In this document: positions 1 through 64,000 of the stretch, in pieces
Layout of the letters: each line of letters opens with the position of its first letter
Position numbering within the stretch: the first letter of the stretch is position 1
Source: Candidatus Gastranaerophilales bacterium
GTDB taxonomy: Bacteria > Cyanobacteriota > Vampirovibrionia > Gastranaerophilales > Gastranaerophilaceae
Direction: 5' to 3'
Length of the DNA stretch: 64,000 nt
Assembly (NCBI GenBank): GCA_944323875.1
Contig: CALUUH010000002.1
Coordinates: forward strand, 62,001-126,000
Notes under the pieces: model-generated
Databases searched by the model: none
The model's input: only the letters and a program-made list of their open reading frames with translations
Told to the model about the DNA's origin: nothing
Made by a program: the position numbers and the translations under genes

Positions 1-200
1 ACAAGGATGCAGATGACAGGCTTGTTGTATTTAAAACTCTTTTTATGCTTTCACAGATAAATTCACCGCGTATTCTTCCTGCGTTCTCGCTTAGGCTGCT
101 CGGGCAGGATGATTTTTCTCAAGAAGATATTAAAATTATAAAAGAAAATGTAAGGCTATATATTAATGCTGTTATAAAGGAGGGGAGAAATGGCAACTAA
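1..200 (+). CDS. C-terminal end of a probable TetR-family regulator (partial)
   Basis: Only the last 65 codons are in the window (codon phase begins at base 3, TAA at 198-200); the N-terminal DNA-binding part lies to the left. The visible part is helical and ends with VRLYINAVIKEGRNGN, a tail typical of the last helix of a TetR ligand-binding domain. Its end overlaps the start of the TolC gene by 11 bases, so the two are translationally linked. A TetR gene directly before tolC/mfp/ABC/ABC2 genes matches the layout of the E. coli cecR-ybhGFSR locus, which suggests it represses this exporter. The family call rests mainly on context, because the HTH is not visible. Confidence 0.55.
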   Translation, partial: KDADDRLVVFKTLFMLSQINSPRILPAFSLRLLGQDDFSQEDIKIIKENVRLYINAVIKEGRNGN

Positions 201-1509
201 AAAACTGCTCCTCACATTGGTTTTGTTACTTACTTCTCAGATGTGTTTTGCGGTCAATATTCAAGAATTAAACATTGATTTCTTTGGCCGGTTTAACGAT
301 GAGTATCTTAACTGCTATATTCAGGAGGCGTTGAATAATAACCACGATTTAAAAAAGGCACAGCATGTTGTTGAACAATACCGCCAACAGACAAAATATT
401 CGCTGGGAAAAGAGCTGCCGTCATTCAGCGTAAGCGCAAATTATCTCGGGATTAAAGTACCGGAGTTAGACAATTTTCAGTTAAAAGATAACGCCTTTAT
501 ACTTCCTTTTATGGCAAGTTATGAAGCAGATTTTCTTTTGAAAAACAGAGATAAAACGAGATCTGTCAAAAAAAGTTACGAAGCCGCACAATTTAATGAA
601 AAAGCGGTTTATATCACGCTTTTGACAGATGTTGCGACTGTTTATACAAATATTTTGCAATATGACGATTTAATAGAAAAGCAGTTGACCGTTTTAAGAA
701 ATCAGGAAGAAATACTGAATAGAAGCAACAAAAAATTTGAACGTGGAGTTATAAACTCTACAGAACTCAACAATTCAAAAAAGAATGTTGAAACAGCCAA
801 AAGTACTCTTGAAAAATTTCAAAAAGAACGTGAACTTTTGATGATGCAATTAGCTGTTTTGACCGGCAATTCTTCATCTAATATTTCGGATATGAAAGTC
901 GGGGATTTGGACAACTTTGAATATTCCGGTAAAATCCCTGATGAGATAAGTTCTGACGTTATTTTTTCCAGACCTGATGTAAAAATGGCCGAGGCAAACC
1001 TTGAAAAAGCAAAGATTGATGTGAGAGTTGCCAAAAAAGAATTCTTTCCGCGATTTAATATTGTAGGTGTTTGGGCATTTAATACAATTGCACCGGGTTC
1101 ATTTTTCTCATGGGAATCTTCTCTTGCGGCAATATTAGCCGGCGCAACTCAGGATATTTTTAAAGGCGGAATGAAAATTGCGAATTTAAAAATTTACAAA
1201 GCTAAGTACGAAGAACTTTTTGAGGATTACAACCAGACAAATTTAGAGGCCGTAAAAGAAGTTAATACCGCTCTTTGTATAATCAAGCATGACCGGAATG
1301 TTGAGGATAATACAAAATCGGAACTGGACTTTGAAGCTGCTAATTTTAGTAATGCTCAAAAGAAAATTAATCAAGGCGTTATCTCTGCACCTGAATTTTT
1401 ACTGGAAGAAAATAAGTATATCAACTCTCAAACAAATTACGCACAGGCTAAAACGCAGAGAATAGTTAATTATTTCACATTATATAAAGCCGTCGGAGGT
1501 CAGTTATGA
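190..1509 (+). CDS. TolC-family outer-membrane efflux protein
   Basis: 439 aa. Residues 1-21 form a signal peptide (basic start, hydrophobic core, ending MCFA). The rest is long amphipathic helices in two OEP-type repeats, each starting with an NxDLxxA-like helix (NNHDLKKAQ; later RPDVKMAEANLEKAK), the normal TolC/NodT layout and length. It should form a trimeric outer-membrane channel with a periplasmic tunnel for the exporter encoded next. The SD is AGGAGGGG-like, just before the ATG. Its stop overlaps the next gene's ATG (ATGA at 1506-1509), so translation is coupled. The substrate cannot be read from sequence. Confidence 0.93.
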   Translation: MATKKLLLTLVLLLTSQMCFAVNIQELNIDFFGRFNDEYLNCYIQEALNNNHDLKKAQHVVEQYRQQTKYSLGKELPSFSVSANYLGIKVPELDNFQLKDNAFILPFMASYEADFLLKNRDKTRSVKKSYEAAQFNEKAVYITLLTDVATVYTNILQYDDLIEKQLTVLRNQEEILNRSNKKFERGVINSTELNNSKKNVETAKSTLEKFQKERELLMMQLAVLTGNSSSNISDMKVGDLDNFEYSGKIPDEISSDVIFSRPDVKMAEANLEKAKIDVRVAKKEFFPRFNIVGVWAFNTIAPGSFFSWESSLAAILAGATQDIFKGGMKIANLKIYKAKYEELFEDYNQTNLEAVKEVNTALCIIKHDRNVEDNTKSELDFEAANFSNAQKKINQGVISAPEFLLEENKYINSQTNYAQAKTQRIVNYFTLYKAVGGQL

Positions 1510-2363
1510 AGAAAAAAATATTGATTTTAATATTAGTAATATTAGTTATTTTCGGTACTCTGGTATTTTTATATTTTAAGAACAGGCAGGTAAGCGACGA
1601 ACTTACGCTTTACGGAAATATTGAAATCCGTCAGGTTGATTTAAGTTTTCAGGTGGCCGGCAAAATAGAAAAGATGTTGAAAGAAGAAGGCGACACAGTA
1701 AAAACAGGTGAACTGATAGCAATTCTTGATGACAAAGATTATGTTTCAAATCTGGAAAAGGCAACTGCTGATGTTGAAAAAACACAGGCTATTAAAGCTG
1801 ATGCCGAGTCTAAATTTGAGCGTCAGGCTCCTTTAGTCAATGACAATACTATTTCAAAACAGGATTATGACACTCTCTTAAACACGAGAGATAAATCCAA
1901 AGCTGATTATGACGCAGCAATTGCCCAGAAAAATTTTGCCCAAAACCAGCTTGATTATACAAGGGTTTACGCACCTGAGGATGGTATCATAATGATACGT
2001 GTGCAAGAGCCGGGGGCAAATGTTGCTAAAGGTCAGCCGGTTTATACAATGGCAAAGACAAAGCCGGTATGGGTAAGGGCTTATGTAAATGAAACAGACC
2101 TTGGCAATATCAAATATGGTCAAGAGGTAAAAGTTTACACGGATACAACTGATCCGCAGACAGGAAAAAAGAGAGAATATAACGGTCAGGTCGGTTATAT
2201 TTCACCGGTTGCGGAATTTACGCCTAAAACTGTTCAATCTACCGACATAAGAACAAATCTGGTTTACCGTATAAGAGTATATATTTATGACATAGACGAA
2301 TACTTGCGTCAGGGCATGCCGGTAACAATTAAAGTGGATTTGTCTGATAAAACGAAGCCCTAA
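1506..2363 (+). CDS. HlyD/YbhG-type membrane-fusion (periplasmic adaptor) protein
   Basis: 285 aa. One N-terminal membrane anchor (about residues 4-24), then a split biotinyl/lipoyl half-motif (VDLSFQVAGKIEKMLKEEGD), an alpha-hairpin of about 100 residues rich in K/E/A/D, the second lipoyl half (DYTRVYAPEDGII), and a beta-barrel part ending GMPVTIKVDL. This is the order of RND/ABC adaptor proteins, at the short end of their size range. It bridges the inner-membrane ABC transporter and the TolC partner encoded just upstream. The TAA stop (2361-2363) lies inside the left arm of a long hairpin (2359-2430) that separates it from the ATPase gene. Confidence 0.93.
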   Translation: MKKKILILILVILVIFGTLVFLYFKNRQVSDELTLYGNIEIRQVDLSFQVAGKIEKMLKEEGDTVKTGELIAILDDKDYVSNLEKATADVEKTQAIKADAESKFERQAPLVNDNTISKQDYDTLLNTRDKSKADYDAAIAQKNFAQNQLDYTRVYAPEDGIIMIRVQEPGANVAKGQPVYTMAKTKPVWVRAYVNETDLGNIKYGQEVKVYTDTTDPQTGKKREYNGQVGYISPVAEFTPKTVQSTDIRTNLVYRIRVYIYDIDEYLRQGMPVTIKVDLSDKTKP

Positions 2364-2430
2364 GATAATATGTTTTAAAACACGCTCCGGCCTCCGGCCC
2401 CGCTATCGTTTCAAAACATATTATCTTAGG
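2359..2430 (+). promoter_or_regulatory. Intercistronic hairpin with a perfect 18-bp stem
   Basis: Positions 2359-2376 are exactly reverse-complementary to 2413-2430 (18/18). After one mismatch, four more pairs extend the stem (2378-2381 with 2408-2411). The loop is GC-rich (CTCCGGCCTCCGGCCCCG within it). The left arm contains the mfp stop codon, and the right arm ends in the AGG that would be the SD of the ATPase gene. No U-tract follows, so it is not a simple terminator. It could attenuate or process the operon mRNA, or hide the SD. Confidence 0.75.
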
Positions 2431-2447
2431 AACACGTGTATAAAAAT

Positions 2448-3932
2448 ATGAATACAGTAAAAATCAAAAATTTAACAAAAACTTTCGTGAAAATAACCGC
2501 TCTTGATAACCTTTCTCTGAATATAGAAAAGGGGAAAATCACAGGGTTAATCGGCGCTGACGGAGCCGGAAAAACAACTCTTTTAAGAACAATAATAGGA
2601 CTCTTAATCCCTGACAGCGGTGATATTTCAACACTTGGTTTTAACCCTGTAACACAAAAAAATGAATTAACTCCTCTTATAGGATATATGCCGCAAAAAT
2701 TCGGACTGTATGAGGATTTGACAGTTCTTGAGAATTTAACACTTTATGCGGATTTAAAAAATGTTCCGCACAATTTTGAAAAAATGCTTGAGTTTACAAA
2801 ACTCGCTCCGTTTCAAGACAGGCTTGCAGGAGCATTATCCGGCGGGATGAAACAAAAATTAGGATTGGCTTGTACACTTCTCGGCAATCCTGAATTTTTA
2901 CTGCTTGACGAACCTTCCGTCGGTGTTGACCCTATTTCACGCAGAGATTTAATGCAGATGGTGCGGGAAATGATTAATCCTAATACAACGGTTTTATGGT
3001 CAACAGCCTATCTTGACGAAGCACACAGTTTTGATACTGCTGTTGTAATTGATAAAGGCAAAGTGATTTATGACGGCAGGCCGCACGATTTAGGCGCAAC
3101 CGCGCAGGAATTTGAAAACAAAGTGATTGATCTTATGGGCGGGTATAAGCAAGAGCCCTCCAAAATTGCGGAAAATTATACTCTGCTTAAGGAGATTAAG
3201 GAATGTACCGTAGAGGCGGATAATCTGGAGAAAAAATACGGCAATTTTTATGCGGTTAAAAACAACTCTTTCTGTATAAATAAAGGCGAAATATTTGGAC
3301 TTCTCGGGCCAAACGGAGCAGGAAAATCAACTTCATTCAAGATGATGTGCGGACTTGCAAAACCGACAAACGGAACGGCAAAAATTATGGGTATTGATAT
3401 TACTAAAGATCCGGAAAAAGCACGCTCAAATTTAGGTTATATGGCACAAAAATTTTCACTTTACGGAAGCCTTACTGTCAGAGAAAATCTTGAGTTTTTT
3501 GCATCTGCTTACGGGATAAAATTCAAAAACAGAACCGCAAAAGTTCAGGAAATTATTGAAGTTTTTGGCCTGAAAGATTTTGCGGATCAAAAAAGTGAAG
3601 AATTACCGCTTGGATTAAAACAACGGCTCTCCATGGCCTGTGCCCTGATCCATAATCCGCCGGTATTGTTTCTGGACGAGCCGACCTCCGGTGTTGATGT
3701 TATTACACGCCGCGATTTTTGGAACCATATTACGTCGCTGGCAAAAAAAGGAGTAACAATTCTTGTTACAACACACTTTATGGATGAAGCGGAATACTGT
3801 GACAGAATAAGCCTTTTCTATCACGGTGAAACCATAGCACTCGGCACTCCGCAAGAATTAAAAGATAAAGCAGGTGCCAAAACAATGGAAGAAACTTTTA
3901 TTACCCTTATTAAAGAAAGCGAGGGAGAATGA
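2448..3932 (+). CDS. Double-NBD ABC-2 exporter ATPase (YbhF type)
   Basis: About 494 aa from ATG 2448; an in-frame GTG at 2436, closer to the AGGA at 2428-2431, is the alternative start. Two ABC ATPase domains are fused. NBD1 has Walker A GADGAGKT, signature LSGGMKQ and Walker B LLLDEPSVGVDP. NBD2 has GPNGAGKS, an altered signature LPLGLKQ and LFLDEPTSGVD. The odd second signature (LPLGxKQ) and the linked domains are typical of the YbhF group. It powers the two permeases encoded downstream, and its stop overlaps the first of them (ATGA at 3929-3932). Confidence 0.93.
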   Translation: MNTVKIKNLTKTFVKITALDNLSLNIEKGKITGLIGADGAGKTTLLRTIIGLLIPDSGDISTLGFNPVTQKNELTPLIGYMPQKFGLYEDLTVLENLTLYADLKNVPHNFEKMLEFTKLAPFQDRLAGALSGGMKQKLGLACTLLGNPEFLLLDEPSVGVDPISRRDLMQMVREMINPNTTVLWSTAYLDEAHSFDTAVVIDKGKVIYDGRPHDLGATAQEFENKVIDLMGGYKQEPSKIAENYTLLKEIKECTVEADNLEKKYGNFYAVKNNSFCINKGEIFGLLGPNGAGKSTSFKMMCGLAKPTNGTAKIMGIDITKDPEKARSNLGYMAQKFSLYGSLTVRENLEFFASAYGIKFKNRTAKVQEIIEVFGLKDFADQKSEELPLGLKQRLSMACALIHNPPVLFLDEPTSGVDVITRRDFWNHITSLAKKGVTILVTTHFMDEAEYCDRISLFYHGETIALGTPQELKDKAGAKTMEETFITLIKESEGE

Positions 3933-5089
3933 AAATACTTTTTGCGCTAATAAAAAAAGAAATAAAACAAATTCTCCGCGATCCAAGCAGTATAATAATC
4001 GCTTTTGTTCTGCCGTTTATCTCAATAATGATTTATATGTACGGGATAAATCTGGATTCCGTCAGAGTAACCATGGGGATTAAAAATGATGACCCGACAC
4101 CTGAGGTCGCAACACTTGTTAAATCTTTCGGGCACAGCAAGTACGTAAACTCAATATATTTTGATAACCTGAAAGATATTGAAACCGCTATTATCCGTTC
4201 AAAAATTAAAGGGGCCGTAATAATCCCTAACGATTTTTCAACTAAACTTGCAAGAGGCCAGAGTGCAGATTTACTGGTTATCACAGACGGGTCAGAAGTA
4301 AATACGGCAAATTACGTGCAAAGCTATGCACTTGCTATTGCAATTAACTGGCTTGCGACAAGTAAATATGCAGCTTCAGTCAAGCAGCCATCAATAAATG
4401 CAGAAATTCGAACATGGTATAATCCGGATTTAAACAGCCACTATTTTATCGTACCGGGCTCAATCGCAATAACCATGACTTTGATCGGTATTTTATTAAC
4501 ATCACTTGTTGTTGCGCGGGAATGGGAACGCGGAACAATGGAAGCTATGCTCGCAACTTCGGTAAAAACAATTCATATAGTATTAGGCAAATATATTCCG
4601 TATTTTATTTTAGGAATGTTATCGCTCACTTTCAATATTTTTCTCTGTATAGTTATTTTCCAGATACCGTTCAGAGGCAACTATTTTGTGTTATTACTGG
4701 TAAGCAGTTTGTTTCTCTTTACATCACTCGGTATAGGGCTAAATATTTCATCAGTGTTAAAAAATCAATTTCTGGCAAGTATGGTGGCAATGAGTGTCGG
4801 ATTTATGCCGGCATTAATGTTGTCCGGCCTGATGTTTCCGATAAATTCCATGCCGGTATTTTTCCAGCACTTAACAAGAATTTTACCGCCAAGATATTAT
4901 GTTTCTTTTATAGAAAGTGAGTTTATGGCAGGAACAGTGCCGGAAATTGTAATTGCAAACGCGATATATTTAACGATATTAGGTCTGATTTTATTTATGG
5001 CCGTTTATAAAAATACTTCAACGAGACTGGAAAAAGAATCTTCTCATTCAGTCAACGGCTTCCGGCACGAAAGGGAGGTGAAGGAATGA
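3929..5089 (+). CDS. ABC-2 type permease, first subunit (YbhS-like)
   Basis: 386 aa. One N-terminal TM segment (about residues 17-40), a long extracytoplasmic loop (about 41-175), then five hydrophobic segments with the ABC-2 hallmark around ARExERGTMExMLxTSV and a conserved MLSGLMFPI...MP...LTxILPPRYYV segment. Length and topology match YbhS/YbhR/DrrB-type permeases. It should dimerise with the next gene's product. Four-base overlaps on both sides place it firmly inside the operon. Confidence 0.92.
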   Translation: MKILFALIKKEIKQILRDPSSIIIAFVLPFISIMIYMYGINLDSVRVTMGIKNDDPTPEVATLVKSFGHSKYVNSIYFDNLKDIETAIIRSKIKGAVIIPNDFSTKLARGQSADLLVITDGSEVNTANYVQSYALAIAINWLATSKYAASVKQPSINAEIRTWYNPDLNSHYFIVPGSIAITMTLIGILLTSLVVAREWERGTMEAMLATSVKTIHIVLGKYIPYFILGMLSLTFNIFLCIVIFQIPFRGNYFVLLLVSSLFLFTSLGIGLNISSVLKNQFLASMVAMSVGFMPALMLSGLMFPINSMPVFFQHLTRILPPRYYVSFIESEFMAGTVPEIVIANAIYLTILGLILFMAVYKNTSTRLEKESSHSVNGFRHEREVKE

Positions 5090-6201
5090 TAAGAGATTTT
5101 TTCCGCCGTGTTCTGGCATTAATGAAAAAAGAATTTATAACCATCTGGAACGACCCAAAAACAAAGGGAATAATTATAGGGCTTCCGATAGTGCAGCTTT
5201 TAATTTTTTCAAACGCAGCGACTATGGAGGTACAAAATATTGATGTCGTTACCCTTGACCGCTCGCAAACTGTTGAATCCGGAGAACTTTTATCAAGATT
5301 TGAAAACTCTCCAAGGTTCAGAAATTTTTATTATGTCGACAATGAGGCCGAATTTAAGAAGAAATTGGATACACAAAAAGTCCAGATTGGACTATTAATA
5401 AATAATGATTTTTCACGAAAAATTAAATCCGGCGGAATTGCCGGTGTACAGGTTATAGCAGACGGCCGACAGACAAATTCAGCCTCTATCGCATCCGGCT
5501 ATGCCTCACAGATTATTGCAGGCTATGGGACGGAAGCATCCGCGCAAAAAAACGGGGCAAGTATAAATATTTCTGTCCGCAACTGGTTTAACCCAAACCT
5601 TGAATACAAATGGTATATTTTAACAGTAATAGTTGCCATGCTTTCACTTGTAACGACATTAATTTTAACATCACTATCCATTGCACGTGAAAGAGAGTTG
5701 GGAACTTTTGACCAGCTTATTGTAAGTCCTTTATCATCAGTTGAAATTCTTCTTGGCAAATCCATTCCTCCGCTTATGATAGCAATGGCTTTAACAATGG
5801 TAATGACCGGAATTGTAATTGCATTTTTCCATATACCTTTTGCGGGTTCATTTTTATTATTTATGATAGCGATATTTATATCTTTGCTGGCAATAGTCGG
5901 GGTTGGACTTTATATTTCGGCTATTTGCAATACACAACAGCAAGCTATTTTGTCGGCAATGACATTTATGATGCCGGCGGTGCTTTTGTCCGGTTTTATT
6001 TCACCGATTGAGGATATGCCTGTAGCATTGCAGTATTTAACATGGCTCAATCCGGTTCGATTTTTTATGGTTTTAACCCGCGGTATTTTTCTAAAGGGAA
6101 TGGGTATAACGGATGTGATTACAAATATTATCCCGCTGATTATAATTGCGTCAATAACCCTGACTCTTGCCGGCAGAACTTTTAAAAGAAAGCTGGGATA
6201 A
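5086..6201 (+). CDS. ABC-2 type permease, second subunit (YbhR-like)
   Basis: 371 aa, a diverged paralogue of the preceding permease with the same topology: one TM near residues 24-42, a periplasmic loop with the NWFNPNLEYKWYI element, then a bundle of five segments with IARERELGTFDQLIVSPLSSxE and LLSGFISPIEDMPxALQYLTxLNPVRFFM. The start overlaps the previous stop (ATGA). It is the last gene of the exporter operon. The 220 bp that follow hold no recognisable gene. Confidence 0.92.
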   Translation: MIRDFFRRVLALMKKEFITIWNDPKTKGIIIGLPIVQLLIFSNAATMEVQNIDVVTLDRSQTVESGELLSRFENSPRFRNFYYVDNEAEFKKKLDTQKVQIGLLINNDFSRKIKSGGIAGVQVIADGRQTNSASIASGYASQIIAGYGTEASAQKNGASINISVRNWFNPNLEYKWYILTVIVAMLSLVTTLILTSLSIARERELGTFDQLIVSPLSSVEILLGKSIPPLMIAMALTMVMTGIVIAFFHIPFAGSFLLFMIAIFISLLAIVGVGLYISAICNTQQQAILSAMTFMMPAVLLSGFISPIEDMPVALQYLTWLNPVRFFMVLTRGIFLKGMGITDVITNIIPLIIIASITLTLAGRTFKRKLG

Positions 6202-6421
6202 GTTTTAGAAACACTTATAAAAATTTCCGGAGCTCATGAAACAACTGTCAGTGGTTTGCCCAATTTTACTAAATAGGATTATCTTTTTAATAATATAAGT
6301 GTCTCTGCAACTTTTAGAAGCTTTGTTTGCCTTATTAAATGTTCATCTATTTAAAGGATTAAAAAAGCTTTGGTATGCGTTAAAATATTAATGGGTTAAA
6401 AGTGGCTATTCAGGGGTGTAT
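6202..6421. other. Intergenic spacer after the exporter operon
   Basis: AT-rich, with no ORF, RNA gene or clear terminator. An ATAAGT/ACTTAT inverted repeat near 6200-6225 lacks a T-tract. The 10-mer AAAAGTGGCT at about 6399-6408 recurs near 14963 and, inverted, near 47340. Confidence 0.4.
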
Positions 6422-6652
6422 ATGGAAATTAAAGATTATTTGTTTGAGGATGAAGAATTTTTACCTCAGACTAACGGGGAAATTTCAGACTCTATTACGC
6501 AAAATTGGACAGAACAGGCTTTGGAATGCTATTCTATCGGCTGTGATTGCAGTAAATGCTCGCTTTCCGGAGGTAAATATTCTTTTGTCTGTCAGATGCC
6601 AAAGGTTATTGATGTTTTGCTTAAGTCCGCAGGACAGCCAAAACTTGCATAA
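6422..6652 (+). CDS. Small cysteine-rich protein of unknown function
   Basis: 76 aa from ATG 6422, chosen because AGGGG at 6412-6416 sits 5 nt before it (an in-frame GTG at 6416 overlaps that SD). The acidic N-terminal half (DYLFEDEEFLPQ) is followed by C-x5-C-x-C-x2-C (ECYSIGCDCSKCSL) and, 13 residues on, a final Cys (VCQMPKVIDVLLK). Four or five close cysteines suggest a metal or Fe-S site. No neighbour shares its operon. I do not recognise the family. Confidence 0.65.
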   Translation: MEIKDYLFEDEEFLPQTNGEISDSITQNWTEQALECYSIGCDCSKCSLSGGKYSFVCQMPKVIDVLLKSAGQPKLA

Positions 6653-6758
6653 TGACGCGATATTGCCGGTTAATGAATTTTATTTAACAATATCTTGATT
6701 ATAATTGTATTTTGTAAGAGAATAATCTCCGTTGATTGTACATAATTATTTCAAAAAT

Positions 6759-8030
6759 ATGAAAAAGATATTTACAATTATAATCTTGATGTTTATATTT
6801 GCCCTGCCGTCATTTGCCAATGTCAAAAAAATATCAATGGATGACGCGGTTGATCTTGCTTTGAAAAATAATCTGGCCTTGAATGCAAAGCGTAAAGAAG
6901 CCGATATTCTTAAACAGGATATTAAAATTGCAAACGCGCTGAAAAATCCGCAATTCCAGTCAAATTTCCTTATTGGTAAGGTTTCTAAAGGCAACTCAAG
7001 CCAGTTTGGTATTGCATTGCCGATTGAGATAGCAAAACGCGGCCCGCGCAAAAAAGTTGCAGAAGCTAATCTGAACCTTGTCGAAAACGAAATTCATAAG
7101 GCTGAACTTGACTTAAAAATAGAGGTTATGGAAGCATATTTTAATGTTTTGTACCTCAAATCAGTTGTGTATATTATGCAGGAGAGAATGGCGCTTCTTG
7201 AAGATATGCATGATATATCCAAAAACAGAAAACCTGACAAGAATTATAAAATAGATTTACTCCAATCTGATATCCGTTGCAAAAAACAGGCAATTCAACT
7301 TAATCAGGCCAAAGCCAATCTGATAAGCGCCCAATTTCATCTTAATGATACTTTTAATCTTGAAGATACCTCTGTTATGTATGATACTGAGGAAAACTCA
7401 TTATTTGAAGAGCTGGCAATTTTGGATTTGGACTTGCCGGAATACAGTGATATTGAAAAAATTGCACTTGTGTGCAGCTATTCTCTCAGAATTGCCGATA
7501 GTAATTTGAATATATCAGAACAACAATTGACGGCAGCAAAACATAAAGTTATACCGGATTTGACGCTGACGGGCGGTACTGCATATCAAACAGCACATCA
7601 AACAGGCGGTGAATCCATGCCGGGTGCTTTTGTCGGCGCTTATTTTGATATTCCGGTACTCTACACATATAGACCGGACGTCCAAAAGGCTGATTTAGTT
7701 CTTGATAGAGCCAATATGGATAAAAAATCTTTCGAAAGCCGCTTAAAAATTGCCCTTAAACAGGATTACAATGATTTTAAATATGCGAAAGAAAATATGA
7801 AATATTACAAAGATATTCTTTCTTCATCAGACGAGATTTTGCAGATGTCAAAACAACGTTACAAAAAGGGCGATACATCTTTGATAAATTTGATGTACGT
7901 AGAAAATTCCCACCAGAGTATCTTAAATGAATATGTAAATGCAATGCAGGTTTATTATATGGCATATTTGGATTTGATGCATAATGTGGGTAACGATATT
8001 TTAATAGATGAAGAAGTTTTTGATTTGTAA
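6759..8030 (+). CDS. Second TolC/CusC-like outer-membrane efflux protein
   Basis: 423 aa from ATG 6759. The frame is open up to a TTG at 6732, but only the ATG gives a clean signal peptide (MKKIFTIIILMFIFALPSFA). It begins with the OEP hallmark MDDAVDLALKNNLALNAKRKEADI, repeated in weaker form near residue 240, and ends with the GDTSLINLMYVENSHQS helix seen in CzcC/CusC proteins. No partner pump is adjacent, so it may serve a distant one. There is no obvious SD. It is closed by a bidirectional terminator at 8031. Confidence 0.88.
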   Translation: MKKIFTIIILMFIFALPSFANVKKISMDDAVDLALKNNLALNAKRKEADILKQDIKIANALKNPQFQSNFLIGKVSKGNSSQFGIALPIEIAKRGPRKKVAEANLNLVENEIHKAELDLKIEVMEAYFNVLYLKSVVYIMQERMALLEDMHDISKNRKPDKNYKIDLLQSDIRCKKQAIQLNQAKANLISAQFHLNDTFNLEDTSVMYDTEENSLFEELAILDLDLPEYSDIEKIALVCSYSLRIADSNLNISEQQLTAAKHKVIPDLTLTGGTAYQTAHQTGGESMPGAFVGAYFDIPVLYTYRPDVQKADLVLDRANMDKKSFESRLKIALKQDYNDFKYAKENMKYYKDILSSSDEILQMSKQRYKKGDTSLINLMYVENSHQSILNEYVNAMQVYYMAYLDLMHNVGNDILIDEEVFDL

Positions 8031-8062
8031 AAAGACCCGTAAGATATCTTACAGGTCTTTTA
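8031..8062. terminator. Bidirectional terminator between convergent genes
   Basis: 8031-8043 pairs with 8048-8060 (13 bp, one mismatch), with A-rich and T-rich flanks (AAAGACC...GGTCTTT). It lies directly after the stop at 8030 and before the end of the leftward small-gene pair. Confidence 0.85.
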
Positions 8063-8101
8063 CTTCCTCGTTGTGCCATTCTCAGGTTCCTGAGTCTTTG
8101 A

Positions 8102-8308
8102 TTATCTGAATCCTTCTTGATTGAATTGCATTTTTTGAACGATATGCCATTCTTTAGCTTTAAGTTCTTCAATTCTATTTTTAATGCCTTCAAGTTCTTC
8201 CGTAAGCGTTTCAAGATCCTTGTACTGCCTTACAAAAGGTTTTTCCGGCAATTCGCCCCAGCCGGGTGATAAACATAATTTGTCAAATAATTCTTTTGCG
8301 TCTTTCAT
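8102..8308 (-). CDS. Small coiled-coil protein, second gene of a two-gene unit
   Basis: 68 aa. Start 8308 is chosen because AGGAG lies 7 nt upstream; a longer open frame to 8422 has no SD and overlaps the preceding gene. The N-terminal part (LFDKLCLSPGWGELPEKPF) is followed by a heptad-like helix (LETLTEELEGIKNRIEELKAKE). It lies 22 bp behind the 71-aa gene and shares its sigma-28-like promoter. A chaperone or adaptor role would fit the shape, but I do not recognise the family. Confidence 0.65.
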   Translation of the reverse strand: MKDAKELFDKLCLSPGWGELPEKPFVRQYKDLETLTEELEGIKNRIEELKAKEWHIVQKMQFNQEGFR

Positions 8309-8330
8309 AACTTGCTCCTGCAAAGAGTTT

Positions 8331-8546
8331 TTATGACTGCTTTTGCGTAATAAATGAGTGCAGCATATCAAGAAGATCGAAGTTGCCGTATTTAAAAGTT
8401 GCCGGCTTATTTGAATATTCACTGTCTATAATTCTTTGTAATTCCCTTGTCTCTTTATAATCTAATGAATTGAAATCAAAACTGGTCATTTCGCCGTAAT
8501 CAATCATTAAATCTTCCATATCCAAAACTTTTTTCTCTTCTGACAT
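8331..8546 (-). CDS. Small acidic protein, first gene of a two-gene unit
   Basis: 71 aa, acidic (MSEEKKVLDMEDLMIDYGE at the N-terminus), with no membrane segment. A strong SD (AAGGAG) precedes the ATG, and a TAAAGTCT-N12-GCCGATTA element (8581-8608) ends 35 bases upstream. The family is unknown. Sharing this promoter type with the genes at 26398, 38629, 39068 and 58529 suggests a common regulon. Confidence 0.7.
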   Translation of the reverse strand: MSEEKKVLDMEDLMIDYGEMTSFDFNSLDYKETRELQRIIDSEYSNKPATFKYGNFDLLDMLHSFITQKQS

Positions 8547-8580
8547 AACACACTCCTTAGATTAACTGATAACAATTAAT

Positions 8581-8608
8581 TAATCGGCAGGATGCTCGAA
8601 AGACTTTA
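8581..8608 (-). promoter_or_regulatory. Sigma-28-like promoter for the 8546-8102 unit
   Basis: Read on the minus strand: TAAAGTCT (8608-8601), a 12-bp spacer, GCCGATTA (8588-8581). This is close to the known FliA consensus TAAAGTTT-N11-GCCGATAA. GTAACAAAT lies 13 bp upstream (8630-8622), as it also does before the 26398 gene. Confidence 0.65.
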
Positions 8609-8646
8609 AAAATTTCGCGAGATTTGTTACAAAACGATACAATAGT

Positions 8647-8667
8647 AAAAAAGCCGGATATTCCGGC
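8647..8667 (-). terminator. Rho-independent terminator of the FtsH-like gene
   Basis: On the minus strand GCCGGA-ATA-TCCGGC (8667-8653) is followed by TTTTTT. It lies 8 bp past the stop at 8675. Confidence 0.85.
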
Positions 8668-8674
8668 ATGAAGT

Positions 8675-11617
8675 TTAGTAAATTATACCTTTTTTGGTTT
8701 TGGCGATAATATCAAGAATCATATTTTCCGTAAGCTTTATTTCGTCTTGTTTTTCTTTTGGCTGACGTGCTTTCCAGTCTGCGAGCTCTTTGCGGAAAAT
8801 ATCACCGTCAACCATACAGTCTCCTGTTCCGACCAGATGAGCGTATTTGTCGGTAAATTCACGGTTAAAATCAGCATAAGTTTCTGTAATCAAATCAGAA
8901 GCTGTCAGGGCGTTTCTGAGAATTACATTTCTATCCTGCTCAATTTGTTCTTTCATTTTTTCTGATATATTGGCTCCGAACAGATGCAATGCCTGTTTGC
9001 CTGTTTTAGCGCCCTGTCCCATGTTTTTAACCATTTTGTTTGCTAAATCGGTTGCCATTTCCAGATCACAGGTGATACCGTAAGATCCGTCTATGTTATA
9101 GAAGTATTTTTCACAGGAATGTCCGCCGTAATCACATACTATGTCTGCAAACAGTTTTTCAAATGAATATTCTCCGTTTTCATCATCAACCGGATACATT
9201 GCACCGCCGAAATTACCACGCGGATCAAGTGTCACAAAGTTTACTTTTGAGGATTTGTGCCATGGTTTACCGTAGTCTTTGGCAATGTTGTTCATAACCT
9301 CGGCATTGAGGGCATGACCGCATTCATGGGAGGATACAATGCGTTTTCTGTGCGGTTCTACAACATTTGTAGATGGGCGGCCGGTTGTGATTTGCAGGTA
9401 AGCCTCTGTGAAATCAGCTTTATTAACCTCTTTATGTCCGCGTTCAAGCGCAACAGACTGCGCCTTTTTAACAATATTTTTCATAAAAATGAACGGGAAG
9501 CCTATTGTTGTTTTGGCCACAGAGTTGATAATTTCTTGTCTTTCATCAGAAGTTTTAGCTGCAAGCTTAATCTTGTTTTCTTTTAACGTTTCTTTTATGA
9601 TATCTGCTCTTTCTTTTTCGTTATAGGCCGGAGAAGAAACCTCTATATTGTCAGAAAACATACAGGATTTCATTGTAGCTTCACCTATTAATCTCGGATC
9701 AGACACAGACCCTATTACAAGAATATTTAAGCCTTTGCGCTGGGCATTTTCCATTTCTCTCAAAAGCTGTGCCATTGCTTTTTGCTGGTATTCAGAAATT
9801 AATTCTCCGATTGAAAAATATTCAAAGTTTTCAATAAACAATACAACGGATTTGTTAGAATTGTTTTCGGCCTGAGTGTTTACAAGCGAGAACATTTTTT
9901 TGATGGAAGCTTCAGGAGAAAGGAGGTTTCCGCCAAAGATATTCACTTCTTTAGTACCGAAATCCATGGCGTTTATTTCGATATAAGGAACTTTTGCTTC
10001 ACCTGCAATAGCCTTAGCAATAAAACGTCTGCCGCTGCCTGCCGTGCTGTCCTGAGAATATATAATCATACCTTTTGTGCCTATCTGGTTTGATTTTATC
10101 TGTTTAACTATTGCATTGGCTTCTTTTTGGGTAGAATCTTTACCTATTATATCTTTTATACGTTTTTCCGTATCAAAAACTACATTTATTGAGCTGTCAT
10201 CCTCATTTTTTTTGAATAATTCCTGAGCCTCTTTCATGTAATTTACAACATCTTTTTCAGTTATTTCTTTTTTATCAATATAGTAGGAAGCCATTTTTTT
10301 CATTAATTTAGCGGCTTTATCCGGAAATATACCGTCGAGTTGCGCTGCATTTTCTACGGTTTTTTCGATAGCCTTTTTGGTAAAAGTTTTTTTAACATCT
10401 TTCATCAGCAAAGGTTCTTCTTTGAACGCTTTAACAAACTGTTCAGTACTCAGCACAGGGACTGAAAGTTCGCCAAAGTTTTCGTACATTGCCTGAATAA
10501 GAGGATTTTGCATGCTGACAAAATAGTTATCTTTTACATCAACCATTATGAATTTAATATTGGCCGGAATGTTTTTCATCAAGTTTTGAAAATCATTAGA
10601 ATATGCAAAATGCTGTTCTTCTTTATCTTCTTGAGAAGCGGAATTCACAACCATATTTGAAGGATACATTAGAATAACGTGTTTTTTATCCTTATCTTTT
10701 GCAAGTTCTTTAATTTTTTCAAAAACAAAAACTTCTTTTACATTAAGGTTAAATTCCGTGATATCTGTATCTTCCGGAGCGGTTTTGTATAAACTGGTAA
10801 TAAACATACTTGGATTGACTTTTTTGTGATCAAAAGTAATGAACATATTTGTGCCAAGTGTAAGGTTTTTCCATACATTACTTGCTTTTGCATCGTAATC
10901 TTTAATGTATGAACGTTCATTTAAAGGGGTGTGTGAGACCATGGTTAAATCAAAAATCTTATTCATGAAATTATCAATAAGATTTTTAACATTTTCGTTT
11001 TCCGAATAAAGTGCTGCGCCGAAGATGCTAAAATCATATACTCTTTCATTGTCATCTTCTCTCGGGTTCCAGACATCGCGAACAACTTCTTCAGAAAGTT
11101 TAGGTTTATCTGTTTGTTTATTTTTCGGGAGTTTAGAAATTATATCATCAAGAATGGAAATTTCTTCTTTTACGAGTTTCTGAAAACTTTTTCTGGTTTC
11201 TTCCTTTTTAAAAATCTCGTGAGAAGCTGTTTCTTCAAAGAAAGAAGTTATACTGTCATTTTTTAAATCGGAATAATTTTTACTGCCGTTGTTTAAGTCA
11301 TCAATAGTTTTGTCAAGTTTATTTAGTCCTGCGCGCCATATATGAAAATGTGTAACTTCATTATTTTGGTTATCAATAGCAATTTTTGTTGCTTCATCTA
11401 CCAAATTTGATGCTGAATTGGTGTAACAATATTCAAGAGCTTCGAGCGGAGTTAGTTTTTGGGTATTTCTTTTGTTTGCTGTAAAATTTACCGGATAGTA
11501 GTACGCCGGATTATAGTTGCCGTTTTGTATTTGGGGTGGTGTAGCAGTGTAGTTCCGGTTATTTTGCCGGTTATTTTTGAATTTTATACTGTGACTCAAT
11601 CCTACTTTTTCTATCAT
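8675..11617 (-). CDS. FtsH-like (M41) metalloprotease with degenerate AAA+ domains, no membrane anchor
   Basis: 980 aa from ATG 11617 (AAGGAG 7 nt upstream; the TTG at 11623 is too close to it). An N-terminal low-complexity Asn/Tyr-rich stretch (about 1-60) leads into a first AAA-like region whose lid resembles ClpB D1 (ENAAQLDGIFPDKAAKLM) but has no Walker motifs. A second AAA region aligns with FtsH: its P-loop reads SQDSTAGSGRRF (about 520) where FtsH has GPPGTGKT, and Walker B is FIENFE instead of IDEID. The C-terminal part keeps the zinc-protease site HECGH (764-768) and the downstream acidic ligand region (ITCDLEMATDLANKM). FtsH is normally membrane-anchored and ATP-driven. This protein looks soluble and ATPase-dead but protease-competent. 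It stands alone between terminators. Confidence 0.8.
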   Translation of the reverse strand: MIEKVGLSHSIKFKNNRQNNRNYTATPPQIQNGNYNPAYYYPVNFTANKRNTQKLTPLEALEYCYTNSASNLVDEATKIAIDNQNNEVTHFHIWRAGLNKLDKTIDDLNNGSKNYSDLKNDSITSFFEETASHEIFKKEETRKSFQKLVKEEISILDDIISKLPKNKQTDKPKLSEEVVRDVWNPREDDNERVYDFSIFGAALYSENENVKNLIDNFMNKIFDLTMVSHTPLNERSYIKDYDAKASNVWKNLTLGTNMFITFDHKKVNPSMFITSLYKTAPEDTDITEFNLNVKEVFVFEKIKELAKDKDKKHVILMYPSNMVVNSASQEDKEEQHFAYSNDFQNLMKNIPANIKFIMVDVKDNYFVSMQNPLIQAMYENFGELSVPVLSTEQFVKAFKEEPLLMKDVKKTFTKKAIEKTVENAAQLDGIFPDKAAKLMKKMASYYIDKKEITEKDVVNYMKEAQELFKKNEDDSSINVVFDTEKRIKDIIGKDSTQKEANAIVKQIKSNQIGTKGMIIYSQDSTAGSGRRFIAKAIAGEAKVPYIEINAMDFGTKEVNIFGGNLLSPEASIKKMFSLVNTQAENNSNKSVVLFIENFEYFSIGELISEYQQKAMAQLLREMENAQRKGLNILVIGSVSDPRLIGEATMKSCMFSDNIEVSSPAYNEKERADIIKETLKENKIKLAAKTSDERQEIINSVAKTTIGFPFIFMKNIVKKAQSVALERGHKEVNKADFTEAYLQITTGRPSTNVVEPHRKRIVSSHECGHALNAEVMNNIAKDYGKPWHKSSKVNFVTLDPRGNFGGAMYPVDDENGEYSFEKLFADIVCDYGGHSCEKYFYNIDGSYGITCDLEMATDLANKMVKNMGQGAKTGKQALHLFGANISEKMKEQIEQDRNVILRNALTASDLITETYADFNREFTDKYAHLVGTGDCMVDGDIFRKELADWKARQPKEKQDEIKLTENMILDIIAKTKKGIIY

Positions 11618-11811
11618 TAACAAACTCCTTTTCGGCTCGTGTGATGAGTGATAAAGTAGCCTGAAAAAAGAATTTTGCTATTTGTGTAATAAAAATTAAC
11701 ATTGATTATCTGAATAACACTTAATTAAGCGTACAAAATGGTACACTAGATTTTGTATTATGAACAAAACACAAGTGCGAACACAATTTTAATTAGTAAA
11801 GCTGCTAAAAG

Positions 11812-11835
11812 CAAGAGATAACCTGTTACCTCTTG
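11812..11835 (-). terminator. Terminator of the enolase gene
   Basis: Minus strand: an 11-bp stem with one mismatch (CAAGAGGTAAC / GTTATCTCTTG), then CTTTT. It lies 24 bp past the enolase stop. Confidence 0.75.
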
Positions 11836-11858
11836 TCTGAATGTAGGCCGATATATAT

Positions 11859-13163
<1,305 letters not shown>

Positions 13164-13228
13164 TTACCATTAGTACACTTCGTTAACTAAGTGAATTTTG
13201 CCATAAAACTTTTATCATTGCAAGTAAC

Positions 13229-14596
13229 CTAAGTATGCAATTTTTCTTTAACTTTAAAGACAATATGCTTGATGCTTCCGAAATAACCGAGGAAAAGTAT
13301 TGTAGAGGCACTGACCCATGCAATAGGGCCTGAGTAAAACATACCAATATATCCGAATTTAACAGCCAGATACACAGCAGCGAACGATCTTACTACCAGT
13401 TCGGCAACACAGGCAAGCAATGGGAACAGTGTTTCGCCCATACCTTGCAATGCGTTTCTGTATATAAAAATTTGTCCTAGGAAAAAGTAGAATATAGTGC
13501 TTATTAAAAGATATTGATGGGCGATATCAATAATGTCTTTTGTTGCTGTTCCGATAAATGCGCTAATAATATTTGTGCCCCAGAAGCGCATAATAAAAGC
13601 CATTACAATACTTAGAACAATGTTTATTGTGGAGGTTTTGATAATCCCGAGTCTTATTCTTTTAAACTTTCTTGCACCGAAGTTTTGAGCAACATAAGCG
13701 GCCAGAGCGACGCCAAAAGACATCATTGGCATTGTCGCGATCTGTTCTATTCTCAAAGCTGCAGTGACTGCCGCAATAACGTTTGAGCCGAAAGTATTGC
13801 AGACGCTTTGAATAATGATAATTCCTATACCTATAATAGAAAATTGCAAAGCCATAGGAATACCTACACGCAAGTGTTCGTAGGCCGAATCATAGAAGTC
13901 TTTATCGAATTTTATCCGCCAGTCGCTTTTTTTGAGATGCAAAATAGGGAATTTGTATTTTATAAAAATTAAACATAAGATTATTGCAATGACTTGGGAA
14001 AGAATAACCGCAACGGCAGAGCCCGGCACTCCCCAATGAAATATTTGTATAAAGATAAGTGCCAGAATAATATTCGCAATAGAAGCCGCAATTAAGAAAT
14101 ACAGAGGAGTTTTGCTGTCCCCGAGCGCACGGATAATACTTGCGAGCATGTTATAAATAGTTGTGGACAACAGCCCTAGAACAATAATTTCCACATACCA
14201 GTATGCATTTTGATAAATATTATCGGGTACATTCATCCAATGCAAAATCGGATGCATAAAAACAGAACAAATAACGGTATATATTAATGTAATAAATATA
14301 CTCAAAATAGTTGACACAACAACTGAATTTTTAACGCCCTGAAAATCTTTAGCCCCGTATCTTTGTCCTGTAATAACGGCAAAACCGTTTGTCAGACCGA
14401 CAAGAACAAAAACTATTAAAAAGAATAAAGGGGAAGCAGCCCCGACAGCGGCAAAAGGTTCAACGCCGAGTGTTCGACCGACAATAACGAGGTCGGCAAT
14501 ATTGTAAAGCTGCTGGAATATATTTCCGATAAGCAAAGGAACTGAAAACAAAAGAATATGTTTAAGCGGATTCCCTTGAGTCATATCAGTAATCAT
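13229..14596 (-). CDS. MATE-family multidrug/Na+ antiporter
   Basis: 455 aa with 12 predicted TM segments in two homologous halves. The start (MTQGNPLKHILLFSVPLLIGNIFQQLYN) and the GxxPLxFLI... and QGMGETLFPL elements are typical of the DinF/NorM-type MATE family. It should export cationic drugs or metabolites using a Na+ or H+ gradient across the inner membrane. SD GGAG precedes the ATG. It lies 77 bp upstream of eno on the same strand and could read into it. Confidence 0.93.
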   Translation of the reverse strand: MITDMTQGNPLKHILLFSVPLLIGNIFQQLYNIADLVIVGRTLGVEPFAAVGAASPLFFLIVFVLVGLTNGFAVITGQRYGAKDFQGVKNSVVVSTILSIFITLIYTVICSVFMHPILHWMNVPDNIYQNAYWYVEIIVLGLLSTTIYNMLASIIRALGDSKTPLYFLIAASIANIILALIFIQIFHWGVPGSAVAVILSQVIAIILCLIFIKYKFPILHLKKSDWRIKFDKDFYDSAYEHLRVGIPMALQFSIIGIGIIIIQSVCNTFGSNVIAAVTAALRIEQIATMPMMSFGVALAAYVAQNFGARKFKRIRLGIIKTSTINIVLSIVMAFIMRFWGTNIISAFIGTATKDIIDIAHQYLLISTIFYFFLGQIFIYRNALQGMGETLFPLLACVAELVVRSFAAVYLAVKFGYIGMFYSGPIAWVSASTILFLGYFGSIKHIVFKVKEKLHT

Positions 14597-14788
14597 AGAT
14601 TACTCCTTTATGGTTGGGGTGTGTCTATATTGTATTATAAACTAAAAAATAAAATAATAGTCAAATAATGTTTAATTAATTTCTGTGAAAAAAGTGCTTG
14701 AAATTTAATTTTTTTTATGCGAGTATAAAGAATGTCGGCAATAGGTTGCTATATGGCCGGTGATAATTGAATAGGTTTTTAAAATAGT

Positions 14789-14862
14789 GGCAAGGTAGCT
14801 CAGTTGGTGAGAGCGCACGGCTCATACCCGTGAGGTCGAGAGTTCGAATCTCTCCCTTGCTA
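14789..14862 (+). tRNA. tRNA-Met (CAT anticodon, elongator type)
   Basis: 74 nt cloverleaf: acceptor GGCAAGG pairs with CCTTGCT (first pair G-U), D arm GCTC...GAGC, anticodon arm CACGG-CTCATAC-CCGTG with CAT at 14823-14825, T arm GAGAG-TTCGAAT-CTCTC, discriminator A, no encoded CCA. The anticodon stem lacks the GGG/CCC pairs of initiators, and position 1 is paired. An Ile2 (lysidine) identity is not fully excluded but the CTCATAC loop fits elongator Met. Confidence 0.93.
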
Positions 14863-14864
14863 AT

Positions 14865-14898
14865 AAAAAAGAGATAGGTTTAGTCTATCTCTTTTTTA
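14865..14898 (+). terminator. Terminator after tRNA-Met
   Basis: AGAGATAG (14870-14877) pairs with CTATCTCT (14885-14892), flanked by an A-tract and a TTTTTT tract. It starts 3 bp after the tRNA. Confidence 0.92.
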
Positions 14899-14966
14899 TT
14901 GGCTGGTGTATTGTATTTGTGCAGACATTTCAATCGTGTACGGTTAAAATGATTATTGGCTGAAAA

Positions 14967-15113
14967 GTGGCTTTGTATTTAGGTTTTAACCTGCCGGAAG
15001 TTTTTTCTCAAGGTTGGAAAATTTTTACATTAAATTTGAGAATAAACGGAAGAAACAGATTGACTAAAATGGGAAATAACGGAACTTACGAAACTATTGT
15101 TGAAAATTATTAA
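14967..15113 (+). pseudogene. 48-codon ORF, possible remnant of a larger gene's 3' end
   Basis: An open frame from GTG 14967 to TAA 15111-15113 reads like the end of a folded protein (LGFNLPEVFSQGWKIF...LRINGRNRL...) but has no SD, and I do not recognise the family. The rest of 14900-15179 holds no other gene. At 15131-15151 it carries a short GCGTCAAGCGATGCACCC repeat also seen near 45791. Confidence 0.3.
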
Positions 15114-15179
15114 TAATACTAAAAAGGAATGCGTCAAGCGATGCACCCTACAGTTCTAAGTATTATCAAAAAGGCAACC

Positions 15180-15398
15180 CTATTTAATAAAATTTGTTAA
15201 ATCACTGACAGTTGTTTCAAGTGCTTCTGAAATTTTTATAAGCGTATCCAGTGATGGTTTAGAAAACGCGACTTCAATCTTACCCATAAAATTTAGGCTG
15301 ATATTCAGTTTATCGGCCAATTGCTGCTGAGTAAGTTTAAGCATAACTCTTCTATTTTTAATATTTTTACCTAATTTAAGGTAGAAATCTTTACTCAT
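15180..15398 (-). CDS. XRE/Cro-family repressor, divergent from a pilin-like gene
   Basis: 72 aa, essentially one HTH_3 domain: LGKNIKNRRVMLKLTQQQLADKLNISLNFMGKIEVAFSKPSLDTLIKISEAL, with the usual recognition helix after QQQLADKLN. It has no sensor domain, so it is a lambda-Cro-sized regulator. Its ATG abuts the first of two TACGTA-N7-TACGTA operators, and TATAAA lies 8 nt upstream, so the message may be leaderless and autorepressed. It is transcribed away from the pilin-like gene at 15487 and probably represses it. A second such pair is found at 39756-41081. Confidence 0.88.
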   Translation of the reverse strand: MSKDFYLKLGKNIKNRRVMLKLTQQQLADKLNISLNFMGKIEVAFSKPSLDTLIKISEALETTVSDLTNFIK

Positions 15399-15450
15399 AC
15401 GTACAGTTTATACGTAAATTTTTGTTAATTATACGTATTGACAGTACGTA
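15398..15450. promoter_or_regulatory. Paired operators and divergent promoters between xre and the pilin-like gene
   Basis: TACGTA occurs four times, at 15398, 15411, 15432 and 15445, forming two TACGTA-N7-TACGTA palindromes (15398-15416 and 15432-15450) 34 bp apart centre to centre. A -35 box TTGACA (15438-15443) sits inside the right operator; TACAAT (15458-15463, short 14-bp spacing) is the nearest -10 candidate for the rightward gene. Repressor bound at both sites would block both directions. Confidence 0.75.
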
Positions 15451-15486
15451 ATTAGGGTACAATAAATATTATTGGAGGTAACAATT

Positions 15487-16602
15487 ATGACAATTAACAA
15501 ATCAGCATTCACATTAGCCGAGGGCAGGCTAGCCTGCACCAACACTCAGGTGGCCGCTAAAGCTGCTTTCACTTTGGCTGAAGTATTAATCACCCTCGCG
15601 GTAATTGGAATAGTGGCCGCCCTAACCTTGCCAGGACTCATCCAAAATCATAACGAAAAGGCATGGTCTACGGCTAAAGACCTCTGGGAAAAGAAACTAA
15701 CCGAAACCGTCAGAAGAATGAACACCGACGGCGTCATGACAGGACACAAAACAACTGAAGACTTTATGAATAGCTTCAAACAATACATGAAAGTCATCAA
15801 AACCTGTGATAACACAGACATTAACAAGTGTTATTCTCCTAAAGTCGTTACAACAGGAAGCAACGAAGAACCTACGGAAGTCGAAACAGACAGCCTTACA
15901 AATGCTTCTAGCATGGGTCTTAGCGACTGGCAAACTAATACTAATACCATGAGTTTTGTTGTAGCAGACGGAACAACAGTTATTATGGCATACCAGCCGG
16001 AATGTCCGTATGCAGATCCTATAGAAGATACAGGTAGTCAGGTATCTTGCATGGGTTACATGATAGATGTAAACGGGAAGAAAGGGCCGAATAGAGTTGG
16101 AAAAGATATTCAATTAAGCTCTGGCGTAGCATTCTCAACTTGCGATAACCCGATAGGCGACATGTGCTGGTCAACTGACTTTGCTGCAACCAGAGCAATC
16201 GATACTTGTGTAGGCAGTGAATATGAAGATCTGGAAGAAATGCACGATCCCTACTGTGATATCAATTATTGGGGAGGCGCAAAACTAACTTGCCAAGAAA
16301 AGAACATGACTTTACCTACGAGAGCGCAACTAGCACAATTAGCAAGCAATCTATACGTAGATAGCAACGGAGATGCCGTAACAATAGGTGCAAACGAAGA
16401 CAAATACAACCTCAAAGTAAAGGACGAATACACTCAAAATCCTCCAATCAAATACAATGGCTACACCTACTGGTCCAGTGAGGAGGGCAATACTTACGGC
16501 GCGTACTACCGGTACTTCAACACTACCTACACGCTCGGCAGTGACATTGGCTGTGACTACAAGGGCTACAGCACCAACCGCGCTGTTTGCATATCCAACT
16601 AA
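15487..16602 (+). CDS. Type IV pilin-like surface protein with DGR-type variable C-terminus (copy 1)
   Basis: 371 aa from ATG 15487 (GGAGG 8 nt upstream). A type III prepilin motif, AA-FTLAEVLITLAVIGIV, has the likely cut at A27/F28 and the conserved Glu at +5, followed by the hydrophobic helix. An extra FTLAE lies at residues 8-12, before a GRLACTNTQ insert. The body is rich in Cys, Asp and Thr. The last ~48 residues (GYTYWSSEEG... to RAVCISN) resemble the C-type-lectin/FGE-like ends diversified by retroelements. It is nearly the same protein as the one encoded at 45868-47289 except in this tail. It should be exported and exposed by a type IV pilus-like apparatus; ligand unknown. Probably under control of the divergent XRE repressor. 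Confidence 0.85.
   Translation: MTINKSAFTLAEGRLACTNTQVAAKAAFTLAEVLITLAVIGIVAALTLPGLIQNHNEKAWSTAKDLWEKKLTETVRRMNTDGVMTGHKTTEDFMNSFKQYMKVIKTCDNTDINKCYSPKVVTTGSNEEPTEVETDSLTNASSMGLSDWQTNTNTMSFVVADGTTVIMAYQPECPYADPIEDTGSQVSCMGYMIDVNGKKGPNRVGKDIQLSSGVAFSTCDNPIGDMCWSTDFAATRAIDTCVGSEYEDLEEMHDPYCDINYWGGAKLTCQEKNMTLPTRAQLAQLASNLYVDSNGDAVTIGANEDKYNLKVKDEYTQNPPIKYNGYTYWSSEEGNTYGAYYRYFNTTYTLGSDIGCDYKGYSTNRAVCISN
16456..16602 (+). repeat. DGR-like variable region (VR-1)
   Basis: The last 49 codons align without gaps with 46014-45868 of the other copy. 23 codons differ: 22 from the GGC at 16459 onward, 21 of them amino-acid changing, plus the AAT/ATT pair at 16456. Most changed codons are NNC in both copies (TAC/TTC, GGC/CGC, CTC/AGC, GGC/CAC, ACC/GGC), as expected from AAC codons in a template repeat. 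Invariant codons (TGG TCC AGT GAG GAG, ACT ACC TAC ACG) lie between. The stretch is visibly more GC-rich than the gene body. Confidence 0.82.
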
Positions 16603-16622
16603 GGACTTTGGCCTTAGTTGGA
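16594..16622 (+). other. Stem-loop across the stop codon at the end of VR-1
   Basis: An 11-bp perfect stem: TCCAACTAAGG (16594-16604) with CCTTAGTTGGA (16612-16622), 7-nt loop. The other variable copy has the equivalent structure at 45849-45875. A hairpin just downstream of VR is a known aid to target recognition in the Bordetella phage DGR. It may also act as a terminator, though no T-tract follows. Confidence 0.7.
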
Positions 16623-16631
16623 CGTGACTAA

Positions 16632-16930
16632 GTGATTAGCGGATTTGCGGACGGATGGCGCGAAGCGCGAGCCGGCAGAGGGCGAAACGGCGACGCGAAG
16701 GCGGCGGCGTTGCAGACCCGTTTAACGCCGGCGAGCAAGACAGCGAAGTGAGCAAATCCGGGTAGCGAGCAGATTGAGCAAGCCGAGCAGAGGCACGAGA
16801 GTAACGAGAGACGAGCAACAATCAACGGAAACGTTGAGTTTTCGTTGTTGTTGCGAGCGGTGCCGTTTAATGCGAGGCGCAGTTGTGCGCTAGCACTATA
16901 GGCGAAACTCTGCGAGCGTGAAACAAATCC
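16632..16930 (+). repeat. GC-rich interspersed element, copy A
   Basis: About 300 bp, far more GC-rich than its surroundings, running from GCGGATTTGCGGACGGATGG to CAAATCCAAGA. A ~130-bp core is almost identical to the complement of 35925-35727, including GGCAGAGGGCGAAACGGCG and GCGGCGGCGTTGCAGACC. This copy has an extra ~140 bp containing a CAACAATCAACG...CGTTGTTG hairpin. Short open frames in it are not conserved. It could be a structured RNA or a non-autonomous mobile repeat. Confidence 0.7.
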
Positions 16931-16961
16931 AAGACAAGTGCTTAAGTAACTAAGTGGTTAC

Positions 16962-17095
16962 AAAATAGGGTAATGCGAGAATATTATCACATTACCTTAT
17001 TTTTGTAAATACTTAGTGCCTTAGCCCCTCAGTGCCTTAGCGCCTTATTTGTAACAACAGTTCACTGTTCACCGTTCACAGTTCACTCTTTTCAA
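16962..17095. repeat. Palindrome plus GTTCAC / CTTAG repeat mosaic
   Basis: An imperfect palindrome (GGTAATGCGA...TCACATTACC, 16966-17000) with a T-rich end is followed by CAGTGCCTTAG units and GTTCACTGTTCACCGTTCAC units. The same order recurs near 35938-36045 and 45368-45430. The palindrome could end transcription from either side. Confidence 0.65.
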
Positions 17096-18130
17096 TATTT
17101 CTTCCAGAGAATCGCCGCCGAATTTTAACAGAATTTCGTTAACAAGAACACAGGCAATGCGAGCTTCTGCAACAACCGCACAAGCCTCAACCGCGCAGGT
17201 ATCAGAGCGTTCAAAATGTGCCTGCGTTTCTTGCATTGATTTGCTGTCAACAGTATTGAGCGGCTTTCTTAATGTCGGGATAGGCTTCATAACGGCTCTG
17301 ACAACAAGGTTTTCGCCGTTAGTCATTCCGCCTTCCAATCCGCCGGCATGATTTGTTTTGCGGATAACTTTTCCATCCTCAAGATACATTTCATCGTGGT
17401 ATTCGCTGCCTGTAAACCCTAGCGGATTGTCGCCTATTTCAACAGATTTTATGGCCGGAATACTCATAACAGCCTGTGCAATACGTCCGTCGAGTTTTCT
17501 GTCCCAGTGAACATGTGATCCCAGACCGATTGGCAGACCGGAATAAACAACCTCTATTTTGCCGCCGAGAGTGTCACCGGCTTCTTTTGCCGTATCTATT
17601 TCTTGATGAAAATCTTCGGGGTTAACAGCCTTGCCTATTTGCAGAATTTTGGAAGAACAGCTAATTCCCAGTTTATCCAAAATTTGTTTTGCAACAGCTC
17701 CTACAGCCACTTCCATTGCTGTTTGTCTGGCGCTGGAGCGCTCAAGGATGTTTCTTAAATCCTTCTGGTTATATTTGATGCTGCCCGCAAAATCAGCGTG
17801 TCCCGGGCGGTATGCTGAGAAGGATTTGTCTTCTGTATAATCTTGCGGGTCAGTGCTCATTATTTTTTCCCAGTTTTCAAAATCTTTATTTTTTATAAAA
17901 AGAGTAACCGGTGAGCCGAGAGTTTTACCAAAACGGACGCCTGAAAGTATTTCAACCGTATCGGTTTCTATTTTCATCCTTGCGCCGCGGCCGTAACCCT
18001 GTTGGCGGCGTTTAAGTTCTTCATTGATAAAGTCAGGGTTGATATCAAACCCTGACGGAATACCTTCTATTATTGCGGTTAAGCCTTTTCCGTGGCTTTC
18101 GCCCGATGTTAGAAATCTGAATTTTTCCAT
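17069..18130 (-). CDS. aroC: Chorismate synthase
   Basis: 353 aa. It makes chorismate from 5-enolpyruvylshikimate-3-phosphate with reduced FMN, the last step of the shikimate pathway. Family marks: FLTSGESHGKGLTAIIEGIPSG at the start, RRQQGYGRGARMKIETDTVEILSGVRFGKTLGSP, SAYRPGHADFAGSIKY, RSSARQTAMEVAVGA, HAGGLEGGMTNGE and a C-terminal RSDTCAVEACAVVAEA. The final VNCER and stop are encoded by the GTTCAC repeat array, so the extreme C-terminus has been replaced or lengthened by repeat DNA. No other aro gene is nearby. Confidence 0.97.
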   Translation of the reverse strand: MEKFRFLTSGESHGKGLTAIIEGIPSGFDINPDFINEELKRRQQGYGRGARMKIETDTVEILSGVRFGKTLGSPVTLFIKNKDFENWEKIMSTDPQDYTEDKSFSAYRPGHADFAGSIKYNQKDLRNILERSSARQTAMEVAVGAVAKQILDKLGISCSSKILQIGKAVNPEDFHQEIDTAKEAGDTLGGKIEVVYSGLPIGLGSHVHWDRKLDGRIAQAVMSIPAIKSVEIGDNPLGFTGSEYHDEMYLEDGKVIRKTNHAGGLEGGMTNGENLVVRAVMKPIPTLRKPLNTVDSKSMQETQAHFERSDTCAVEACAVVAEARIACVLVNEILLKFGGDSLEEILKRVNCER

Positions 18131-18139
18131 ATTGTACCG

Positions 18140-18628
18140 TTATTTTGCGTATTTAAGGAATGTTTGAACCTTAGTTTGCATCATTTCTTCTGTTATTAAC
18201 CATTTGCCGTCCGGTTGTTTTTTAACTATCATATAGGTTTTAAGTTTATAAGTTTCTCCTGACGGTTGTCTGAGAGAACTTACTTTATAAGCTCCGTCAC
18301 CGGCTGATGCTACACTAATATTGGTATAGTTGTTTTTATATCCTCTTAATCTTGCGCCGGCCTGACCGAGTTTCATTTGTTTTAAGTAAGTTGCGGTATC
18401 TGTATAAACATTAACCAGAGTTCCATCCGGCTTAACAACCTGCCGGATGATTTTTGCATTCGGGGAATACATAGTTCCGACTTCATTACTATAGCTGTTT
18501 GCAGCTTTAACATAGTTGTTAAAGAAAGCAAGAGCTTCCTGCGCGCCGTCAGCAAGTGCCTGTGTTCCGATACTGAATACCATTACAAAAACGGATAATA
18601 TTGATAAAAATTTCTTAGTCAAGTTCAT
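18140..18628 (-). CDS. Secreted small protein, NTF2/SnoaL-like
   Basis: 162 aa from ATG 18628 (AAGGAG 8 nt upstream; an upstream in-frame start at 18670 has none). Signal peptide LTKKFLSILSVFVMVFSIGTQALA. The mature part has a helix (AQEALAFFNNYVKAANSYS), then strands ending KWLITEEMMQTKVQTFLKYAK, as in periplasmic NTF2-like domains. It ends 9 bp upstream of aroC on the same strand. Function unknown. Confidence 0.75.
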   Translation of the reverse strand: MNLTKKFLSILSVFVMVFSIGTQALADGAQEALAFFNNYVKAANSYSNEVGTMYSPNAKIIRQVVKPDGTLVNVYTDTATYLKQMKLGQAGARLRGYKNNYTNISVASAGDGAYKVSSLRQPSGETYKLKTYMIVKKQPDGKWLITEEMMQTKVQTFLKYAK

Positions 18629-18752
18629 TAATTTTCTCCTTACCTTCCGGTAGTATAACGACACAAACATACATTTTGTTCATTTGCTAAAAGAATTATA
18701 GCATAGAATAATCAGAAAAAAATAAGGAATTAAGTTTATTAAAGAATAAAAC

Positions 18753-18781
18753 TTGAAATCATAAGGTAACGAGAATATAAT
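18753..18781 (+). promoter_or_regulatory. Promoter giving a leaderless start at 18788
   Basis: TTGAAA (18753-18758), 17-bp spacer, TATAAT (18776-18781), then 6 nt to the ATG with no SD. Transcription should begin at or next to the A of the ATG. Confidence 0.75.
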
Positions 18782-18787
18782 ACGGCT

Positions 18788-19282
18788 ATGCAAAAAATAC
18801 GGAAAATATCAGAAATTATATTTTTATTGCTAATACATATTTTTTATGTACTGTTTCTGTTTATAATACCGTATATATTTATTATGTGTGATAATATTGC
18901 ATCAAGCTGGTTTCATACGGACTTTTTGTTTAATGAAAAACCTGTAATATTGCTATGCTTTATTGTATGGCTGGTATTTATGTGCATAAAATTCACAATT
19001 TTACCGCTTATTTATAAACATAAAAGATATTTTCCCGTAATACACGGATTATTAAATAGAATTATATCAGATAAAAAATTTGCAATTAAATACTTAATAT
19101 TTGTAGCCTTAACAGATATATTACCCTTTGTCCTGGCGATATTTTTAGATGCATTTTGGGTAAGGGACTTTTTGCAGTGCGTGTTGTCCAATTTGCTTTT
19201 ATATTTGATAAGTACATTTCTGGGCGGCGGCGCTTTGCCTTGCTACCTTGCTTTGCTGTGTTCCAAAACCATTAAACAGTAA
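18788..19282 (+). CDS. Multi-pass membrane protein, array paralogue A1
   Basis: 164 aa, about four TM segments. Layout: a basic start (MQKIRKISEII), two hydrophobic segments, a cytoplasmic KHKRYFPVIHGLLNRII segment, two more, and the tail FLGGGALPCYLALLCSKTIKQ. Three more copies of this plan follow at 19446, 19938 and 21325, each with an RxFPNIHxLL-like loop and a C-terminal LGGG. The last ~60 bases are identical to the end of copy A3, although the rest is strongly diverged. Family not recognised. Confidence 0.7.
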   Translation: MQKIRKISEIIFLLLIHIFYVLFLFIIPYIFIMCDNIASSWFHTDFLFNEKPVILLCFIVWLVFMCIKFTILPLIYKHKRYFPVIHGLLNRIISDKKFAIKYLIFVALTDILPFVLAIFLDAFWVRDFLQCVLSNLLLYLISTFLGGGALPCYLALLCSKTIKQ

Positions 19283-19290
19283 AACAGATA

Positions 19291-19375
19291 AAATGCATAC
19301 AATCCCTAATCTCTATTATACGTTTATCTTGTTTAGGGACATGATACGGTATATTTCTTTTTCTCAAACTATTAA
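19291..19375 (+). pseudogene. Deletion remnant of a copy of the 267-aa membrane gene
   Basis: The segment starts like the gene at 20386 (AAATGCAT after an AAACAG-type junction) and ends with the exact 3' end of that gene (GATACGGTATATTTC...TATTAA). The ~700 bp between are missing. The flanking DNA beyond the stop (TTGACAGATT...) is also shared with 21190-21247. Confidence 0.7.
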
Positions 19376-19445
19376 ATATATTGACAGATTATAAAAAGAT
19401 AATATAATAGTCTTATGGATTTATTATTAAAATAATAAAATTTTC

Positions 19446-19928
19446 ATGCGCAAGATACAAAAAATAATAGAAATTTTAATATTTGTGATAGTTAACGTTT
19501 TGATAAGTGCACTGCCTGTACTTTTTTTAAGTTACGATATTAGCAATTGGCTTATTATGAATATATTTCATGCAGATGCATTAAATAATGATTGGATGTA
19601 TTTGGTTTTATTCTTGATTTTTTGGCCGTTATATATTATTGCAAAAATATGTTTGTTTCCGTTTTTGTATTCTCAAAACAGATTTTTCCCCAATATTCAT
19701 AGATTATTAGATGAAATAAATAAACACCGTAAATTAACAAACAAATTTACAATATGTATTTTGTTGTCAGATGTATTGTTGTATATTTTAAGTTGTTATT
19801 TATTTTATAAAGTAGATGAAATAAATATGATTTTAACAGGTGCATTATTCAACCTTTTACTTGGCGGCGGGATTAGTATTTGTTATCTGGCGTTTTACAT
19901 CTGGATAGATACGCGGAAACAACATTAG
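19446..19928 (+). CDS. Multi-pass membrane protein, array paralogue A2
   Basis: 160 aa with the same four-segment plan as A1: MRKIQKIIEILIF start, SQNRFFPNIHRLLDEINKHRKL loop, and a C-terminal LLLGGGISICYLAFYIWI. A TTGACA-...-TATAAT promoter lies at about 19381-19412. An earlier ATG at 19415 runs only six codons before a stop, so 19446 is the usable start. A3 starts 10 bp after the stop. Function unknown. Confidence 0.68.
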   Translation: MRKIQKIIEILIFVIVNVLISALPVLFLSYDISNWLIMNIFHADALNNDWMYLVLFLIFWPLYIIAKICLFPFLYSQNRFFPNIHRLLDEINKHRKLTNKFTICILLSDVLLYILSCYLFYKVDEINMILTGALFNLLLGGGISICYLAFYIWIDTRKQH

Positions 19929-19937
19929 GCGGCAATT

Positions 19938-20384
19938 ATGTATAAATACATGGAATATACTTTTTTTGTTATATTAAACATTATTTTGAGCTTTGGTGTA
20001 GTTCTTTTTCCTGCAATATACTTAACGATTGTTATTTCGAACAATGAATTTGATAATTATATTGTTGAATATTTGCTTGTAACGATAGTCATCTGGGTAT
20101 TGTTTTTGCTGGTTAAATTTTTATTGTTTCAATGGCTTTACAAATTAAAAAGAATTTTCCCGAATATATTTGAAATATTAGACAATTTTATAAAAAGCAG
20201 ACATTTTCAACAAAAGACATTGTTAAGCGTATTGATGCTGGATGTTTTAGTGCTTTGTTTTATAAACTACAATATAATAAATCTACGAGAAATAATACTG
20301 CTGTATATTTTTCTGGGCGGCGGCGCTTTGCCTTGCTACCTTGCTTTGCTGTGTTCCAAAACCATTAAACAGGAAAATAAATAA
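19938..20384 (+). CDS. Multi-pass membrane protein, array paralogue A3
   Basis: 148 aa, same plan: MYKYMEYTFFVILNIILSF start, YKLKRIFPNIFEILDNFIKS loop, ending FLGGGALPCYLALLCSKTIKQ plus ENK. The DNA for that ending is identical to A1's and unusually GC-rich for this AT-rich array, which points to recent duplication or gene conversion. The next gene begins 1 bp after its stop. Function unknown. Confidence 0.68.
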   Translation: MYKYMEYTFFVILNIILSFGVVLFPAIYLTIVISNNEFDNYIVEYLLVTIVIWVLFLLVKFLLFQWLYKLKRIFPNIFEILDNFIKSRHFQQKTLLSVLMLDVLVLCFINYNIINLREIILLYIFLGGGALPCYLALLCSKTIKQENK

Positions 20385-20385
20385 A

Positions 20386-21189
20386 ATGCATGACTTTATT
20401 TATATAACAACAACCTTAATCTCAATATACATCTGGACAACCGGAAAAGGTTATTTGTTCTTGCCGTTTGTAATACTGGTCTGCGTTTTATATTTTTTCT
20501 ATTGTTTAACCATGATTTTTGATTGTGTTTGCAAGCAAAATTGTGACACTATGCCATTGCTGCCGTATATTGTTCTTACAATTTTCTTGGTATTTCAGTG
20601 TTTTACACAGTTAGGTATGTATATGCTGATTTTACTGCCATTGATCCTTTTGCCTGTAGCCGCAGCATTAATTCTTAAATTGGTTTTCGTAAAAATAAAA
20701 TTAAACATGATATTCTCAAATATTTTTATGGCAATATGCGGAATATTAGCAGTTATTTATTTTTTAATATTTAGCTTTATTGCTGCATATATGCCGTCAG
20801 CAAAATTAGTACCGCGTTTTTTATATGTTCCGGAAATACAGCGGCTGAAAAAGGAAAATGCCGGATATTCTGTTTTTCCGTCCGGACTGCCGTACAAAAT
20901 AAAGAAATATCGTTTTGAACAAGAAAGCGCTTTTGACGGCTATAATACTAATTATTTGAGGTTTCAGACAAATAAGGAATATGTGGATAAAATTAGACAA
21001 GAATATAAAAATAGCTGTCAGGAAATTACAACAAATCGAGAATTACTTGATAATTATCAAAATGTCTATATAACGGGACTTGATAATGAACAGATTTGTA
21101 TAACTCACAAAAATACGGAACAAGAGCCATATACATCCGGCATTGTTTTTGGGAAAGATACGGTATATTTCTTTTTCTCAAACTATTAA
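20386..21189 (+). CDS. Membrane protein with soluble C-terminal domain, array type B
   Basis: 267 aa from ATG 20386 (an upstream in-frame TTG at 20341 lies inside A3). About five TM segments in residues 1-140, then a soluble domain of about 120 residues with an Arg/Tyr-rich start (VPEIQRLKKENAGY) and the end FGKDTVYFFFSNY. A weak SD (AGGA) lies 11 nt upstream. A decayed copy of this gene is at 19291-19375, so the ancestral unit seems to be an A-B pair that was duplicated. No homology recognised. Confidence 0.68.
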   Translation: MHDFIYITTTLISIYIWTTGKGYLFLPFVILVCVLYFFYCLTMIFDCVCKQNCDTMPLLPYIVLTIFLVFQCFTQLGMYMLILLPLILLPVAAALILKLVFVKIKLNMIFSNIFMAICGILAVIYFLIFSFIAAYMPSAKLVPRFLYVPEIQRLKKENAGYSVFPSGLPYKIKKYRFEQESAFDGYNTNYLRFQTNKEYVDKIRQEYKNSCQEITTNRELLDNYQNVYITGLDNEQICITHKNTEQEPYTSGIVFGKDTVYFFFSNY

Positions 21190-21324
21190 GCATATTGACA
21201 GATTGTAAAAAGAAAATATAATAATTTTATAGGTTTATTATTAAAACAAATAGAAAGAATATTTTTTATTGTCATAAACATTATATTCGGTTTTAGTATT
21301 GTTGGATATTGTTTATTTTTATTA

Positions 21325-21738
21325 ATGTTGTTTACTCCATTATTTCAGAACTTTTTTCCGCTAAAACGGGAATTAACGGATGAAGTGCTTATGAATTATG
21401 CTTTAGGAGCGTTTTTTATTTATTTTCTTTATATAATTGTAAAAATATTTATTTTTCCAATATTATATACGCTGAAAACTGTAATGCCAAATACACATTA
21501 TTTTTTGAGTCGTATAGTTGAAGATAAAGTTTTTCGTAAAAAAGTATTAACATACGCTATATTATTGGATCTGGTTTATTTTTTAATTTGCGTCATATTC
21601 AATTGGAAACATAATGGTATAAAAGATGCAATTAATATATATGTGTCATTAGGAGGCGGAATTTTACCATGCTACCTTGTGTTTTTGTTGTGTCAAAAAT
21701 TGCTGGGTAGAAAAAAGATACTTAAAAATAGTCTATAA
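21325..21738 (+). CDS. Multi-pass membrane protein, array paralogue A4, start codon lost or non-standard
   Basis: 137 aa from ATG 21325, but this start cuts off the first TM segment. The frame is open back to 21199 and encodes the missing part (LLLKQIERIFFIVINIIFGFS), which aligns with the start of A2 and A3. No ATG, GTG or TTG lies there; where A2's upstream copy has ATGGAT this copy has ATAGGT (21229). Either ATA is used or the gene is decaying. The rest keeps the VMPNTHYFLSRIV loop and the SLGGGILPCYLVFLLC tail. Confidence 0.55.
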   Translation: MLFTPLFQNFFPLKRELTDEVLMNYALGAFFIYFLYIIVKIFIFPILYTLKTVMPNTHYFLSRIVEDKVFRKKVLTYAILLDLVYFLICVIFNWKHNGIKDAINIYVSLGGGILPCYLVFLLCQKLLGRKKILKNSL

Positions 21739-21820
21739 TAGATGACCATTTATATTTCACATTAAAAATTATCCGCTTTGTACTAATAAATCAAGTCAAA
21801 AATTTAATATAAATTAATGG

Positions 21821-21905
21821 TTGACAAATTTTTATTTCTATGTTATAAAAAATGTGGGGTAAATGTATATTTATAAGTCTTGTCAAATGGCGAGACTTTC
21901 TTTTT
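21821..21905 (+). promoter_or_regulatory. Strong promoter followed at once by an intrinsic terminator
   Basis: TTGACA (21821-21826), 17 bp, TATAAA (21844-21849). About 25 nt past the expected start is a stem AAGTCTTG / CGAGACTT (21875-21882 / 21891-21898) with TCTTTTT after it. It would yield a ~50-nt RNA with no clear ORF. The TrmB gene downstream has its own promoter. This could be a small RNA, an attenuator or a relic. Confidence 0.6.
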
Positions 21906-21948
21906 CGGCTAACAGGGAGTTTTAGAGCATGCTTTGAAAAATTTCAGC

Positions 21949-21977
21949 TTGCCCGCAATTGTAAATTTTGATATAAT
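21949..21977 (+). promoter_or_regulatory. Leaderless promoter of the TrmB gene
   Basis: TTGCCC (21949-21954), 17 bp, TATAAT (21972-21977), 6 nt, then ATG 21984; no SD. Confidence 0.7.
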
Positions 21978-21983
21978 CCTTTT

Positions 21984-22778
21984 ATGGATGAAATCGTTGA
22001 AAAACTTAAACAGATCGGGTTTAACAGCTATGAAGCCAAAGTGTATCTTGCTTTGTTGAAAAAATATCCTGCAACAGGCTATGAAATAAGTAAGCTTGCA
22101 GATATTCCGCAAGCACGTGCTTATGATACTCTCAAAGCCCTTGAAAATTCTCAAATTGTAATCTCATCCAAAACGAAACCCGTTACTTATACTCCTATAA
22201 AACCCAGAGAACTTACAAAACGCTACAAGCGTAAAATAGATTCTACTATTGATTTTTTAGACAAAAAACTGCCTAACGTAAAAGAGGATTATATAGAACC
22301 GATATTGAATGTAACCGGCAGTCATCGAATTACCGAAAAAATTATTGAACTTATTAAAAACGCAAAGGAAGAAATTTTTCTTCAAATATGGTCACAGGAT
22401 TACAAAACAATAGAACCTTATTTGATGGATGCATATAACCGCGGTTTGGAGATAAAAATGGTCGGCTGTGATAACTTTTTGAGTCCGTTCAGCCAGACAT
22501 TTTTTCTTTCCGGAACAAATATTCTTGAGTATAACAAAGGTAAACGTTACCTTTTCTTAACAATTGATAATAAAGAGGGGCTTTTTGGAAAACTTGGGTC
22601 AAATTTGAAAAATGAAGATATAACAATGCTTTGGACTAAAAATGAAGAAATAGTCTTTCTTATGAAATCGTATATCGTAAACAATATGTTCCTTGTTGAT
22701 ATAGAGGACAATTTCCCTGAACAGCTGCGATATTTCTATGGACACGGGCTCAAAAAACTTAAAGATAAAATTCTTTAG
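21984..22778 (+). CDS. TrmB-family transcriptional regulator
   Basis: 264 aa. N-terminal winged HTH typical of TrmB (EKLKQIGFNSYEAKVYLALLKKYPATGYEISKLADIPQARAYDTLKALE, about residues 4-58). A helical linker with KRKIDSTIDFLDKKLPN follows, then a PLD-like sensor domain (EKIIELIKNAKEEIFLQIW, about 115-240) without the HKD motif, as in regulators that bind sugars or other metabolites. Cytosolic. No sugar genes are next to it, so the target is unclear. Confidence 0.88.
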   Translation: MDEIVEKLKQIGFNSYEAKVYLALLKKYPATGYEISKLADIPQARAYDTLKALENSQIVISSKTKPVTYTPIKPRELTKRYKRKIDSTIDFLDKKLPNVKEDYIEPILNVTGSHRITEKIIELIKNAKEEIFLQIWSQDYKTIEPYLMDAYNRGLEIKMVGCDNFLSPFSQTFFLSGTNILEYNKGKRYLFLTIDNKEGLFGKLGSNLKNEDITMLWTKNEEIVFLMKSYIVNNMFLVDIEDNFPEQLRYFYGHGLKKLKDKIL

Positions 22779-22861
22779 TTTTACAAAAATTAACTTTTCA
22801 AATTTTAAAATCAGGTTTATAATAAAAATAACGAAAAAATCTTGGGAACAGGGAAAAATTT

Positions 22862-23485
22862 ATGCAAGGTTATACATTTGAGCTTATAACAGGGCCGATG
22901 AGCTGCGGCAAAACAGAAGAATTATTGCGGAGGGTAAGACGCTGTATTATAGCGAAAAAGAAGGTTAAAGTTATTTCTCCGGATATTGATACACGCTCCA
23001 AAGGTGATTATATTGAATCACGCAACGGGTTATGGCTTGATGCGATAAAAGTTAAACATTCTATACAGATAATGAGTGTTGTAAAACCTGATGATGAAGT
23101 AGTTGCCATTGATGAATTGCAGTTTTTTGACAGCAATATCGTGAAGGTTATATCAAAATTAATGGATGAAGGTAAACGTGTAATTGGTACAGGACTGGAA
23201 TTGGACTTCAAATGTGAACCGTTTGGCAGCATGCCGGAATTAATGTGTATTGCCACAAAAGTTGATAAATTACATGCAGTTTGTATGAAATGCGGCTGCG
23301 ATCATGCAACAAGAACACAAAGACTTATAGACGGAAAGCCGGCAGATAAAAATTCACCATTGATAATGATAGGCGGGGATGAAACCTACGAAGCAAGATG
23401 CGTTAAATGTTACGAGCTTCCGGATGTTCAGCACGAAAAACAAAAACGCGGCTTAAAACTGCTGAACTTTGACCATAAGTTTTGA
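22862..23485 (+). CDS. tdk: Thymidine kinase (type II)
   Basis: 207 aa. It phosphorylates thymidine to dTMP for salvage. P-loop GPMSCGKTEELLRRVRR (residues 12-28), Walker B/DExQFF equivalent AIDELQFFD, lasso and zinc-ribbon cysteines CMKCGC and RCVKCYE, and the substrate loop with GGDETYEARC. Slightly longer than the E. coli enzyme but normal for the family. No SD stands out (GGGAACAGGGAAAAATTT before the ATG). Single gene, convergent with the leftward gene at 23529. Confidence 0.97.
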   Translation: MQGYTFELITGPMSCGKTEELLRRVRRCIIAKKKVKVISPDIDTRSKGDYIESRNGLWLDAIKVKHSIQIMSVVKPDDEVVAIDELQFFDSNIVKVISKLMDEGKRVIGTGLELDFKCEPFGSMPELMCIATKVDKLHAVCMKCGCDHATRTQRLIDGKPADKNSPLIMIGGDETYEARCVKCYELPDVQHEKQKRGLKLLNFDHKF

Positions 23486-23528
23486 TAGCGTTTTTAAGTA
23501 ATACGTGTGCAGACCAACCACAATCTGC

Positions 23529-25391
23529 CTACTTCAAGGCCCAGTAAAGCCTGATAAAGAAACATGCCACGTGTTGAATAGAGTCCACACGAACCCACTG
23601 ACGGGTTGCTTTAAATCTTATACCGTTTGTTGAGCGCGCCGGATTTTTATGGGCGTATGTCATCTCAGGGGCATTAAACAATTGGAACTGGCAGGCCGCA
23701 ACGTTTTTGCATGCCTGTAACAATTCTTGTGCAAAATCCGTATTCCCCAGTTTTTGAGCAAGATAGTACGCTGCAACAAGCCCTTCTGAGCGCGCTCCGT
23801 CAGGATAATAATGGTCGCCGTAATCGTAATAATACCCGCCTTCAAAATCTATAAACGGGCTGTCATCAGACCGGTAAGTCTTTGCCATCATTGTTTTTGC
23901 ATCGTCAAAAACAAATTTAAGATAATTGTCTTTGATAAATTCAGGGTCATTGCACCATTCTTCTATTGCCTGCATTAACCATGCGTCAGAAGGCAGTGCC
24001 GTAAATAAATCTTTGTAGAAATTCGGACGATCATCTACAATCCAATCAAGTGCCTTTTTGGATTGTTTACGAACTTCCTGTATTAAAGCTTCGTCATCTT
24101 TAAAATGGTTTGCAAACAGCGCAAGCCCGAGTAACGCTTCCCCCGGATAGTAGAATGAAAACGTCTGGCGGCGCTCTATTTCATCAAGTTTTAGCAGCGG
24201 CTGGCCGTCATTATATGCCGGATGTATATAGTAGCCGTAGAATTCACCGCTTTTGTGCATTCTGCTTAACAAATGTCTTGCATAACCTTTAATATACTCA
24301 TCATAACTTTTGTCACCGGTTGCAATTCTGTATTGCATAAATGCGATTAATGCAAGCCCTGTGCCTCCGAGTTTTGCTTTTTGGTTATAGAATGTGTAAT
24401 AACCTGTTTGACCTTTGATGTCTTGTTCATGGCTTATTGAGACCGTAAAATCAATAGATTTTTTAGCGGCTTCAATATATTTTTTGTCGCCGGTTTGGGA
24501 AAATGCTCTGATAAGAGTAATTGTTCCGCCGCTGTGGCGCAAGTCGTTATAATAAAGATCATCTAAAGGTCTGTTCGGGTGTTCATGGTCTTTAAAATTA
24601 TCTTCTTTGCAGTCGTAGTAATACAAGAAACGGCCGTCATCATACATGTTTGCAATAAGCCAGTCGGAAGATTTTATAAACTGGTCAAGCAGAATGTTTT
24701 CGTCAAATCCTTTATACAGGATGTTTCCGCGGTATAAAGGCACGCATTCATTTTTGTAAGTTACGAAAGCGCGTGTTCTGAATACAAACCATTTGAGTTT
24801 ATAAGAAGCGTGTATAATGCGTAATCGTTCTGATATTTTATTTGTCATTTTTCCGACAGGCGAACGCTTTGCAAGGGTTTCCAGAGCACCGCGAAGCCCC
24901 ATTTGGCTTTGTACAACAGCATCAGTCGGCATGTAGTAGTATGACGAATTGCTGTCCTGCATTTCAATTCCCGTAATACCTGGTTCAAAACGGTTGTGAT
25001 TGAAAATTTTTGTATGAAGTTTATCTAAATCTGTTTGCCGGCGCTCTATCATAAATTCAATCATTATCCGGCATTTACTGAAATTCCCGACTTCAAATTT
25101 ATGAAAATTCTTGTTTTCCCTCAGCTTTTCAATATCTCTGTTTAAGGTGTTAACAAGAGTTTTGCGTCTGCTGCCGTAACGTATCGGGGTTAAGCCCTCC
25201 TGAAACATTGTGATATATGTAAAAGAAAGGTCAGGATTAAAGTCATAAATGCCTTTCAGATTAATACCGTTTGTATCAAGTGCTTTGCCGGTACGCAGCG
25301 CCTGACGTATTCTGAAAAGCAGTTCTGTCATCGGTTTGAAATCCTGCTTAAAATATTCTCTGTCTATATCGTTTTGCTTCTTAAAATCCAT
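23529..25391 (-). CDS. Six-hairpin glycosidase-fold protein of unknown activity
   Basis: 620 aa from ATG 25391. The first ~200 residues are basic and carry no motif I recognise. From about residue 230 on, repeated helix pairs with Gly-rich turns (DLRHSGGTITLIRAFSQTGDKKYIEAAKK, KLGGTGLALIAFMQYRIATGDKSY, YPGEALLGLALFANHFKDDEAL, GARSEGLVAAYYLAQKLGN) are the hallmark of an alpha/alpha toroid seen in six-hairpin glycosidases and lanthionine-synthetase-like folds. No signal peptide, so probably cytosolic. Acidic candidates for catalysis exist, but I cannot assign a substrate. Confidence 0.7.
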   Translation of the reverse strand: MDFKKQNDIDREYFKQDFKPMTELLFRIRQALRTGKALDTNGINLKGIYDFNPDLSFTYITMFQEGLTPIRYGSRRKTLVNTLNRDIEKLRENKNFHKFEVGNFSKCRIMIEFMIERRQTDLDKLHTKIFNHNRFEPGITGIEMQDSNSSYYYMPTDAVVQSQMGLRGALETLAKRSPVGKMTNKISERLRIIHASYKLKWFVFRTRAFVTYKNECVPLYRGNILYKGFDENILLDQFIKSSDWLIANMYDDGRFLYYYDCKEDNFKDHEHPNRPLDDLYYNDLRHSGGTITLIRAFSQTGDKKYIEAAKKSIDFTVSISHEQDIKGQTGYYTFYNQKAKLGGTGLALIAFMQYRIATGDKSYDEYIKGYARHLLSRMHKSGEFYGYYIHPAYNDGQPLLKLDEIERRQTFSFYYPGEALLGLALFANHFKDDEALIQEVRKQSKKALDWIVDDRPNFYKDLFTALPSDAWLMQAIEEWCNDPEFIKDNYLKFVFDDAKTMMAKTYRSDDSPFIDFEGGYYYDYGDHYYPDGARSEGLVAAYYLAQKLGNTDFAQELLQACKNVAACQFQLFNAPEMTYAHKNPARSTNGIRFKATRQWVRVDSIQHVACFFIRLYWALK

Positions 25392-25488
25392 TCTGTTATA
25401 ATAACACAACTTTTAATAATTAATGTACATAGAATGGTCTATTTTTTCTCTAAAAAATGTTGTATAATGGAAAAAAAAGGAGGTTTAT

Positions 25489-25995
25489 ATGAATACAATA
25501 TTTACAAGACGCTCAATAAGAAGATTTGAGGACAAACCGGTAGAGACAGAAAAGCTTGACAGAATAGTAAGGGCAGGCATGCAGGCACCTTCAGCGCATA
25601 ACAGGCAGCCTTGGGAGTTTCTGGTGATTACTGATGAAGAAACCAGAAAAGATATGGGAAAAATGACTCCATACAGTGGAATGGCCGCAAATGCAGGGGC
25701 TGTTATCATTATTTTGATGAACAAAAAGACAGGTGATTTTGAAAATAATTTATTTATCCAGCAGGATTTGGGAGCATGTACTGAAAATATTTTGCTCCAA
25801 ATTGCAGAAGAAGGCCTTGGCGGCTGCTGGATTGGTACTTATCCGAATGAAGATAATGTGCGTAATGTAAAAAACTACTTTAATCTTCCTGATTACATTG
25901 AACCGTTTTCTATAATTGCACTCGGGTATTCACCGGATGAAAACAGATTTATCGACAGATATAAACCGGAAAATGTACATTATAACAAGTGGTAA
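25489..25995 (+). CDS. Nitroreductase-family FMN oxidoreductase
   Basis: 168 aa. Starts with the family FMN-binding element TRRSIRRFEDKPVE, then MQAPSAHNRQPWEFLVI, QDLGACTENILLQIAEEGLGGCWIGTYP, and ends FSIIALGYSPDENRFIDRYKPENVHYNKW. This compact form is typical of anaerobes, where such enzymes reduce nitro compounds, quinones or flavins with NAD(P)H. Very good SD (AAGGAGG). Single gene, closed by a 26-bp palindromic terminator. Confidence 0.93.
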   Translation: MNTIFTRRSIRRFEDKPVETEKLDRIVRAGMQAPSAHNRQPWEFLVITDEETRKDMGKMTPYSGMAANAGAVIIILMNKKTGDFENNLFIQQDLGACTENILLQIAEEGLGGCWIGTYPNEDNVRNVKNYFNLPDYIEPFSIIALGYSPDENRFIDRYKPENVHYNKW

Positions 25996-26001
25996 AACAA
26001 A

Positions 26002-26027
26002 GCGCCCGCTAAAATTTTAGCGGGCGC
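26002..26027. terminator. Perfect 26-bp palindromic terminator
   Basis: GCGCCCGCTAAAA / TTTTAGCGGGCGC, placed between convergent genes. The same design with an AAAATTTT centre and GCGCC/GGCGC ends occurs at 52999-53024. Confidence 0.88.
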
Positions 26028-26047
26028 AACACTTTTCTCTTCTTTTT

Positions 26048-26398
26048 TTAACCGGCCAGTGCGTCACAGACGAAATCTGACATCCGGTCAAACATATCGT
26101 GGATAGGTTTTGAAATATCAAATGTAATCTCTTTGTTTATTTGTGCAAGTTTGTCATCTATAGATACAACTTTTGCTTTTTGCGGTTCAACAACTGTAAA
26201 TTGATTTTGTTCGATTTGTTTTAGCAGGTTAATCGAAAAATCCTGTACGGCATCTACTCTCTGCATATTTTTTGCGGCCGTCGCCAATAGAGTATCGCCT
26301 AGCTCTTCGCCATACTTGTACTCCCGAATAATTTCTTTACAAATTAAGTTTGACATCAAGTTTGCATCGAGAGCCGCATTTTCAGTTTGTGAGCGCAT
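26048..26398 (-). CDS. Small helical protein under a sigma-28-like promoter
   Basis: 116 aa, no membrane segment. A helical N-terminal half (NLICKEIIREYKYGEELGDTLL) leads to a charged linker and a second helix near the end (FDISKPIHDMFDRMSDFVCDALAG). GGAGG lies before ATG 26398, and the TAAAGTTT-N12-TCCGATTA element ends 39 bp upstream. It is convergent with the nitroreductase. Family unknown; the promoter links it to four other small-protein units in this window. Confidence 0.68.
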   Translation of the reverse strand: MRSQTENAALDANLMSNLICKEIIREYKYGEELGDTLLATAAKNMQRVDAVQDFSINLLKQIEQNQFTVVEPQKAKVVSIDDKLAQINKEITFDISKPIHDMFDRMSDFVCDALAG

Positions 26399-26436
26399 TA
26401 TTTATTACCTCCGTTTTACTAATCCCGGTAAAATAT

Positions 26437-26464
26437 TAATCGGAAGGCATGTGAAAAAACTTTA
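26437..26464 (-). promoter_or_regulatory. Sigma-28-like promoter for the 26398 gene
   Basis: Minus strand: TAAAGTTT (26464-26457), 12 bp, TCCGATTA (26444-26437). GTAACAAAT lies 12 bp further upstream (26485-26477), matching the arrangement at 8622-8630. Confidence 0.65.
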
Positions 26465-26528
26465 GTACAAAACATCATTTGTTACAGTTTGTAAACAAGA
26501 ATTTTAAATCTGCTGATTTATCAACATT

Positions 26529-27443
26529 TTATGCTCTCGGGTGAGTTTCGTTATACACATCTTTTAAGTGTTGGCTTGAAACATGAGTATAAATCTGGGT
26601 ATTAGAAATGCTTGCATGACCCAAAAGCTCCTGTACTACCCTTAAATCAGCCCCGTTTTCTATTAAGTGGGTTGCGAAACTGTGCCTGAATACGTGCGGT
26701 GTCACATGTTTTGGCAAATTTATTTTTTCAACAACTTCATTGATAACATTTCTGATAGTTCTTGTTTGCAGCCTGTAGCCGGTATTATTTATAAAAACCG
26801 GTGAATCTTCATTTTCAGGCGGCAGCCCGTATCCTTTTGCTATCAATGGTCTTGCTGTTTCAATATAACGCTCAAGATAAGATTTTGCCCTGTCTGTTAC
26901 AAGTATAATCCGCTCTTTTGCCCCTTTACCGAATACTCTTATTTCATTGTTATGTAAATTCAAATCCCCGAAGTTCAGGCCCGAAAGTTCAGAAACGCGC
27001 ATGCCTGTTGCCCACAAAAGTTCCAAAATAGCGCGGTTGCGGTATCCTGCCGGTGTCTCTATTTTTATGTTATTCAAAATCTGTTCGACTTCTTCAGGTG
27101 TTAAAAACTTAGGCAATGTTTTCGGGCGTTTTGGAGTGGTCAAATTCATTGCCGGATTTGTATTTACCTTGCGTTCTCTGTACAAAAATTTGTAGAAAGT
27201 TCTCAAGGATGCCACCTTCCGTGCAATGGTCGTTTTTTTGTAATTAAACTTCTGTATAAAATGCAAATACTCCCGAACTTTGGAAAAGTTTACATTTGCA
27301 CAGTCCTCCTCATCCATCCATACTAAAAAACTTAATATGTCTGAATGGTATGCTTTTGCCGTATGTTTGGAAAAATTTCGCTCTACCACAAGGTATGTTG
27401 TGAAATCTTCTAAATCTTGTTTTGAATTTGTATTTAATCCCAT
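26529..27443 (-). CDS. xerC: Tyrosine recombinase, XerC-like
   Basis: 304 aa from ATG 27443 (frame open to 27482). N-terminal SAM-like core-binding domain (LEDFTTYLVVERNFSKHTAKAYHSDILSFL), then the catalytic domain with the R...K...HxxR...H/W...Y set visible: ATGMRVSEL, FGKGAKERII, HVFRHSFATHLIENGADLRVVQELLGHASISNTQIYTHV. It should act with the XerD-like protein at 48440 in resolving chromosome dimers at dif. Which of the two is XerC is inferred; 26529 has the typical length and is not next to mobile-element genes. Confidence 0.85.
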   Translation of the reverse strand: MGLNTNSKQDLEDFTTYLVVERNFSKHTAKAYHSDILSFLVWMDEEDCANVNFSKVREYLHFIQKFNYKKTTIARKVASLRTFYKFLYRERKVNTNPAMNLTTPKRPKTLPKFLTPEEVEQILNNIKIETPAGYRNRAILELLWATGMRVSELSGLNFGDLNLHNNEIRVFGKGAKERIILVTDRAKSYLERYIETARPLIAKGYGLPPENEDSPVFINNTGYRLQTRTIRNVINEVVEKINLPKHVTPHVFRHSFATHLIENGADLRVVQELLGHASISNTQIYTHVSSQHLKDVYNETHPRA

Positions 27444-27524
27444 AATTTGCCTTGTTGCTTTTTTCTGATATGTATTATACAATATTGTCAGGTAGATGTG
27501 AATAATTTAATAGCAGGAGAAAAT

Positions 27525-29390
27525 ATGAATTATAAGAAACTTTTATTGTCATCAGTTATCGTTACAGGTATGCTGTTAGTTTCATCACAGACTTTTGCGA
27601 CCGAGCTTCAAGCCGGTGTTGCAAAAAGTCAGGCTAACAAAGCTCAAATTCAACAACAGGCAGCAAAAAGAAAATACGGTGATATTGAAAAACTTATAGA
27701 ATACAACCACTACAAGGAAGCAGAACAAAAACTTGAATATATCTTGGAACGCAATCAAAAAGATGTAGACGCTCTTGCATTACGTGCTGTATCCTGGGCT
27801 AAACAACACAAACTGGAACCGGCTCAAAAAGAAATTGATAAACTGATTAAAGACAATCCAAATAACCCTATTTTGCACTATGCACAGGGTATTGTCTATA
27901 TGAACCGTCAAACATCTTCCGACGTTGATTATATTAAATCTATCAGAAATTTAAATAACTCTGCTATTAAAGAATTTGTAACCGCTGTTAATATTGATAA
28001 CACTTATTATGCGGCATACAACGCAATGGGTGTTGCAACTCTGAAATTAGGCAACAAAGCTGATGCAAAAGACCTGTTTACAATTGCAACCGACATAAAC
28101 CCGCAATACGCTACGGCTTATGACAACCTCGGTGTTCTTGAAATGATGAACAACAACCTTGACGGGGCCGAAGAATATTTTCAAAAAGCTTTAAAATATA
28201 ATACAACAAACCCGACATCAATGTATCACATGGGTCAGGTAGAAGCACGCCGCGGCAACTACTCAAAAGCTTTGACATGGATTAACCACTCTGTCCATAT
28301 CAATCCTAATTCCGCACCTGCTTTGAACCTGCAAGGTGAACTCTATCTTAAGCAAGGCAATCAGCCGGCTGCTTTAAACTCTTTCAACAAAGCTGTTCTG
28401 GTTAAACCGGAGCACTCTGCATCATACTTAAACCTTGCAAATGTTTACGAAAAAAGAGTTGATAACGAACTCGCTATTGAAAAATTAAAAACACTTATCG
28501 CAATTAATCCTAACTATCAGGAAGGTAAATTGAGAATTGCCGATATGTCTTTGATTGAAAGAAAATATGAACAGGCTCTTGATTATTATTCACAACTAGT
28601 CGGTGATGAAACATATAATGACGATGCAATTATCGGGCTTGCAAATACATATTACGAAATGTCAAAAGATCACGCTGACAGTTTCGAAATGACAACAAAC
28701 AAAGAATTATACATTGCTTATGAATACATCAACAAAGCAATAGAAAAGACACCTGATGATTTGAAACTTCATCTTGCAAAATTAAAACTTTCACAACTTG
28801 TCCACATGCAGGAACTGCCTAAGGCAAGTCTTGATTATATTATCAAATCCGCAGGCAATACAATGATGGATTCTGTAATCAAGGGTGAAGCTTACCTGAT
28901 GATGGGACGCGAATCCGATGCTGTATATACATTTGAAAACGCAATTAACTTTGCACAAAATGTAGACGATTGTTTATACTTAGGTGAAATTCTTGTTCAC
29001 CACAAACAATTCAGAACAGCAAGAACGGCCCTTAAAAAGGCTTTGATGAAAGATCCTGACAACCTTATTGCTAAAAACGGAATCGGTTATATTGATTTAT
29101 GTGAACTTAAATCAAACGAATTCTTTGATGTCGCAAAAAGACAATTTAAAGAAAAGAATTACGCATCTACAATCGAATACTGTAACAGAGCAATTGACTT
29201 CTATCATAACAATGCCGAAATTGCTAAGTTGAAAGCTATGGCTTATGAAGCAGAACCAAACTATCAAGGGGCTGTAAAATACTATACACAATATCTGGCA
29301 TTCAACCCTAATGCCGCAGATAAAGCCGCTGTTACTAAAAAGATAGAAAAATACAAACGAAAAGCAGTTAAACAAAACACCAGTAAATAG
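27525..29390 (+). CDS. Secreted/periplasmic TPR-repeat protein
   Basis: 621 aa from ATG 27525 (AGCAGGAG upstream). Signal peptide ending SSQTFA. The rest is a chain of about a dozen TPR units, such as PTSMYHMGQVEARRGNYSKALTWI, ALNLQGELYLKQGNQPAALNSF and AYDNLGVLEMMNNNLDGAEEYF. Such proteins act as scaffolds in the envelope. It lies divergent from xerC and heads a cluster with the 85-aa gene (5 bp away) and engB, which suggests co-expression but not a shared pathway. Confidence 0.85.
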   Translation: MNYKKLLLSSVIVTGMLLVSSQTFATELQAGVAKSQANKAQIQQQAAKRKYGDIEKLIEYNHYKEAEQKLEYILERNQKDVDALALRAVSWAKQHKLEPAQKEIDKLIKDNPNNPILHYAQGIVYMNRQTSSDVDYIKSIRNLNNSAIKEFVTAVNIDNTYYAAYNAMGVATLKLGNKADAKDLFTIATDINPQYATAYDNLGVLEMMNNNLDGAEEYFQKALKYNTTNPTSMYHMGQVEARRGNYSKALTWINHSVHINPNSAPALNLQGELYLKQGNQPAALNSFNKAVLVKPEHSASYLNLANVYEKRVDNELAIEKLKTLIAINPNYQEGKLRIADMSLIERKYEQALDYYSQLVGDETYNDDAIIGLANTYYEMSKDHADSFEMTTNKELYIAYEYINKAIEKTPDDLKLHLAKLKLSQLVHMQELPKASLDYIIKSAGNTMMDSVIKGEAYLMMGRESDAVYTFENAINFAQNVDDCLYLGEILVHHKQFRTARTALKKALMKDPDNLIAKNGIGYIDLCELKSNEFFDVAKRQFKEKNYASTIEYCNRAIDFYHNNAEIAKLKAMAYEAEPNYQGAVKYYTQYLAFNPNAADKAAVTKKIEKYKRKAVKQNTSK

Positions 29391-29395
29391 CAGAC

Positions 29396-29653
29396 ATGAA
29401 AAAATTTGATATTCGCAAATCTTTTGAAGATTTTTGGAAAGAACCCTTGAGTATTTTAACCGAGGGTTTATTCCAACTTGTGAATATTCAAACAAACATT
29501 TTCTGCCAAAAGCCTTCTGTTTCTGTTGATATGATAAATAAAAAGGCTCAAATTACTGTTGTAAATAATGAAAAAATGTATAACCTGTTTCAAACAGTAC
29601 TTTACAAAAAGCGGCTGAAAGAACAGCAGGAAAAGGCTTTATCAAATAAATAG
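29396..29653 (+). CDS. Small conserved-looking protein between the TPR gene and engB
   Basis: 85 aa: MKKFDIRKSFEDFWKEPLSILTEG start, a central NxVNxQTNIFCQKPS segment and a very basic end (LYKKRLKEQQEKALSNK). It fits tightly between two genes (5 and 11 bp gaps), which supports it being real. No signal peptide and no recognised domain. Confidence 0.6.
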   Translation: MKKFDIRKSFEDFWKEPLSILTEGLFQLVNIQTNIFCQKPSVSVDMINKKAQITVVNNEKMYNLFQTVLYKKRLKEQQEKALSNK

Positions 29654-29664
29654 GCAGGTATTTT

Positions 29665-30243
29665 ATGGCTAATTTAAAATATATGCAGGCAAAATTTCTA
29701 ATCAGCGCAGAAAAGCTTTCACAATGCCCTGACTATACTCTGCCGGAATTTCCTCTGCTTGGCCGTTCAAATGTCGGTAAATCCTCTTTTATAAACGCTC
29801 TGGCAAATAATAAAAAGCTTGCCAAAACATCCAATACTCCTGGCAAAACAAGATTGATAAACTTTTTTAATTTTTCTGATAAATTTATGATAGCAGACCT
29901 TCCGGGTTACGGCTATGCAAAAGTTTCAAAAGAAGCCCAGAACCGCTGGCAAAAATACTTAGAAGAATACCTGCTGGAACGCAAACAAATAAAATCATTA
30001 ATCCAGCTTATAGACGGCCGGCATGAAATACAAAAAAATGATTATCAAATGCGGGAATGGGTTGAGGCGTATAATTTACCGATAATGACTATTGTAACTA
30101 AAATGGACTATGTTCCGCGCTCTAAGACTCTTAATGTTGTAAATTATGTAAAAAAAGAATTTGGCGGCGAAGTACTGCCATTCAGCGCCGTTGACAACCG
30201 CTATAACGAAAAAATTATTGATATATTTGAGTCATTACGTTAG
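29665..30243 (+). CDS. engB: EngB/YsxC ribosome-biogenesis GTPase
   Basis: 192 aa. Single TrmE-Era-EngA-EngB-type GTPase domain: G1 GRSNVGKSS (about 33-41), G2 TPGKT, G3 DLPGYG, G4 TKMD, G5 FSAV. It helps assemble the large ribosomal subunit. The last codons (IIDIFESLR) differ from a second partial copy of the gene end at 31122-31182, which would read IIDILE. So the present 3' end appears to have been replaced when the DUF3800 segment arrived. Confidence 0.95.
   Translation: MANLKYMQAKFLISAEKLSQCPDYTLPEFPLLGRSNVGKSSFINALANNKKLAKTSNTPGKTRLINFFNFSDKFMIADLPGYGYAKVSKEAQNRWQKYLEEYLLERKQIKSLIQLIDGRHEIQKNDYQMREWVEAYNLPIMTIVTKMDYVPRSKTLNVVNYVKKEFGGEVLPFSAVDNRYNEKIIDIFESLR
30167..30227 (+). repeat. 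engB 3'-end direct repeat, left copy
   Basis: 61 bp within engB, 60/61 identical to 31122-31182 (C at 30183 against T at 31138). The two copies bound an 894-bp segment with one gene. Confidence 0.9.
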
Positions 30244-30303
30244 ACATTTTAAATGTATAAATATTATAATATGAATAATTTATAACTATTTTGAATAAAA
30301 GGA

Positions 30304-30396
30304 TTGACAAAAATTTAATCATGAGTTATAATATAGTATACGGGCTGGTCAATGACCTCGGTCCACCACGACGGGGGAACTCCCCGTCTTTTATAA
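30304..30396 (+). promoter_or_regulatory. Promoter and structured leader of the DUF3800 gene
   Basis: TTGACA (30304-30309), 17 bp, TATAAT (30327-30332). The leader holds GACC-TC-GGTC and then a terminator-like hairpin GACGGGG-GAACT-CCCCGTC (30370-30388) followed by TTTTA. A 14-codon ORF (ATG 30352 to TAA 30394-30396, MTSVHHDGGTPRLL) runs through the hairpin, as in translation-coupled attenuators; it has no strong SD. Confidence 0.6.
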
Positions 30397-30411
30397 TAAG
30401 AGGGGGATTAA

Positions 30412-31095
30412 GTGGAAGAACTAAGTATTTTTATTGATGAATCAGGTGATTTTGGTAAATTTTGTGCAGATTCTCCCTTTTATATCGTTACTTTAGTTTT
30501 GCATGAACAAAAACATTCTATATCAGAACAAGTTCAAAAATTAAATGATAGCCTTGCAGAATTGCAATTGAACAGGCATACTATACATACTGGACCATTA
30601 ATCAGAAGAGAGAAAAGCTATAAACATAATACTTTTAAAGAGAGATATGCTTTGTTTTGCCGGTTATATAATTTTACACGTAGTGTCCCAATAAAATATA
30701 AAAGCATTGTTATTGACAAAAAGTTCTATTCCGGTGAATTGAAAATGACAGAGGTAATATCCAAACAATTATCTTTATTGGTAAAAGACAATTTTGAATA
30801 CTTTAATCGTTTTGAAAATATTATTGTATATTATGACAATGGGCAAATGCAATTAACAAAAATTATTCTATCAGTTTTTTCATCATTATTCGATAACTAT
30901 TTTGAGTTTAGAGGAGCTTCACCGGACGAATATAAACTTTTTCAATCGGCAGATTTTTTGTGTACACTGTCATTACTGGAAGAAAAAATTAAAAATAAAA
31001 TAGAGCTTACGAGTTCAGAAAAGAAATTTTTTGGAAGTTCTTCAAAAATTAAAAAGAACTATTTAAAATATATAGAAAAGATTAAATTTTTATAG
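30412..31095 (+). CDS. DUF3800 family protein on an inserted segment
   Basis: 227 aa from GTG 30412 (GAGGGGG upstream). Signature N-terminal SIFIDESGDFG, a middle ENIIVYYDNGQ and C-terminal DEYKLFQSADFLCTLSLL, the conserved acidic positions of DUF3800, a family with an RNase-H-like look that is common on mobile elements and in defence islands. Its own promoter and attenuator-like leader, and the engB-end repeats on both sides, mark it as acquired cargo. Function unproven. Confidence 0.85.
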   Translation: MEELSIFIDESGDFGKFCADSPFYIVTLVLHEQKHSISEQVQKLNDSLAELQLNRHTIHTGPLIRREKSYKHNTFKERYALFCRLYNFTRSVPIKYKSIVIDKKFYSGELKMTEVISKQLSLLVKDNFEYFNRFENIIVYYDNGQMQLTKIILSVFSSLFDNYFEFRGASPDEYKLFQSADFLCTLSLLEEKIKNKIELTSSEKKFFGSSSKIKKNYLKYIEKIKFL

Positions 31096-31121
31096 TGATT
31101 ATTCTGCATTATAAACGAATA

Positions 31122-31182
31122 GCGAAGTACTGCCATTTAGCGCCGTTGACAACCGCTATAACGAAAAAATTATTGATATATT
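31122..31182 (+). repeat. engB 3'-end direct repeat, right copy (engB remnant)
   Basis: 60/61 match to 30167-30227. Here the frame would end in TTGGAATAG, giving a stop soon after the repeat. It probably is the original engB end, displaced by the insertion. Confidence 0.88.
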
Positions 31183-31196
31183 GGAATAGAAAAACG

Positions 31197-31721
31197 CTAT
31201 TCCAACTTATTGTCAGGATAAATAGCTCTGCAATAACCTGTAGATGTTATATTTCTGTACCACATCCAGTTATCCTGAGTGCCATCCATAAAATATTCAC
31301 CGGTTTTTGTATTTATTTTGACAGTACGTAAGTGGTGTCTTACAGACCACTCCCACAGCGGGTCGTATAAGCGGAGGGTTTTGTTATCACTCTGCAACCC
31401 CGCACGATCAACCTTTTTTAATTTATCCGCTTTATGAGGTTTGTATATTTTGTGCATTGTATTTGAATACAAACGGCCGTTTCTCATAACAAAATAGTCA
31501 TTGTATTCCTCAAAGTCATCAACACTTCCGTCCAGTCTCTTTGCATAACATTCAATAACAGCACCTTCCGGCAGCGGATATGAGAATGACTCTCCTTTGG
31601 TTAAAACAGTTAAATCTTTTTTGTTTAGTATATCCTCAGGGCATGTCAAATCAGTTTTTGCCAGCGCTGTGCCGCCTATAAATAATACGCCTAAAAATGC
31701 AGTTAATAAAAATCTTTTCAT
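31197..31721 (-). CDS. Secreted protein of unknown function
   Basis: 174 aa from ATG 31721 (AAGGA about 10 nt upstream). Signal peptide KRFLLTAFLGVLFIGGTALA, then a compact domain rich in Lys, Asp, Tyr and Trp with YPLPEGAVIECYAKRLDGS and GTQDNWMWYRNITSTGYCRA. The two C-terminal-side features (Trp-Met-Trp, Cys) and conserved spacing suggest a small periplasmic fold. It ends 14 bp from the engB remnant. Not recognised. Confidence 0.7.
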   Translation of the reverse strand: MKRFLLTAFLGVLFIGGTALAKTDLTCPEDILNKKDLTVLTKGESFSYPLPEGAVIECYAKRLDGSVDDFEEYNDYFVMRNGRLYSNTMHKIYKPHKADKLKKVDRAGLQSDNKTLRLYDPLWEWSVRHHLRTVKINTKTGEYFMDGTQDNWMWYRNITSTGYCRAIYPDNKLE

Positions 31722-31873
31722 AAATCTTAGTCCTTTTCCATATAACTCCATACTTATTATAACACAATTTTAAACTTTGGTGAAATTTGTTAACATAATA
31801 TAAAACTAGCTCAGGCGTTTGATTTGACTTTGCCGGAATTATTGGATATTAAGGTTTCTTCAAAATAGAAATA

Positions 31874-32161
31874 TTATATTTCAATCAAATCATCAATAAT
31901 TTGTTTTTTAAACTGTTCAGAAATACTGTTCAAATCAACAATATCAACTTCATAAGGAATGGTAGAATTTTCTAAATCCATTTCTATAAGCGATTTGATT
32001 TTATCTGTTATTTGTTCACTTTCTATCGCAATATCAACATCGGAATATTTTTTAGCCCTCCCGGTTACGCGTGAACCGAAAATGAAAATCCTGCATTCCG
32101 GTAAATATTTTAAAATTACCCCTTTTATAAAAAGTATATATTTTTCTCCTAAGTCAATCAT
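31874..32161 (-). CDS. MntA-like minimal nucleotidyltransferase (antitoxin partner)
   Basis: 95 aa. It contains the complete minimal nucleotidyltransferase motif GSRVTGRAKKYSDVD (GS-x10-DxD), about residues 29-43. Proteins of this size paired with a HEPN protein form type VII HepT/MntA toxin-antitoxin modules, where MntA modifies HepT with AMP. Its start overlaps the HEPN stop by 4 bp (ATGA), so the two are coupled. Cytosolic. Confidence 0.87.
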   Translation of the reverse strand: MIDLGEKYILFIKGVILKYLPECRIFIFGSRVTGRAKKYSDVDIAIESEQITDKIKSLIEMDLENSTIPYEVDIVDLNSISEQFKKQIIDDLIEI

Positions 32162-32556
32162 ACTCTTTTTTTCAATTCATTCAATAAAAATTCTGCATCT
32201 TTTTGAAAATCTTTAACAACGCTGACTACAGTATTTGCAATGCTTTCCTCATAAGTATGAGAAGTTAAATTGCGTTTGTGCCTGTAATCTGTCCATTTTT
32301 CTAAATTATTCAAAAGCAGGCCCATCTGGTTAGCTTTTCTTATAATTTCATTAAAGGTGAGAGTATCAGGAAGGTCAGGTAATTCCTGCTGTAAATATCT
32401 CATCATCATTTTGACGGCTAAAGAATATGTATATTCAAATCTTTGTATAACAGCATCTCTTATGGCATTATCATAACTTTCTCTGTCATAACGTATTATA
32501 ATTTCATCAAGTGTTTTTAAAGCATTTTCAAACGGAGTTAAATCAATAATTTTCAT
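32158..32556 (-). CDS. HEPN protein, HepT/HI0074 type (toxin partner)
   Basis: 132 aa, all helical. The HEPN RNase motif R-x4-H is present as RNLTSHTYEE (about residues 95-104), with the helical pair before it (FEYTYSLAVKMMMRYL). HI0074-type proteins bind the nucleotidyltransferase; HepT toxins cut RNA or tRNA. The gene comes first, and the antitoxin-like transferase follows with overlap. Whether it is a toxin or a housekeeping pair is not decidable here. Confidence 0.85.
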   Translation of the reverse strand: MKIIDLTPFENALKTLDEIIIRYDRESYDNAIRDAVIQRFEYTYSLAVKMMMRYLQQELPDLPDTLTFNEIIRKANQMGLLLNNLEKWTDYRHKRNLTSHTYEESIANTVVSVVKDFQKDAEFLLNELKKRV

Positions 32557-32660
32557 AACTTAAAAATATCACAATTTGTTTAATAAAGCAATACAACGGC
32601 GTTAACAGGCCTTATAAATAACATTAACATTTCTTTCAAACTTATGCTATAATCGGATTG

Positions 32661-33161
32661 ATGTATGAGATAAAAAAACAGATTTATTTAAACTTTACCA
32701 AAAATCAAAAGGCGGCTTTGTGCAATTTTTTACGCGCTCTTGTTAAAAAAAGTCCGGAACTGTCTGCAGAGGAGGTTTTTGACAAATTCATCGAGGATGA
32801 AACCTATTATCTTGAAATTAATAACTCGCGATTTGAGTTTATTGCGGACATTATTAATGATGAGACATTTGTAAATGATACAAAACTTTTTATCAAAGAG
32901 TGCATAAAATATTATGAATACAAGAAAAAACAGGAACCGATTATTCAGGCACAAAAAGAGTTTGAAAAACGAAAAAGGAAGTTTTTGCAGGAAGTTAAGA
33001 TGAGCAAAGATGCGCCAACCAAAAAACAGCTATATTACTACGAAAAACTTTGCAAAAAATATAATCTTGAGAAAAAAGAACTTACATCAAAACTGGAAGC
33101 ATGCGACGAAATAGACAGGATTTTAAATGAGTATTCAAGAGATTTTGAAAATATTGATTAA
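32661..33161 (+). CDS. Helical protein of unknown function upstream of prmC
   Basis: 166 aa from ATG 32661; TATAAT (32648-32653) lies 7 nt upstream and there is no SD, so the message is probably leaderless. Mostly charged helix: YYEYKKKQEPIIQAQKEFEKR in the middle, then KDAPTKKQLYYYEKLCKKYNLEKKELTSKLEA, similar to small DNA- or RNA-associated helical domains. It overlaps prmC by 35 bp in another frame. No family recognised. Confidence 0.7.
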   Translation: MYEIKKQIYLNFTKNQKAALCNFLRALVKKSPELSAEEVFDKFIEDETYYLEINNSRFEFIADIINDETFVNDTKLFIKECIKYYEYKKKQEPIIQAQKEFEKRKRKFLQEVKMSKDAPTKKQLYYYEKLCKKYNLEKKELTSKLEACDEIDRILNEYSRDFENID

Positions 33162-33960
33162 TGCCGGTATAGAGCCGAATGAAGCGAGCGTGGAAGTGAA
33201 AATGCTTATTGAACACTTTTGCGGTTACACACGTACTGATATTCTTATGGGTAAAAAATTAACACCCGAAATGCTGGAAATTGTCAAAGAAAAAGCAGAA
33301 CTTCGCGCCAAAACACGTCAGCCTATACAACATATTATCGGGTTTGCGGATTTTATGGGAGAAAAATTTATCGTTAACCCGCATGTTCTTATCCCGCGTG
33401 ATGAAACAGAATTTTTAGTCAGAAAGGCCGTTGAGATTATTAAATCTAAAGGATATAAAATGGCGCTTGATGTGGGCACGGGTTCTGGCTGTATTGCCTG
33501 TATGGTGGCCAAACTCACTGATTGTCAGATTATCGGGCTTGATGTTTCAAATGATGCTCTTAATACGGCTCTGGATAATGCGTCACGGTTAAATCTGTTT
33601 AACAAAGCGATTTTTAGAAAATCGGATGTTTTTTCTAATGTAAAACCGCGTGAAAGCTTTGATATTATTATTTCTAACCCGCCTTATATACCTTTATCAG
33701 AAAAGACCGGTATTCAAAAAGAAGTTACATTCGATCCGGATTTGGCTTTGTATACGTCCGATGAAAAAGGGGTGGAATTTTATGATAAAATAACCAAAAA
33801 TTCGCCGGATATTTTAAATGCGGGCGGTTATCTGCTTTTTGAACTCGGGTACGGACAGTCGAAAGATGTCAAAAAAATTATGGAAGATAACGGGTTCAAA
33901 GATATTGAAATAATCAAGGATTTGGCCGGTATAGACAGAGTTATCAGCGGTCACATTTAG
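33127..33960 (+). CDS. prmC: Peptide chain release factor N5-glutamine methyltransferase
   Basis: 277 aa. It methylates the GGQ glutamine of RF1/RF2 using SAM. A helical N-terminal domain (about 1-70) is followed by RQPIQHIIGFADFMGEKFIVNPHVLIPRDETE, the SAM motif LDVGTGSGCIACMVA and the catalytic NPPYIP (about 184-189). The family's usual length. Start 33127 lies inside the preceding gene. Its last 17 bp overlap the convergent histidine kinase. Confidence 0.96.
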   Translation: MSIQEILKILINAGIEPNEASVEVKMLIEHFCGYTRTDILMGKKLTPEMLEIVKEKAELRAKTRQPIQHIIGFADFMGEKFIVNPHVLIPRDETEFLVRKAVEIIKSKGYKMALDVGTGSGCIACMVAKLTDCQIIGLDVSNDALNTALDNASRLNLFNKAIFRKSDVFSNVKPRESFDIIISNPPYIPLSEKTGIQKEVTFDPDLALYTSDEKGVEFYDKITKNSPDILNAGGYLLFELGYGQSKDVKKIMEDNGFKDIEIIKDLAGIDRVISGHI

Positions 33961-35350
33961 GAAGTGTAAAGGTAAACGTTGTTTTATCGTTTACAACGCT
34001 ACTGACAAAGATTTTGCCGCCATGCGCCTCCACAATCTTTTTGGAAATATAAAGCCCCAGACCTGTGCCGATACTTTTTTGTTTTTGCGCAAGACTTTCG
34101 CATTTGTCAAATATTAAATTCGGATTTTCAAGATTTATACCTATCCCGCTGTTCGTGACAGAAAATCCGATATTATCCTTTTCCTCAAACAGATTAACCT
34201 GTATTTTGGAATTTTTATTGCTGTACTCAATGGCATTTATTAAAAGGTTATGAATAACCCGTTTTATTTCAAGACAGTCAATATATGTTTCGACATATTT
34301 AAGAGAAGAATTTATTTCGATATCAAGATTTTTGTCCTGTAAAAGGTATTTTATTTCTTCAATACACTGTATGGTAAGCATCTCAAGCGAAAACAATGTT
34401 TTGTGCAACACCTGCTTTCCGCAGTCGGAGCGGTATTTTTGCAGAATATTTTCAACCAGATTTTTCATATATTTTGCGGCTCCGAGAATATCGCCGATTA
34501 TTTCATTCTGGAAATCATCAAGAGAGGATTTCTGATTATTTAACAAAAGTTCCAGTGCACAGATTTCTGCATTAACAGGAGATTTCAGGTCATGCGTTAC
34601 CATGGCAAGAAAGGTTTCTTTTTTATCTAATAGTGCATCCTGAAGCCGTTTTGTTTTTAAGCTGTTGTAGATTTGTGAACGGACAACATTTACATTAAAA
34701 GGTTTTTCAATATATGCACAGGACCCAAGATTGTAACCAAGAATTTTGTTTTCTGGATCAGAAAGCGCAGAAATAAACATGATTTGCGCATTTGCGTTGA
34801 TAGTTGTTGTTTTGATAATTTTGGCGAGGTCAAAACCCGACATCTCCGGCATCATAATATCAAGAAGAAACAAATCAAATTTTTCAAGATTAACGATTTT
34901 GCTTGCCTCAATAGGTTTTATGAAAGTTGTCAAATCCAGCCCGAGCGGGGCAAGGGTTTCTACCAGCAAATCAATATTCATCTGGTTGTCGTCAACTATC
35001 ATGACTTTCATTCCTTTTAGAAATAGCGGAGAAATATCATCTAATAAATCGTTTTTGTTTTTATCTTTAAAGAATTCCTGCACAAGCCTTGCGTCAACAG
35101 GGTAGGATATAACGTTTTTGACGCCGCAGGAGTTGGCTGTTAAGATATTTTTTCTTGATATATCTTCGGACGCCAGCCAGACTTCTAAATCCGGATTGTC
35201 ACGGCAAATTTTGCGGATGAGATTTGTATCTGAAAAATCGGTTTTAATAATACAGAGAGCCTTTTTAGAAAGGTCAACATTAACCAGATTTTTTACATTT
35301 TCAACAAATATCAGATTTTCGTTTTCAACCCTGTTGGATAGTTCATACAT
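33944..35350 (-). CDS. Soluble hybrid sensor histidine kinase with two N-terminal receiver-like domains
   Basis: 468 aa, no membrane segment. Residues 1-100 look like a pseudo-receiver (CIIKTDFSDTNLIRKICRDNP... VISYPVD) without the phospho-Asp signature. A full receiver follows (KVMIVDDNQMNIDLL, phospho-Asp in FDLFLLDIMMPEMSGFDLA, Lys in YIEKPFN, about 113-230). HisKA has the phospho-His in VTHDLKSPVNAE; HATPase_c has NLLINAIEYS and GTGLGLYISKKIVEAHGGK. It would phosphorylate another protein in response to input on the receivers. No partner is adjacent. Confidence 0.92.
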   Translation of the reverse strand: MYELSNRVENENLIFVENVKNLVNVDLSKKALCIIKTDFSDTNLIRKICRDNPDLEVWLASEDISRKNILTANSCGVKNVISYPVDARLVQEFFKDKNKNDLLDDISPLFLKGMKVMIVDDNQMNIDLLVETLAPLGLDLTTFIKPIEASKIVNLEKFDLFLLDIMMPEMSGFDLAKIIKTTTINANAQIMFISALSDPENKILGYNLGSCAYIEKPFNVNVVRSQIYNSLKTKRLQDALLDKKETFLAMVTHDLKSPVNAEICALELLLNNQKSSLDDFQNEIIGDILGAAKYMKNLVENILQKYRSDCGKQVLHKTLFSLEMLTIQCIEEIKYLLQDKNLDIEINSSLKYVETYIDCLEIKRVIHNLLINAIEYSNKNSKIQVNLFEEKDNIGFSVTNSGIGINLENPNLIFDKCESLAQKQKSIGTGLGLYISKKIVEAHGGKIFVSSVVNDKTTFTFTLPKCDR

Positions 35351-35455
35351 ATATTAATTGTATAAGAGAATATAATAAAAGATATTCCCCTGTCAGGCTA
35401 CTTTTATCGATAAAAAATTGTATGTATATTTTCAAAAAAATCATTGTTTTGTAAT

Positions 35456-35705
35456 TGTAGAAAACTTTATTTGTTTTTGTAGAAAAAACATGAGTTTTCT
35501 ACATTATATTGCAAAAAATTGTTTTCTAAATAGTTTTCTACATTTTTATGCTGACATTTTCTACAAAATATTCTACCGGTAAAAATAAGTAATAGTAATA
35601 GTTTCGCACACTTTTCTACAAATAAATCGAGCTTATTACTACTATTAATTAAATAAATTATTTATTTTTATAATTAATAAATAATAGTTTTGAGGCTGTA
35701 GAAAA
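35456..35705. other. Candidate chromosomal origin (oriC) with clustered TTTTCTACA boxes
   Basis: The 9-mer TTTTCTACA occurs exactly seven times in 250 bp: forward at 35495, 35534, 35557, 35612, and reverse (TGTAGAAAA) at 35456, 35478, 35697. A one-mismatch copy is at 35522. The stretch 35630-35690 is almost pure A/T and has TAG/TAA triplet runs next to a box (TAATAGTAATAG at 35591-35602; complement at 35635-35646), like DnaA-trios. The box is close to the cyanobacterial DnaA box TTTTCCACA, and dnaN starts 440 bp to the right. Confidence 0.62.
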
Positions 35706-35726
35706 AATGGAAGATAAGACGATAGG

Positions 35727-35925
35727 ACGCTTCTTGGATTTGCTCCACGCTCACGGAGACTCGCCTGTAGTGCTTGCGCACAAGCCGGCTCGTTCCGTTC
35801 GCTATCCGGACTCGCTTCGCTGTCTTACTCGCCGGCGTTAAATGGGTCTGCAACGCCGCCGCCTTCGCGTCGCCGTTTCGCCCTCTGCCGGCTCGCGCTC
35901 CATCCGTACGCAAATCCGTTAAGAC
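35727..35925 (-). repeat. GC-rich interspersed element, copy B
   Basis: About 200 bp in reverse orientation, matching copy A (16632-16930) in a ~130-bp core and again in the GCAAATCCAAGA end. It lacks the ~140-bp internal stretch of copy A. It abuts the last putative DnaA box. No gene. Confidence 0.7.
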
Positions 35926-36147
35926 TTTAAGTTCATTAAAAAATAAGGCAATGTGATAAAAATCCTACATTGCCTTATTTGGTAACAACAGTTTACCGTT
36001 CACTGTTTACCGTTCACAATTTTGTAACCACTTAGTCACTTAATCACCCCTTACTGCCTTTCTGTAACATTTGTTCAATAAAAATGTTTTTAGCACTACT
36101 TTATATTATAATTTTATTACATGGAGATAATATAAAAGGAGCGGATT
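35926..36147. repeat. Palindrome plus GTTTACCGTTCAC mosaic before dnaN
   Basis: AATAAGGCAATGTGA...TACATTGCCTTATTT (35943-35980) is an imperfect palindrome. GTTTACCGTTCACTGTTTAC and CACTTAGTCACTTAATCACC units follow to about 36050, then the dnaN upstream region with an AAGGAG SD. Same families as 16962-17095 and 45368-45430. Confidence 0.65.
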
Positions 36148-37269
36148 ATGAAATTTTTGGTTAAAAAAGAAGATTTATATAACGGTATTAAAATAGTAGA
36201 ACGCGCAACAAGCATGAAAGCTTTGCAGCCTGTGCTTTTGAACATTCTTATTGAAACTATTGATAACGCAACAATTAAACTCGTTGCAACAGATTTGGAC
36301 TTGACAGTTATCGCTTATGTTAACGCTCAGGTTGAAGAAGAAGGCAAAATTACATTGCCGTCAAAAACCCTCAATGAGATAGTTTCAAAACTCGGTGATA
36401 AATTAATTACGTTTGAAATGAATAACGATGAAACTACCGTAAATATTACCTGTCAAAACTCTAAGTTTGACATAATTGGTATTTCCGCAAATGAATTTCC
36501 GCCGGAATTTTCTAACATTGAAGTAAACGAAGAAAATTGTTTTGAAATAGCTCTTAAACCGTTTGTGAAAGCTGTACGCCAGGCGGGTTTTGCCGCTGCA
36601 AGCTATGAAACAAGCAACCTGCTTTCAGGTATTGTTTGCGATATTACAGGTGATACTCTGGAAATTGCTTCTACTGACGGCAACAGACTTGCACGTGTTA
36701 GAGAAAAAATTGAAAATAATGACAATAAAAACAGCCAGCTGATAATTCCTTCAAAAACTCTGAATGAATTTATTAAAATGAGCGCGTTTTTAGATGATGA
36801 ATCAATTAAACTTTATACAGAAAAAACAAAATTGATTATAAAAACAAATACAACAACCACTGTTTCAAGACTGCTGGAAGGCCAGTTCCCTAAATACAAT
36901 CAGCTGATTCCTGCTGAAAGTCCTAAAACAGCAATTATTAATGTTTCTCATCTAATTTCGGCGCTTGACCGTGTATCAATCATGGTTAACGATAAAACAA
37001 GCATTGTTAAACTTGAATTTAGTGAAAACAATCTGAAACTTACGGCTGATACTCCGGATTCCGGTAAATCCGAAGAAAATCTTGATATAGATTACAAATC
37101 AGAAGATTTAATAATTGCATTCAATTATAAATATGTTCAGGAAGCATTGAAGAACATAGAAGCAGACGAAGTGAAATTCGGATTAAATACAAGTCTTTCA
37201 GCAACTGTATTAAAACCAAACAGCGACGAAGATTTTGTATGCTTGATAATGCCTGTTCAGATTAGATAG
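36148..37269 (+). CDS. dnaN: DNA polymerase III beta subunit (sliding clamp)
   Basis: 373 aa, three beta-clamp domains of ~120 residues, forming the dimeric ring that tethers Pol III. Clear marks: MKFLVKKEDLYNGIKIVERAT start, the LPSKTLNEIVSKL segment, GRLARV-like GNRLARVREK near 190, LEGQFPKYNQLIP near 250 and the C-terminal ending LIMPVQIR. SD AAGGAG. It follows the putative origin and heads a rightward run of three genes. Confidence 0.97.
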   Translation: MKFLVKKEDLYNGIKIVERATSMKALQPVLLNILIETIDNATIKLVATDLDLTVIAYVNAQVEEEGKITLPSKTLNEIVSKLGDKLITFEMNNDETTVNITCQNSKFDIIGISANEFPPEFSNIEVNEENCFEIALKPFVKAVRQAGFAAASYETSNLLSGIVCDITGDTLEIASTDGNRLARVREKIENNDNKNSQLIIPSKTLNEFIKMSAFLDDESIKLYTEKTKLIIKTNTTTTVSRLLEGQFPKYNQLIPAESPKTAIINVSHLISALDRVSIMVNDKTSIVKLEFSENNLKLTADTPDSGKSEENLDIDYKSEDLIIAFNYKYVQEALKNIEADEVKFGLNTSLSATVLKPNSDEDFVCLIMPVQIR

Positions 37270-37279
37270 GATATTGAAA

Positions 37280-37678
37280 ATGAAAGAAAAAGCTGTTGAA
37301 TATTATTTAAAAGGCGGATTTTCATGCGCCGAAAGTATATTAAAAGCCGCAGTTGATGAGGGGTTATGCGACAGTTCTTTGCTGCCTTGCGCAACGACTT
37401 TTTCCGGCGGAATGTCCTCCGGCTGTTTGTGCGGCGCAGTGGCAAGTTCACAAATAATTCTCGGGTATCACTTTGGCCGCGATAATAAATTTAACAACCC
37501 AGTTTGCGCAAGAGAAAAGGCCGCTGAATTTGTTGAAGAATTTAAAAAGAGAAATAAAGTTACCTGCTGCCGCGTTCTTTCAGCGGGACTTGAAGGTTCT
37601 GCAAGAAAAGAACATTGTTCAAAGCTTGTCGCTGATTGCTCTGAAATTCTGGAAAGTATGGTAAAAGTAAAAGTTTAA
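37280..37678 (+). CDS. C_GCAxxG_C_C family redox protein
   Basis: 132 aa from ATG 37280. The family pattern is visible: FSCAESILKA, C (LLPCATTFSGGMSSGCLCGAVASSQ, which is the GCAxxG core with CLCGAVAS), and later CC (VTCCRVLS) and HCSKLV. These proteins are thought to bind a metal or act in electron transfer in anaerobes and are often linked to redox enzymes. It follows dnaN by 10 bp, probably in one transcript. Confidence 0.9.
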   Translation: MKEKAVEYYLKGGFSCAESILKAAVDEGLCDSSLLPCATTFSGGMSSGCLCGAVASSQIILGYHFGRDNKFNNPVCAREKAAEFVEEFKKRNKVTCCRVLSAGLEGSARKEHCSKLVADCSEILESMVKVKV

Positions 37679-37691
37679 TACAGGAGCTTTT

Positions 37692-38540
37692 GTGCAAAAC
37701 TTATATAAATTTGACAGGTTAAATTTTCTGACAGCCGGAATGCCGCTTTCTACGGGCAAGGGAAGTTATGATGCTGCTCTGGATATTCTGAATGAACTTG
37801 ATCTTGACGGAATGGAGTTAGAATTTGTTCATGGCGTGAGGATGAATGAGGAAACAAGAGGGTTTGTTAAAAAGAAATCTAAAGAGAATAATTTGTTTCT
37901 CACAGCCCATGGGCCGTTTTATATAAATTTGAATGCAAAAGAAGAAGAAAAAGTAGAAGCAAGTGTTCAAAGAGTATTGGATACAGCTCTTGCGGCACAT
38001 GATACAGGGGCTTACAGTATAACCTATCATGCTGCTTATTATCTTGGCGGGGATAAAGAAAGTGTTTTCAAACAGGTATTTAAGCAAACTGAAAAAATAA
38101 TATCAGTGCTTGAACAGGCAAATATAAATGTTTGGATTAGGCCTGAAACTACCGGAAAACCTACGCAGTGGGGTGATTTAGACGAAATAGTAAATCTTTC
38201 AAAGGAATTTGAACAGGTGTTGCCATGCGTTGATTTTTCACATCTTCATGCGCGTTCGGCCGGAGCATACAATACTTATGATGAATTTGCATATATATTA
38301 GAAAAGATTGGCAAGGAGCTGGGAAGTTATGCTCTGGAAAACTTTCACGGTCATCTTGCCGGTATTGAATATACGGCAAAAGGTGAAAGACAGCATCTTG
38401 TTGTTAAAGACTCTGATATGAACTACAAAGATTTACTGAAAGCTTTGAAAGACTTTGATGTGCGCGGTGTTCTTGTTTGTGAAAGCCCTAATATCGAAGA
38501 AGATTGCAAACTTTTCAAAGAGTATTATATGTCTTTATAA
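37692..38540 (+). CDS. Endonuclease IV-like TIM-barrel protein
   Basis: 282 aa from GTG 37692 (GGAG 6 nt upstream). The AP-endonuclease-2 barrel with the expected metal positions: LELEFVHG-type start, LTAHGPFYINLNA (His), ITYHAAYYLGG (His), WIRPETTGKPTQWGDLDEI (Glu), PCVDFSHLHAR (Asp, His), NFHGHLAGIEY and VCESPNIEED (Glu). Close to Nfo but divergent in the C-terminal part, so it may repair abasic sites or act on another substrate. It follows the redox gene by 13 bp. Confidence 0.88.
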   Translation: MQNLYKFDRLNFLTAGMPLSTGKGSYDAALDILNELDLDGMELEFVHGVRMNEETRGFVKKKSKENNLFLTAHGPFYINLNAKEEEKVEASVQRVLDTALAAHDTGAYSITYHAAYYLGGDKESVFKQVFKQTEKIISVLEQANINVWIRPETTGKPTQWGDLDEIVNLSKEFEQVLPCVDFSHLHARSAGAYNTYDEFAYILEKIGKELGSYALENFHGHLAGIEYTAKGERQHLVVKDSDMNYKDLLKALKDFDVRGVLVCESPNIEEDCKLFKEYYMSL

Positions 38541-38561
38541 TCCTTTATTTGTAGTATATTT

Positions 38562-38589
38562 TAAAGTTTTTATTAAAGTAAGCCGTTTA
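38562..38589 (+). promoter_or_regulatory. Sigma-28-like promoter for the 38629 gene
   Basis: TAAAGTTT (38562-38569), 12 bp, GCCGTTTA (38582-38589), ending 40 bp before the ATG. Confidence 0.62.
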
Positions 38590-38628
38590 TAATGCTATTA
38601 CAATTCACAAAAAATTGTGAGGCATCCT

Positions 38629-38994
38629 ATGTTTAATTCAGTGAATAATCCTTTTAACAGACCGATAGAGTCGTCAACTTCGTCTGACAAAAATAAGCAG
38701 CAGCAAAATCAGGAAAAGAAGGAGCAGGAGAAAAAATATCTTGAACAGGAAGAACAAGATGAAGTAAGGCTTGGCGGAATGCCGGTTCTTGATGAAGATG
38801 AAATAAAATATATGACAAAAAACTATATAAACAATTTAATTCAAGAAAATCAGGATAATGAAAAGATCGTAAAGAAATTGGAAAAATATCTTGAAAAGTT
38901 TGATGTAAAAAAGTTTATGAAGAAAAATCCAAATCTGACGAGTCCGGATTTTTATATGGTTATGTATAATGAAACCGAAGGGTTAGTAAAATAA
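38629..38994 (+). CDS. Small protein with Gln/Glu/Lys-rich linker, paralogue of the next gene
   Basis: 121 aa from ATG 38629 (GAGG 7 nt upstream; a 4-residue longer start is possible). A disordered N-terminal part (NKQQQNQEKKEQEKKYLEQ) precedes a helical domain, YINNLIQENQ...LEKYLEKFDVKKFMKKNPNLTSPDFYMVMYNETEGLVK. That domain aligns with YVANILANQ...YMSTFDAAKFIKMYGPF...MYAVT in the gene at 39068. Unknown function; same promoter type as its paralogue. Confidence 0.7.
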   Translation: MFNSVNNPFNRPIESSTSSDKNKQQQNQEKKEQEKKYLEQEEQDEVRLGGMPVLDEDEIKYMTKNYINNLIQENQDNEKIVKKLEKYLEKFDVKKFMKKNPNLTSPDFYMVMYNETEGLVK

Positions 38995-39006
38995 CTTAAT
39001 AAACTC

Positions 39007-39034
39007 TAAAGTTTTGAAAAAGAAAATCCGTAGA
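39007..39034 (+). promoter_or_regulatory. Sigma-28-like promoter for the 39068 gene
   Basis: TAAAGTTT (39007-39014), 12 bp, TCCGTAGA (39027-39034), ending 34 bp before the ATG. Confidence 0.6.
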
Positions 39035-39067
39035 AAAACATGAGTACTTTAAAGAAAGGATGGTACC

Positions 39068-39454
39068 ATGGAAATTAACAACGTATCAGGTGCTTACACC
39101 TCAGCAGCAAAAGTAACGGAAACCGACGACGAAAAAGAAACCAAAAAGGCTCAAGAAGAGGAAGCAAAAGAAGCCAAAGTCGGTGACAAAGAAGAGAAAG
39201 ACACGATAGAGCTTTCACAGGATGATGATTACGGCGAGGACGGTATAGAAGAAAAAGCGAACAATTATGTTGCAAATATTCTTGCCAATCAAAACCTGAC
39301 AGAAGAATCACGTGCATTAATTCAGCAGTATATGTCAACATTTGATGCAGCAAAATTCATTAAAATGTACGGCCCGTTTACAACGACGGCGGAGGTTTCT
39401 GCGGCGATGTATGCAGTGACTTCACACATGATAAAATATCAACAAGATGAATAG
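39068..39454 (+). CDS. Small acidic protein, paralogue of the previous gene
   Basis: 128 aa. Acidic, low-complexity N-terminal ~65 residues (ETDDEKETKKAQEEEAKEAK), then the shared domain NNYVANILANQNLTEESRALIQQYMSTFDAAKFIKMYGPFTT...MYAVTSHMIKY. AAAGAAAGGATGGTACC precedes the ATG. It has its own promoter and terminator, so the two paralogues are separate units within 500 bp. Confidence 0.72.
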   Translation: MEINNVSGAYTSAAKVTETDDEKETKKAQEEEAKEAKVGDKEEKDTIELSQDDDYGEDGIEEKANNYVANILANQNLTEESRALIQQYMSTFDAAKFIKMYGPFTTTAEVSAAMYAVTSHMIKYQQDE

Positions 39455-39456
39455 AT

Positions 39457-39486
39457 AAACAGGCCGGTTCAAAACCGGCCTGTTTT
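39457..39486 (+). terminator. Strong intrinsic terminator
   Basis: A 13-bp stem (39457-39469 with 39473-39485; AACAGGCCGGTT / AACCGGCCTGTT), 3-nt loop, TTTT. It follows the stop at 39454 directly. Confidence 0.93.
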
Positions 39487-39532
39487 ATAATAACAATATC
39501 AGTTATCACCTTTTGATACAGCGCGTAGCATG

Positions 39533-39670
39533 TAGCATGTAGGTTGGGGTTTCTACCCCAACAAAAATATTTGTTAAAAACACAAATGTGCTTTTATTCA
39601 AAATGATTGTCCGTATTTAATTGTTGGTTCTTATGAAAGCTTTATTGTTGGGCTGAAAGCACCAACCTAC
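39533..39670 (+). repeat. MITE-like element, left copy
   Basis: 138 bp, near-identical to 41086-41226. It begins TAGCATGTAGGTTGGGG and ends CACCAACCTAC, so its ends are inverted repeats, with an internal hairpin GTTGGGG-TTTCTA-CCCCAAC. Together with the right copy it brackets the second XRE/pilin-like module. Fragments of it occur at about 45447 and 52662. Confidence 0.85.
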
Positions 39671-39755
39671 TACTTTGTTTACTGTCCTAAAAATATAATG
39701 TTTACTATACAGAGTTACATTTATAAAAATGGTGAATTAGAACGACACCTATATG

Positions 39756-39974
39756 TTAATCCAAACCTTTGTATAAATCTTTTATATCTACCCCGAGAGC
39801 TTTGGCTATATCATATAGGACAAGTGCGGACGGGGTTTGCTCTGCACGTTCAATTTTACCTATAGAATTTTCACTCATATCAACTAACTCGGCAAGTTTT
39901 AATTGTGTATATCTTGTCTTTCTTCGTGCCCAAAAAATATTTTCTGCAAGAATGTTTAAGCGTTCGTCTTTCAT
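39756..39974 (-). CDS. XRE-family repressor divergent from pilin-like gene 2
   Basis: 72 aa, the same length and role as the regulator at 15180 but with a different HTH: LAENIFWARRKTRYTQLKLAELVDMSENSIGKIERAEQTPSALVLYDIAKALGVDIKDLYKG. The recognition helix (MSENSIGKIER) differs from that of the first repressor, so the two should read different operators. It is transcribed away from 40065, with 90 bp between the start codons. Probably local and autoregulating. Confidence 0.88.
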   Translation of the reverse strand: MKDERLNILAENIFWARRKTRYTQLKLAELVDMSENSIGKIERAEQTPSALVLYDIAKALGVDIKDLYKGLD

Positions 39975-39992
39975 AATAAATATTTTAACCCA

Positions 39993-40047
39993 TTGACAAA
40001 TGCAGATTAATACATTATAGTAGTGTAAAGATTTAGTATAATGTATT
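39993..40047 (+). promoter_or_regulatory. Promoter with 11-bp inverted-repeat operator
   Basis: TTGACA (39993-39998), 17 bp, TATAGT (40016-40021). AATACATTATA (40009-40019) and its exact complement TATAATGTATT (40037-40047) lie 28 bp apart centre to centre, the left arm over the -10 box and the right arm near the start of transcription: a good repressor site. Confidence 0.7.
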
Positions 40048-40064
40048 TTTATGGAGTAAAATGT

Positions 40065-41081
40065 ATGATAAGATTAAATTTTACAAAGTTTGCCTTCACG
40101 CTAGCCGAAGTCCTAATCACTCTCGCTGTTATCGGCGTGGTAGCTGTTCTGACAATCCCAGGTTTAATAAAGAATCACAACGAAAAAGCATGGAGCACGG
40201 CACAAGATGTATTCACAAAGCGCTTAGAGGTCGCAACACGTCAGATGAATACAGAAGAAAAACTTGCGGGTTACGCAAATACCATGGATTTTGTAAACGA
40301 ACTAAAGAAATACATCAAAATCACCAGAGTGTGCGATAATAGCGAGATTACAAAGTGTTTCAATAAACAAGTAATCTGGAACGAAGGTGATGAGCCTATA
40401 GATATGTCACAGATAAAAACATCCGCATCATTAGGCCAGAGTGATTGGAATACAGATACAGTAGCTGTACAGTTTGCAAACGGCGTAAATGCAATAATCG
40501 CCTACAATCCAAACACAACGCAAGACCCGTATAACAATCAGTTTGCGGCAACCTCAGCAAGTATGGCAATACTTTATGATGTATCTGGAAATAAAAGCCC
40601 CAATACTTTTGGTAAGGATATTTCACAAGTTAATGTATCCAAGGTAGGGAAAAATTGTACAGTTGAATTTGTCGGGAATTGTTTTTCTGCCCCATTTATT
40701 CCTACTCCCTTAACTAATAGCGAATGTGAAAATTTGAAAGAAAGTTTAGGAATAGAAAAATGTAGCTCAAATGATAACGATTATTGGGGAGGAGCAGTAA
40801 AAGCATGCAATGGAATAAATAATCTTCCAACAATGGAAACATTATCCCAAATCGCAACTATAATATATGAGGGAAATCCAATCATAGACACCTACGAAAA
40901 TCGTGAAAATTTAGTGTATATAGCAGGATCTGCAAGTTCCATAGGACTTCCTGAACCTACATTTGCACTATGGTCAAATGAGGAGTCAGGTTATTATAGG
41001 CGCTTTTTAGCCAATTATACAGAAGCTACCCCTGTTTATCGAGGTTATTCTGGTGTTAGAGCAATGTGTATAATCAAATAA
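40065..41081 (+). CDS. Type IV pilin-like protein 2 (no variable tail)
   Basis: 338 aa from ATG 40065, preferred over 40041 because GGAG lies 8 nt before it. Prepilin motif FTKFAFTLAEVLITLAVIGVVAVL, then AWSTAQDVFTKRLEVATRQMNT..., the same plan as the 15487 and 45868 proteins (shared KYIKITRVCDNSEITKCF and YWGGAVKAC-type segments). The C-terminal domain (LWSNEESGYYRRF...GYSGVRAMCIIK) resembles theirs but is written in AT-rich codons (TAT, GGT, AAT) without NNC clustering. So it is a paralogue not marked by diversification. Confidence 0.83.
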   Translation: MIRLNFTKFAFTLAEVLITLAVIGVVAVLTIPGLIKNHNEKAWSTAQDVFTKRLEVATRQMNTEEKLAGYANTMDFVNELKKYIKITRVCDNSEITKCFNKQVIWNEGDEPIDMSQIKTSASLGQSDWNTDTVAVQFANGVNAIIAYNPNTTQDPYNNQFAATSASMAILYDVSGNKSPNTFGKDISQVNVSKVGKNCTVEFVGNCFSAPFIPTPLTNSECENLKESLGIEKCSSNDNDYWGGAVKACNGINNLPTMETLSQIATIIYEGNPIIDTYENRENLVYIAGSASSIGLPEPTFALWSNEESGYYRRFLANYTEATPVYRGYSGVRAMCIIK

Positions 41082-41085
41082 TTAA

Positions 41086-41226
41086 TAGCATGTAGGTTGT
41101 GGGTTTCTACCCCAACAAAAATATTTGTTAAAAAAACACAAATGTACTTTTATTCAAAATGATTGTCCGCATTTAATTGTTGTCTTTTATGAAAGCTTTA
41201 TTGTTGGGCTGAAAGCACCAACCTAC
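41086..41226 (+). repeat. MITE-like element, right copy
   Basis: 141 bp, same as 39533-39670 with a few changes (for example GGTTGTGGG for GGTTGGGG). It starts 5 bp after the pilin-like gene's stop and reads in the same orientation as the left copy. Confidence 0.85.
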
Positions 41227-41285
41227 ATTGCTGTTCTTCTTTAGTTGTTTTTCAATATGTAAGAGCGGTCTCACATCTTGCAAGC

Positions 41286-42617
41286 TTACTTATTCTTTTC
41301 ACTGCGTTCGCGGATAGAAAGCTTTATCGGTGTGCCGAAAAAGCCAAATGCTTCACGCAGTTTATTCTCTATATATTTTTTGTAATGGTCTTTCATTAGC
41401 TCTGCATTATTGGCAAAGATGACAATGTGCGGCGGCTGAATACCGGTTTGCGTTACGTACAAAAGTTTTAACCGTTTGCCTTTTGATGATTGCGGCGGAT
41501 TAAGCATATATGCTTCTTTTATAACTTTGTTTAAAAGTCCGGTTGAAATACGCTTTGTACATTCTGCATAGACTTCCTGCGCCTTGTCAAATATTGTGTT
41601 AATTCGCTGTTTGGTAAGCGCACTGATGAATATTTTCGGTGCAAATTCCAAAAACGGAATATCGTTTGTTATTTTTTTAGAAAATTCGTTTATTGTATTT
41701 GATTTTTTATTTTCTATCAAATCCCATTTGTTTATCGCGATAATCAAGCCTTTTCCGGCTTCTGTTATAATAGAGGCAATTTTTTTATCCTGATCGGAAA
41801 TACCTTCGGTTGCATCAATAACAAGGAGTGCGACATCGCATTCTCTTATTGAGCGGATAGCACGGTCAACGGCAAATTTTTCTACGCCGTAATCTACTCT
41901 TGCTTTTTTTCTTATACCGGCTGTATCAACAATAATAAACTCTTTGTCTTTGTAAGTTACTTTACTGTCAATGCTGTCACGCGTTGTGCCGGAAACATCT
42001 GATACAATAACACGGTTTTCGTTAAGGACAGCGTTAACAATAGATGATTTACCTGCATTCGGACGGCCGACTATTGCGATTTTTATTATTTTTTCCTGCT
42101 CGGTTTCTTCCTGAATTTCAAAATCTTCGGTAATTATTTCCAGTAAATCTCCGACACCGCCGCTTCCGTGAAGCGCAGATATTCCGATAGGATCTCCGAG
42201 GGCAAGTGAATAAAAATCGTTTATCATCATTAATGAGGCAGGATTATCGATTTTGTTTACTGCAAGATAAACGGGTTTTCCGGATTGTCTCAGAATATTT
42301 GCAATATCGTAGTCAACAGGGTTGGCGCCTTCTTTGCCGTCGACAAGAAATATGATTTTGTCGGCTTCTTCGCAGGCGATTTTTGCCTGATCGAATATGG
42401 AGAGCATAATTTCATCTTCATCTCCGGGGATAATACCGCCGGTGTCAATGACTGTGAATATTTTGTTCTGCCATTCCACGTCAAAATAAATTCTGTCGCG
42501 TGTAACTCCCGGCAAATCATCAACGATAGAGTTTCGTGAACCTACAAGACGGTTTACGAAAGTTGATTTGCCTACATTCGGGCGTCCTACTATTGCTACA
42601 ATCGGTTTTCTTTCCAT
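41286..42617 (-). CDS. der: Der/EngA tandem GTPase
   Basis: 443 aa. Two GTPase domains (GRPNVGKST with DDLPGVTRDRI, DTGG and NKID; GRPNAGKSS with SGTTRDSID, DTAG and NKWD) plus the C-terminal KH-like domain ending SIRERSEKNK. It acts in 50S ribosome assembly. TACAAT lies 7 nt before the ATG and no SD is visible, so a leaderless start inside the end of recJ is likely. recJ is 22 bp upstream on the same strand. Confidence 0.97.
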   Translation of the reverse strand: MERKPIVAIVGRPNVGKSTFVNRLVGSRNSIVDDLPGVTRDRIYFDVEWQNKIFTVIDTGGIIPGDEDEIMLSIFDQAKIACEEADKIIFLVDGKEGANPVDYDIANILRQSGKPVYLAVNKIDNPASLMMINDFYSLALGDPIGISALHGSGGVGDLLEIITEDFEIQEETEQEKIIKIAIVGRPNAGKSSIVNAVLNENRVIVSDVSGTTRDSIDSKVTYKDKEFIIVDTAGIRKKARVDYGVEKFAVDRAIRSIRECDVALLVIDATEGISDQDKKIASIITEAGKGLIIAINKWDLIENKKSNTINEFSKKITNDIPFLEFAPKIFISALTKQRINTIFDKAQEVYAECTKRISTGLLNKVIKEAYMLNPPQSSKGKRLKLLYVTQTGIQPPHIVIFANNAELMKDHYKKYIENKLREAFGFFGTPIKLSIRERSEKNK

Positions 42618-42639
42618 AGGTTTTATTGTAGCACAAATA

Positions 42640-45003
42640 TCAGACGATTTCCAATGTATTCAAATCATCCTCAAGAAGGCTTTTTTGAAAACTTTCGCAT
42701 TCATCAATCAAATCAAGCAGCTGCGCGTATTTTGTACTGTGCAAAACTGCTGATAATTCGCTGTTGCCGAGGTAATCTATAATGTAATAATCTTTGCTGC
42801 GCTCAAGAATTTTGATGAGAGATATTTCTTCAAAGATATCAAATAAAAGTTCCAGAACAGCGTAAGATTTTCCCAAAAAACTCGCAAATCTTCTAAATTC
42901 TACTTTTCCGCCGTTATTGTGCGCTGCAAATTTCATCATTCCGCAAACAGTTTTTAGAAACTCTTTTTCATCAAAAGATTTAATATCATAGTTCATAAAA
43001 TGGATTGCTTTAGGATTTGTTTGCTCAATAATTCTGTTAAATGTTTCAATGTCTGCCGGATAGTCGAAAAACATTAATCCGTCACACGGCTGTAGATTGT
43101 CGCGCGTCATTGATTTTTCAAAAAGGGTTGAAAAAGGACGGAGCATGTCAAGAACAGATTTGCTTTCAGCAAAGACCATGATATTGCTTTTAACATTTTT
43201 TACATAATCATTTACCTGCGGCAAAATATCAGTTTTTTTGCGGTGATCATACAGCTTTATTCTGTCAGTTGCAGTTTCTTCCTCTTCTTTAAGATATTCA
43301 GAGTGGATGTCATCAACAATAAGCTGAACACTTATATTTCCGTTAAACTCATTTTTTTGCGGGTGGAAAGCAACGTCAAATGTATCGCCGTTAACCAGAG
43401 AAATATCGCCGTGCTGCCACCAGATACAGTTAAATTCAGATGCTGCATCGGGCGCAAGACTTACAAGTTTTAAATGGTCTTTGCTTTCTCCCATAAGTTT
43501 TTTTTCTTTAACTTTCAGATTTTTCAAGGAGAAGATGGGACTCGGATTGGCCGCGCCAAAGGGCTCAAGCTTTGAAATTTCTTCTACGAGATTCAGGTCA
43601 ACATCCTCCGGCCGGAGGTCTAAATCTATATTGATAAACGGTTTTAGTTCTTTGCCGTTAAGAAATTCTTTAACGGTTTTATTGAGAGCGGATTTCACTG
43701 TTTCAAAAGAGCTTTTTTCAGGTGAAAAATAAAGACCGGCCGCCATTTCATGCCCGCCAAAACCGTCAAGCAATTCGGCATTTTCATTTATTACATCATA
43801 CAGATTTATGCCGGAAATGCTTCTTGCGGAACATCTTATTTGCTTTGTTTCTTCCGAATATGTCATTAAAAAAGTCGGTTTGTAATATTTTTCAACGAGT
43901 TTTGAAGCAACAATACCGACAATTCCGACATGCCAGTCGGGTTTGAAAAGAACAATAGCCGGATACCTGTTGCCTTCGGCCTGAAGCATTGCATCCGCTT
44001 CCATAAATGTGTCCTGACAGAGGGTTTGGCGGATTTTGTTAAAGTTTTCCAACTCCATTATTGCCATTTGAATTTCCTGCTTGTTGTCAGAAATTAAGAC
44101 TTTTAGTGCTGCTTCTACAGTATCAAGCCTTCCTGATGCGTTAATTCTCGGTGCGACACCAAAGGCTATTTGTTCTGATGTAACGCCGTTTGATGGTTTG
44201 TAACCAGCACTTTCAAGAAGTTTTTCCAATCCCCAGTGTTTACCGTTAGAGATTAATTCCAGACCTTTTGTCACAAGATACCTGTTTTCTCCGACAAGCG
44301 GAACAATATCCGCAACAGTACCAACGGCAACATAAGGCAGAATATCATATATAAATTCGGTTTTTTTGTATTTTTCAAGCAGGGCCTGCGCAACCTTGAA
44401 TGCAACACCGACACCGGCAAGTGAAGTAAGACTTGTTATTTGTTTTGTTGTCAAATTTTCATCCAGAGCGTTTTGGGCTTTCGGGTTGATTATTGCATAA
44501 GCTTTCGGCAATACTTCCGGAGCTTCGTGGTGATCGGTTATTATTACATCTATTTTAAAACTGTTTAAAAAGTTTACGGCATCAACATCACTAATCCCGC
44601 AGTCACAGGATATAATGACTTTTGGTTTGACAGATGTCATTATTTTAACGAGAGCTTTTGTGTCAAATCCGTGGCCTTCTTTTTCTCTGTCAGGGATAAA
44701 ATAATTTACATCAGCGCCGAGATGTTTGAATGTTCTGTATAAAAGCGAGGTTGAAGTTACGCCGTCAGCATCAAAATCACCGTGTACAACAATTTTTTCC
44801 TGATTATCAATAGCTTTTGACAGTCTTTCAACGCATTTTTCCATGTCAGTAAATACATTCGGGTGTGTTAACTTCATCTCCAGAGGGTGCAAAAACTCCT
44901 GAATTTCTTCATCAGTTTTTATGCCGCGGGAAGATAAAAGTCTTTTGATTAAAGACTTTTCATTACTATCGCTATCATTATATATCCACTCTTTTTTCAT
45001 CAT
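42640..45003 (-). CDS. recJ: Single-stranded-DNA exonuclease RecJ
   Basis: 787 aa, longer than E. coli RecJ (577). DHH core VVHGDFDADGVTSTSLLYR (motif I), IISCDCGIS, IITDHHEAP (motif III), then VAVGTVADIVPL and DHHA1 parts RCSARSISGINLYDVI and GGHEMAAGLYFS. The extra ~200 C-terminal residues form a further domain seen in long RecJ proteins, with no motif I can name. The 5'-3' exonuclease acts in recombination and mismatch repair. Two adjacent ATGs (45003, 45000) both fit; no SD. Confidence 0.95.
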   Translation of the reverse strand: MMKKEWIYNDSDSNEKSLIKRLLSSRGIKTDEEIQEFLHPLEMKLTHPNVFTDMEKCVERLSKAIDNQEKIVVHGDFDADGVTSTSLLYRTFKHLGADVNYFIPDREKEGHGFDTKALVKIMTSVKPKVIISCDCGISDVDAVNFLNSFKIDVIITDHHEAPEVLPKAYAIINPKAQNALDENLTTKQITSLTSLAGVGVAFKVAQALLEKYKKTEFIYDILPYVAVGTVADIVPLVGENRYLVTKGLELISNGKHWGLEKLLESAGYKPSNGVTSEQIAFGVAPRINASGRLDTVEAALKVLISDNKQEIQMAIMELENFNKIRQTLCQDTFMEADAMLQAEGNRYPAIVLFKPDWHVGIVGIVASKLVEKYYKPTFLMTYSEETKQIRCSARSISGINLYDVINENAELLDGFGGHEMAAGLYFSPEKSSFETVKSALNKTVKEFLNGKELKPFINIDLDLRPEDVDLNLVEEISKLEPFGAANPSPIFSLKNLKVKEKKLMGESKDHLKLVSLAPDAASEFNCIWWQHGDISLVNGDTFDVAFHPQKNEFNGNISVQLIVDDIHSEYLKEEEETATDRIKLYDHRKKTDILPQVNDYVKNVKSNIMVFAESKSVLDMLRPFSTLFEKSMTRDNLQPCDGLMFFDYPADIETFNRIIEQTNPKAIHFMNYDIKSFDEKEFLKTVCGMMKFAAHNNGGKVEFRRFASFLGKSYAVLELLFDIFEEISLIKILERSKDYYIIDYLGNSELSAVLHSTKYAQLLDLIDECESFQKSLLEDDLNTLEIV

Positions 45004-45848
45004 TGTTCTACCTAAAATATATCACAAAACTTACCTTTAAGGCAATTGTTAAGCTGTTTTGTAATATAGTACTGTTAAGGCACTAAGGGGTTAGGGCACT
45101 AAGGCACTAAGGAGTTAATAAAGACGTTAAGACTATAAGACGTTGAGACGTTAAGTGCATATCAAAGATAAGGCAACGCTGGAAATGCGCACATTGCCGA
45201 TAAAATATTCCTAGCCCCTTGCGCGAGAGGGTTAGGGTGAGGGGTCAAAAAAGTTAAATATGCACATGACTCTTTCCGTCATCCCGCAACGGTTTGAGTG
45301 CATCTTGCCATAGTTGACACCTTGCGGGATCTCAAAAAAGGCAGTAAGGCACTAAGTATTTACAAAAATAGGGCAACGTGAGAATATTTTCGCATTACCC
45401 TATTTTGAAATAACAGTACACTGTTTACTGTTCATAGGTCACAGATGTAGGTTGGGGCATTCTTGCCCAACAGAAAAAATTTGAGATCCCGCAAGGCAAC
45501 GACTGTGGCAGGACGTCACGAAACCGCTGCGGGATGACGGGACAAAATAAGGCAACATGAGAAAAGTCCCACATTGCCTTAAAAGATGTTAAGTCGAATA
45601 ATACAATCAGACCACGCTGGATTGATTAAAAGTAGGTCGTATTTACAAATCCGACAATTAGCTTCTCTCCGTCATCCCGCAACGGTTTGAGTGCGTCCTG
45701 CCACAGTCGTCACCTTGCGGGATCTCAGAGAAAAGGCACTAAGTTAAAAGGTGGGCACGCTATCGCTTTTCAATAATACAAAAAATCGGTGCGTCAAACG
45801 ACGCACCCTACGGCTGTAATTACTTAATCACCTAGTCACTTAGTCACA
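45004..45848. repeat. Repeat-packed intergenic region
   Basis: No gene in ~845 bp. From left: CACTAAGG/GACGTTAAG low-complexity units (45075-45155); a palindrome (45165-45203); a GAGAGGGTTAGGGTGAGGGG segment (45225-45245); three copies of a 59-bp element with TCCCGCAA...TTGCGGGA ends (45276-45334, 45669-45727, and inverted 45482-45540); further palindromes at 45370-45412 and 45543-45583; a MITE fragment (45447-45475); and a GCGTCAAACGACGCACCC unit (45791-45811). Confidence 0.8.
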
Positions 45849-45875
45849 CCAACTAAGGACAAAGTCCTTAGTTGG
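45849..45875 (-). other. Stem-loop across the stop codon at the end of VR-2
   Basis: CCAACTAAGGAC (45849-45860) and GTCCTTAGTTGG (45864-45875) form a 12-bp perfect stem with a 3-nt loop. It corresponds to the 16594-16622 hairpin. Confidence 0.72.
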
Positions 45876-46014
45876 ATATACAAACAGCGCGGTAGCCGCT
45901 GACGTGCTTGAAGCTCCATTTATTGTCACTGCCGCTCGTGTAGGTAGTGGTGAAGTGCCGGAAGTACGCGCTGTTAGCAGTGCGCTCCTCACTGGACCAG
46001 TTGCAGAAGCCAAT
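45868..46014 (-). repeat. DGR-like variable region (VR-2)
   Basis: The last 49 codons of pilin-like gene 3, aligned to 16456-16602. The fixed codons are shared (TGG TCC AGT GAG GAG; ACT ACC TAC ACG; CGC GCT GTT). The changed ones are mainly NNC (AAC, CGC, AGC, TTC, CAC, ACC, GTC, GGC, TAC). One synonymous change (TGT for TGC) is seen against 21 amino-acid changes from codon GGC on. Confidence 0.82.
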
Positions 46015-47289
46015 AGGAATTGGGGGATTATCTTTGTATTGATCCCTTACTTTTAAGCCTTCTACGTATCCTTCTGTTATCGTTGCTTCAGTTCCGTCCA
46101 ACTTTACATATAATGCTTGTGCTAATTGAGTAAGCTGAGCGCTTGTTGGAAGGCTCATGCCTTTTTCTTGACAAGTAAGCTTCGCTCCGGCCCAATAATT
46201 TGTAGAACAATAATCTCCATGCATTTCTTCCATATCTTCGTATTCACTGCCTTCACATGTGTTTATTGCTCTGTTCGCACGAAACTCTGTACTCCAGCAC
46301 ATGTCACCAATCGGATTATCGCAAGTTGAGAATGCTACGCCAGAGCTTAATTGAATATCTTTACCTACTCTATTCGGCCCTTTCTTTCCGTTAACATCTA
46401 CCATATATGCCATACAAGATACTTGTGAACCTGTATCTTCAATTGGGTCAGCGTAAGGGCATTCCGGCTGGTATGCCATAATAACCGTTGTTCCGTCTGC
46501 AACAACAAAGCTCATGGTATTAGTGTTAGTCTGCCAGTCGCTTAGGCCCATGCTAGATGCAGATGTTAAAGAATCAGTTTCAACTTCCATAGGTTCTTCG
46601 TTACTTCCTGTTGTAACGACTTTTGGTGAATAGCATTTATTAATATCTGTGTTATCACAGGTCTTAATAACTTTCATGTATTGTTTGAAAGTGTCCATAA
46701 AGTCCTCTGTAGAGTCGTGCCCTGTCATGACGCCGTCAGTGTTCATTCTTCTGACGGTTTCCGTGAGTTTCTTTTCCCAGAGGTCTTTAGCTGTAGACCA
46801 TGCTTTCTCGTTATGATTTTGAATTAGGCCGGGCAAGGTCAATGCGGCAACAATGCCGATTACTGCGAGGGTGATTAACACTTCAGCCAAAGTGAAAGCT
46901 GCCTTCTTAGAAGTCGTTAAGACGTTAGGACGATAAGACGTTAAGTCCTTTACATTTTTAGGCTCTGCGGCTTCGTGACGGGTTCCGTCATGCTGAATTG
47001 CGGATTGCGAGCAGAAAGAAATGTTTTCCGAAACCATAGCGGAGCCGGAGGCGAGAGCGTTGTTGAGGGAAACATTTCTTTCTGTAATTTTCTGAGTATT
47101 GGTGCTGGCTAGCCTGCCTGTCTCCTGAGTGTGAGAGCGGACTACGTCCGCACCCTCATCCGGCCTGTGGCCACCTTCTCCCAAAGGGGAGAAGGAATGT
47201 AACAGTTTTTGTTCATCATTAACATTGTTTTGTTTCATGGTTACATCTCCTTTGTTAGTACTATCAAGTTTTATTAAATTATCTTTCAT
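45868..47289 (-). CDS. Type IV pilin-like surface protein with DGR-type variable C-terminus (copy 2)
   Basis: 473 aa from ATG 47289 (AAGGAG 7 nt upstream). A second in-frame ATG at 47238 also has an SD (AAGGAG) and matches the start of copy 1, so both may be used. About 130 residues precede the prepilin site KKAAFTLAEVLITLAVIG; this leader contains SFSPLGEGGHRPDEGADVV and GRLASTNTQ, translations of intergenic palindromic repeats. The core is nearly the same as in 15487-16602, with mainly silent DNA differences, while the tail is strongly altered. Such a long prepilin leader is unusual and may affect export. Confidence 0.82.
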   Translation of the reverse strand: MKDNLIKLDSTNKGDVTMKQNNVNDEQKLLHSFSPLGEGGHRPDEGADVVRSHTQETGRLASTNTQKITERNVSLNNALASGSAMVSENISFCSQSAIQHDGTRHEAAEPKNVKDLTSYRPNVLTTSKKAAFTLAEVLITLAVIGIVAALTLPGLIQNHNEKAWSTAKDLWEKKLTETVRRMNTDGVMTGHDSTEDFMDTFKQYMKVIKTCDNTDINKCYSPKVVTTGSNEEPMEVETDSLTSASSMGLSDWQTNTNTMSFVVADGTTVIMAYQPECPYADPIEDTGSQVSCMAYMVDVNGKKGPNRVGKDIQLSSGVAFSTCDNPIGDMCWSTEFRANRAINTCEGSEYEDMEEMHGDYCSTNYWAGAKLTCQEKGMSLPTSAQLTQLAQALYVKLDGTEATITEGYVEGLKVRDQYKDNPPIPIGFCNWSSEERTANSAYFRHFTTTYTSGSDNKWSFKHVSGYRAVCISN

Positions 47290-47415
47290 GCAATTCTCCT
47301 TATTAATTTATAATATACAATAATTCTATTCATTGAGCCACTTTTGCTAAGTTTATACACTTTGGCACAAGGAATATGCCTTGTGTTGAATGAAAATATT
47401 GCGAAAAGTTTACAA

Positions 47416-47547
47416 TTAGCGGATTTGAGCCCCCCCCCCGATGTCTGAAAGCCTTGCGGCACAATGGTTTGCGGCTTTGTCAAGTTTTAGGTTAGACCCC
47501 GCTAAATCCTCAATATCCAAAACTATTCTTGCTAAATAATTGCTCAT
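47416..47547 (-). CDS. 43-codon ORF with a G10 tract
   Basis: ATG 47547 to TAA 47416-47418 encodes MSNYLARIVLDIEDLAGSNL and so on, reading through a run of ten G (C on the plus strand, 47430-47439) near its end. A one-base slip would change the C-terminus, so the frame may be phase-variable or a truncated relic. No SD and no recognised family. The rest of 47290-47729 shows a CAGTAAGTGACTAAGTGGC repeat (47605-47625) and no further gene. Confidence 0.35.
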   Translation of the reverse strand: MSNYLARIVLDIEDLAGSNLKLDKAANHCAARLSDIGGGAQIR

Positions 47548-47729
47548 ACAAGTATTATACCGTATCTTTCGCAAAATTGCAACCCCCATTTTTAAAAAAG
47601 GCAGTAAGTGACTAAGTGGCTAAATATTTACAAGAATCAGGCAGCATGAAAATTCATCCATTCATATGGTTGATTTTTGAAAAAACATCATTAATATAAA
47701 ATCAGGTAGTAAACAAGAAGGATATATTT

Positions 47730-48284
47730 ATGGGCAGTTCAAATTTATTTACAGGTATATATGCGGGATTGACGAACACTTATGCACAGCTTGCAGCACA
47801 AAATCCTGATGGCCTTACTCTGGAAGGTATTTCGGAAGCGAGAACAAATCAGGATAATTTATATTCCTTAAACCAAACTTTTGCATCATATTTGCAGACA
47901 AATTTCACTAATATTGATAAAGACGGTGACGGAATAATTTCCTCTGACGAAATGACCAACTTAACAAATATGATGAGTGCACAAGGACTTACCAAAGCTG
48001 AATTAAGCCAGTTGTACGCATCCGGTGCAAGCGGGCTTTCAACAAGTACGATCAATGATATTCTGGAGCACTTTGATGACATGGATACAAACCATGACGG
48101 CAGAATTACTCAGGAGGAAATATCAGCATATACCGTAAATTCTGCAAGACAGGAAAAAGTTGACGAATATGCTCATAAAGCGGCAACTAATATGTCTGTA
48201 TTTTACGGCGATGATTCATCATCAGACACATCAGGAACCTATAGTATGCTTAGCTATAGATACAAAACCAGCAGTAACTCATAG
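47730..48284 (+). CDS. EF-hand calcium-binding protein
   Basis: 184 aa, no obvious signal peptide. Two canonical EF-hand loops: DKDGDGIISSDE (about 70-81) and DTNHDGRITQEE (about 117-128), with the usual D/N at positions 1, 3 and 5 and E at 12. The N-terminal part is Thr/Gln/Asn-rich and the C-terminus is Ser-rich. Bacterial EF-hand proteins act as calcium sensors or envelope proteins; the target is unknown. GAAGGA SD. Confidence 0.88.
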   Translation: MGSSNLFTGIYAGLTNTYAQLAAQNPDGLTLEGISEARTNQDNLYSLNQTFASYLQTNFTNIDKDGDGIISSDEMTNLTNMMSAQGLTKAELSQLYASGASGLSTSTINDILEHFDDMDTNHDGRITQEEISAYTVNSARQEKVDEYAHKAATNMSVFYGDDSSSDTSGTYSMLSYRYKTSSNS

Positions 48285-48335
48285 TACACACTTAGTAACA
48301 ACATGCGCTGTGATGCGCACGGAAAAGGGAATTGA

Positions 48336-48358
48336 AGCTTGCCTATGGCAGGCTTTTT
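48336..48358 (+). terminator. Terminator after the EF-hand gene
   Basis: GCTTGCC-TAT-GGCAGGC (48337-48353) followed by TTTTTG. Confidence 0.85.
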
Positions 48359-48439
48359 GTTTTCACATAATTTCATTTATTTAATTTCTACGTCAAATAA
48401 AGCATTCCAATAATGCGTACATGTTTTATAATAATGATT

Positions 48440-49297
48440 ATGAGTATGCAAATTTTGTCAGAATACCTTGAATATCTTGATGTAGAACGAGGGCTTTCGC
48501 AGAATACGCTGGAGGCCTACAGGAGAGATTTAAGCAATTTTCTTGAGTTTTGTGCCTGTGATTTGGATAAAATTCAGCGCTCACAGGTTAACTCATATAT
48601 TCTCAAGCTCCGTGAACAAAAATATTCGGCAACCAGTGTTGCCAGAAAAATCGCCTCCATACGCGGATTTTTCAAGTGGCTTTGTGCAAATGAAATATGC
48701 ACCGCTGACCCGACTTTAACACTTGAACAGCCTAAGCTTCCGCAAAAGCTCCCGAAAGTTATGACTATTGAAGAAATAGAAACAATACTTAAACAGCATC
48801 TTACACCTGAACAAAAAGTGATTGTGGAACTGCTTTACGGATGCGGTCTGCGGGTTTCCGAACTCACCAATCTCGAATTAAGTAACATAGATATTAACGG
48901 AAAATACCTTCAATGCACCGGCAAAGGCTCTAAAGAACGTATTGTGCCGCTTGGCAAAAAAGCTATTAAAGCAATTAAAGACTATCTGCCGCAGCGGGAT
49001 TATATTATCAACAAATTCAGGCTGAATACGAAAAAATTACTCCTGACGGAAACCGGACGCGCTGTAACGCGACAGGATATCTACAATTTTATAAGCGAAC
49101 AGGGCAAAAAAATTCATAAACATATTTCTCCGCATACTCTCCGGCACAGTTTTGCAACGCATTTGCTTGAAAACGGGGCTGATTTACGTATAGTTCAGGA
49201 GCTTCTGGGGCACAGCGATGTTGCAACAACACAGCTTTACACACATATAAGCAAAAAACGCTTGAAAGAAGTTTATTTTGCAATAAACTCATCATGA
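48440..49297 (+). CDS. xerD: Tyrosine recombinase, XerD-like
   Basis: 285 aa from ATG 48440, chosen because TATAAT (48427-48432) lies 7 nt upstream, giving a leaderless mRNA; there is no SD. Core-binding domain LSEYLEYLDVERGLSQNTLEAYRRDLSNFLEF. Catalytic Arg in YGCGLRVSEL, Lys in GKGSKERIVPLG, HTLRHSFATHLLENGADLRIVQELLGHSDVATTQLYTHI with the Tyr. Together with the XerC-like enzyme at 26529 it should resolve chromosome dimers. A BioD-like gene follows 9 bp later. Confidence 0.87.
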   Translation: MSMQILSEYLEYLDVERGLSQNTLEAYRRDLSNFLEFCACDLDKIQRSQVNSYILKLREQKYSATSVARKIASIRGFFKWLCANEICTADPTLTLEQPKLPQKLPKVMTIEEIETILKQHLTPEQKVIVELLYGCGLRVSELTNLELSNIDINGKYLQCTGKGSKERIVPLGKKAIKAIKDYLPQRDYIINKFRLNTKKLLLTETGRAVTRQDIYNFISEQGKKIHKHISPHTLRHSFATHLLENGADLRIVQELLGHSDVATTQLYTHISKKRLKEVYFAINSS

Positions 49298-49306
49298 AGG
49301 TAGAAG

Positions 49307-50032
49307 ATGTTAGAATTATTTGTAACCGAAATAGAACCAAATTCTGATAAAATCTATATAACCGCAGGACTTGCCGCGACAATGCAGGGGTTGGGTTACT
49401 ATACCACGGTCTATAAACCTGTGCAAACCGGTGCTGTGGAAAATAACGGATACCTTCAATCTCCTGATCTGGTCTTTGTCAAGCTGATTGATACCTACAT
49501 ACAAACATATTTCAGCTATTTGTTAAAAAGCAATGCCACCCCTTTTGTGGCTGCAGCAGAAGAGAATATGCTGATAGATAAAGAACTTATTCTAAAAGAC
49601 TATGAAAGTATAATACGAAGTTATGAATGCATTATCACTGACGGGACATCAGGTATCAACACGCCTTTTGCCCCAAATTTCGCTGAAAAAGACTTTATTA
49701 AAGAATTAAATCTGCCCGTTGTTTTTGTCGTGAAGCCAACAGTGTCAGCAGTCACATCAACACTTATGACAATAAATCACGCTCAAATCGAAGGTTTAAA
49801 CATTCGGGGAGTTATAATAAACGACTATAATGAGTCAGACTGTCCGCCGGAAGTCAAAACCATGCCGGAATTAATCAAAACCTACACAGATACAGAAGTA
49901 TTAGGAAAATTCAACCATATAGATAACATTCAAAATGCCAACCCGAATGATTTAATCGCAAACATCCTCTCCGGCATCGATATTGAAAAAGTCTTTAATG
50001 TAAAAATAGCAAAGCTTAATCCTGATGTGTAA
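49307..50032 (+). CDS. BioD-like P-loop protein with degenerate nucleotide-binding loop
   Basis: 241 aa. The fold and the KPVQTGA element of dethiobiotin synthetase are present (YKPVQTGAVENN, residues 36-47), as are PVVFVVKPTVSAVTSTLM and the NHAQIEGLNIRGVIINDY segment. The P-loop expected at FVTGTDTxVGKT reads FVTEIEPNSDKI, without GKT, and the Gly-rich loop near 120 is TDGTSGINTP. No other bio gene is nearby. It is either a catalytically altered BioD or a repurposed relative. Confidence 0.8.
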   Translation: MLELFVTEIEPNSDKIYITAGLAATMQGLGYYTTVYKPVQTGAVENNGYLQSPDLVFVKLIDTYIQTYFSYLLKSNATPFVAAAEENMLIDKELILKDYESIIRSYECIITDGTSGINTPFAPNFAEKDFIKELNLPVVFVVKPTVSAVTSTLMTINHAQIEGLNIRGVIINDYNESDCPPEVKTMPELIKTYTDTEVLGKFNHIDNIQNANPNDLIANILSGIDIEKVFNVKIAKLNPDV

Positions 50033-50117
50033 CATAATGTAAAAATATATATTTATTATATACAAATTTATCAATTTTTAACGAATAATTTTTTTAATAT
50101 AAATATAGAGGTTTTGT

Positions 50118-50288
50118 ATGGACGAGAGAAAAATCAAAAACTTAACAGTTATTGAACAAACAAAAACAGATGAAGTCAAAAAAACGTCATCTGCTATTCG
50201 TCATACTAATCCTATAATGAAAAAGGTGTTGGAATTTCATCAGGAAAAAGCGGGAAAATTCAGCGTTAAGGACTTATTCAAGCCCTAA
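50118..50288 (+). CDS. Small basic protein (56 aa)
   Basis: ATG 50118 to TAA 50286-50288, with GAGG 6 nt before the ATG: a good SD. MDERKIKNLTVIEQTKTDEV start, then KKTSSAIRHTNPIMKKVLEF and KFSVKDLFKP end. Polar and helical, no membrane segment. It overlaps the end of the leftward ArnT-like gene by 15 bp. Unknown; retained because SD, length and codon use look genuine. Confidence 0.55.
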   Translation: MDERKIKNLTVIEQTKTDEVKKTSSAIRHTNPIMKKVLEFHQEKAGKFSVKDLFKP

Positions 50289-51959
50289 TGCCCCTTTTTG
50301 TCCGTCTTTTTTACCACGGATAAGAAGATATTTGCGGCCGGTTTTGAGTATTTCAAAATCGTCCTCATTTTTTGCTATTTCGTGATATTCCTTTTTCTTT
50401 ATTATAAATAGTGTATTCTTATTTTTCAGTGCTTTATCAAGATACGGATAATTGTTTGCAACTTCAAACGTTACAGGGCCGCCGTAGTAATACAGCAGTG
50501 AATACCTGCGTCCATGACCGAAAATTACAACATCATTGCCGTTATCTTTAGCTATTTTTGCATATTCCATAATATCATTCTGGCCAAATTTGTAATCAAT
50601 GTTAAACAATTCTTTTGTACCAAGCGCTGATAACAATGTCATAAATATGACGTAAGTATAGAAAACTCCGCGTTTTTTATCTTTTACGGCACAAATAACA
50701 CTTGAAATACCAAGGAATAATACAAGGATTATACACAGCCATTTTGCGTTTAATATATCAAGGTAAAGTTGTTCCGGCAGGTAATATTTTGTAAACATTG
50801 CCGTTATACCTGTAAATATCATCAGGCCGCCAAAGATATAGACCGAAAGATTAATCGCCTTTTTGTTTGCATCTTTATTTATATATTCATTCCATGCATA
50901 TCCGAGAATGTTTGCCGTAAAGAAGAATACCGGCAAAATATATGTGATAAGTTTTGTCTTTGAAATGGAAAAGAAAATGAATGTTACAAGAAAACCTATC
51001 CAGTTGAACAGCATATATTTCTGCGGAAGCGTCAATTCATCGTAAGAGAATTTTTTAATAGATTTAAATCTGGCAATAGCAAGAGCAATTGCGGAGAATA
51101 TCCATGGAATAAGTCCCCACAGTAGAGTAACAATGTAAAAATAGAATGGTTCAGCCCTGTGAATTTCAGATGATGAGAAAAATCTGTTTATATGATGTTT
51201 TACAATATATTCATTGAAAAACAGCGGGTCATGGATTTTGAACATAATCATATGCCATGGAAGAACAACCAGCAAAAACAAAATCATACCGACAACAAAG
51301 TATTGCGGCTTGAAATATGCTTTCAGTTTTTTTGTTGCAAGTCCGATAAAAAACATTGTACCGAAAGGCAGAACAAATCCCGGAATACCTTTTGCCATTA
51401 CAGCAAGACCGGAAAAAATGTAGAACAGCCACCAGTAATATTTCCTTCTGCTTTCGCGGCAAAAATAGGTAATAAATCCGAACATTACAGCAAAAGCAAC
51501 GCATGTTGAAACAACTATATCAAGAATGGCAAATTTTGCCAGAATAGTAAATTCCATACTTGTCGCAAGAATTAACGAAGAAATTACGCCAAATTCTCTT
51601 GAAACAATTTTCTTACCGGTAAAATAAAGCAAAAAGCACGACATCATTCCGTAAAATGCAACCGGAAATCTTGCCGTAAATTCATTAATTTTACCGAACA
51701 AAGCAAAAGAAAGGCATTCTCCCCAAAAGTACAACGGAGGTTTTTCGAAAAAATATTCTCCGTTCAAATGCAGGGTAAGAAAGTCTTTTGTCTGAAACAT
51801 TTCACGCGCCATAGATACATAACGGGTTTCGTCGACATCCATCAGTGCGTAATTTCCGATGTTATGGAAAAATATCAGATAAAATAATATACACAAACCT
51901 AAAAATGTAAATAAATCTGCATGATTTTTAACAAATGTTTTTATTGGAGTAAAATTCAT
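50274..51959 (-). CDS. ArnT/PMT-like membrane glycosyltransferase
   Basis: 561 aa, about 12 TM segments. The first periplasmic loop holds the hallmark acidic pair in DVDETRYVSMAREM (about 40-53), and LNGEYFFEKPPLYFW follows, as in ArnT and related GT83 enzymes. The soluble C-terminal part has FGHGRRYSLLYYYGG. It would move a sugar from a lipid carrier to lipid A or another surface acceptor on the outer face of the inner membrane. Only one gene, no adjacent sugar-biosynthesis partner. Confidence 0.88.
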   Translation of the reverse strand: MNFTPIKTFVKNHADLFTFLGLCILFYLIFFHNIGNYALMDVDETRYVSMAREMFQTKDFLTLHLNGEYFFEKPPLYFWGECLSFALFGKINEFTARFPVAFYGMMSCFLLYFTGKKIVSREFGVISSLILATSMEFTILAKFAILDIVVSTCVAFAVMFGFITYFCRESRRKYYWWLFYIFSGLAVMAKGIPGFVLPFGTMFFIGLATKKLKAYFKPQYFVVGMILFLLVVLPWHMIMFKIHDPLFFNEYIVKHHINRFFSSSEIHRAEPFYFYIVTLLWGLIPWIFSAIALAIARFKSIKKFSYDELTLPQKYMLFNWIGFLVTFIFFSISKTKLITYILPVFFFTANILGYAWNEYINKDANKKAINLSVYIFGGLMIFTGITAMFTKYYLPEQLYLDILNAKWLCIILVLFLGISSVICAVKDKKRGVFYTYVIFMTLLSALGTKELFNIDYKFGQNDIMEYAKIAKDNGNDVVIFGHGRRYSLLYYYGGPVTFEVANNYPYLDKALKNKNTLFIIKKKEYHEIAKNEDDFEILKTGRKYLLIRGKKDGQKGALGLE

Positions 51960-52019
51960 AGTATTATAATCCCAAGTTTATACCAACATGTTTGATTATA
52001 ACATGGTAATGTTAAATTT

Positions 52020-52048
52020 TTGTTAGTATGAATAATTTATGATAGAAT
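52020..52048 (+). promoter_or_regulatory. Leaderless promoter of the carbonic anhydrase gene
   Basis: TTGTTA (52020-52025), 17 bp, TAGAAT (52043-52048), 6 nt, ATG 52055; no SD. Confidence 0.65.
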
Positions 52049-52054
52049 AATAAT

Positions 52055-52660
52055 ATGGAAAATAAATATAACTTACCGGCCGATATTCCGGAAAACGCAA
52101 AAAAAGAATTAATCAAACTGCTGAACGGCAACAGGAATTTTGTAAACGGCAAGCCGACAGCACAAAACATGACTCTTGAAACTCTGCAAAAATATGCATT
52201 TCATCAGGAGCCTTATGCCGTTGTGTTAAGTTGTTCTGATTCACGGGTAGTACCGGAGATAATATTTGACTGCGGTATAGGAGAACTTTTTGTAGTGCGT
52301 GTTGCAGGCATTACGGCAGGGCCGAACGTAATTGAGAGTATAGAATACGCTGTGAAAAAGCTGCAAGTTCCGCTTTTGATATTGCTTGGACATGACGATT
52401 GCGGTGTTATGAAATACGCGAAAGAACATTATCCGGAAATAGACGGAAATTTCACATCTATTTTGAACTGTGTTTATCCTGTTTTGGACAAGGAAGAAGA
52501 TATAACATGCCATAACTATTTTGCACAACAGCATACTATCTGGGTGGAAGATGTGTTAATGGAGCGCTCTAAGATAATCAGAGATGCAGTTGAGGCAGGT
52601 AAACTCTATATTGCAAAATGTCATTTTGACCACTCCACAGGTCTGGTAAATTTGATTTAG
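52055..52660 (+). CDS. Beta-class carbonic anhydrase
   Basis: 201 aa. Zinc ligands and catalytic pair are visible: CSDSRVVPE (Cys, Asp, Arg), then ILLGHDDCGVMKYA (His, Cys). The opening (AKKELIKLLNGNRNFVNGK) and FDCGIGELFVVRVAG are typical. It converts CO2 to bicarbonate, useful for carboxylations in a fermenting cell. A short MITE fragment and a broken HTH gene follow. Confidence 0.95.
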   Translation: MENKYNLPADIPENAKKELIKLLNGNRNFVNGKPTAQNMTLETLQKYAFHQEPYAVVLSCSDSRVVPEIIFDCGIGELFVVRVAGITAGPNVIESIEYAVKKLQVPLLILLGHDDCGVMKYAKEHYPEIDGNFTSILNCVYPVLDKEEDITCHNYFAQQHTIWVEDVLMERSKIIRDAVEAGKLYIAKCHFDHSTGLVNLI

Positions 52661-52661
52661 C

Positions 52662-52700
52662 TTTATTGTTGGACTGAAAGCACCAACCTGCTACTTGTTA
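52662..52700 (+). repeat. MITE end fragment
   Basis: TTTATTGTTGGACTGAAAGC...CCAACCTGCTACTTGT matches the right end of the 39533/41086 element with two or three changes. Confidence 0.6.
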
Positions 52701-52835
52701 TTTATTACGCACAAATTCAATATGATAGTCCAGAACAGCCAAAATTTCCTGAACTTCCTCAAACTTAATCGTTTTTCTGCGTAACTTGTTTGTTATGTTG
52801 TTCCCGATATAATTTTTACCCGTTGTTTGGGTCAA
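52698..52835 (-). pseudogene. C-terminal remnant of an XRE-type HTH gene
   Basis: The minus-strand frame (TTG 52835 to stop at 52698) reads MTQTTGKNYIGNNITNKLRR followed by KTIKFEEVQEILAVLDYHIEF, the second half of a Cro/C1 HTH domain. A stop lies directly upstream in frame, and nothing N-terminal is left. The MITE fragment abuts its end. The rest of 52661-53032 has no gene. Confidence 0.55.
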
Positions 52836-52998
52836 AGATTCGCATACTTAAAAGTGTTGGGACAGTATGGCAACATGGGAGGAATTAAAGATTATGCTAT
52901 CCTTTTGGTTATGAAGGAAGATTTCGTGACCAACGATATGATTTTATGACCATATGTACGCATCAGTCGTAAGTTTGGTTTTTTTGAATATAATAAAG

Positions 52999-53024
52999 GC
53001 GCCGCGGAAAATTTTCCGCGGCGC
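52999..53024. terminator. Perfect 26-bp palindromic terminator
   Basis: GCGCCGCGGAAAA / TTTTCCGCGGCGC, 9 bp past the end of the leftward operon. Twin of the terminator at 26002-26027. Confidence 0.88.
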
Positions 53025-53032
53025 ACGCTGAC

Positions 53033-53329
53033 TTATGAAAAAGCTTTGCGGGATATCTTTTTTTCGTCCCAATTCATTTGGTCGTATTCTTCCTGTTTTT
53101 TTCGGTGATTTTCTTCACTGATACGGCATTCGGTCTCTGACATGCGTTTTTTCATCACGTCCGCAATTATTTGAAGCCGGCGTTTTATACAATTCTTTTT
53201 TTCGTATTCTACGTCAAAATCATGAAACTTTTCTTTTAAATCCGGTAATAACTTGCTTCTCACCAGAGCAGTTATTCCTAATGCCGCAATACCGACAAAA
53301 ACAGTCACTTTTAATATATTTTTTAACAT
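53033..53329 (-). CDS. Small single-span membrane protein, last gene of a four-gene operon
   Basis: 98 aa from ATG 53329 (AAAGGG 6-7 nt upstream; a longer frame to 53365 would overlap the previous gene). One TM segment near the start (LKVTVFVGIAALGITALV), then a highly charged helical tail (KEKFHDFDVEYEKKNCIKRR). The tail should face the cytosol. It ends 9 bp before the operon's terminator. Function unknown. Confidence 0.65.
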   Translation of the reverse strand: MLKNILKVTVFVGIAALGITALVRSKLLPDLKEKFHDFDVEYEKKNCIKRRLQIIADVMKKRMSETECRISEENHRKKQEEYDQMNWDEKKISRKAFS

Positions 53330-53354
53330 ATTTTGCCCTTTCTTAGGAAATGTT

Positions 53355-54659
53355 TTAGAACTCAAATAAGTCTACTTTATCCATTTCCTTGTAGTCCTCG
53401 TAATCGACCGTATTCGGCGCCTGTGCCATTATCTCCAAACCGCGTTTAACCAAATCGGGCTGTTTATGGATTAATTTATCATCTGCGGATACAATATCAC
53501 GATTAATAGATTCTCTTACCAGTCGGATTGTTTCTTCTGTCGGTGCGCCTTCAAGTCCGACTTTTTCCTGAACTTTATAACTTTTCCAGTCATCAGGGAG
53601 TTTATTTATTGTTGTATAAGATCTTTCTTCATCCTGAGCCAGGCGTTTGTCTATCTCGTTTTCAAGGATATTAGTAACATATTCTTTCTGGCTTTCGAAA
53701 TGACATGGAAGAACAACTTTGTTGCCGATAACTTCTTCCGGATCACGGCCTTCGTTTTCTTTGAACAAATCAACTGCTATTTGCAAGTGACCGAGTTCAA
53801 ATCCGAGAAATTCTTCCCAAATTTGTTTAAGTTTGTCATCTTCTTCGTCTTTATAACAGTTATAGTAGTTACAAACTTCCGTAAATTCGTGGAGAAGAAG
53901 TTTTTCGTAAGGTGTTTCTGTCGGGTCAATAAGCGACTCATACATTGTAACGTGTTCTTCTTCTACGTCGCATATTTCGCCGTAAGTTCTTCTCAAATCA
54001 TCATTTGCATACATCATACCGTGTTCTGCGTAGAAGTTATGTGTCTGCTGTTCACCGGAAACAAGAGTATAGATATTAACTTTTGTCTGCGGTTCGGCAG
54101 TCATTTTGTCATAGTGTTTTCTTAAACGCAATGCATTACAGTTGTGATGATTTTGGGTCGGTCGTCCCACCACAACATCTGTCATACCCTGCAATATATT
54201 ATTAGGGTCGCAGCCCTCCATCATGTAGGCCCACTGACTGTATCTGTATAAGTGGTCAAAATCTTCTAACAAACCAAAGTTAAAAGTTTCTCTGACATAA
54301 TCATCAGGCTCGTTTTGCGCCATCCATGCAGTTAAATCTACGGCAACCTGTTCATAACCCAAAGTTGTTTCAAGAACAGATTGACATGCCGGCGTTAACC
54401 AGTTAACCGTTGTCTGCTGCATATCTTCTATTCGTCTTGAAAGCGCAATAAGTTTTCTTGTTTCCGGATCAGAACATGTTCGGCTCAAATTGTGTTTAAA
54501 ATTCCACGCTTCGACTTCAATACCATTCATCAAAATCTGGCGTGTACGGGAATAACAATCTATTTCATATTTATTAAAAGGTCTTTTGACAATATCGTGC
54601 CATGTGCGTATTTGTTTTTCTAAAGGAATACCTTTTTCTTGTAACGGATTAAAACTCAT
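53355..54659 (-). CDS. Large diiron ferritin-like protein of unknown function
   Basis: 434 aa, far longer than ferritins. Helix motifs consistent with a diiron site: E...H in LLEDFDHLYRYS, ExxH in CDVEEEHVTMYESL, E in LLHEFTEVCNYYN, ExxH in FLGFELGHLQIAVDLF. The N-terminal ~130 residues and C-terminal ~100 are also helical without known motifs. No signal peptide. It sits between a GH13-like gene (22 bp upstream) and a membrane peptide gene. A redox or oxygenase role is possible; this is inference. Confidence 0.65.
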   Translation of the reverse strand: MSFNPLQEKGIPLEKQIRTWHDIVKRPFNKYEIDCYSRTRQILMNGIEVEAWNFKHNLSRTCSDPETRKLIALSRRIEDMQQTTVNWLTPACQSVLETTLGYEQVAVDLTAWMAQNEPDDYVRETFNFGLLEDFDHLYRYSQWAYMMEGCDPNNILQGMTDVVVGRPTQNHHNCNALRLRKHYDKMTAEPQTKVNIYTLVSGEQQTHNFYAEHGMMYANDDLRRTYGEICDVEEEHVTMYESLIDPTETPYEKLLLHEFTEVCNYYNCYKDEEDDKLKQIWEEFLGFELGHLQIAVDLFKENEGRDPEEVIGNKVVLPCHFESQKEYVTNILENEIDKRLAQDEERSYTTINKLPDDWKSYKVQEKVGLEGAPTEETIRLVRESINRDIVSADDKLIHKQPDLVKRGLEIMAQAPNTVDYEDYKEMDKVDLFEF

Positions 54660-54681
54660 TTTCTTATCCTTTCTTTGTTTT

Positions 54682-56025
54682 TTAAAGGCTTAATGCATGT
54701 GCAAAAAGCTCACCTACTCTGTGGTTGTAATATTTGCCGTCATCTTTGGCAAAAAGATTTTCCCAATGACTTTCGGCCGTACCGTCGATTGAATATGACG
54801 GGTTAGTCATCATAAGATGATGTGTACTTGTGTCATAACGCAGGGGAAATAAATCGTTCATCTGCATAAAACTCGGAAGTTTATCACTTGCAAGATAAAA
54901 CGCAAAAAGCGCTGTATTAATGCGGTTTAAACGCTGTTCATAAGTCATTCCGCCTTCGTTATTATCATTTGAAACTTCTACTCCGGGGGCATAATCACGA
55001 CAATATTTCAGGCGTTCGGATAACTGTCTCACCGCATAAAAATCGTCACCTGTTATAAAATCTGTTCCGGCCGTAAGTCCCATTAATCTATATCGTTCAA
55101 AATCATCAGAACTTTTTTCGCCCACAAAACTTATATCTGTTTTGCCTGAACGGGAACGAATTTCGTTTAATATATACTGCATTTGCGGATATTCGGGTAA
55201 ATCGCCCACGCCGGTATAATTGGCGCAATCATAGCCGCCTATGTGTTTGGCAGAATCAATAAACATGCACTCAAATCCCAAATTCATTAATTTAACATTT
55301 TCATTGATATAAATTTCAACATGTTCAGGATTACACCAGCTAAAAGTTTCTTCATGATCCGGATAAGCAACTTTCATCTGGTCAGCCGAAATTACCTGTC
55401 GGAAACCGGCCTTAATTCCTCTAAAATGCGCCAGATCAACAAAAGCCTTCAATTGTTCTTCCGGCGATATTTTATCAACAATAGAATAGTCGATAATATT
55501 GTCACTATATGATGTATTCAAGCGCAGGCCGTAAACAGAGTTTTCCTCAAACGGGCCTTTTGAATAAGCGTCACCGTAAATATTCTGCCAGACCTGTGAA
55601 AGAATAACACAATTTGCCCAGCTTCTTGCAGAGGGCGGAATTGCAGCAAGCAGCTTTATACAGCTTAAAATACCTTTGCAGGTACAGCCGCCATCCATTG
55701 TCGCTATTGCCCTGTCGTTAATTTCTATGTAATTCGCAAGTCTGCCCCATTTATCGCCGTAATTCGGAGTTTCTATATATTTCGGAAATTCTTCATAAAA
55801 AATTCCGCTTTCACTCAGAGTTGCAATAATATTCACGGCTTCCTTCACAGAAAGTCTTAATAAAGCAACAGGGGTAATGTCAGCCATCCATTTTTTATTA
55901 AACGCATTCCCGAGACCGTGGTAAGATGCATTTTTCGCCCACTCATTAACTTCTAATTTTGTGTTTTCTCCTAACGCCTGCAACAGCTTGTTTACAGGTG
56001 AATGTATTATATTATTTTCTCTCAT
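54682..56025 (-). CDS. GH13-like TIM-barrel protein
   Basis: 447 aa from ATG 56025. Alpha-amylase-like elements: FRGIKAGFRQVISADQM, the nucleophile strand GFECMFIDSAKHIGG (Asp, Lys-His), FVGEKSSDDFERYR (acid/base Glu) and a final ITGDD instead of the usual NHD. A long N-terminal part (about 1-110) is unusual. No signal peptide, so probably cytosolic. Its place in one operon with a ferritin-like and a GNAT-like protein is odd for a sugar enzyme. Activity is not certain. Confidence 0.62.
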   Translation of the reverse strand: MRENNIIHSPVNKLLQALGENTKLEVNEWAKNASYHGLGNAFNKKWMADITPVALLRLSVKEAVNIIATLSESGIFYEEFPKYIETPNYGDKWGRLANYIEINDRAIATMDGGCTCKGILSCIKLLAAIPPSARSWANCVILSQVWQNIYGDAYSKGPFEENSVYGLRLNTSYSDNIIDYSIVDKISPEEQLKAFVDLAHFRGIKAGFRQVISADQMKVAYPDHEETFSWCNPEHVEIYINENVKLMNLGFECMFIDSAKHIGGYDCANYTGVGDLPEYPQMQYILNEIRSRSGKTDISFVGEKSSDDFERYRLMGLTAGTDFITGDDFYAVRQLSERLKYCRDYAPGVEVSNDNNEGGMTYEQRLNRINTALFAFYLASDKLPSFMQMNDLFPLRYDTSTHHLMMTNPSYSIDGTAESHWENLFAKDDGKYYNHRVGELFAHALSL

Positions 56026-56090
56026 AGTAATTACATTTAAAGAAAACAATATTTAATTTTCATTATCCGAAATATTAGTCCCAAAGCGTA

Positions 56091-56714
56091 TTATAATCCG
56101 CCATACATTCTGGAGAGCGGTTCTTTTTTGTCCCACGGTAAGTAGAGAAAATTCCTGTTAAACACCGCAGAATCACTTTGCATACCGATTTTATTTTTAT
56201 AGAAAGTTAAAGCTTCCGGCATAGCAGTCAATTTTATATTACCGCAGCATTGCGCCTCGTCACTTCTCCGTTGGGCGATTTGCAAAAGTCTTATGCCGAC
56301 ATGGCTGTAGTCCTCTACATTTTTGTTGGCAAACGGTGTATCTTTGCGTGAAAAGTTGTACAAATCAGATACGTAAACATGGCTCGGATCATCTTTATGA
56401 ATATATTTGTCGTAATCAAAAAACTTTTTAATCCGCAGCGCAAGTTCGCCAATAACCTGATTATTGTCATCTTTAAGCCTGTATATTTCATCGCCGCAGT
56501 TAAATTCTTTGAATACATTTACGAAAACATCTTTGTTCAGAGTTTTGTTAAAAAGGGCAACTTCGCCTATAAACCCCTGCGGCATCATACCGATATTCAT
56601 ATTGGTTAAACGCTGAATGCCATAACCCTTGAATGATAAGGCGTCTTGTTTTTTCGGGGTAAGTGATTGGGTTTGTCCGTAATAGAGATTATTTTGTATT
56701 GCGCTGATGTTCAT
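56091..56714 (-). CDS. GNAT-like acetyltransferase domain protein
   Basis: 207 aa from ATG 56714. The C-terminal part has the GNAT outline VGIRLLQIAQRRSDEAQCCGNIKLTAMPEALTFYKNKIGM, where the helix, beta-strand and FYxKxGM end match, but the acetyl-CoA loop Q/RxxGxG/A is weak. The N-terminal ~35 residues are polar with an LSFKGYG element. First gene of the leftward operon that ends at 52999. Substrate unknown. Confidence 0.55.
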   Translation of the reverse strand: MNISAIQNNLYYGQTQSLTPKKQDALSFKGYGIQRLTNMNIGMMPQGFIGEVALFNKTLNKDVFVNVFKEFNCGDEIYRLKDDNNQVIGELALRIKKFFDYDKYIHKDDPSHVYVSDLYNFSRKDTPFANKNVEDYSHVGIRLLQIAQRRSDEAQCCGNIKLTAMPEALTFYKNKIGMQSDSAVFNRNFLYLPWDKKEPLSRMYGGL

Positions 56715-56857
56715 AGTAGTTATAATAAAAAAACTCAAACTTTAAATTGCGCAAATACCCCTCTTTTGTTAAGAAGTATAAATTTTTAACTCTTTTATTT
56801 CTTTCTTTACGTGTTAAACTTTAATCGAAGGTTAATCAGTTTGAAAGGAGAGAAATT

Positions 56858-57367
56858 ATGATAAACGAAAAATTAGAAAAAGCATTCAACGATCAGATAA
56901 ACAAAGAACTTTATTCTGAATATCTTTATCTTGCAATGCAAGCATATTTTGAAAGACTTAACTTAAAAGGTTTTGTAAACTGGTTTACTGTTCAGGTTCA
57001 GGAAGAACACGCACACGCTATGGGTATGTTCAACTATGTACACGAACGCGGCGGCAGAGTAGAACTTGAAGCCATCGACAAACCGGAAACAAACTGGGAA
57101 TCCCCGCTTGCTTGTTTTGAACATGTTCTTGAACACGAAGAATATGTTACATCAAGAATTAATGCTTTGATGGATGTTGCAGATGAAGTAAAAGACCGTG
57201 CGGCTTTATCTTTCTTAGACTGGTACTTAAAAGAACAGGTTGAAGAAGAATCAAATGTAGGCGGTGTTCTGGCTACATTAAAACTTATCGGAAATGATGC
57301 AAATGCACTGCTTCTTCTCGATAAAGAACTTGCAACAAGAACTTTTGTAGCACCGGTTATCGGTTAA
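56858..57367 (+). CDS. ftn: Ferritin
   Basis: 169 aa, non-haem bacterial ferritin storing iron in a 24-mer. Ferroxidase residues are visible: Glu in LYSEYLYLAMQAY, Glu and His in VQEEHAHAMG, Glu in VLEHEEYVT and Gln in LKEQVEEE. Strong SD (AAAGGAG). Its stop region overlaps the convergent gph by 11 bp. The nearby operon with a diiron-like protein may reflect iron handling in this region. Confidence 0.96.
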   Translation: MINEKLEKAFNDQINKELYSEYLYLAMQAYFERLNLKGFVNWFTVQVQEEHAHAMGMFNYVHERGGRVELEAIDKPETNWESPLACFEHVLEHEEYVTSRINALMDVADEVKDRAALSFLDWYLKEQVEEESNVGGVLATLKLIGNDANALLLLDKELATRTFVAPVIG

Positions 57368-58013
57368 GCTTTTTAACCAGAGTCAGTATTTCAAGGGGGT
57401 CGGTTACAATGTAATCGGCTCCTTTGCTTTCTAAAAGTTCCCTGTCGCGGTATCCCCAAATGACACCAACACAAGGCAGACCGCAATTATGTGCCGTCAA
57501 AACATCTACATCACTGTCTCCGACATAAATACAATTCTTTTGCGCAACACCGAGTTCTTTTATTGCCGCTAAAACACCGTCCGGTGCAGGCTTTTTAGGG
57601 ACATCATCCCTTTGGCCTATTGCTGCATCTATTAATCCGCCAAAATACTTTTTACACAACTCCTTTACCGCAAGGTCAAACTTATTCGATACAACCGCTG
57701 TTTTAATCCCCTCGCTTTTTAAATCTGACAGTAACTTTTCGATACTATTATAGGGTTTTGTGCAATTATACATATTTTGTTCGTAATTTTCTTTAAATAC
57801 GCGCAAAACATCTTCTGTTGTCTCCACTTTTGTCCCCTCCGGCACAGCACGTTCAATAAGTTTTCTGACCCCGTTGCCCACAAATCTTTTAACTTCTTCC
57901 AGTGTCCGCTCCGGAAACCCGAATTCACACAAAGCAAAATTCGTACTGTTTTTCAAATCTTCCAGTGTATATAAAAGTGTTCCGTCTAAATCAAAAATTA
58001 CAGCCTCTATCAT
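57357..58013 (-). CDS. gph: HAD-family phosphatase, phosphoglycolate phosphatase-like
   Basis: 218 aa. HAD motifs: I FDLDGTL (residues 7-13), II VVSNK (about 108), III with KKPAPD, IV YVGDSDVDVLTA; an alpha-helical cap lies between I and II (NGVRKLIERAVPEG). Typical of Gph/PgmB. TATATT lies 6 nt before the ATG without SD, so leaderless. Convergent with ferritin. The exact substrate is inferred. Confidence 0.87.
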   Translation of the reverse strand: MIEAVIFDLDGTLLYTLEDLKNSTNFALCEFGFPERTLEEVKRFVGNGVRKLIERAVPEGTKVETTEDVLRVFKENYEQNMYNCTKPYNSIEKLLSDLKSEGIKTAVVSNKFDLAVKELCKKYFGGLIDAAIGQRDDVPKKPAPDGVLAAIKELGVAQKNCIYVGDSDVDVLTAHNCGLPCVGVIWGYRDRELLESKGADYIVTDPLEILTLVKKLNR

Positions 58014-58035
58014 ATCTCTAATATAACATAAAAAG

Positions 58036-58060
58036 GGCTGACAGTACTGTCAGCCTCTTT
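58036..58060 (-). terminator. Terminator of the 58095 gene
   Basis: A 20-bp perfect palindrome GGCTGACAGT / ACTGTCAGCC (58036-58055); on the minus strand it is followed by CTTTTT. Confidence 0.85.
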
Positions 58061-58094
58061 GAATGTGTGAGTAAATGTAATTTATAAGCTGCGC

Positions 58095-58529
58095 TTAACC
58101 TAAAGCGACTAATTGATCCATAAATTCCAATACACCTGCACTGGATTCTTCGGACAAACCTTTTGCAAGATAGCGGTCAAGTTTGTCATTATCTACACCG
58201 CGTACATTATACGGTCTTTCTGTTTCAATACCAAACATTTTATTCAACGCTGCCATTTCAGGAGCGGTTTCAAAATATGTTTGTGCTCTCTGCATAGTAG
58301 CTTCCGGTGAGGTATTAACTTTTCCTGCTTTTATAAAGCCCAAATCACGCATAACAGCCATTTTTGGATCTTCTGTCAGCAACTTATCACCGACTTCTGT
58401 TGTCTGTTGTTGTTTTGGTGCTTCTTCAGCCTTAACTTCTTTTTTACCTTTTCCTTCTTCAGTTTTAGCATTTTTGCTTGTTTGTACATATTGACTTGCT
58501 AATCTGAATTTTAAATCTTCGATACCCAT
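58095..58529 (-). CDS. Small acidic/basic-block protein under a sigma-28-like promoter
   Basis: 144 aa. N-terminal GIEDLKFRLASQYVQTSK, a low-complexity linker (KKEVKAEEAPKQQQTTEV), then a C-terminal helical part (QTYFETAPEMAALNKMFGIE ... VLEFMDQLVALG). It has an AAGGAG SD and no membrane part. The promoter element at 58561-58588 keeps the -35 but has a weaker -10 than the other four. Unknown family. Confidence 0.68.
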   Translation of the reverse strand: MGIEDLKFRLASQYVQTSKNAKTEEGKGKKEVKAEEAPKQQQTTEVGDKLLTEDPKMAVMRDLGFIKAGKVNTSPEATMQRAQTYFETAPEMAALNKMFGIETERPYNVRGVDNDKLDRYLAKGLSEESSAGVLEFMDQLVALG

Positions 58530-58888
58530 TTCGGTTCTCCTTTATTTACTCACATTATTAGTAACGTATCTTGCTATTGGAAACTTTAATGATTTTCGTC
58601 AAATAATCACTTTTGTTTACAATAATTTACAATATCTTTTTCCTGTTTTTTATACCTCTCATAGAAAAATTGATTTCCATATTTATATAAAGTATTTTTG
58701 TATTGAAAAATTGCTTATTCAGTATATATTTTGTAAATAAAAATTAACAAATCGTTACACAAATCAATCGAAAAATTTCTCCACAAAGACCGATTTTACC
58801 TGGAGAATAAAGACTAGACTCTTGGCTAATATACTTTTGCGATACTCTTTTGATAACATTTATATATAATTTTGGAAAGGAACTAAGA
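58530..58888. other. AT-rich intergenic region
   Basis: It carries the promoter of the leftward 58529 gene and the upstream region of the LuxR-type gene (AAAGGA SD at about 58875). No ORF or RNA gene recognised. Confidence 0.6.
58561..58588 (-). promoter_or_regulatory. Sigma-28-like promoter for the 58529 gene (weak -10)
   Basis: Minus strand: TAAAGTTT (58588-58581), 12 bp, TACGTTAC (58568-58561), ending 32 bp before the ATG. Confidence 0.45.
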
Positions 58889-59143
58889 ATGGCTAAAAGG
58901 AAAAATAGCAATAAAAATGCTAAAAACGAATTGACTAAACGGGAAGATGAAGTTTTGGACTACGTAATTCAAGGATTAAGCAACAAGGAGATAGCTGAAA
59001 AATTAACTGTTACCTGTTCCACTTCAAAAGCACACGTAAGTGCTATTTTACGCAAATTCGGTGTGAAATCCAGAACAGCGGCGGCGAGAATAGGACTGGA
59101 GAAAAGAAATGCTACTCGTCGTCAAGACTTAGAACGGCCATAA
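58889..59143 (+). CDS. Single-domain LuxR/NarL-type HTH regulator
   Basis: 84 aa from ATG 58889 (AAAGGA SD). A basic N-terminal tail ([12 protein letters not shown]) then the GerE/Lux[59 protein letters not shown]. No receiver or ligand domain, so it resembles stand-alone DNA-binding regulators. Its 3' end overlaps lepA on the other strand by 32 bp. Confidence 0.88.
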
Positions 59144-60914
59144 AGGCTTCTTGCGGCACTTCTACGCGTCCTACGGATTTCATACGTTTTTTACCTTTTT
59201 TCTGTTTTTCTAAAAGTTTTCGTTTTCGGGAAATATCACCGCCATAGCATTTGTCGAGAACGTTTTTGCGCAATGCTTTAATATTTGTACGCGCAATAAC
59301 ACGTCCGCCAATGGCCGCCTGTATCGGAACTTCGAACAATTGACGCGGAATGATATCCTTTAATTTTGCTGTTAATTTTTGGCCGATATAAAACGCGCTG
59401 TCAGCATGACAAATTACAGAAAGTGCATCAACAACTTCATTTGCAAGCAAAATATCAAGTTTAACCAGATTTGAGCGTTTGTAATCATGAAATTCGTAAT
59501 CCATGCTTGCATAACCTTTAGAGCGGGATTTCAACTGGTCATAAAAATCGGTGATAACCTCACTCAACGGAATTTCATATTCTAAGCTTGCACGTATTTT
59601 ATCAAGGTAAGACATATTTACAAATATACCGCGCTTAGTTTGTGCCAGATCCATCAGTGTGCCGACGTAATCATTCGGGGTTATTATCTGAACTTTTACA
59701 TAAGGTTCTTCAATATAATCGCGAACCTGAGCCGGCGGAAGGTTCGCAGGGTTGTCAATTTCGACCATTTCGCCGTTTGTTTTATAAACTTTATAAACTA
59801 CGGACGGTGCTGTTGTCACAAGAGAAAGGTTATACTCGCGTTCCAGTCTTTCCTGTGCTATTTCCATGTGCAGCATGCCCAAAAATCCGCATCTAAACCC
59901 AAAACCGAGCGCGCTGGAGGTTTCAGGCTCAAAAGTTATACTGCTGTCATTAAGTTTCAGTTTTTCCAGAGCCTCTTTCAGATTGTGATAATCGTCATTA
60001 TCAACCGGATACAGTCCGGAAAAGACCATAGGCAGAGCTTCTTTATAACCCGGAAGCGGTTCGGCCGCAGGGCTTTCAACATGTGTGATAGTATCTCCGA
60101 CAAACCGTGTTAATTCTTTTATAGAGCCGGCAAAATAGCCTACATCCCCGCAAACAAGTTCTTCCACCTGAACTCTGTTAGGGGTTAAATAACCAAGTTC
60201 AACAATTTCATACTCTTTACCGGAGGCCATGAATTTAACCTTATCACCGAGTTTCATTTTGCCGTCGATGATTTTAAAGAAACACAGAGTACCAAGATAC
60301 TGGTCATACGCACTGTCAAAAACAAGCGCGCGAAGCGGTTTATCAGATGTATCTTCCGGCGGCGGAATAAAGTCTACCACAGCATCCAGCACTTCTTCAA
60401 TCCCTATACCGGCTTTTGCACTGACAGGAATAGCCATTGATGCGTCAATACCAAGAACTTCTTCAATTTCTTCCCGCACGCGTTCAACATCAGCAGACGG
60501 AAGGTCAATTTTGTTTATAACAGGGATAATTTCAAGATTTTGTTCGGCCGCAAGGTAGACATTTGCAAGAGTCTGTGCCTCAACACCCTGTGTAGAATCA
60601 ACAATAAGCAACGCGCCTTCGCAAGCCGCAAGAGAGCGTGAAACTTCGTAAGAAAAATCGACATGCCCCGGAGTATCAATAAGGTTAAGAATGTAATTTT
60701 TGCCGTCTTTGCCTTTGTAGTTCATTCTTGCGGCGTTAAGTTTTATTGTAATACCGCGTTCGCGTTCAATATCCATGGAATCAAGTATCTGATTTTGCAT
60801 ATCGCGCTGTGCAACAGTACCGGTATATTCCAACAATCTGTCAGCAAGAGTGGATTTACCGTGGTCAATGTGGGCAATGATACAAAAATTTCTTACATTT
60901 TCTCTATACTTCAT
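59112..60914 (-). CDS. lepA: Elongation factor 4 (LepA)
   Basis: 600 aa from ATG 60914, which is the family's usual length (frame open to 60950). GTPase marks [53 protein letters not shown] and [10 protein letters not shown]. The C-terminal LepA-specific part is [47 protein letters not shown]. It moves ribosomes back or helps initiation under stress. TATAAT lies 6 nt before the ATG, no SD. Confidence 0.98.
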
Positions 60915-61139
60915 ACGATTATTATAGCATAAAAAGGCAGACTGTGACATAATGCGATAAAACAGCTGCTGAATCTTAATTTTTGGTTGAGCTACTCTTA
61001 TTTTGTTTCAATAGTTAATATAATGGAATTATATTATGGAAAGTAACCGGTAATTTTAGAATTATAATGCAAAAATTCTATACAATAAGTTAGCTATTAG
61101 GCTATAGAAAAAATTTTTCATTTATTTCATTTTAATATT

Positions 61140-61862
61140 ATGAAAAATTTATTTGTAATCTTAATATTAATTTTAACGGCAATTCAGGTATATGCTGAGC
61201 CGTGCGAGGAAATACTTGCGCGTGAACACATGTTCGATGAAAAAGGCGCAATTAATAATCAGGTGCTTATAACCAATCAAAGAAATATAATCTGTGAAGG
61301 CAATGCGTTTAAAATTCTTTTTGAATGCAAATTTTGGTCTGATTGCGTAAAAGCGGGCGACCGTGTGAATTTTGATATACCGGAGGCTATTTATACACAG
61401 GAAGGTACATTGCTGATTCCTCCTTGTTCCAAAATTGTTGCGACCGTTATAAAAATCGAAAAACAACGCGTACCTAATAAAAATGCGCGTGTATATTTGA
61501 ATTTTGAGTGCCTTGTTCTGCCTGACGGAACGACAGTTGCAATGTCTGCCAAACCCTGCACAAAAGACGGTTCATTAAAAGAGGGCCCGTGGATGACTGC
61601 TGGAAAACTGTTTGCTTATACATTGGGGCTTGGAATTGTAGGTGCCGGTGCAGGTACAGGGTTTGCCTTTATTCCAAATCCGGCAAAGCTTGTCGTTGGT
61701 TATGCAATAGGTATTCCGGTCGGCACAACCGTTGGGTTAATAACAGGACTTATTACACCGGGGTTAAAATATCATGCAAAGGCGGGCGAGGCTGTTACAA
61801 TTATCCTTTGTGAAAGTCTGGAATTATGTAAACAGCCTGACTGCCCTTGTAATGGTAACTAA
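61140..61862 (+). CDS. Secreted/envelope protein with Gly-rich C-terminal hydrophobic part
   Basis: 240 aa. Signal peptide MKNLFVILILILTAIQVYA. The middle (IYTQEGTLLIPPCSKIVATV, then NKNARVYLNFECLVLPDGTTV) recalls the beta-barrel strands of VirB10/TrbI-like proteins. Then a glycine-rich membrane-prone stretch (TLGLGIVGAGAGTGFAFIPNP ... IGIPVGTTVGLITGLITPGL) and a Cys-rich end. Probably an envelope protein; role unknown. The convergent cupin overlaps its stop by 4 bp. Confidence 0.7.
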   Translation: MKNLFVILILILTAIQVYAEPCEEILAREHMFDEKGAINNQVLITNQRNIICEGNAFKILFECKFWSDCVKAGDRVNFDIPEAIYTQEGTLLIPPCSKIVATVIKIEKQRVPNKNARVYLNFECLVLPDGTTVAMSAKPCTKDGSLKEGPWMTAGKLFAYTLGLGIVGAGAGTGFAFIPNPAKLVVGYAIGIPVGTTVGLITGLITPGLKYHAKAGEAVTIILCESLELCKQPDCPCNGN

Positions 61863-62164
61863 ATTTTAATCAATAAGAATTTGCTGTCATCAAGCGCAAC
61901 AACCTTATGTTCCTTGTCTTTTTTAAACATTAATATTTCACCCTTTTCCACTTCAAATTTTTCGGCGTCAAAATGTAGTTCTATTTTACCGTCTAAAACA
62001 AATACGGCCGCATCACAGGTAGATGTGTGCGTGTCTATAATTTCATTTTTCTTTATTGCGATTATGGATAGACTGCTGTCATTATTTTTCATTAGGACTT
62101 TGCGCTGAAATTTTTCTTCCTCCAAATCAACTAACTTTTTAGCTTTTAAAACATTGTAGAACAT
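61859..62164 (-). CDS. Small single-domain cupin
   Basis: 101 aa. Cupin motif 1 is represented by IDTHTSTCDAAVFVLDGKIELHF and motif 2 by VEKGEILMFKKDKEHKVVAL, so His residues are at the metal positions (THT..., EH). These minimal cupins sense small molecules or bind metals. GGAGG precedes the ATG. Convergent with the secreted-protein gene. Confidence 0.82.
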   Translation of the reverse strand: MFYNVLKAKKLVDLEEEKFQRKVLMKNNDSSLSIIAIKKNEIIDTHTSTCDAAVFVLDGKIELHFDAEKFEVEKGEILMFKKDKEHKVVALDDSKFLLIKI

Positions 62165-62355
62165 AATTTAACCTCCTTTTGTTTAATCAATTTGATTTAA
62201 CCGTTAAAATATGCAAAATACATTCACCTGACCGGCCTGGGGTAATGTGTGTCGTATTTTATGTAAAAATTGCTTACAAATATTAAGATGCCGTGAAAAA
62301 TTATAGTAACTTTTGAATGGGTGTTATATTATAGTTTTTGTTGGTGAGAGTGATA

Positions 62356-63414
62356 ATGGTATTACCTGTTGAAAGTCAAAAACTTAATCTTGATTTGAAT
62401 GATGATGTTATGTATTTTTCTGTTAACAGCAGACGTTATTTGGGTAACAAGTATAAGTTAACCGGATTTATAAAACATTACATTGATTTGGAATGCGGAG
62501 TGTTTCAATCTTTTGCAGATTTGTTTGCCGGAACAGGAGCCGTTGCCGCCGGATTTTTAGACAAACATTTGGTTGTGAATGATATTTTGTACAGTAATTA
62601 TGTTTGTAATCAGGCATGGTTCGGGGCGGAAAACTATTCCGGTGATAAAATTTCGGAGTATATCAAACAATACAACAACATTAATCTCTTAGAAGATAAT
62701 TATTTGTCAAAAAATTATGCGGAGACTTATTTTAGCCGGCAAAATTGCAGGAAAGCGGGCTTTATCCGTGAAGATATAGAAAATAATTACACAGCCGGTA
62801 AAATAAATCACAGAGAAAAATGCATTCTTATAACATCATTAATTTACGCGCTGGATAAAATCGCAAATACTTGCGGACATTATGAGGCCTATAGAAAAAA
62901 CGGCAATTTAGATAAAAAATTACTCCTAAAGATGCCGCTAATTACCGGAACGAATATGGCAAACAAAATTTATAATAAAGATGCAAATGAACTTGCCTCT
63001 GAAATAGCGGCCGATGTTGTTTATCTTGATCCGCCGTATAATTCAAGACAGTATTGTGATGCATATCATCTTTTGGAAAATATCGCCTGTTGGAAAAAGC
63101 CCGAAGTCTATGGTGTTGCCGGAAAAATGGACAGAACGTTATTGAAAAGTGAATATTGTACTGTTAATGCAAGGTATGCTTTTGAGAACTTAATAAAATC
63201 CATTGATGCTAAATACATTGTATTATCTTACAATAATATGGCACAAAAAGGTGTCCGCAGATCTAACGCAAAAATTCCGGATGAAGAAATAATAAGAATT
63301 TTACAGGAAAGAGGGAAAGTAAAAGTGTTTAAGCAGGAGTATAAGACATTTTCTACAGGTAAATCAAATATTGAAGCAAACGAAGAAAGATTGTTTATAT
63401 GCAAATGTTCATAG
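62356..63414 (+). CDS. D12-class DNA adenine methyltransferase 1
   Basis: 352 aa from ATG 62356 (frame open to 62338). RYLGNKYKLTGFIKHYI start, SAM motif FADLFAGTGAVAAGF, catalytic VVYLDPPYNSRQYCDAYHLLENI and LSYNNMAQKG. It transfers methyl groups to adenine N6. The next gene starts inside its end (ATG 63399 against stop 63412-63414), so both methyltransferases are made together. That suggests a restriction-modification or phase-related methylation unit continuing beyond the window. Confidence 0.9.
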   Translation: MVLPVESQKLNLDLNDDVMYFSVNSRRYLGNKYKLTGFIKHYIDLECGVFQSFADLFAGTGAVAAGFLDKHLVVNDILYSNYVCNQAWFGAENYSGDKISEYIKQYNNINLLEDNYLSKNYAETYFSRQNCRKAGFIREDIENNYTAGKINHREKCILITSLIYALDKIANTCGHYEAYRKNGNLDKKLLLKMPLITGTNMANKIYNKDANELASEIAADVVYLDPPYNSRQYCDAYHLLENIACWKKPEVYGVAGKMDRTLLKSEYCTVNARYAFENLIKSIDAKYIVLSYNNMAQKGVRRSNAKIPDEEIIRILQERGKVKVFKQEYKTFSTGKSNIEANEERLFICKCS

Positions 63415-64000
63415 ATGAAAAAACAGAATTTATTCAATCCCCGCTAAATTATACGGGCGGCAAATACAAACTGCTTCAGCAAATTCTGCCGTTATTTCCT
63501 AAAGATATTGATATTTTTGTTGATTTGTTCTGCGGCGGCTGTAATGTCGGAATAAATGTTCAAAGTGAAAAAGTGATTTTGAATGACATTAACAAAAATC
63601 TGATAAAACTTTTTGAAACATTCCAATCGCTTGGTGAAAAAACTTTTGATTTAATTGATGAAATAATTTTGGAATACGACCTTTCTCAAAGTGCTCAATA
63701 CGGCTTTGGTTATTATCATACGACAGGAACCAGAGGGTTGTCTTTTTACAATAAAGATAAATATTTGAAATTGAGAAATGATTTTAATAATGCAAAAGTT
63801 AAAGATACAAAGTATTATATAATGCTGTATGTTTTAATTGTGTATGCATTTAATAATCAAATACGTTTTAATCGGCAGGGTGAGTTTAATCTTCCGGCAG
63901 GCAAACGAGATTTTAATAATTCAATACGGCAGAAGTTAAGACGATTTATTGAAGCGCCGGCATGGGGCAAATGTGAATTTAGTAGTTATGACTTTCGAAA
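63399..64000 (+). CDS. D12-class DNA adenine methyltransferase 2 (partial, runs off the right end)
   Basis: At least 200 codons from ATG 63399 (or 63405), open to the window end. Opening IQSPLNYTGGKYKLLQQILPLFP and FVDLFCGGCNVGINV are the SAM-binding elements of Dam-like enzymes; later LPAGKRDFNN fits the target-recognition part. The DPPY motif is not reached. It overlaps the first methyltransferase by 16 bp. Confidence 0.88.
   Translation, partial: MQMFIDEKTEFIQSPLNYTGGKYKLLQQILPLFPKDIDIFVDLFCGGCNVGINVQSEKVILNDINKNLIKLFETFQSLGEKTFDLIDEIILEYDLSQSAQYGFGYYHTTGTRGLSFYNKDKYLKLRNDFNNAKVKDTKYYIMLYVLIVYAFNNQIRFNRQGEFNLPAGKRDFNNSIRQKLRRFIEAPAWGKCEFSSYDFR

What the first reader, a model, noticed from the sequence alone, without database searches (positions are those of the whole stretch)
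8581..8608. Shared sigma-28-like promoters on five small-protein units across 50 kb
TAAAGTYT-N12-nCCG(A/T) elements occur at 8608-8581(-), 26464-26437(-), 38562-38589(+), 39007-39034(+) and, weaker, 58588-58561(-). All have a 12-bp spacer and end 32-40 bp before an ATG with an SD. Every target is an uncharacterised small soluble protein. FliA/sigma-28 promoters (TAAAGTTT-N11-GCCGATAA) normally drive flagellar or, in cyanobacteria (SigF), pilus genes. This may be an undescribed regulon.
Basis: partly seen in the sequence, partly recalled or inferred. Interest (0 to 1): 0.78.

Follow-up and report, generated by a model that had tools for sequence, protein, structure and literature searches.

The report
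Sigma-28 regulon without a flagellar filament

Summary
The consensus TAAAGTTT-N12-GCCG(A/T) has essentially zero chance expectation for its four exact window copies, and 13 of 15 exact genome-wide copies lie 25-62 nt before an ATG with a Shine-Dalgarno sequence. In relatives both boxes are conserved while the spacer drifts. The window belongs to a Candidatus Gastranaerophilales genome (non-photosynthetic Cyanobacteriota). It encodes one true FliA (sigma-28), directly beside a fliMN-fliO-fliP-fliQ-fliR operon. FliA is present in 140 of 146 genomes of the family. Yet all six sampled genomes of its genus, this one included, have no detectable flagellin; 87 of 146 family genomes lack it. Its switch protein is SctQ-like and the gene in the fliG slot has no FliG C-domain. 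Flagellated relatives carry the same element before about half of the flagellin genes checked. Other targets are 'ASQAR' proteins (two long helices flanking a beta domain), a LysM/amidase/lysozyme protein without a signal peptide, an EF-hand protein, and small proteins. Best explanation: a FliA regulon coding for substrates or helpers of a flagellum-derived export machine. The regulon is well supported by comparative sequence; export of the products is inferred. I found no earlier description.

The parts
8584..8608 (-). FliA-type promoter TAAAGTCT-N12-GCCGA, 37 nt before the ATG at 8546
8331..8546 (-). 71-aa protein, no Pfam or NCBIfam match; first gene of a probable two-gene operon
8102..8308 (-). 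Second small gene (MKDAKELFDKL...), own Shine-Dalgarno, probably in the same transcript
26440..26464 (-). FliA-type promoter TAAAGTTT-N12-TCCGA; both boxes kept and spacer changed in two Gastranaerophilales relatives
26048..26398 (-). 116-aa uncharacterised soluble protein, 92-95% identical in the relatives L099 and L100
38562..38586 (+). FliA-type promoter TAAAGTTT-N12-GCCGT, conserved before this gene in relatives (19 of 24 upstream regions with at least 11 of 13 matches)
38629..38994 (+). 121-aa protein, tandem paralogue of the next one
39007..39031 (+). FliA-type promoter TAAAGTTT-N12-TCCGT, conserved in 22 of 25 orthologous upstream regions
39068..39454 (+). 128-aa protein: disordered N-terminal 49 residues and a compact helical domain (pLDDT mostly above 90), no fold match in the PDB; found in 55 of 87 flagellin-less but 6 of 59 flagellated genomes
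58564..58588 (-). weaker FliA-type promoter TAAAGTTT-N12-TACGT, conserved before orthologues
58095..58529 (-). 144-aa uncharacterised protein, found in 3 genera

Best explanation
The elements are promoters of the genome's single FliA (sigma-28). Together they define a regulon of about 13-20 transcription units whose products are substrates and helpers of a flagellum-type protein export machine that, in this lineage, no longer builds a flagellin filament. Shown by sequence: the element, its fixed position, its conservation, the FliA gene beside fliOPQR, an export core (FliE, FliF, FliH, FlhA, FliO, FliP, FliQ, FliR), no detectable flagellin, an SctQ-like switch protein, and no FliG C-domain in the fliG slot. 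Inferred: that FliA reads these promoters, that the products leave through the machine, and that ASQAR proteins form an external structure while murein hydrolases, EF-hand and small proteins are helpers or secreted factors.
For: Four exact window copies against none in 100 shuffles. Genome-wide 13 of 15 copies precede genes. Over 146 family genomes the pattern occurs 1481 times against 760 for the reversed control. Boxes carry 1.6 bits per position, spacer 0.27 (the sites were selected by box score, so the contrast is partly built in). The element is found before ASQAR genes (21 of 30), the 39068 family (22 of 25) and the 38629 family (19 of 24) over many genera, against about 2 of 250 other ORF starts. 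FliA is above cut-off in 140 of 146 genomes; the six without are 57-85% complete. FliA lies beside fliMN-OPQR. FlhA, FliE, FliF and FliH are in one operon. No flagellin here, none in the genus sample. In flagellated relatives roughly half of 17 flagellin genes have TAAAGTAT-N11/12-(T/C)CG(A/T) at a similar distance. The LysM/amidase/lysozyme target and the other targets have no hydrophobic signal peptide. The ASQAR model has helix 2-47, beta domain, helix 270-344, and flagellar filament proteins head the weak PDB matches.
Against: No transcription start, binding or secretion data exist. A second group-3 sigma factor is encoded (C11, 136 bits) and was not excluded by direct test. ASQAR proteins show no profile similarity to flagellins and the best fold match is only E = 0.0065 with low TM-score. 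ASQAR proteins also occur in flagellated relatives, so they are not specific to the flagellin-less state. FliI, FlhB and MotAB were not searched. One target is a cytosolic-looking HD-GYP protein, which need not be exported.
Confidence: 0.7

Rival explanations
1. The elements are FliA promoters, but the flagellar genes are a decaying remnant and FliA has simply been rewired to unrelated cytoplasmic genes, as sigma-28 was in Chlamydia.
For: No flagellin, few and weak rod-protein matches, one HD-GYP target; Soo et al. (PMC4040986) describe the incomplete flagellar gene sets of most Gastranaerophilales as non-functional loss.
Against: FliA frames are intact in 140 of 146 genomes, the export gate genes are intact and match strongly, a flagellin-less state is shared by about 22 genera, and many targets look built for export.
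Confidence: 0.17
2. Another alternative sigma factor (the SigB/SigF-like protein at C11 or another) reads the element; FliA presence is coincidental.
For: A second group-3 sigma factor with 136 bits to the FliA/WhiG model is encoded.
Against: The element matches the classical sigma-28 consensus in both boxes and precedes several flagellin genes in flagellated relatives.
Confidence: 0.07
3. The organism still makes a motile flagellum from a filament protein unrelated to Flagellin_N, namely ASQAR proteins, and the regulon is an ordinary motility regulon.
For: Helix-beta-helix architecture of ASQAR proteins and flagellar filament proteins as top weak fold matches.
Against: The protein in the fliG slot has no FliG_C domain, the switch protein is SctQ-like, and flagellated relatives have ASQAR proteins in addition to flagellins. 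MotAB was not searched.
Confidence: 0.05

Closest known systems
FliA (sigma-28) late flagellar regulon of Escherichia coli, Salmonella and Bacillus (SigD)
   Same: Same sigma family, same two boxes, targets encoded apart from the export gate genes
   Different: Spacer mostly one base longer (12 instead of 11 between TAAAGTTT and GCCG); no flagellin gene among targets; targets are uncharacterised families, murein hydrolases and EF-hand proteins
Chlamydia trachomatis sigma-28 (PMC12282069)
   Same: A sigma-28 kept in a non-flagellated bacterium with re-assigned targets
   Different: There ChIP found only two targets (hctB and tsp); here about 13-20 units, in a genome that keeps an intact flagellar-type export gate
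Myxococcales and other non-flagellar type III systems (Abby and Rocha 2012, PMC3459982)
   Same: Flagellum-derived export gate with motility parts lost; SctQ-like switch protein
   Different: FliE and FliO are kept, sigma-28 control is kept, and the apparatus genes are scattered over the genome
Incomplete flagellar gene sets of Gastranaerophilales (Soo et al. 2014, PMC4040986; termite-gut genome, PMC5877343)
   Same: Same lineage; lack of a complete flagellar set already noted
   Different: Those papers did not describe a FliA regulon or a type III secretion role (a text search for sigma and type III found nothing in them)

Membership tests
FliA/sigma-28 regulon | A FliA-type sigma factor is encoded | tested here: met
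   TIGR02479 246.8 bits against cut-off 189.6
FliA/sigma-28 regulon | Both promoter boxes at fixed spacing and fixed distance to genes | tested here: met
FliA/sigma-28 regulon | Same element before flagellin genes in flagellated relatives | tested here: met
   about half of the 17 flagellin genes examined, with spacers of 11-12; the rest had no clear element
FliA/sigma-28 regulon | Transcription from the element requires FliA | not testable with these tools
   needs in vitro transcription or start mapping
Functional flagellum | Flagellin gene | tested here: not met
   PF00669 absent in own genome and genus sample, control genomes positive
Functional flagellum | FliG with torque (C-terminal) domain | tested here: inconclusive
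   gene between fliF and fliH has only a weak MgtE_N match, no FliG_C; a copy elsewhere in the genome was not searched for
Functional flagellum | MotA/MotB stator | not tested
Non-flagellar type III secretion system (Abby and Rocha definition) | Most of the eight core genes sctJNQRSTUV | tested here: inconclusive
   six of eight seen (J, Q, R, S, T, V); SctN/FliI and SctU/FlhB not searched
Non-flagellar type III secretion system (Abby and Rocha definition) | None of flgB, flgC, fliE | tested here: not met
   FliE is present, 61 bits; one weak rod-family match
Non-flagellar type III secretion system (Abby and Rocha definition) | Associated secretin | not tested
   no secretin search was made
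Flagellin (for ASQAR proteins) | Sequence-profile similarity to flagellin | tested here: not met
   hhalign probability below 1%; no Pfam flagellin match

The most novel reading that the evidence does not exclude
In a large part of the Gastranaerophilales the flagellum has been converted into a secretion or surface-structure machine that is still run by FliA: ASQAR proteins form a non-flagellin external fibre or sheath, and FliA co-expresses signal-peptide-less murein hydrolases, EF-hand proteins and small helical proteins for export. This would be a flagellum-to-secretion conversion separate from the known injectisomes, with flagellated relatives in the same family showing the intermediate state.
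Probability: 0.35. Interest if true: 0.88.

Novelty: new variant of a known kind. Interest (0 to 1): 0.72.

Why it matters
Gastranaerophilales are common, uncultured gut bacteria whose interaction with the host is unknown. A sigma-28 regulon gives a direct list of proteins they may send outside the cell. The family holds flagellated and flagellin-less members side by side, so the evolution of a flagellum into a secretion device, a long-standing question, could be followed within one family.

Tried and rejected
A two-mismatch scan gave 107 hits, fewer than its control (148), so it is uninformative as a count and was used only to list candidates for positional inspection. Homology of ASQAR proteins to flagellins was tested by profile comparison and rejected. 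Solved-structure sequence search of ASQAR proteins found nothing. The fold of the 39068 protein matches nothing convincing. The idea that the 39068 protein is FlgM, suggested by its N-terminus, found no Pfam or NCBIfam support. Exact hits inside genes (L013, L018, and L007, L010, L016 with other spacings) and hits without a following gene start (L001, L019) were rejected as promoters. Near-matches in the window at 40084 (+) and 59793 (-) were seen but not taken as promoters; both lie inside ORFs.

Full report
THE OBSERVATION. The exact pattern occurs four times in the 64-kb window and never in 100 dinucleotide-preserving shuffles. Direct reading confirms a Shine-Dalgarno sequence and an ATG 36-42 nt after each of the four and 34 nt after the weaker fifth copy.

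THE GENOME. The window is bases 62001-126000 of contig C2 in a draft of 1.94 Mb. Two records carrying the 26398 gene at 92-95% protein identity are titled Candidatus Gastranaerophilales. Over the genome the motif with 11-13 bases between TAAAGTNT and CCGW occurs 20 times. All 13 copies that lie 25-62 nt before an ATG with a Shine-Dalgarno sequence have the same spacing; two further copies with that spacing lie inside genes, and none of the five with other spacings precedes a gene properly (Fisher p = 0.0014). One-mismatch and two-mismatch candidates add about five genes, though the two-mismatch count itself does not exceed its control. Among 263 ORF starts examined in the window and own-genome loci, 13 reach 11 of 13 matches and 11 of those are regulon genes already listed.

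THE SIGMA FACTOR AND THE MACHINE. One protein passes the FliA/WhiG cut-off. It is encoded convergently to an operon read as fliMN, fliO, fliP, fliQ, fliR (confirmed by Pfam). A second operon encodes FliE, FliF, a protein in the fliG place, FliH and FlhA. The switch protein carries SpoA domains and matches FliN and SctQ models. The protein in the fliG place has no FliG C-terminal domain. No flagellin was found, while the same search rings in E. coli, Bacillus, Caulobacter and Thermotoga.

THE FAMILY. In 146 genomes of the same family, FliA is above cut-off in 140; the six others are 57-85% complete. Flagellin is found in 59 and in none of the six genomes of the window's genus. Flagellin-bearing genomes mostly have five to ten strong rod/hook matches, flagellin-less ones mostly one to four weak ones. 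The motif exceeds its reversed control in both classes, more strongly in the flagellin-less class (1045 against 452, and 436 against 308). The presence of FliA everywhere with intact frames argues against simple decay. The 39068 protein family is found in 55 of 87 flagellin-less and 6 of 59 flagellated genomes; relatedness among genomes is not corrected for.

CONSERVATION OF THE PROMOTERS. Upstream regions of ASQAR genes, of 39068 orthologues and of 38629 orthologues keep both boxes and the distance to the ATG while the spacer varies: 21 of 30, 22 of 25 and 19 of 24 regions reach 11 of 13 matches, and box positions carry 1.6 bits against 0.27 for the spacer (sites were picked by box score, so part of that contrast is built in). 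The 26464 promoter is kept in two relatives. The fifth, weaker site is kept before its orthologues. In flagellated relatives, roughly half of 17 flagellin genes carry TAAAGTAT-N11/12-(T/C)CG(A/T) 33-57 nt before the start, which ties the element to FliA.

THE TARGETS. Six of the targets found share the N-terminus MG(M/L)(A/S)ASQAR; a seventh such gene, on C21, has a degenerate element, and the family occurs in all 146 genomes. An AlphaFold model (mean pLDDT 86, pTM 0.53) has a 46-residue N-terminal helix, a beta domain and a 75-residue C-terminal helix. Flagellar filament and cap structures are the best PDB fold matches, but weakly (E 0.0065), and profile comparison with flagellins of relatives is negative. 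So the architecture is flagellin-like and homology is not shown. Other targets are a 795-aa LysM, amidase and lysozyme protein, an HD-GYP protein, an EF-hand protein and the window's small proteins. The N-termini tested show no Sec-type hydrophobic core, unlike four controls. In flagellated relatives the same element precedes ASQAR genes, EF-hand proteins, a weak calpain-protease match and a protein with a HELGH motif. The 39068 protein has 49 disordered N-terminal residues and a compact helical domain without a known fold match.

INTERPRETATION. Shown: a conserved FliA-type regulon in a lineage without detectable flagellin that keeps an export gate. Inferred: that FliA reads it and that the products are exported. 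The alternative that the machine is a relic with a rewired sigma factor, as in Chlamydia (PMC12282069), is the main rival. By the criteria of Abby and Rocha (PMC3459982) the system is not a classical non-flagellar type III system because FliE is kept; it is better described as a reduced flagellar export apparatus. Full-text searches for this lineage with type III secretion, secretion system or sigma factor found no description of such a regulon; only open-licence papers were searchable.

LIMITS. No RNA or protein data were available. The genome is a draft (97% complete), but the flagellin absence holds across the genus sample.

Noticed in passing
L045:6854-8329 (own genome C25:16853-18328): A 491-aa protein carries only the C-terminal cytoplasmic part of FlhA (PF00771, 157 bits, profile positions 314-655), away from other flagellar genes: a possible second substrate-docking platform.
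   Followed up: partly
L044:14076-15098 (own genome C19): The gene in the fliG position encodes a 340-aa protein with only a weak MgtE_N match and no FliG C-domain.
   Followed up: partly
L176:3-1373 (-) and L168:154-1644 (+), relatives G086 and G128: FliA-type promoters in flagellated relatives precede large signal-peptide-less proteins, one with a weak calpain-protease match and one with a HELGH metalloprotease-like motif.
   Followed up: partly
window 40041-41081 and L030:3940-5310: Large prepilin-like proteins with the FTLAEVLIT type IV pilin N-terminal motif; several copies seen in the genome.
   Followed up: no
L131-L141, about 10-35 nt before the ATG: The leader GTGAGTAAATAA before the 58529 orthologues is almost invariant even where the proteins have diverged to about 30% identity, which suggests a conserved leader function.
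   Followed up: no
G092 (relative): One relative has 23 flagellin-domain matches, several in open frames of 600-1400 aa.
   Followed up: no
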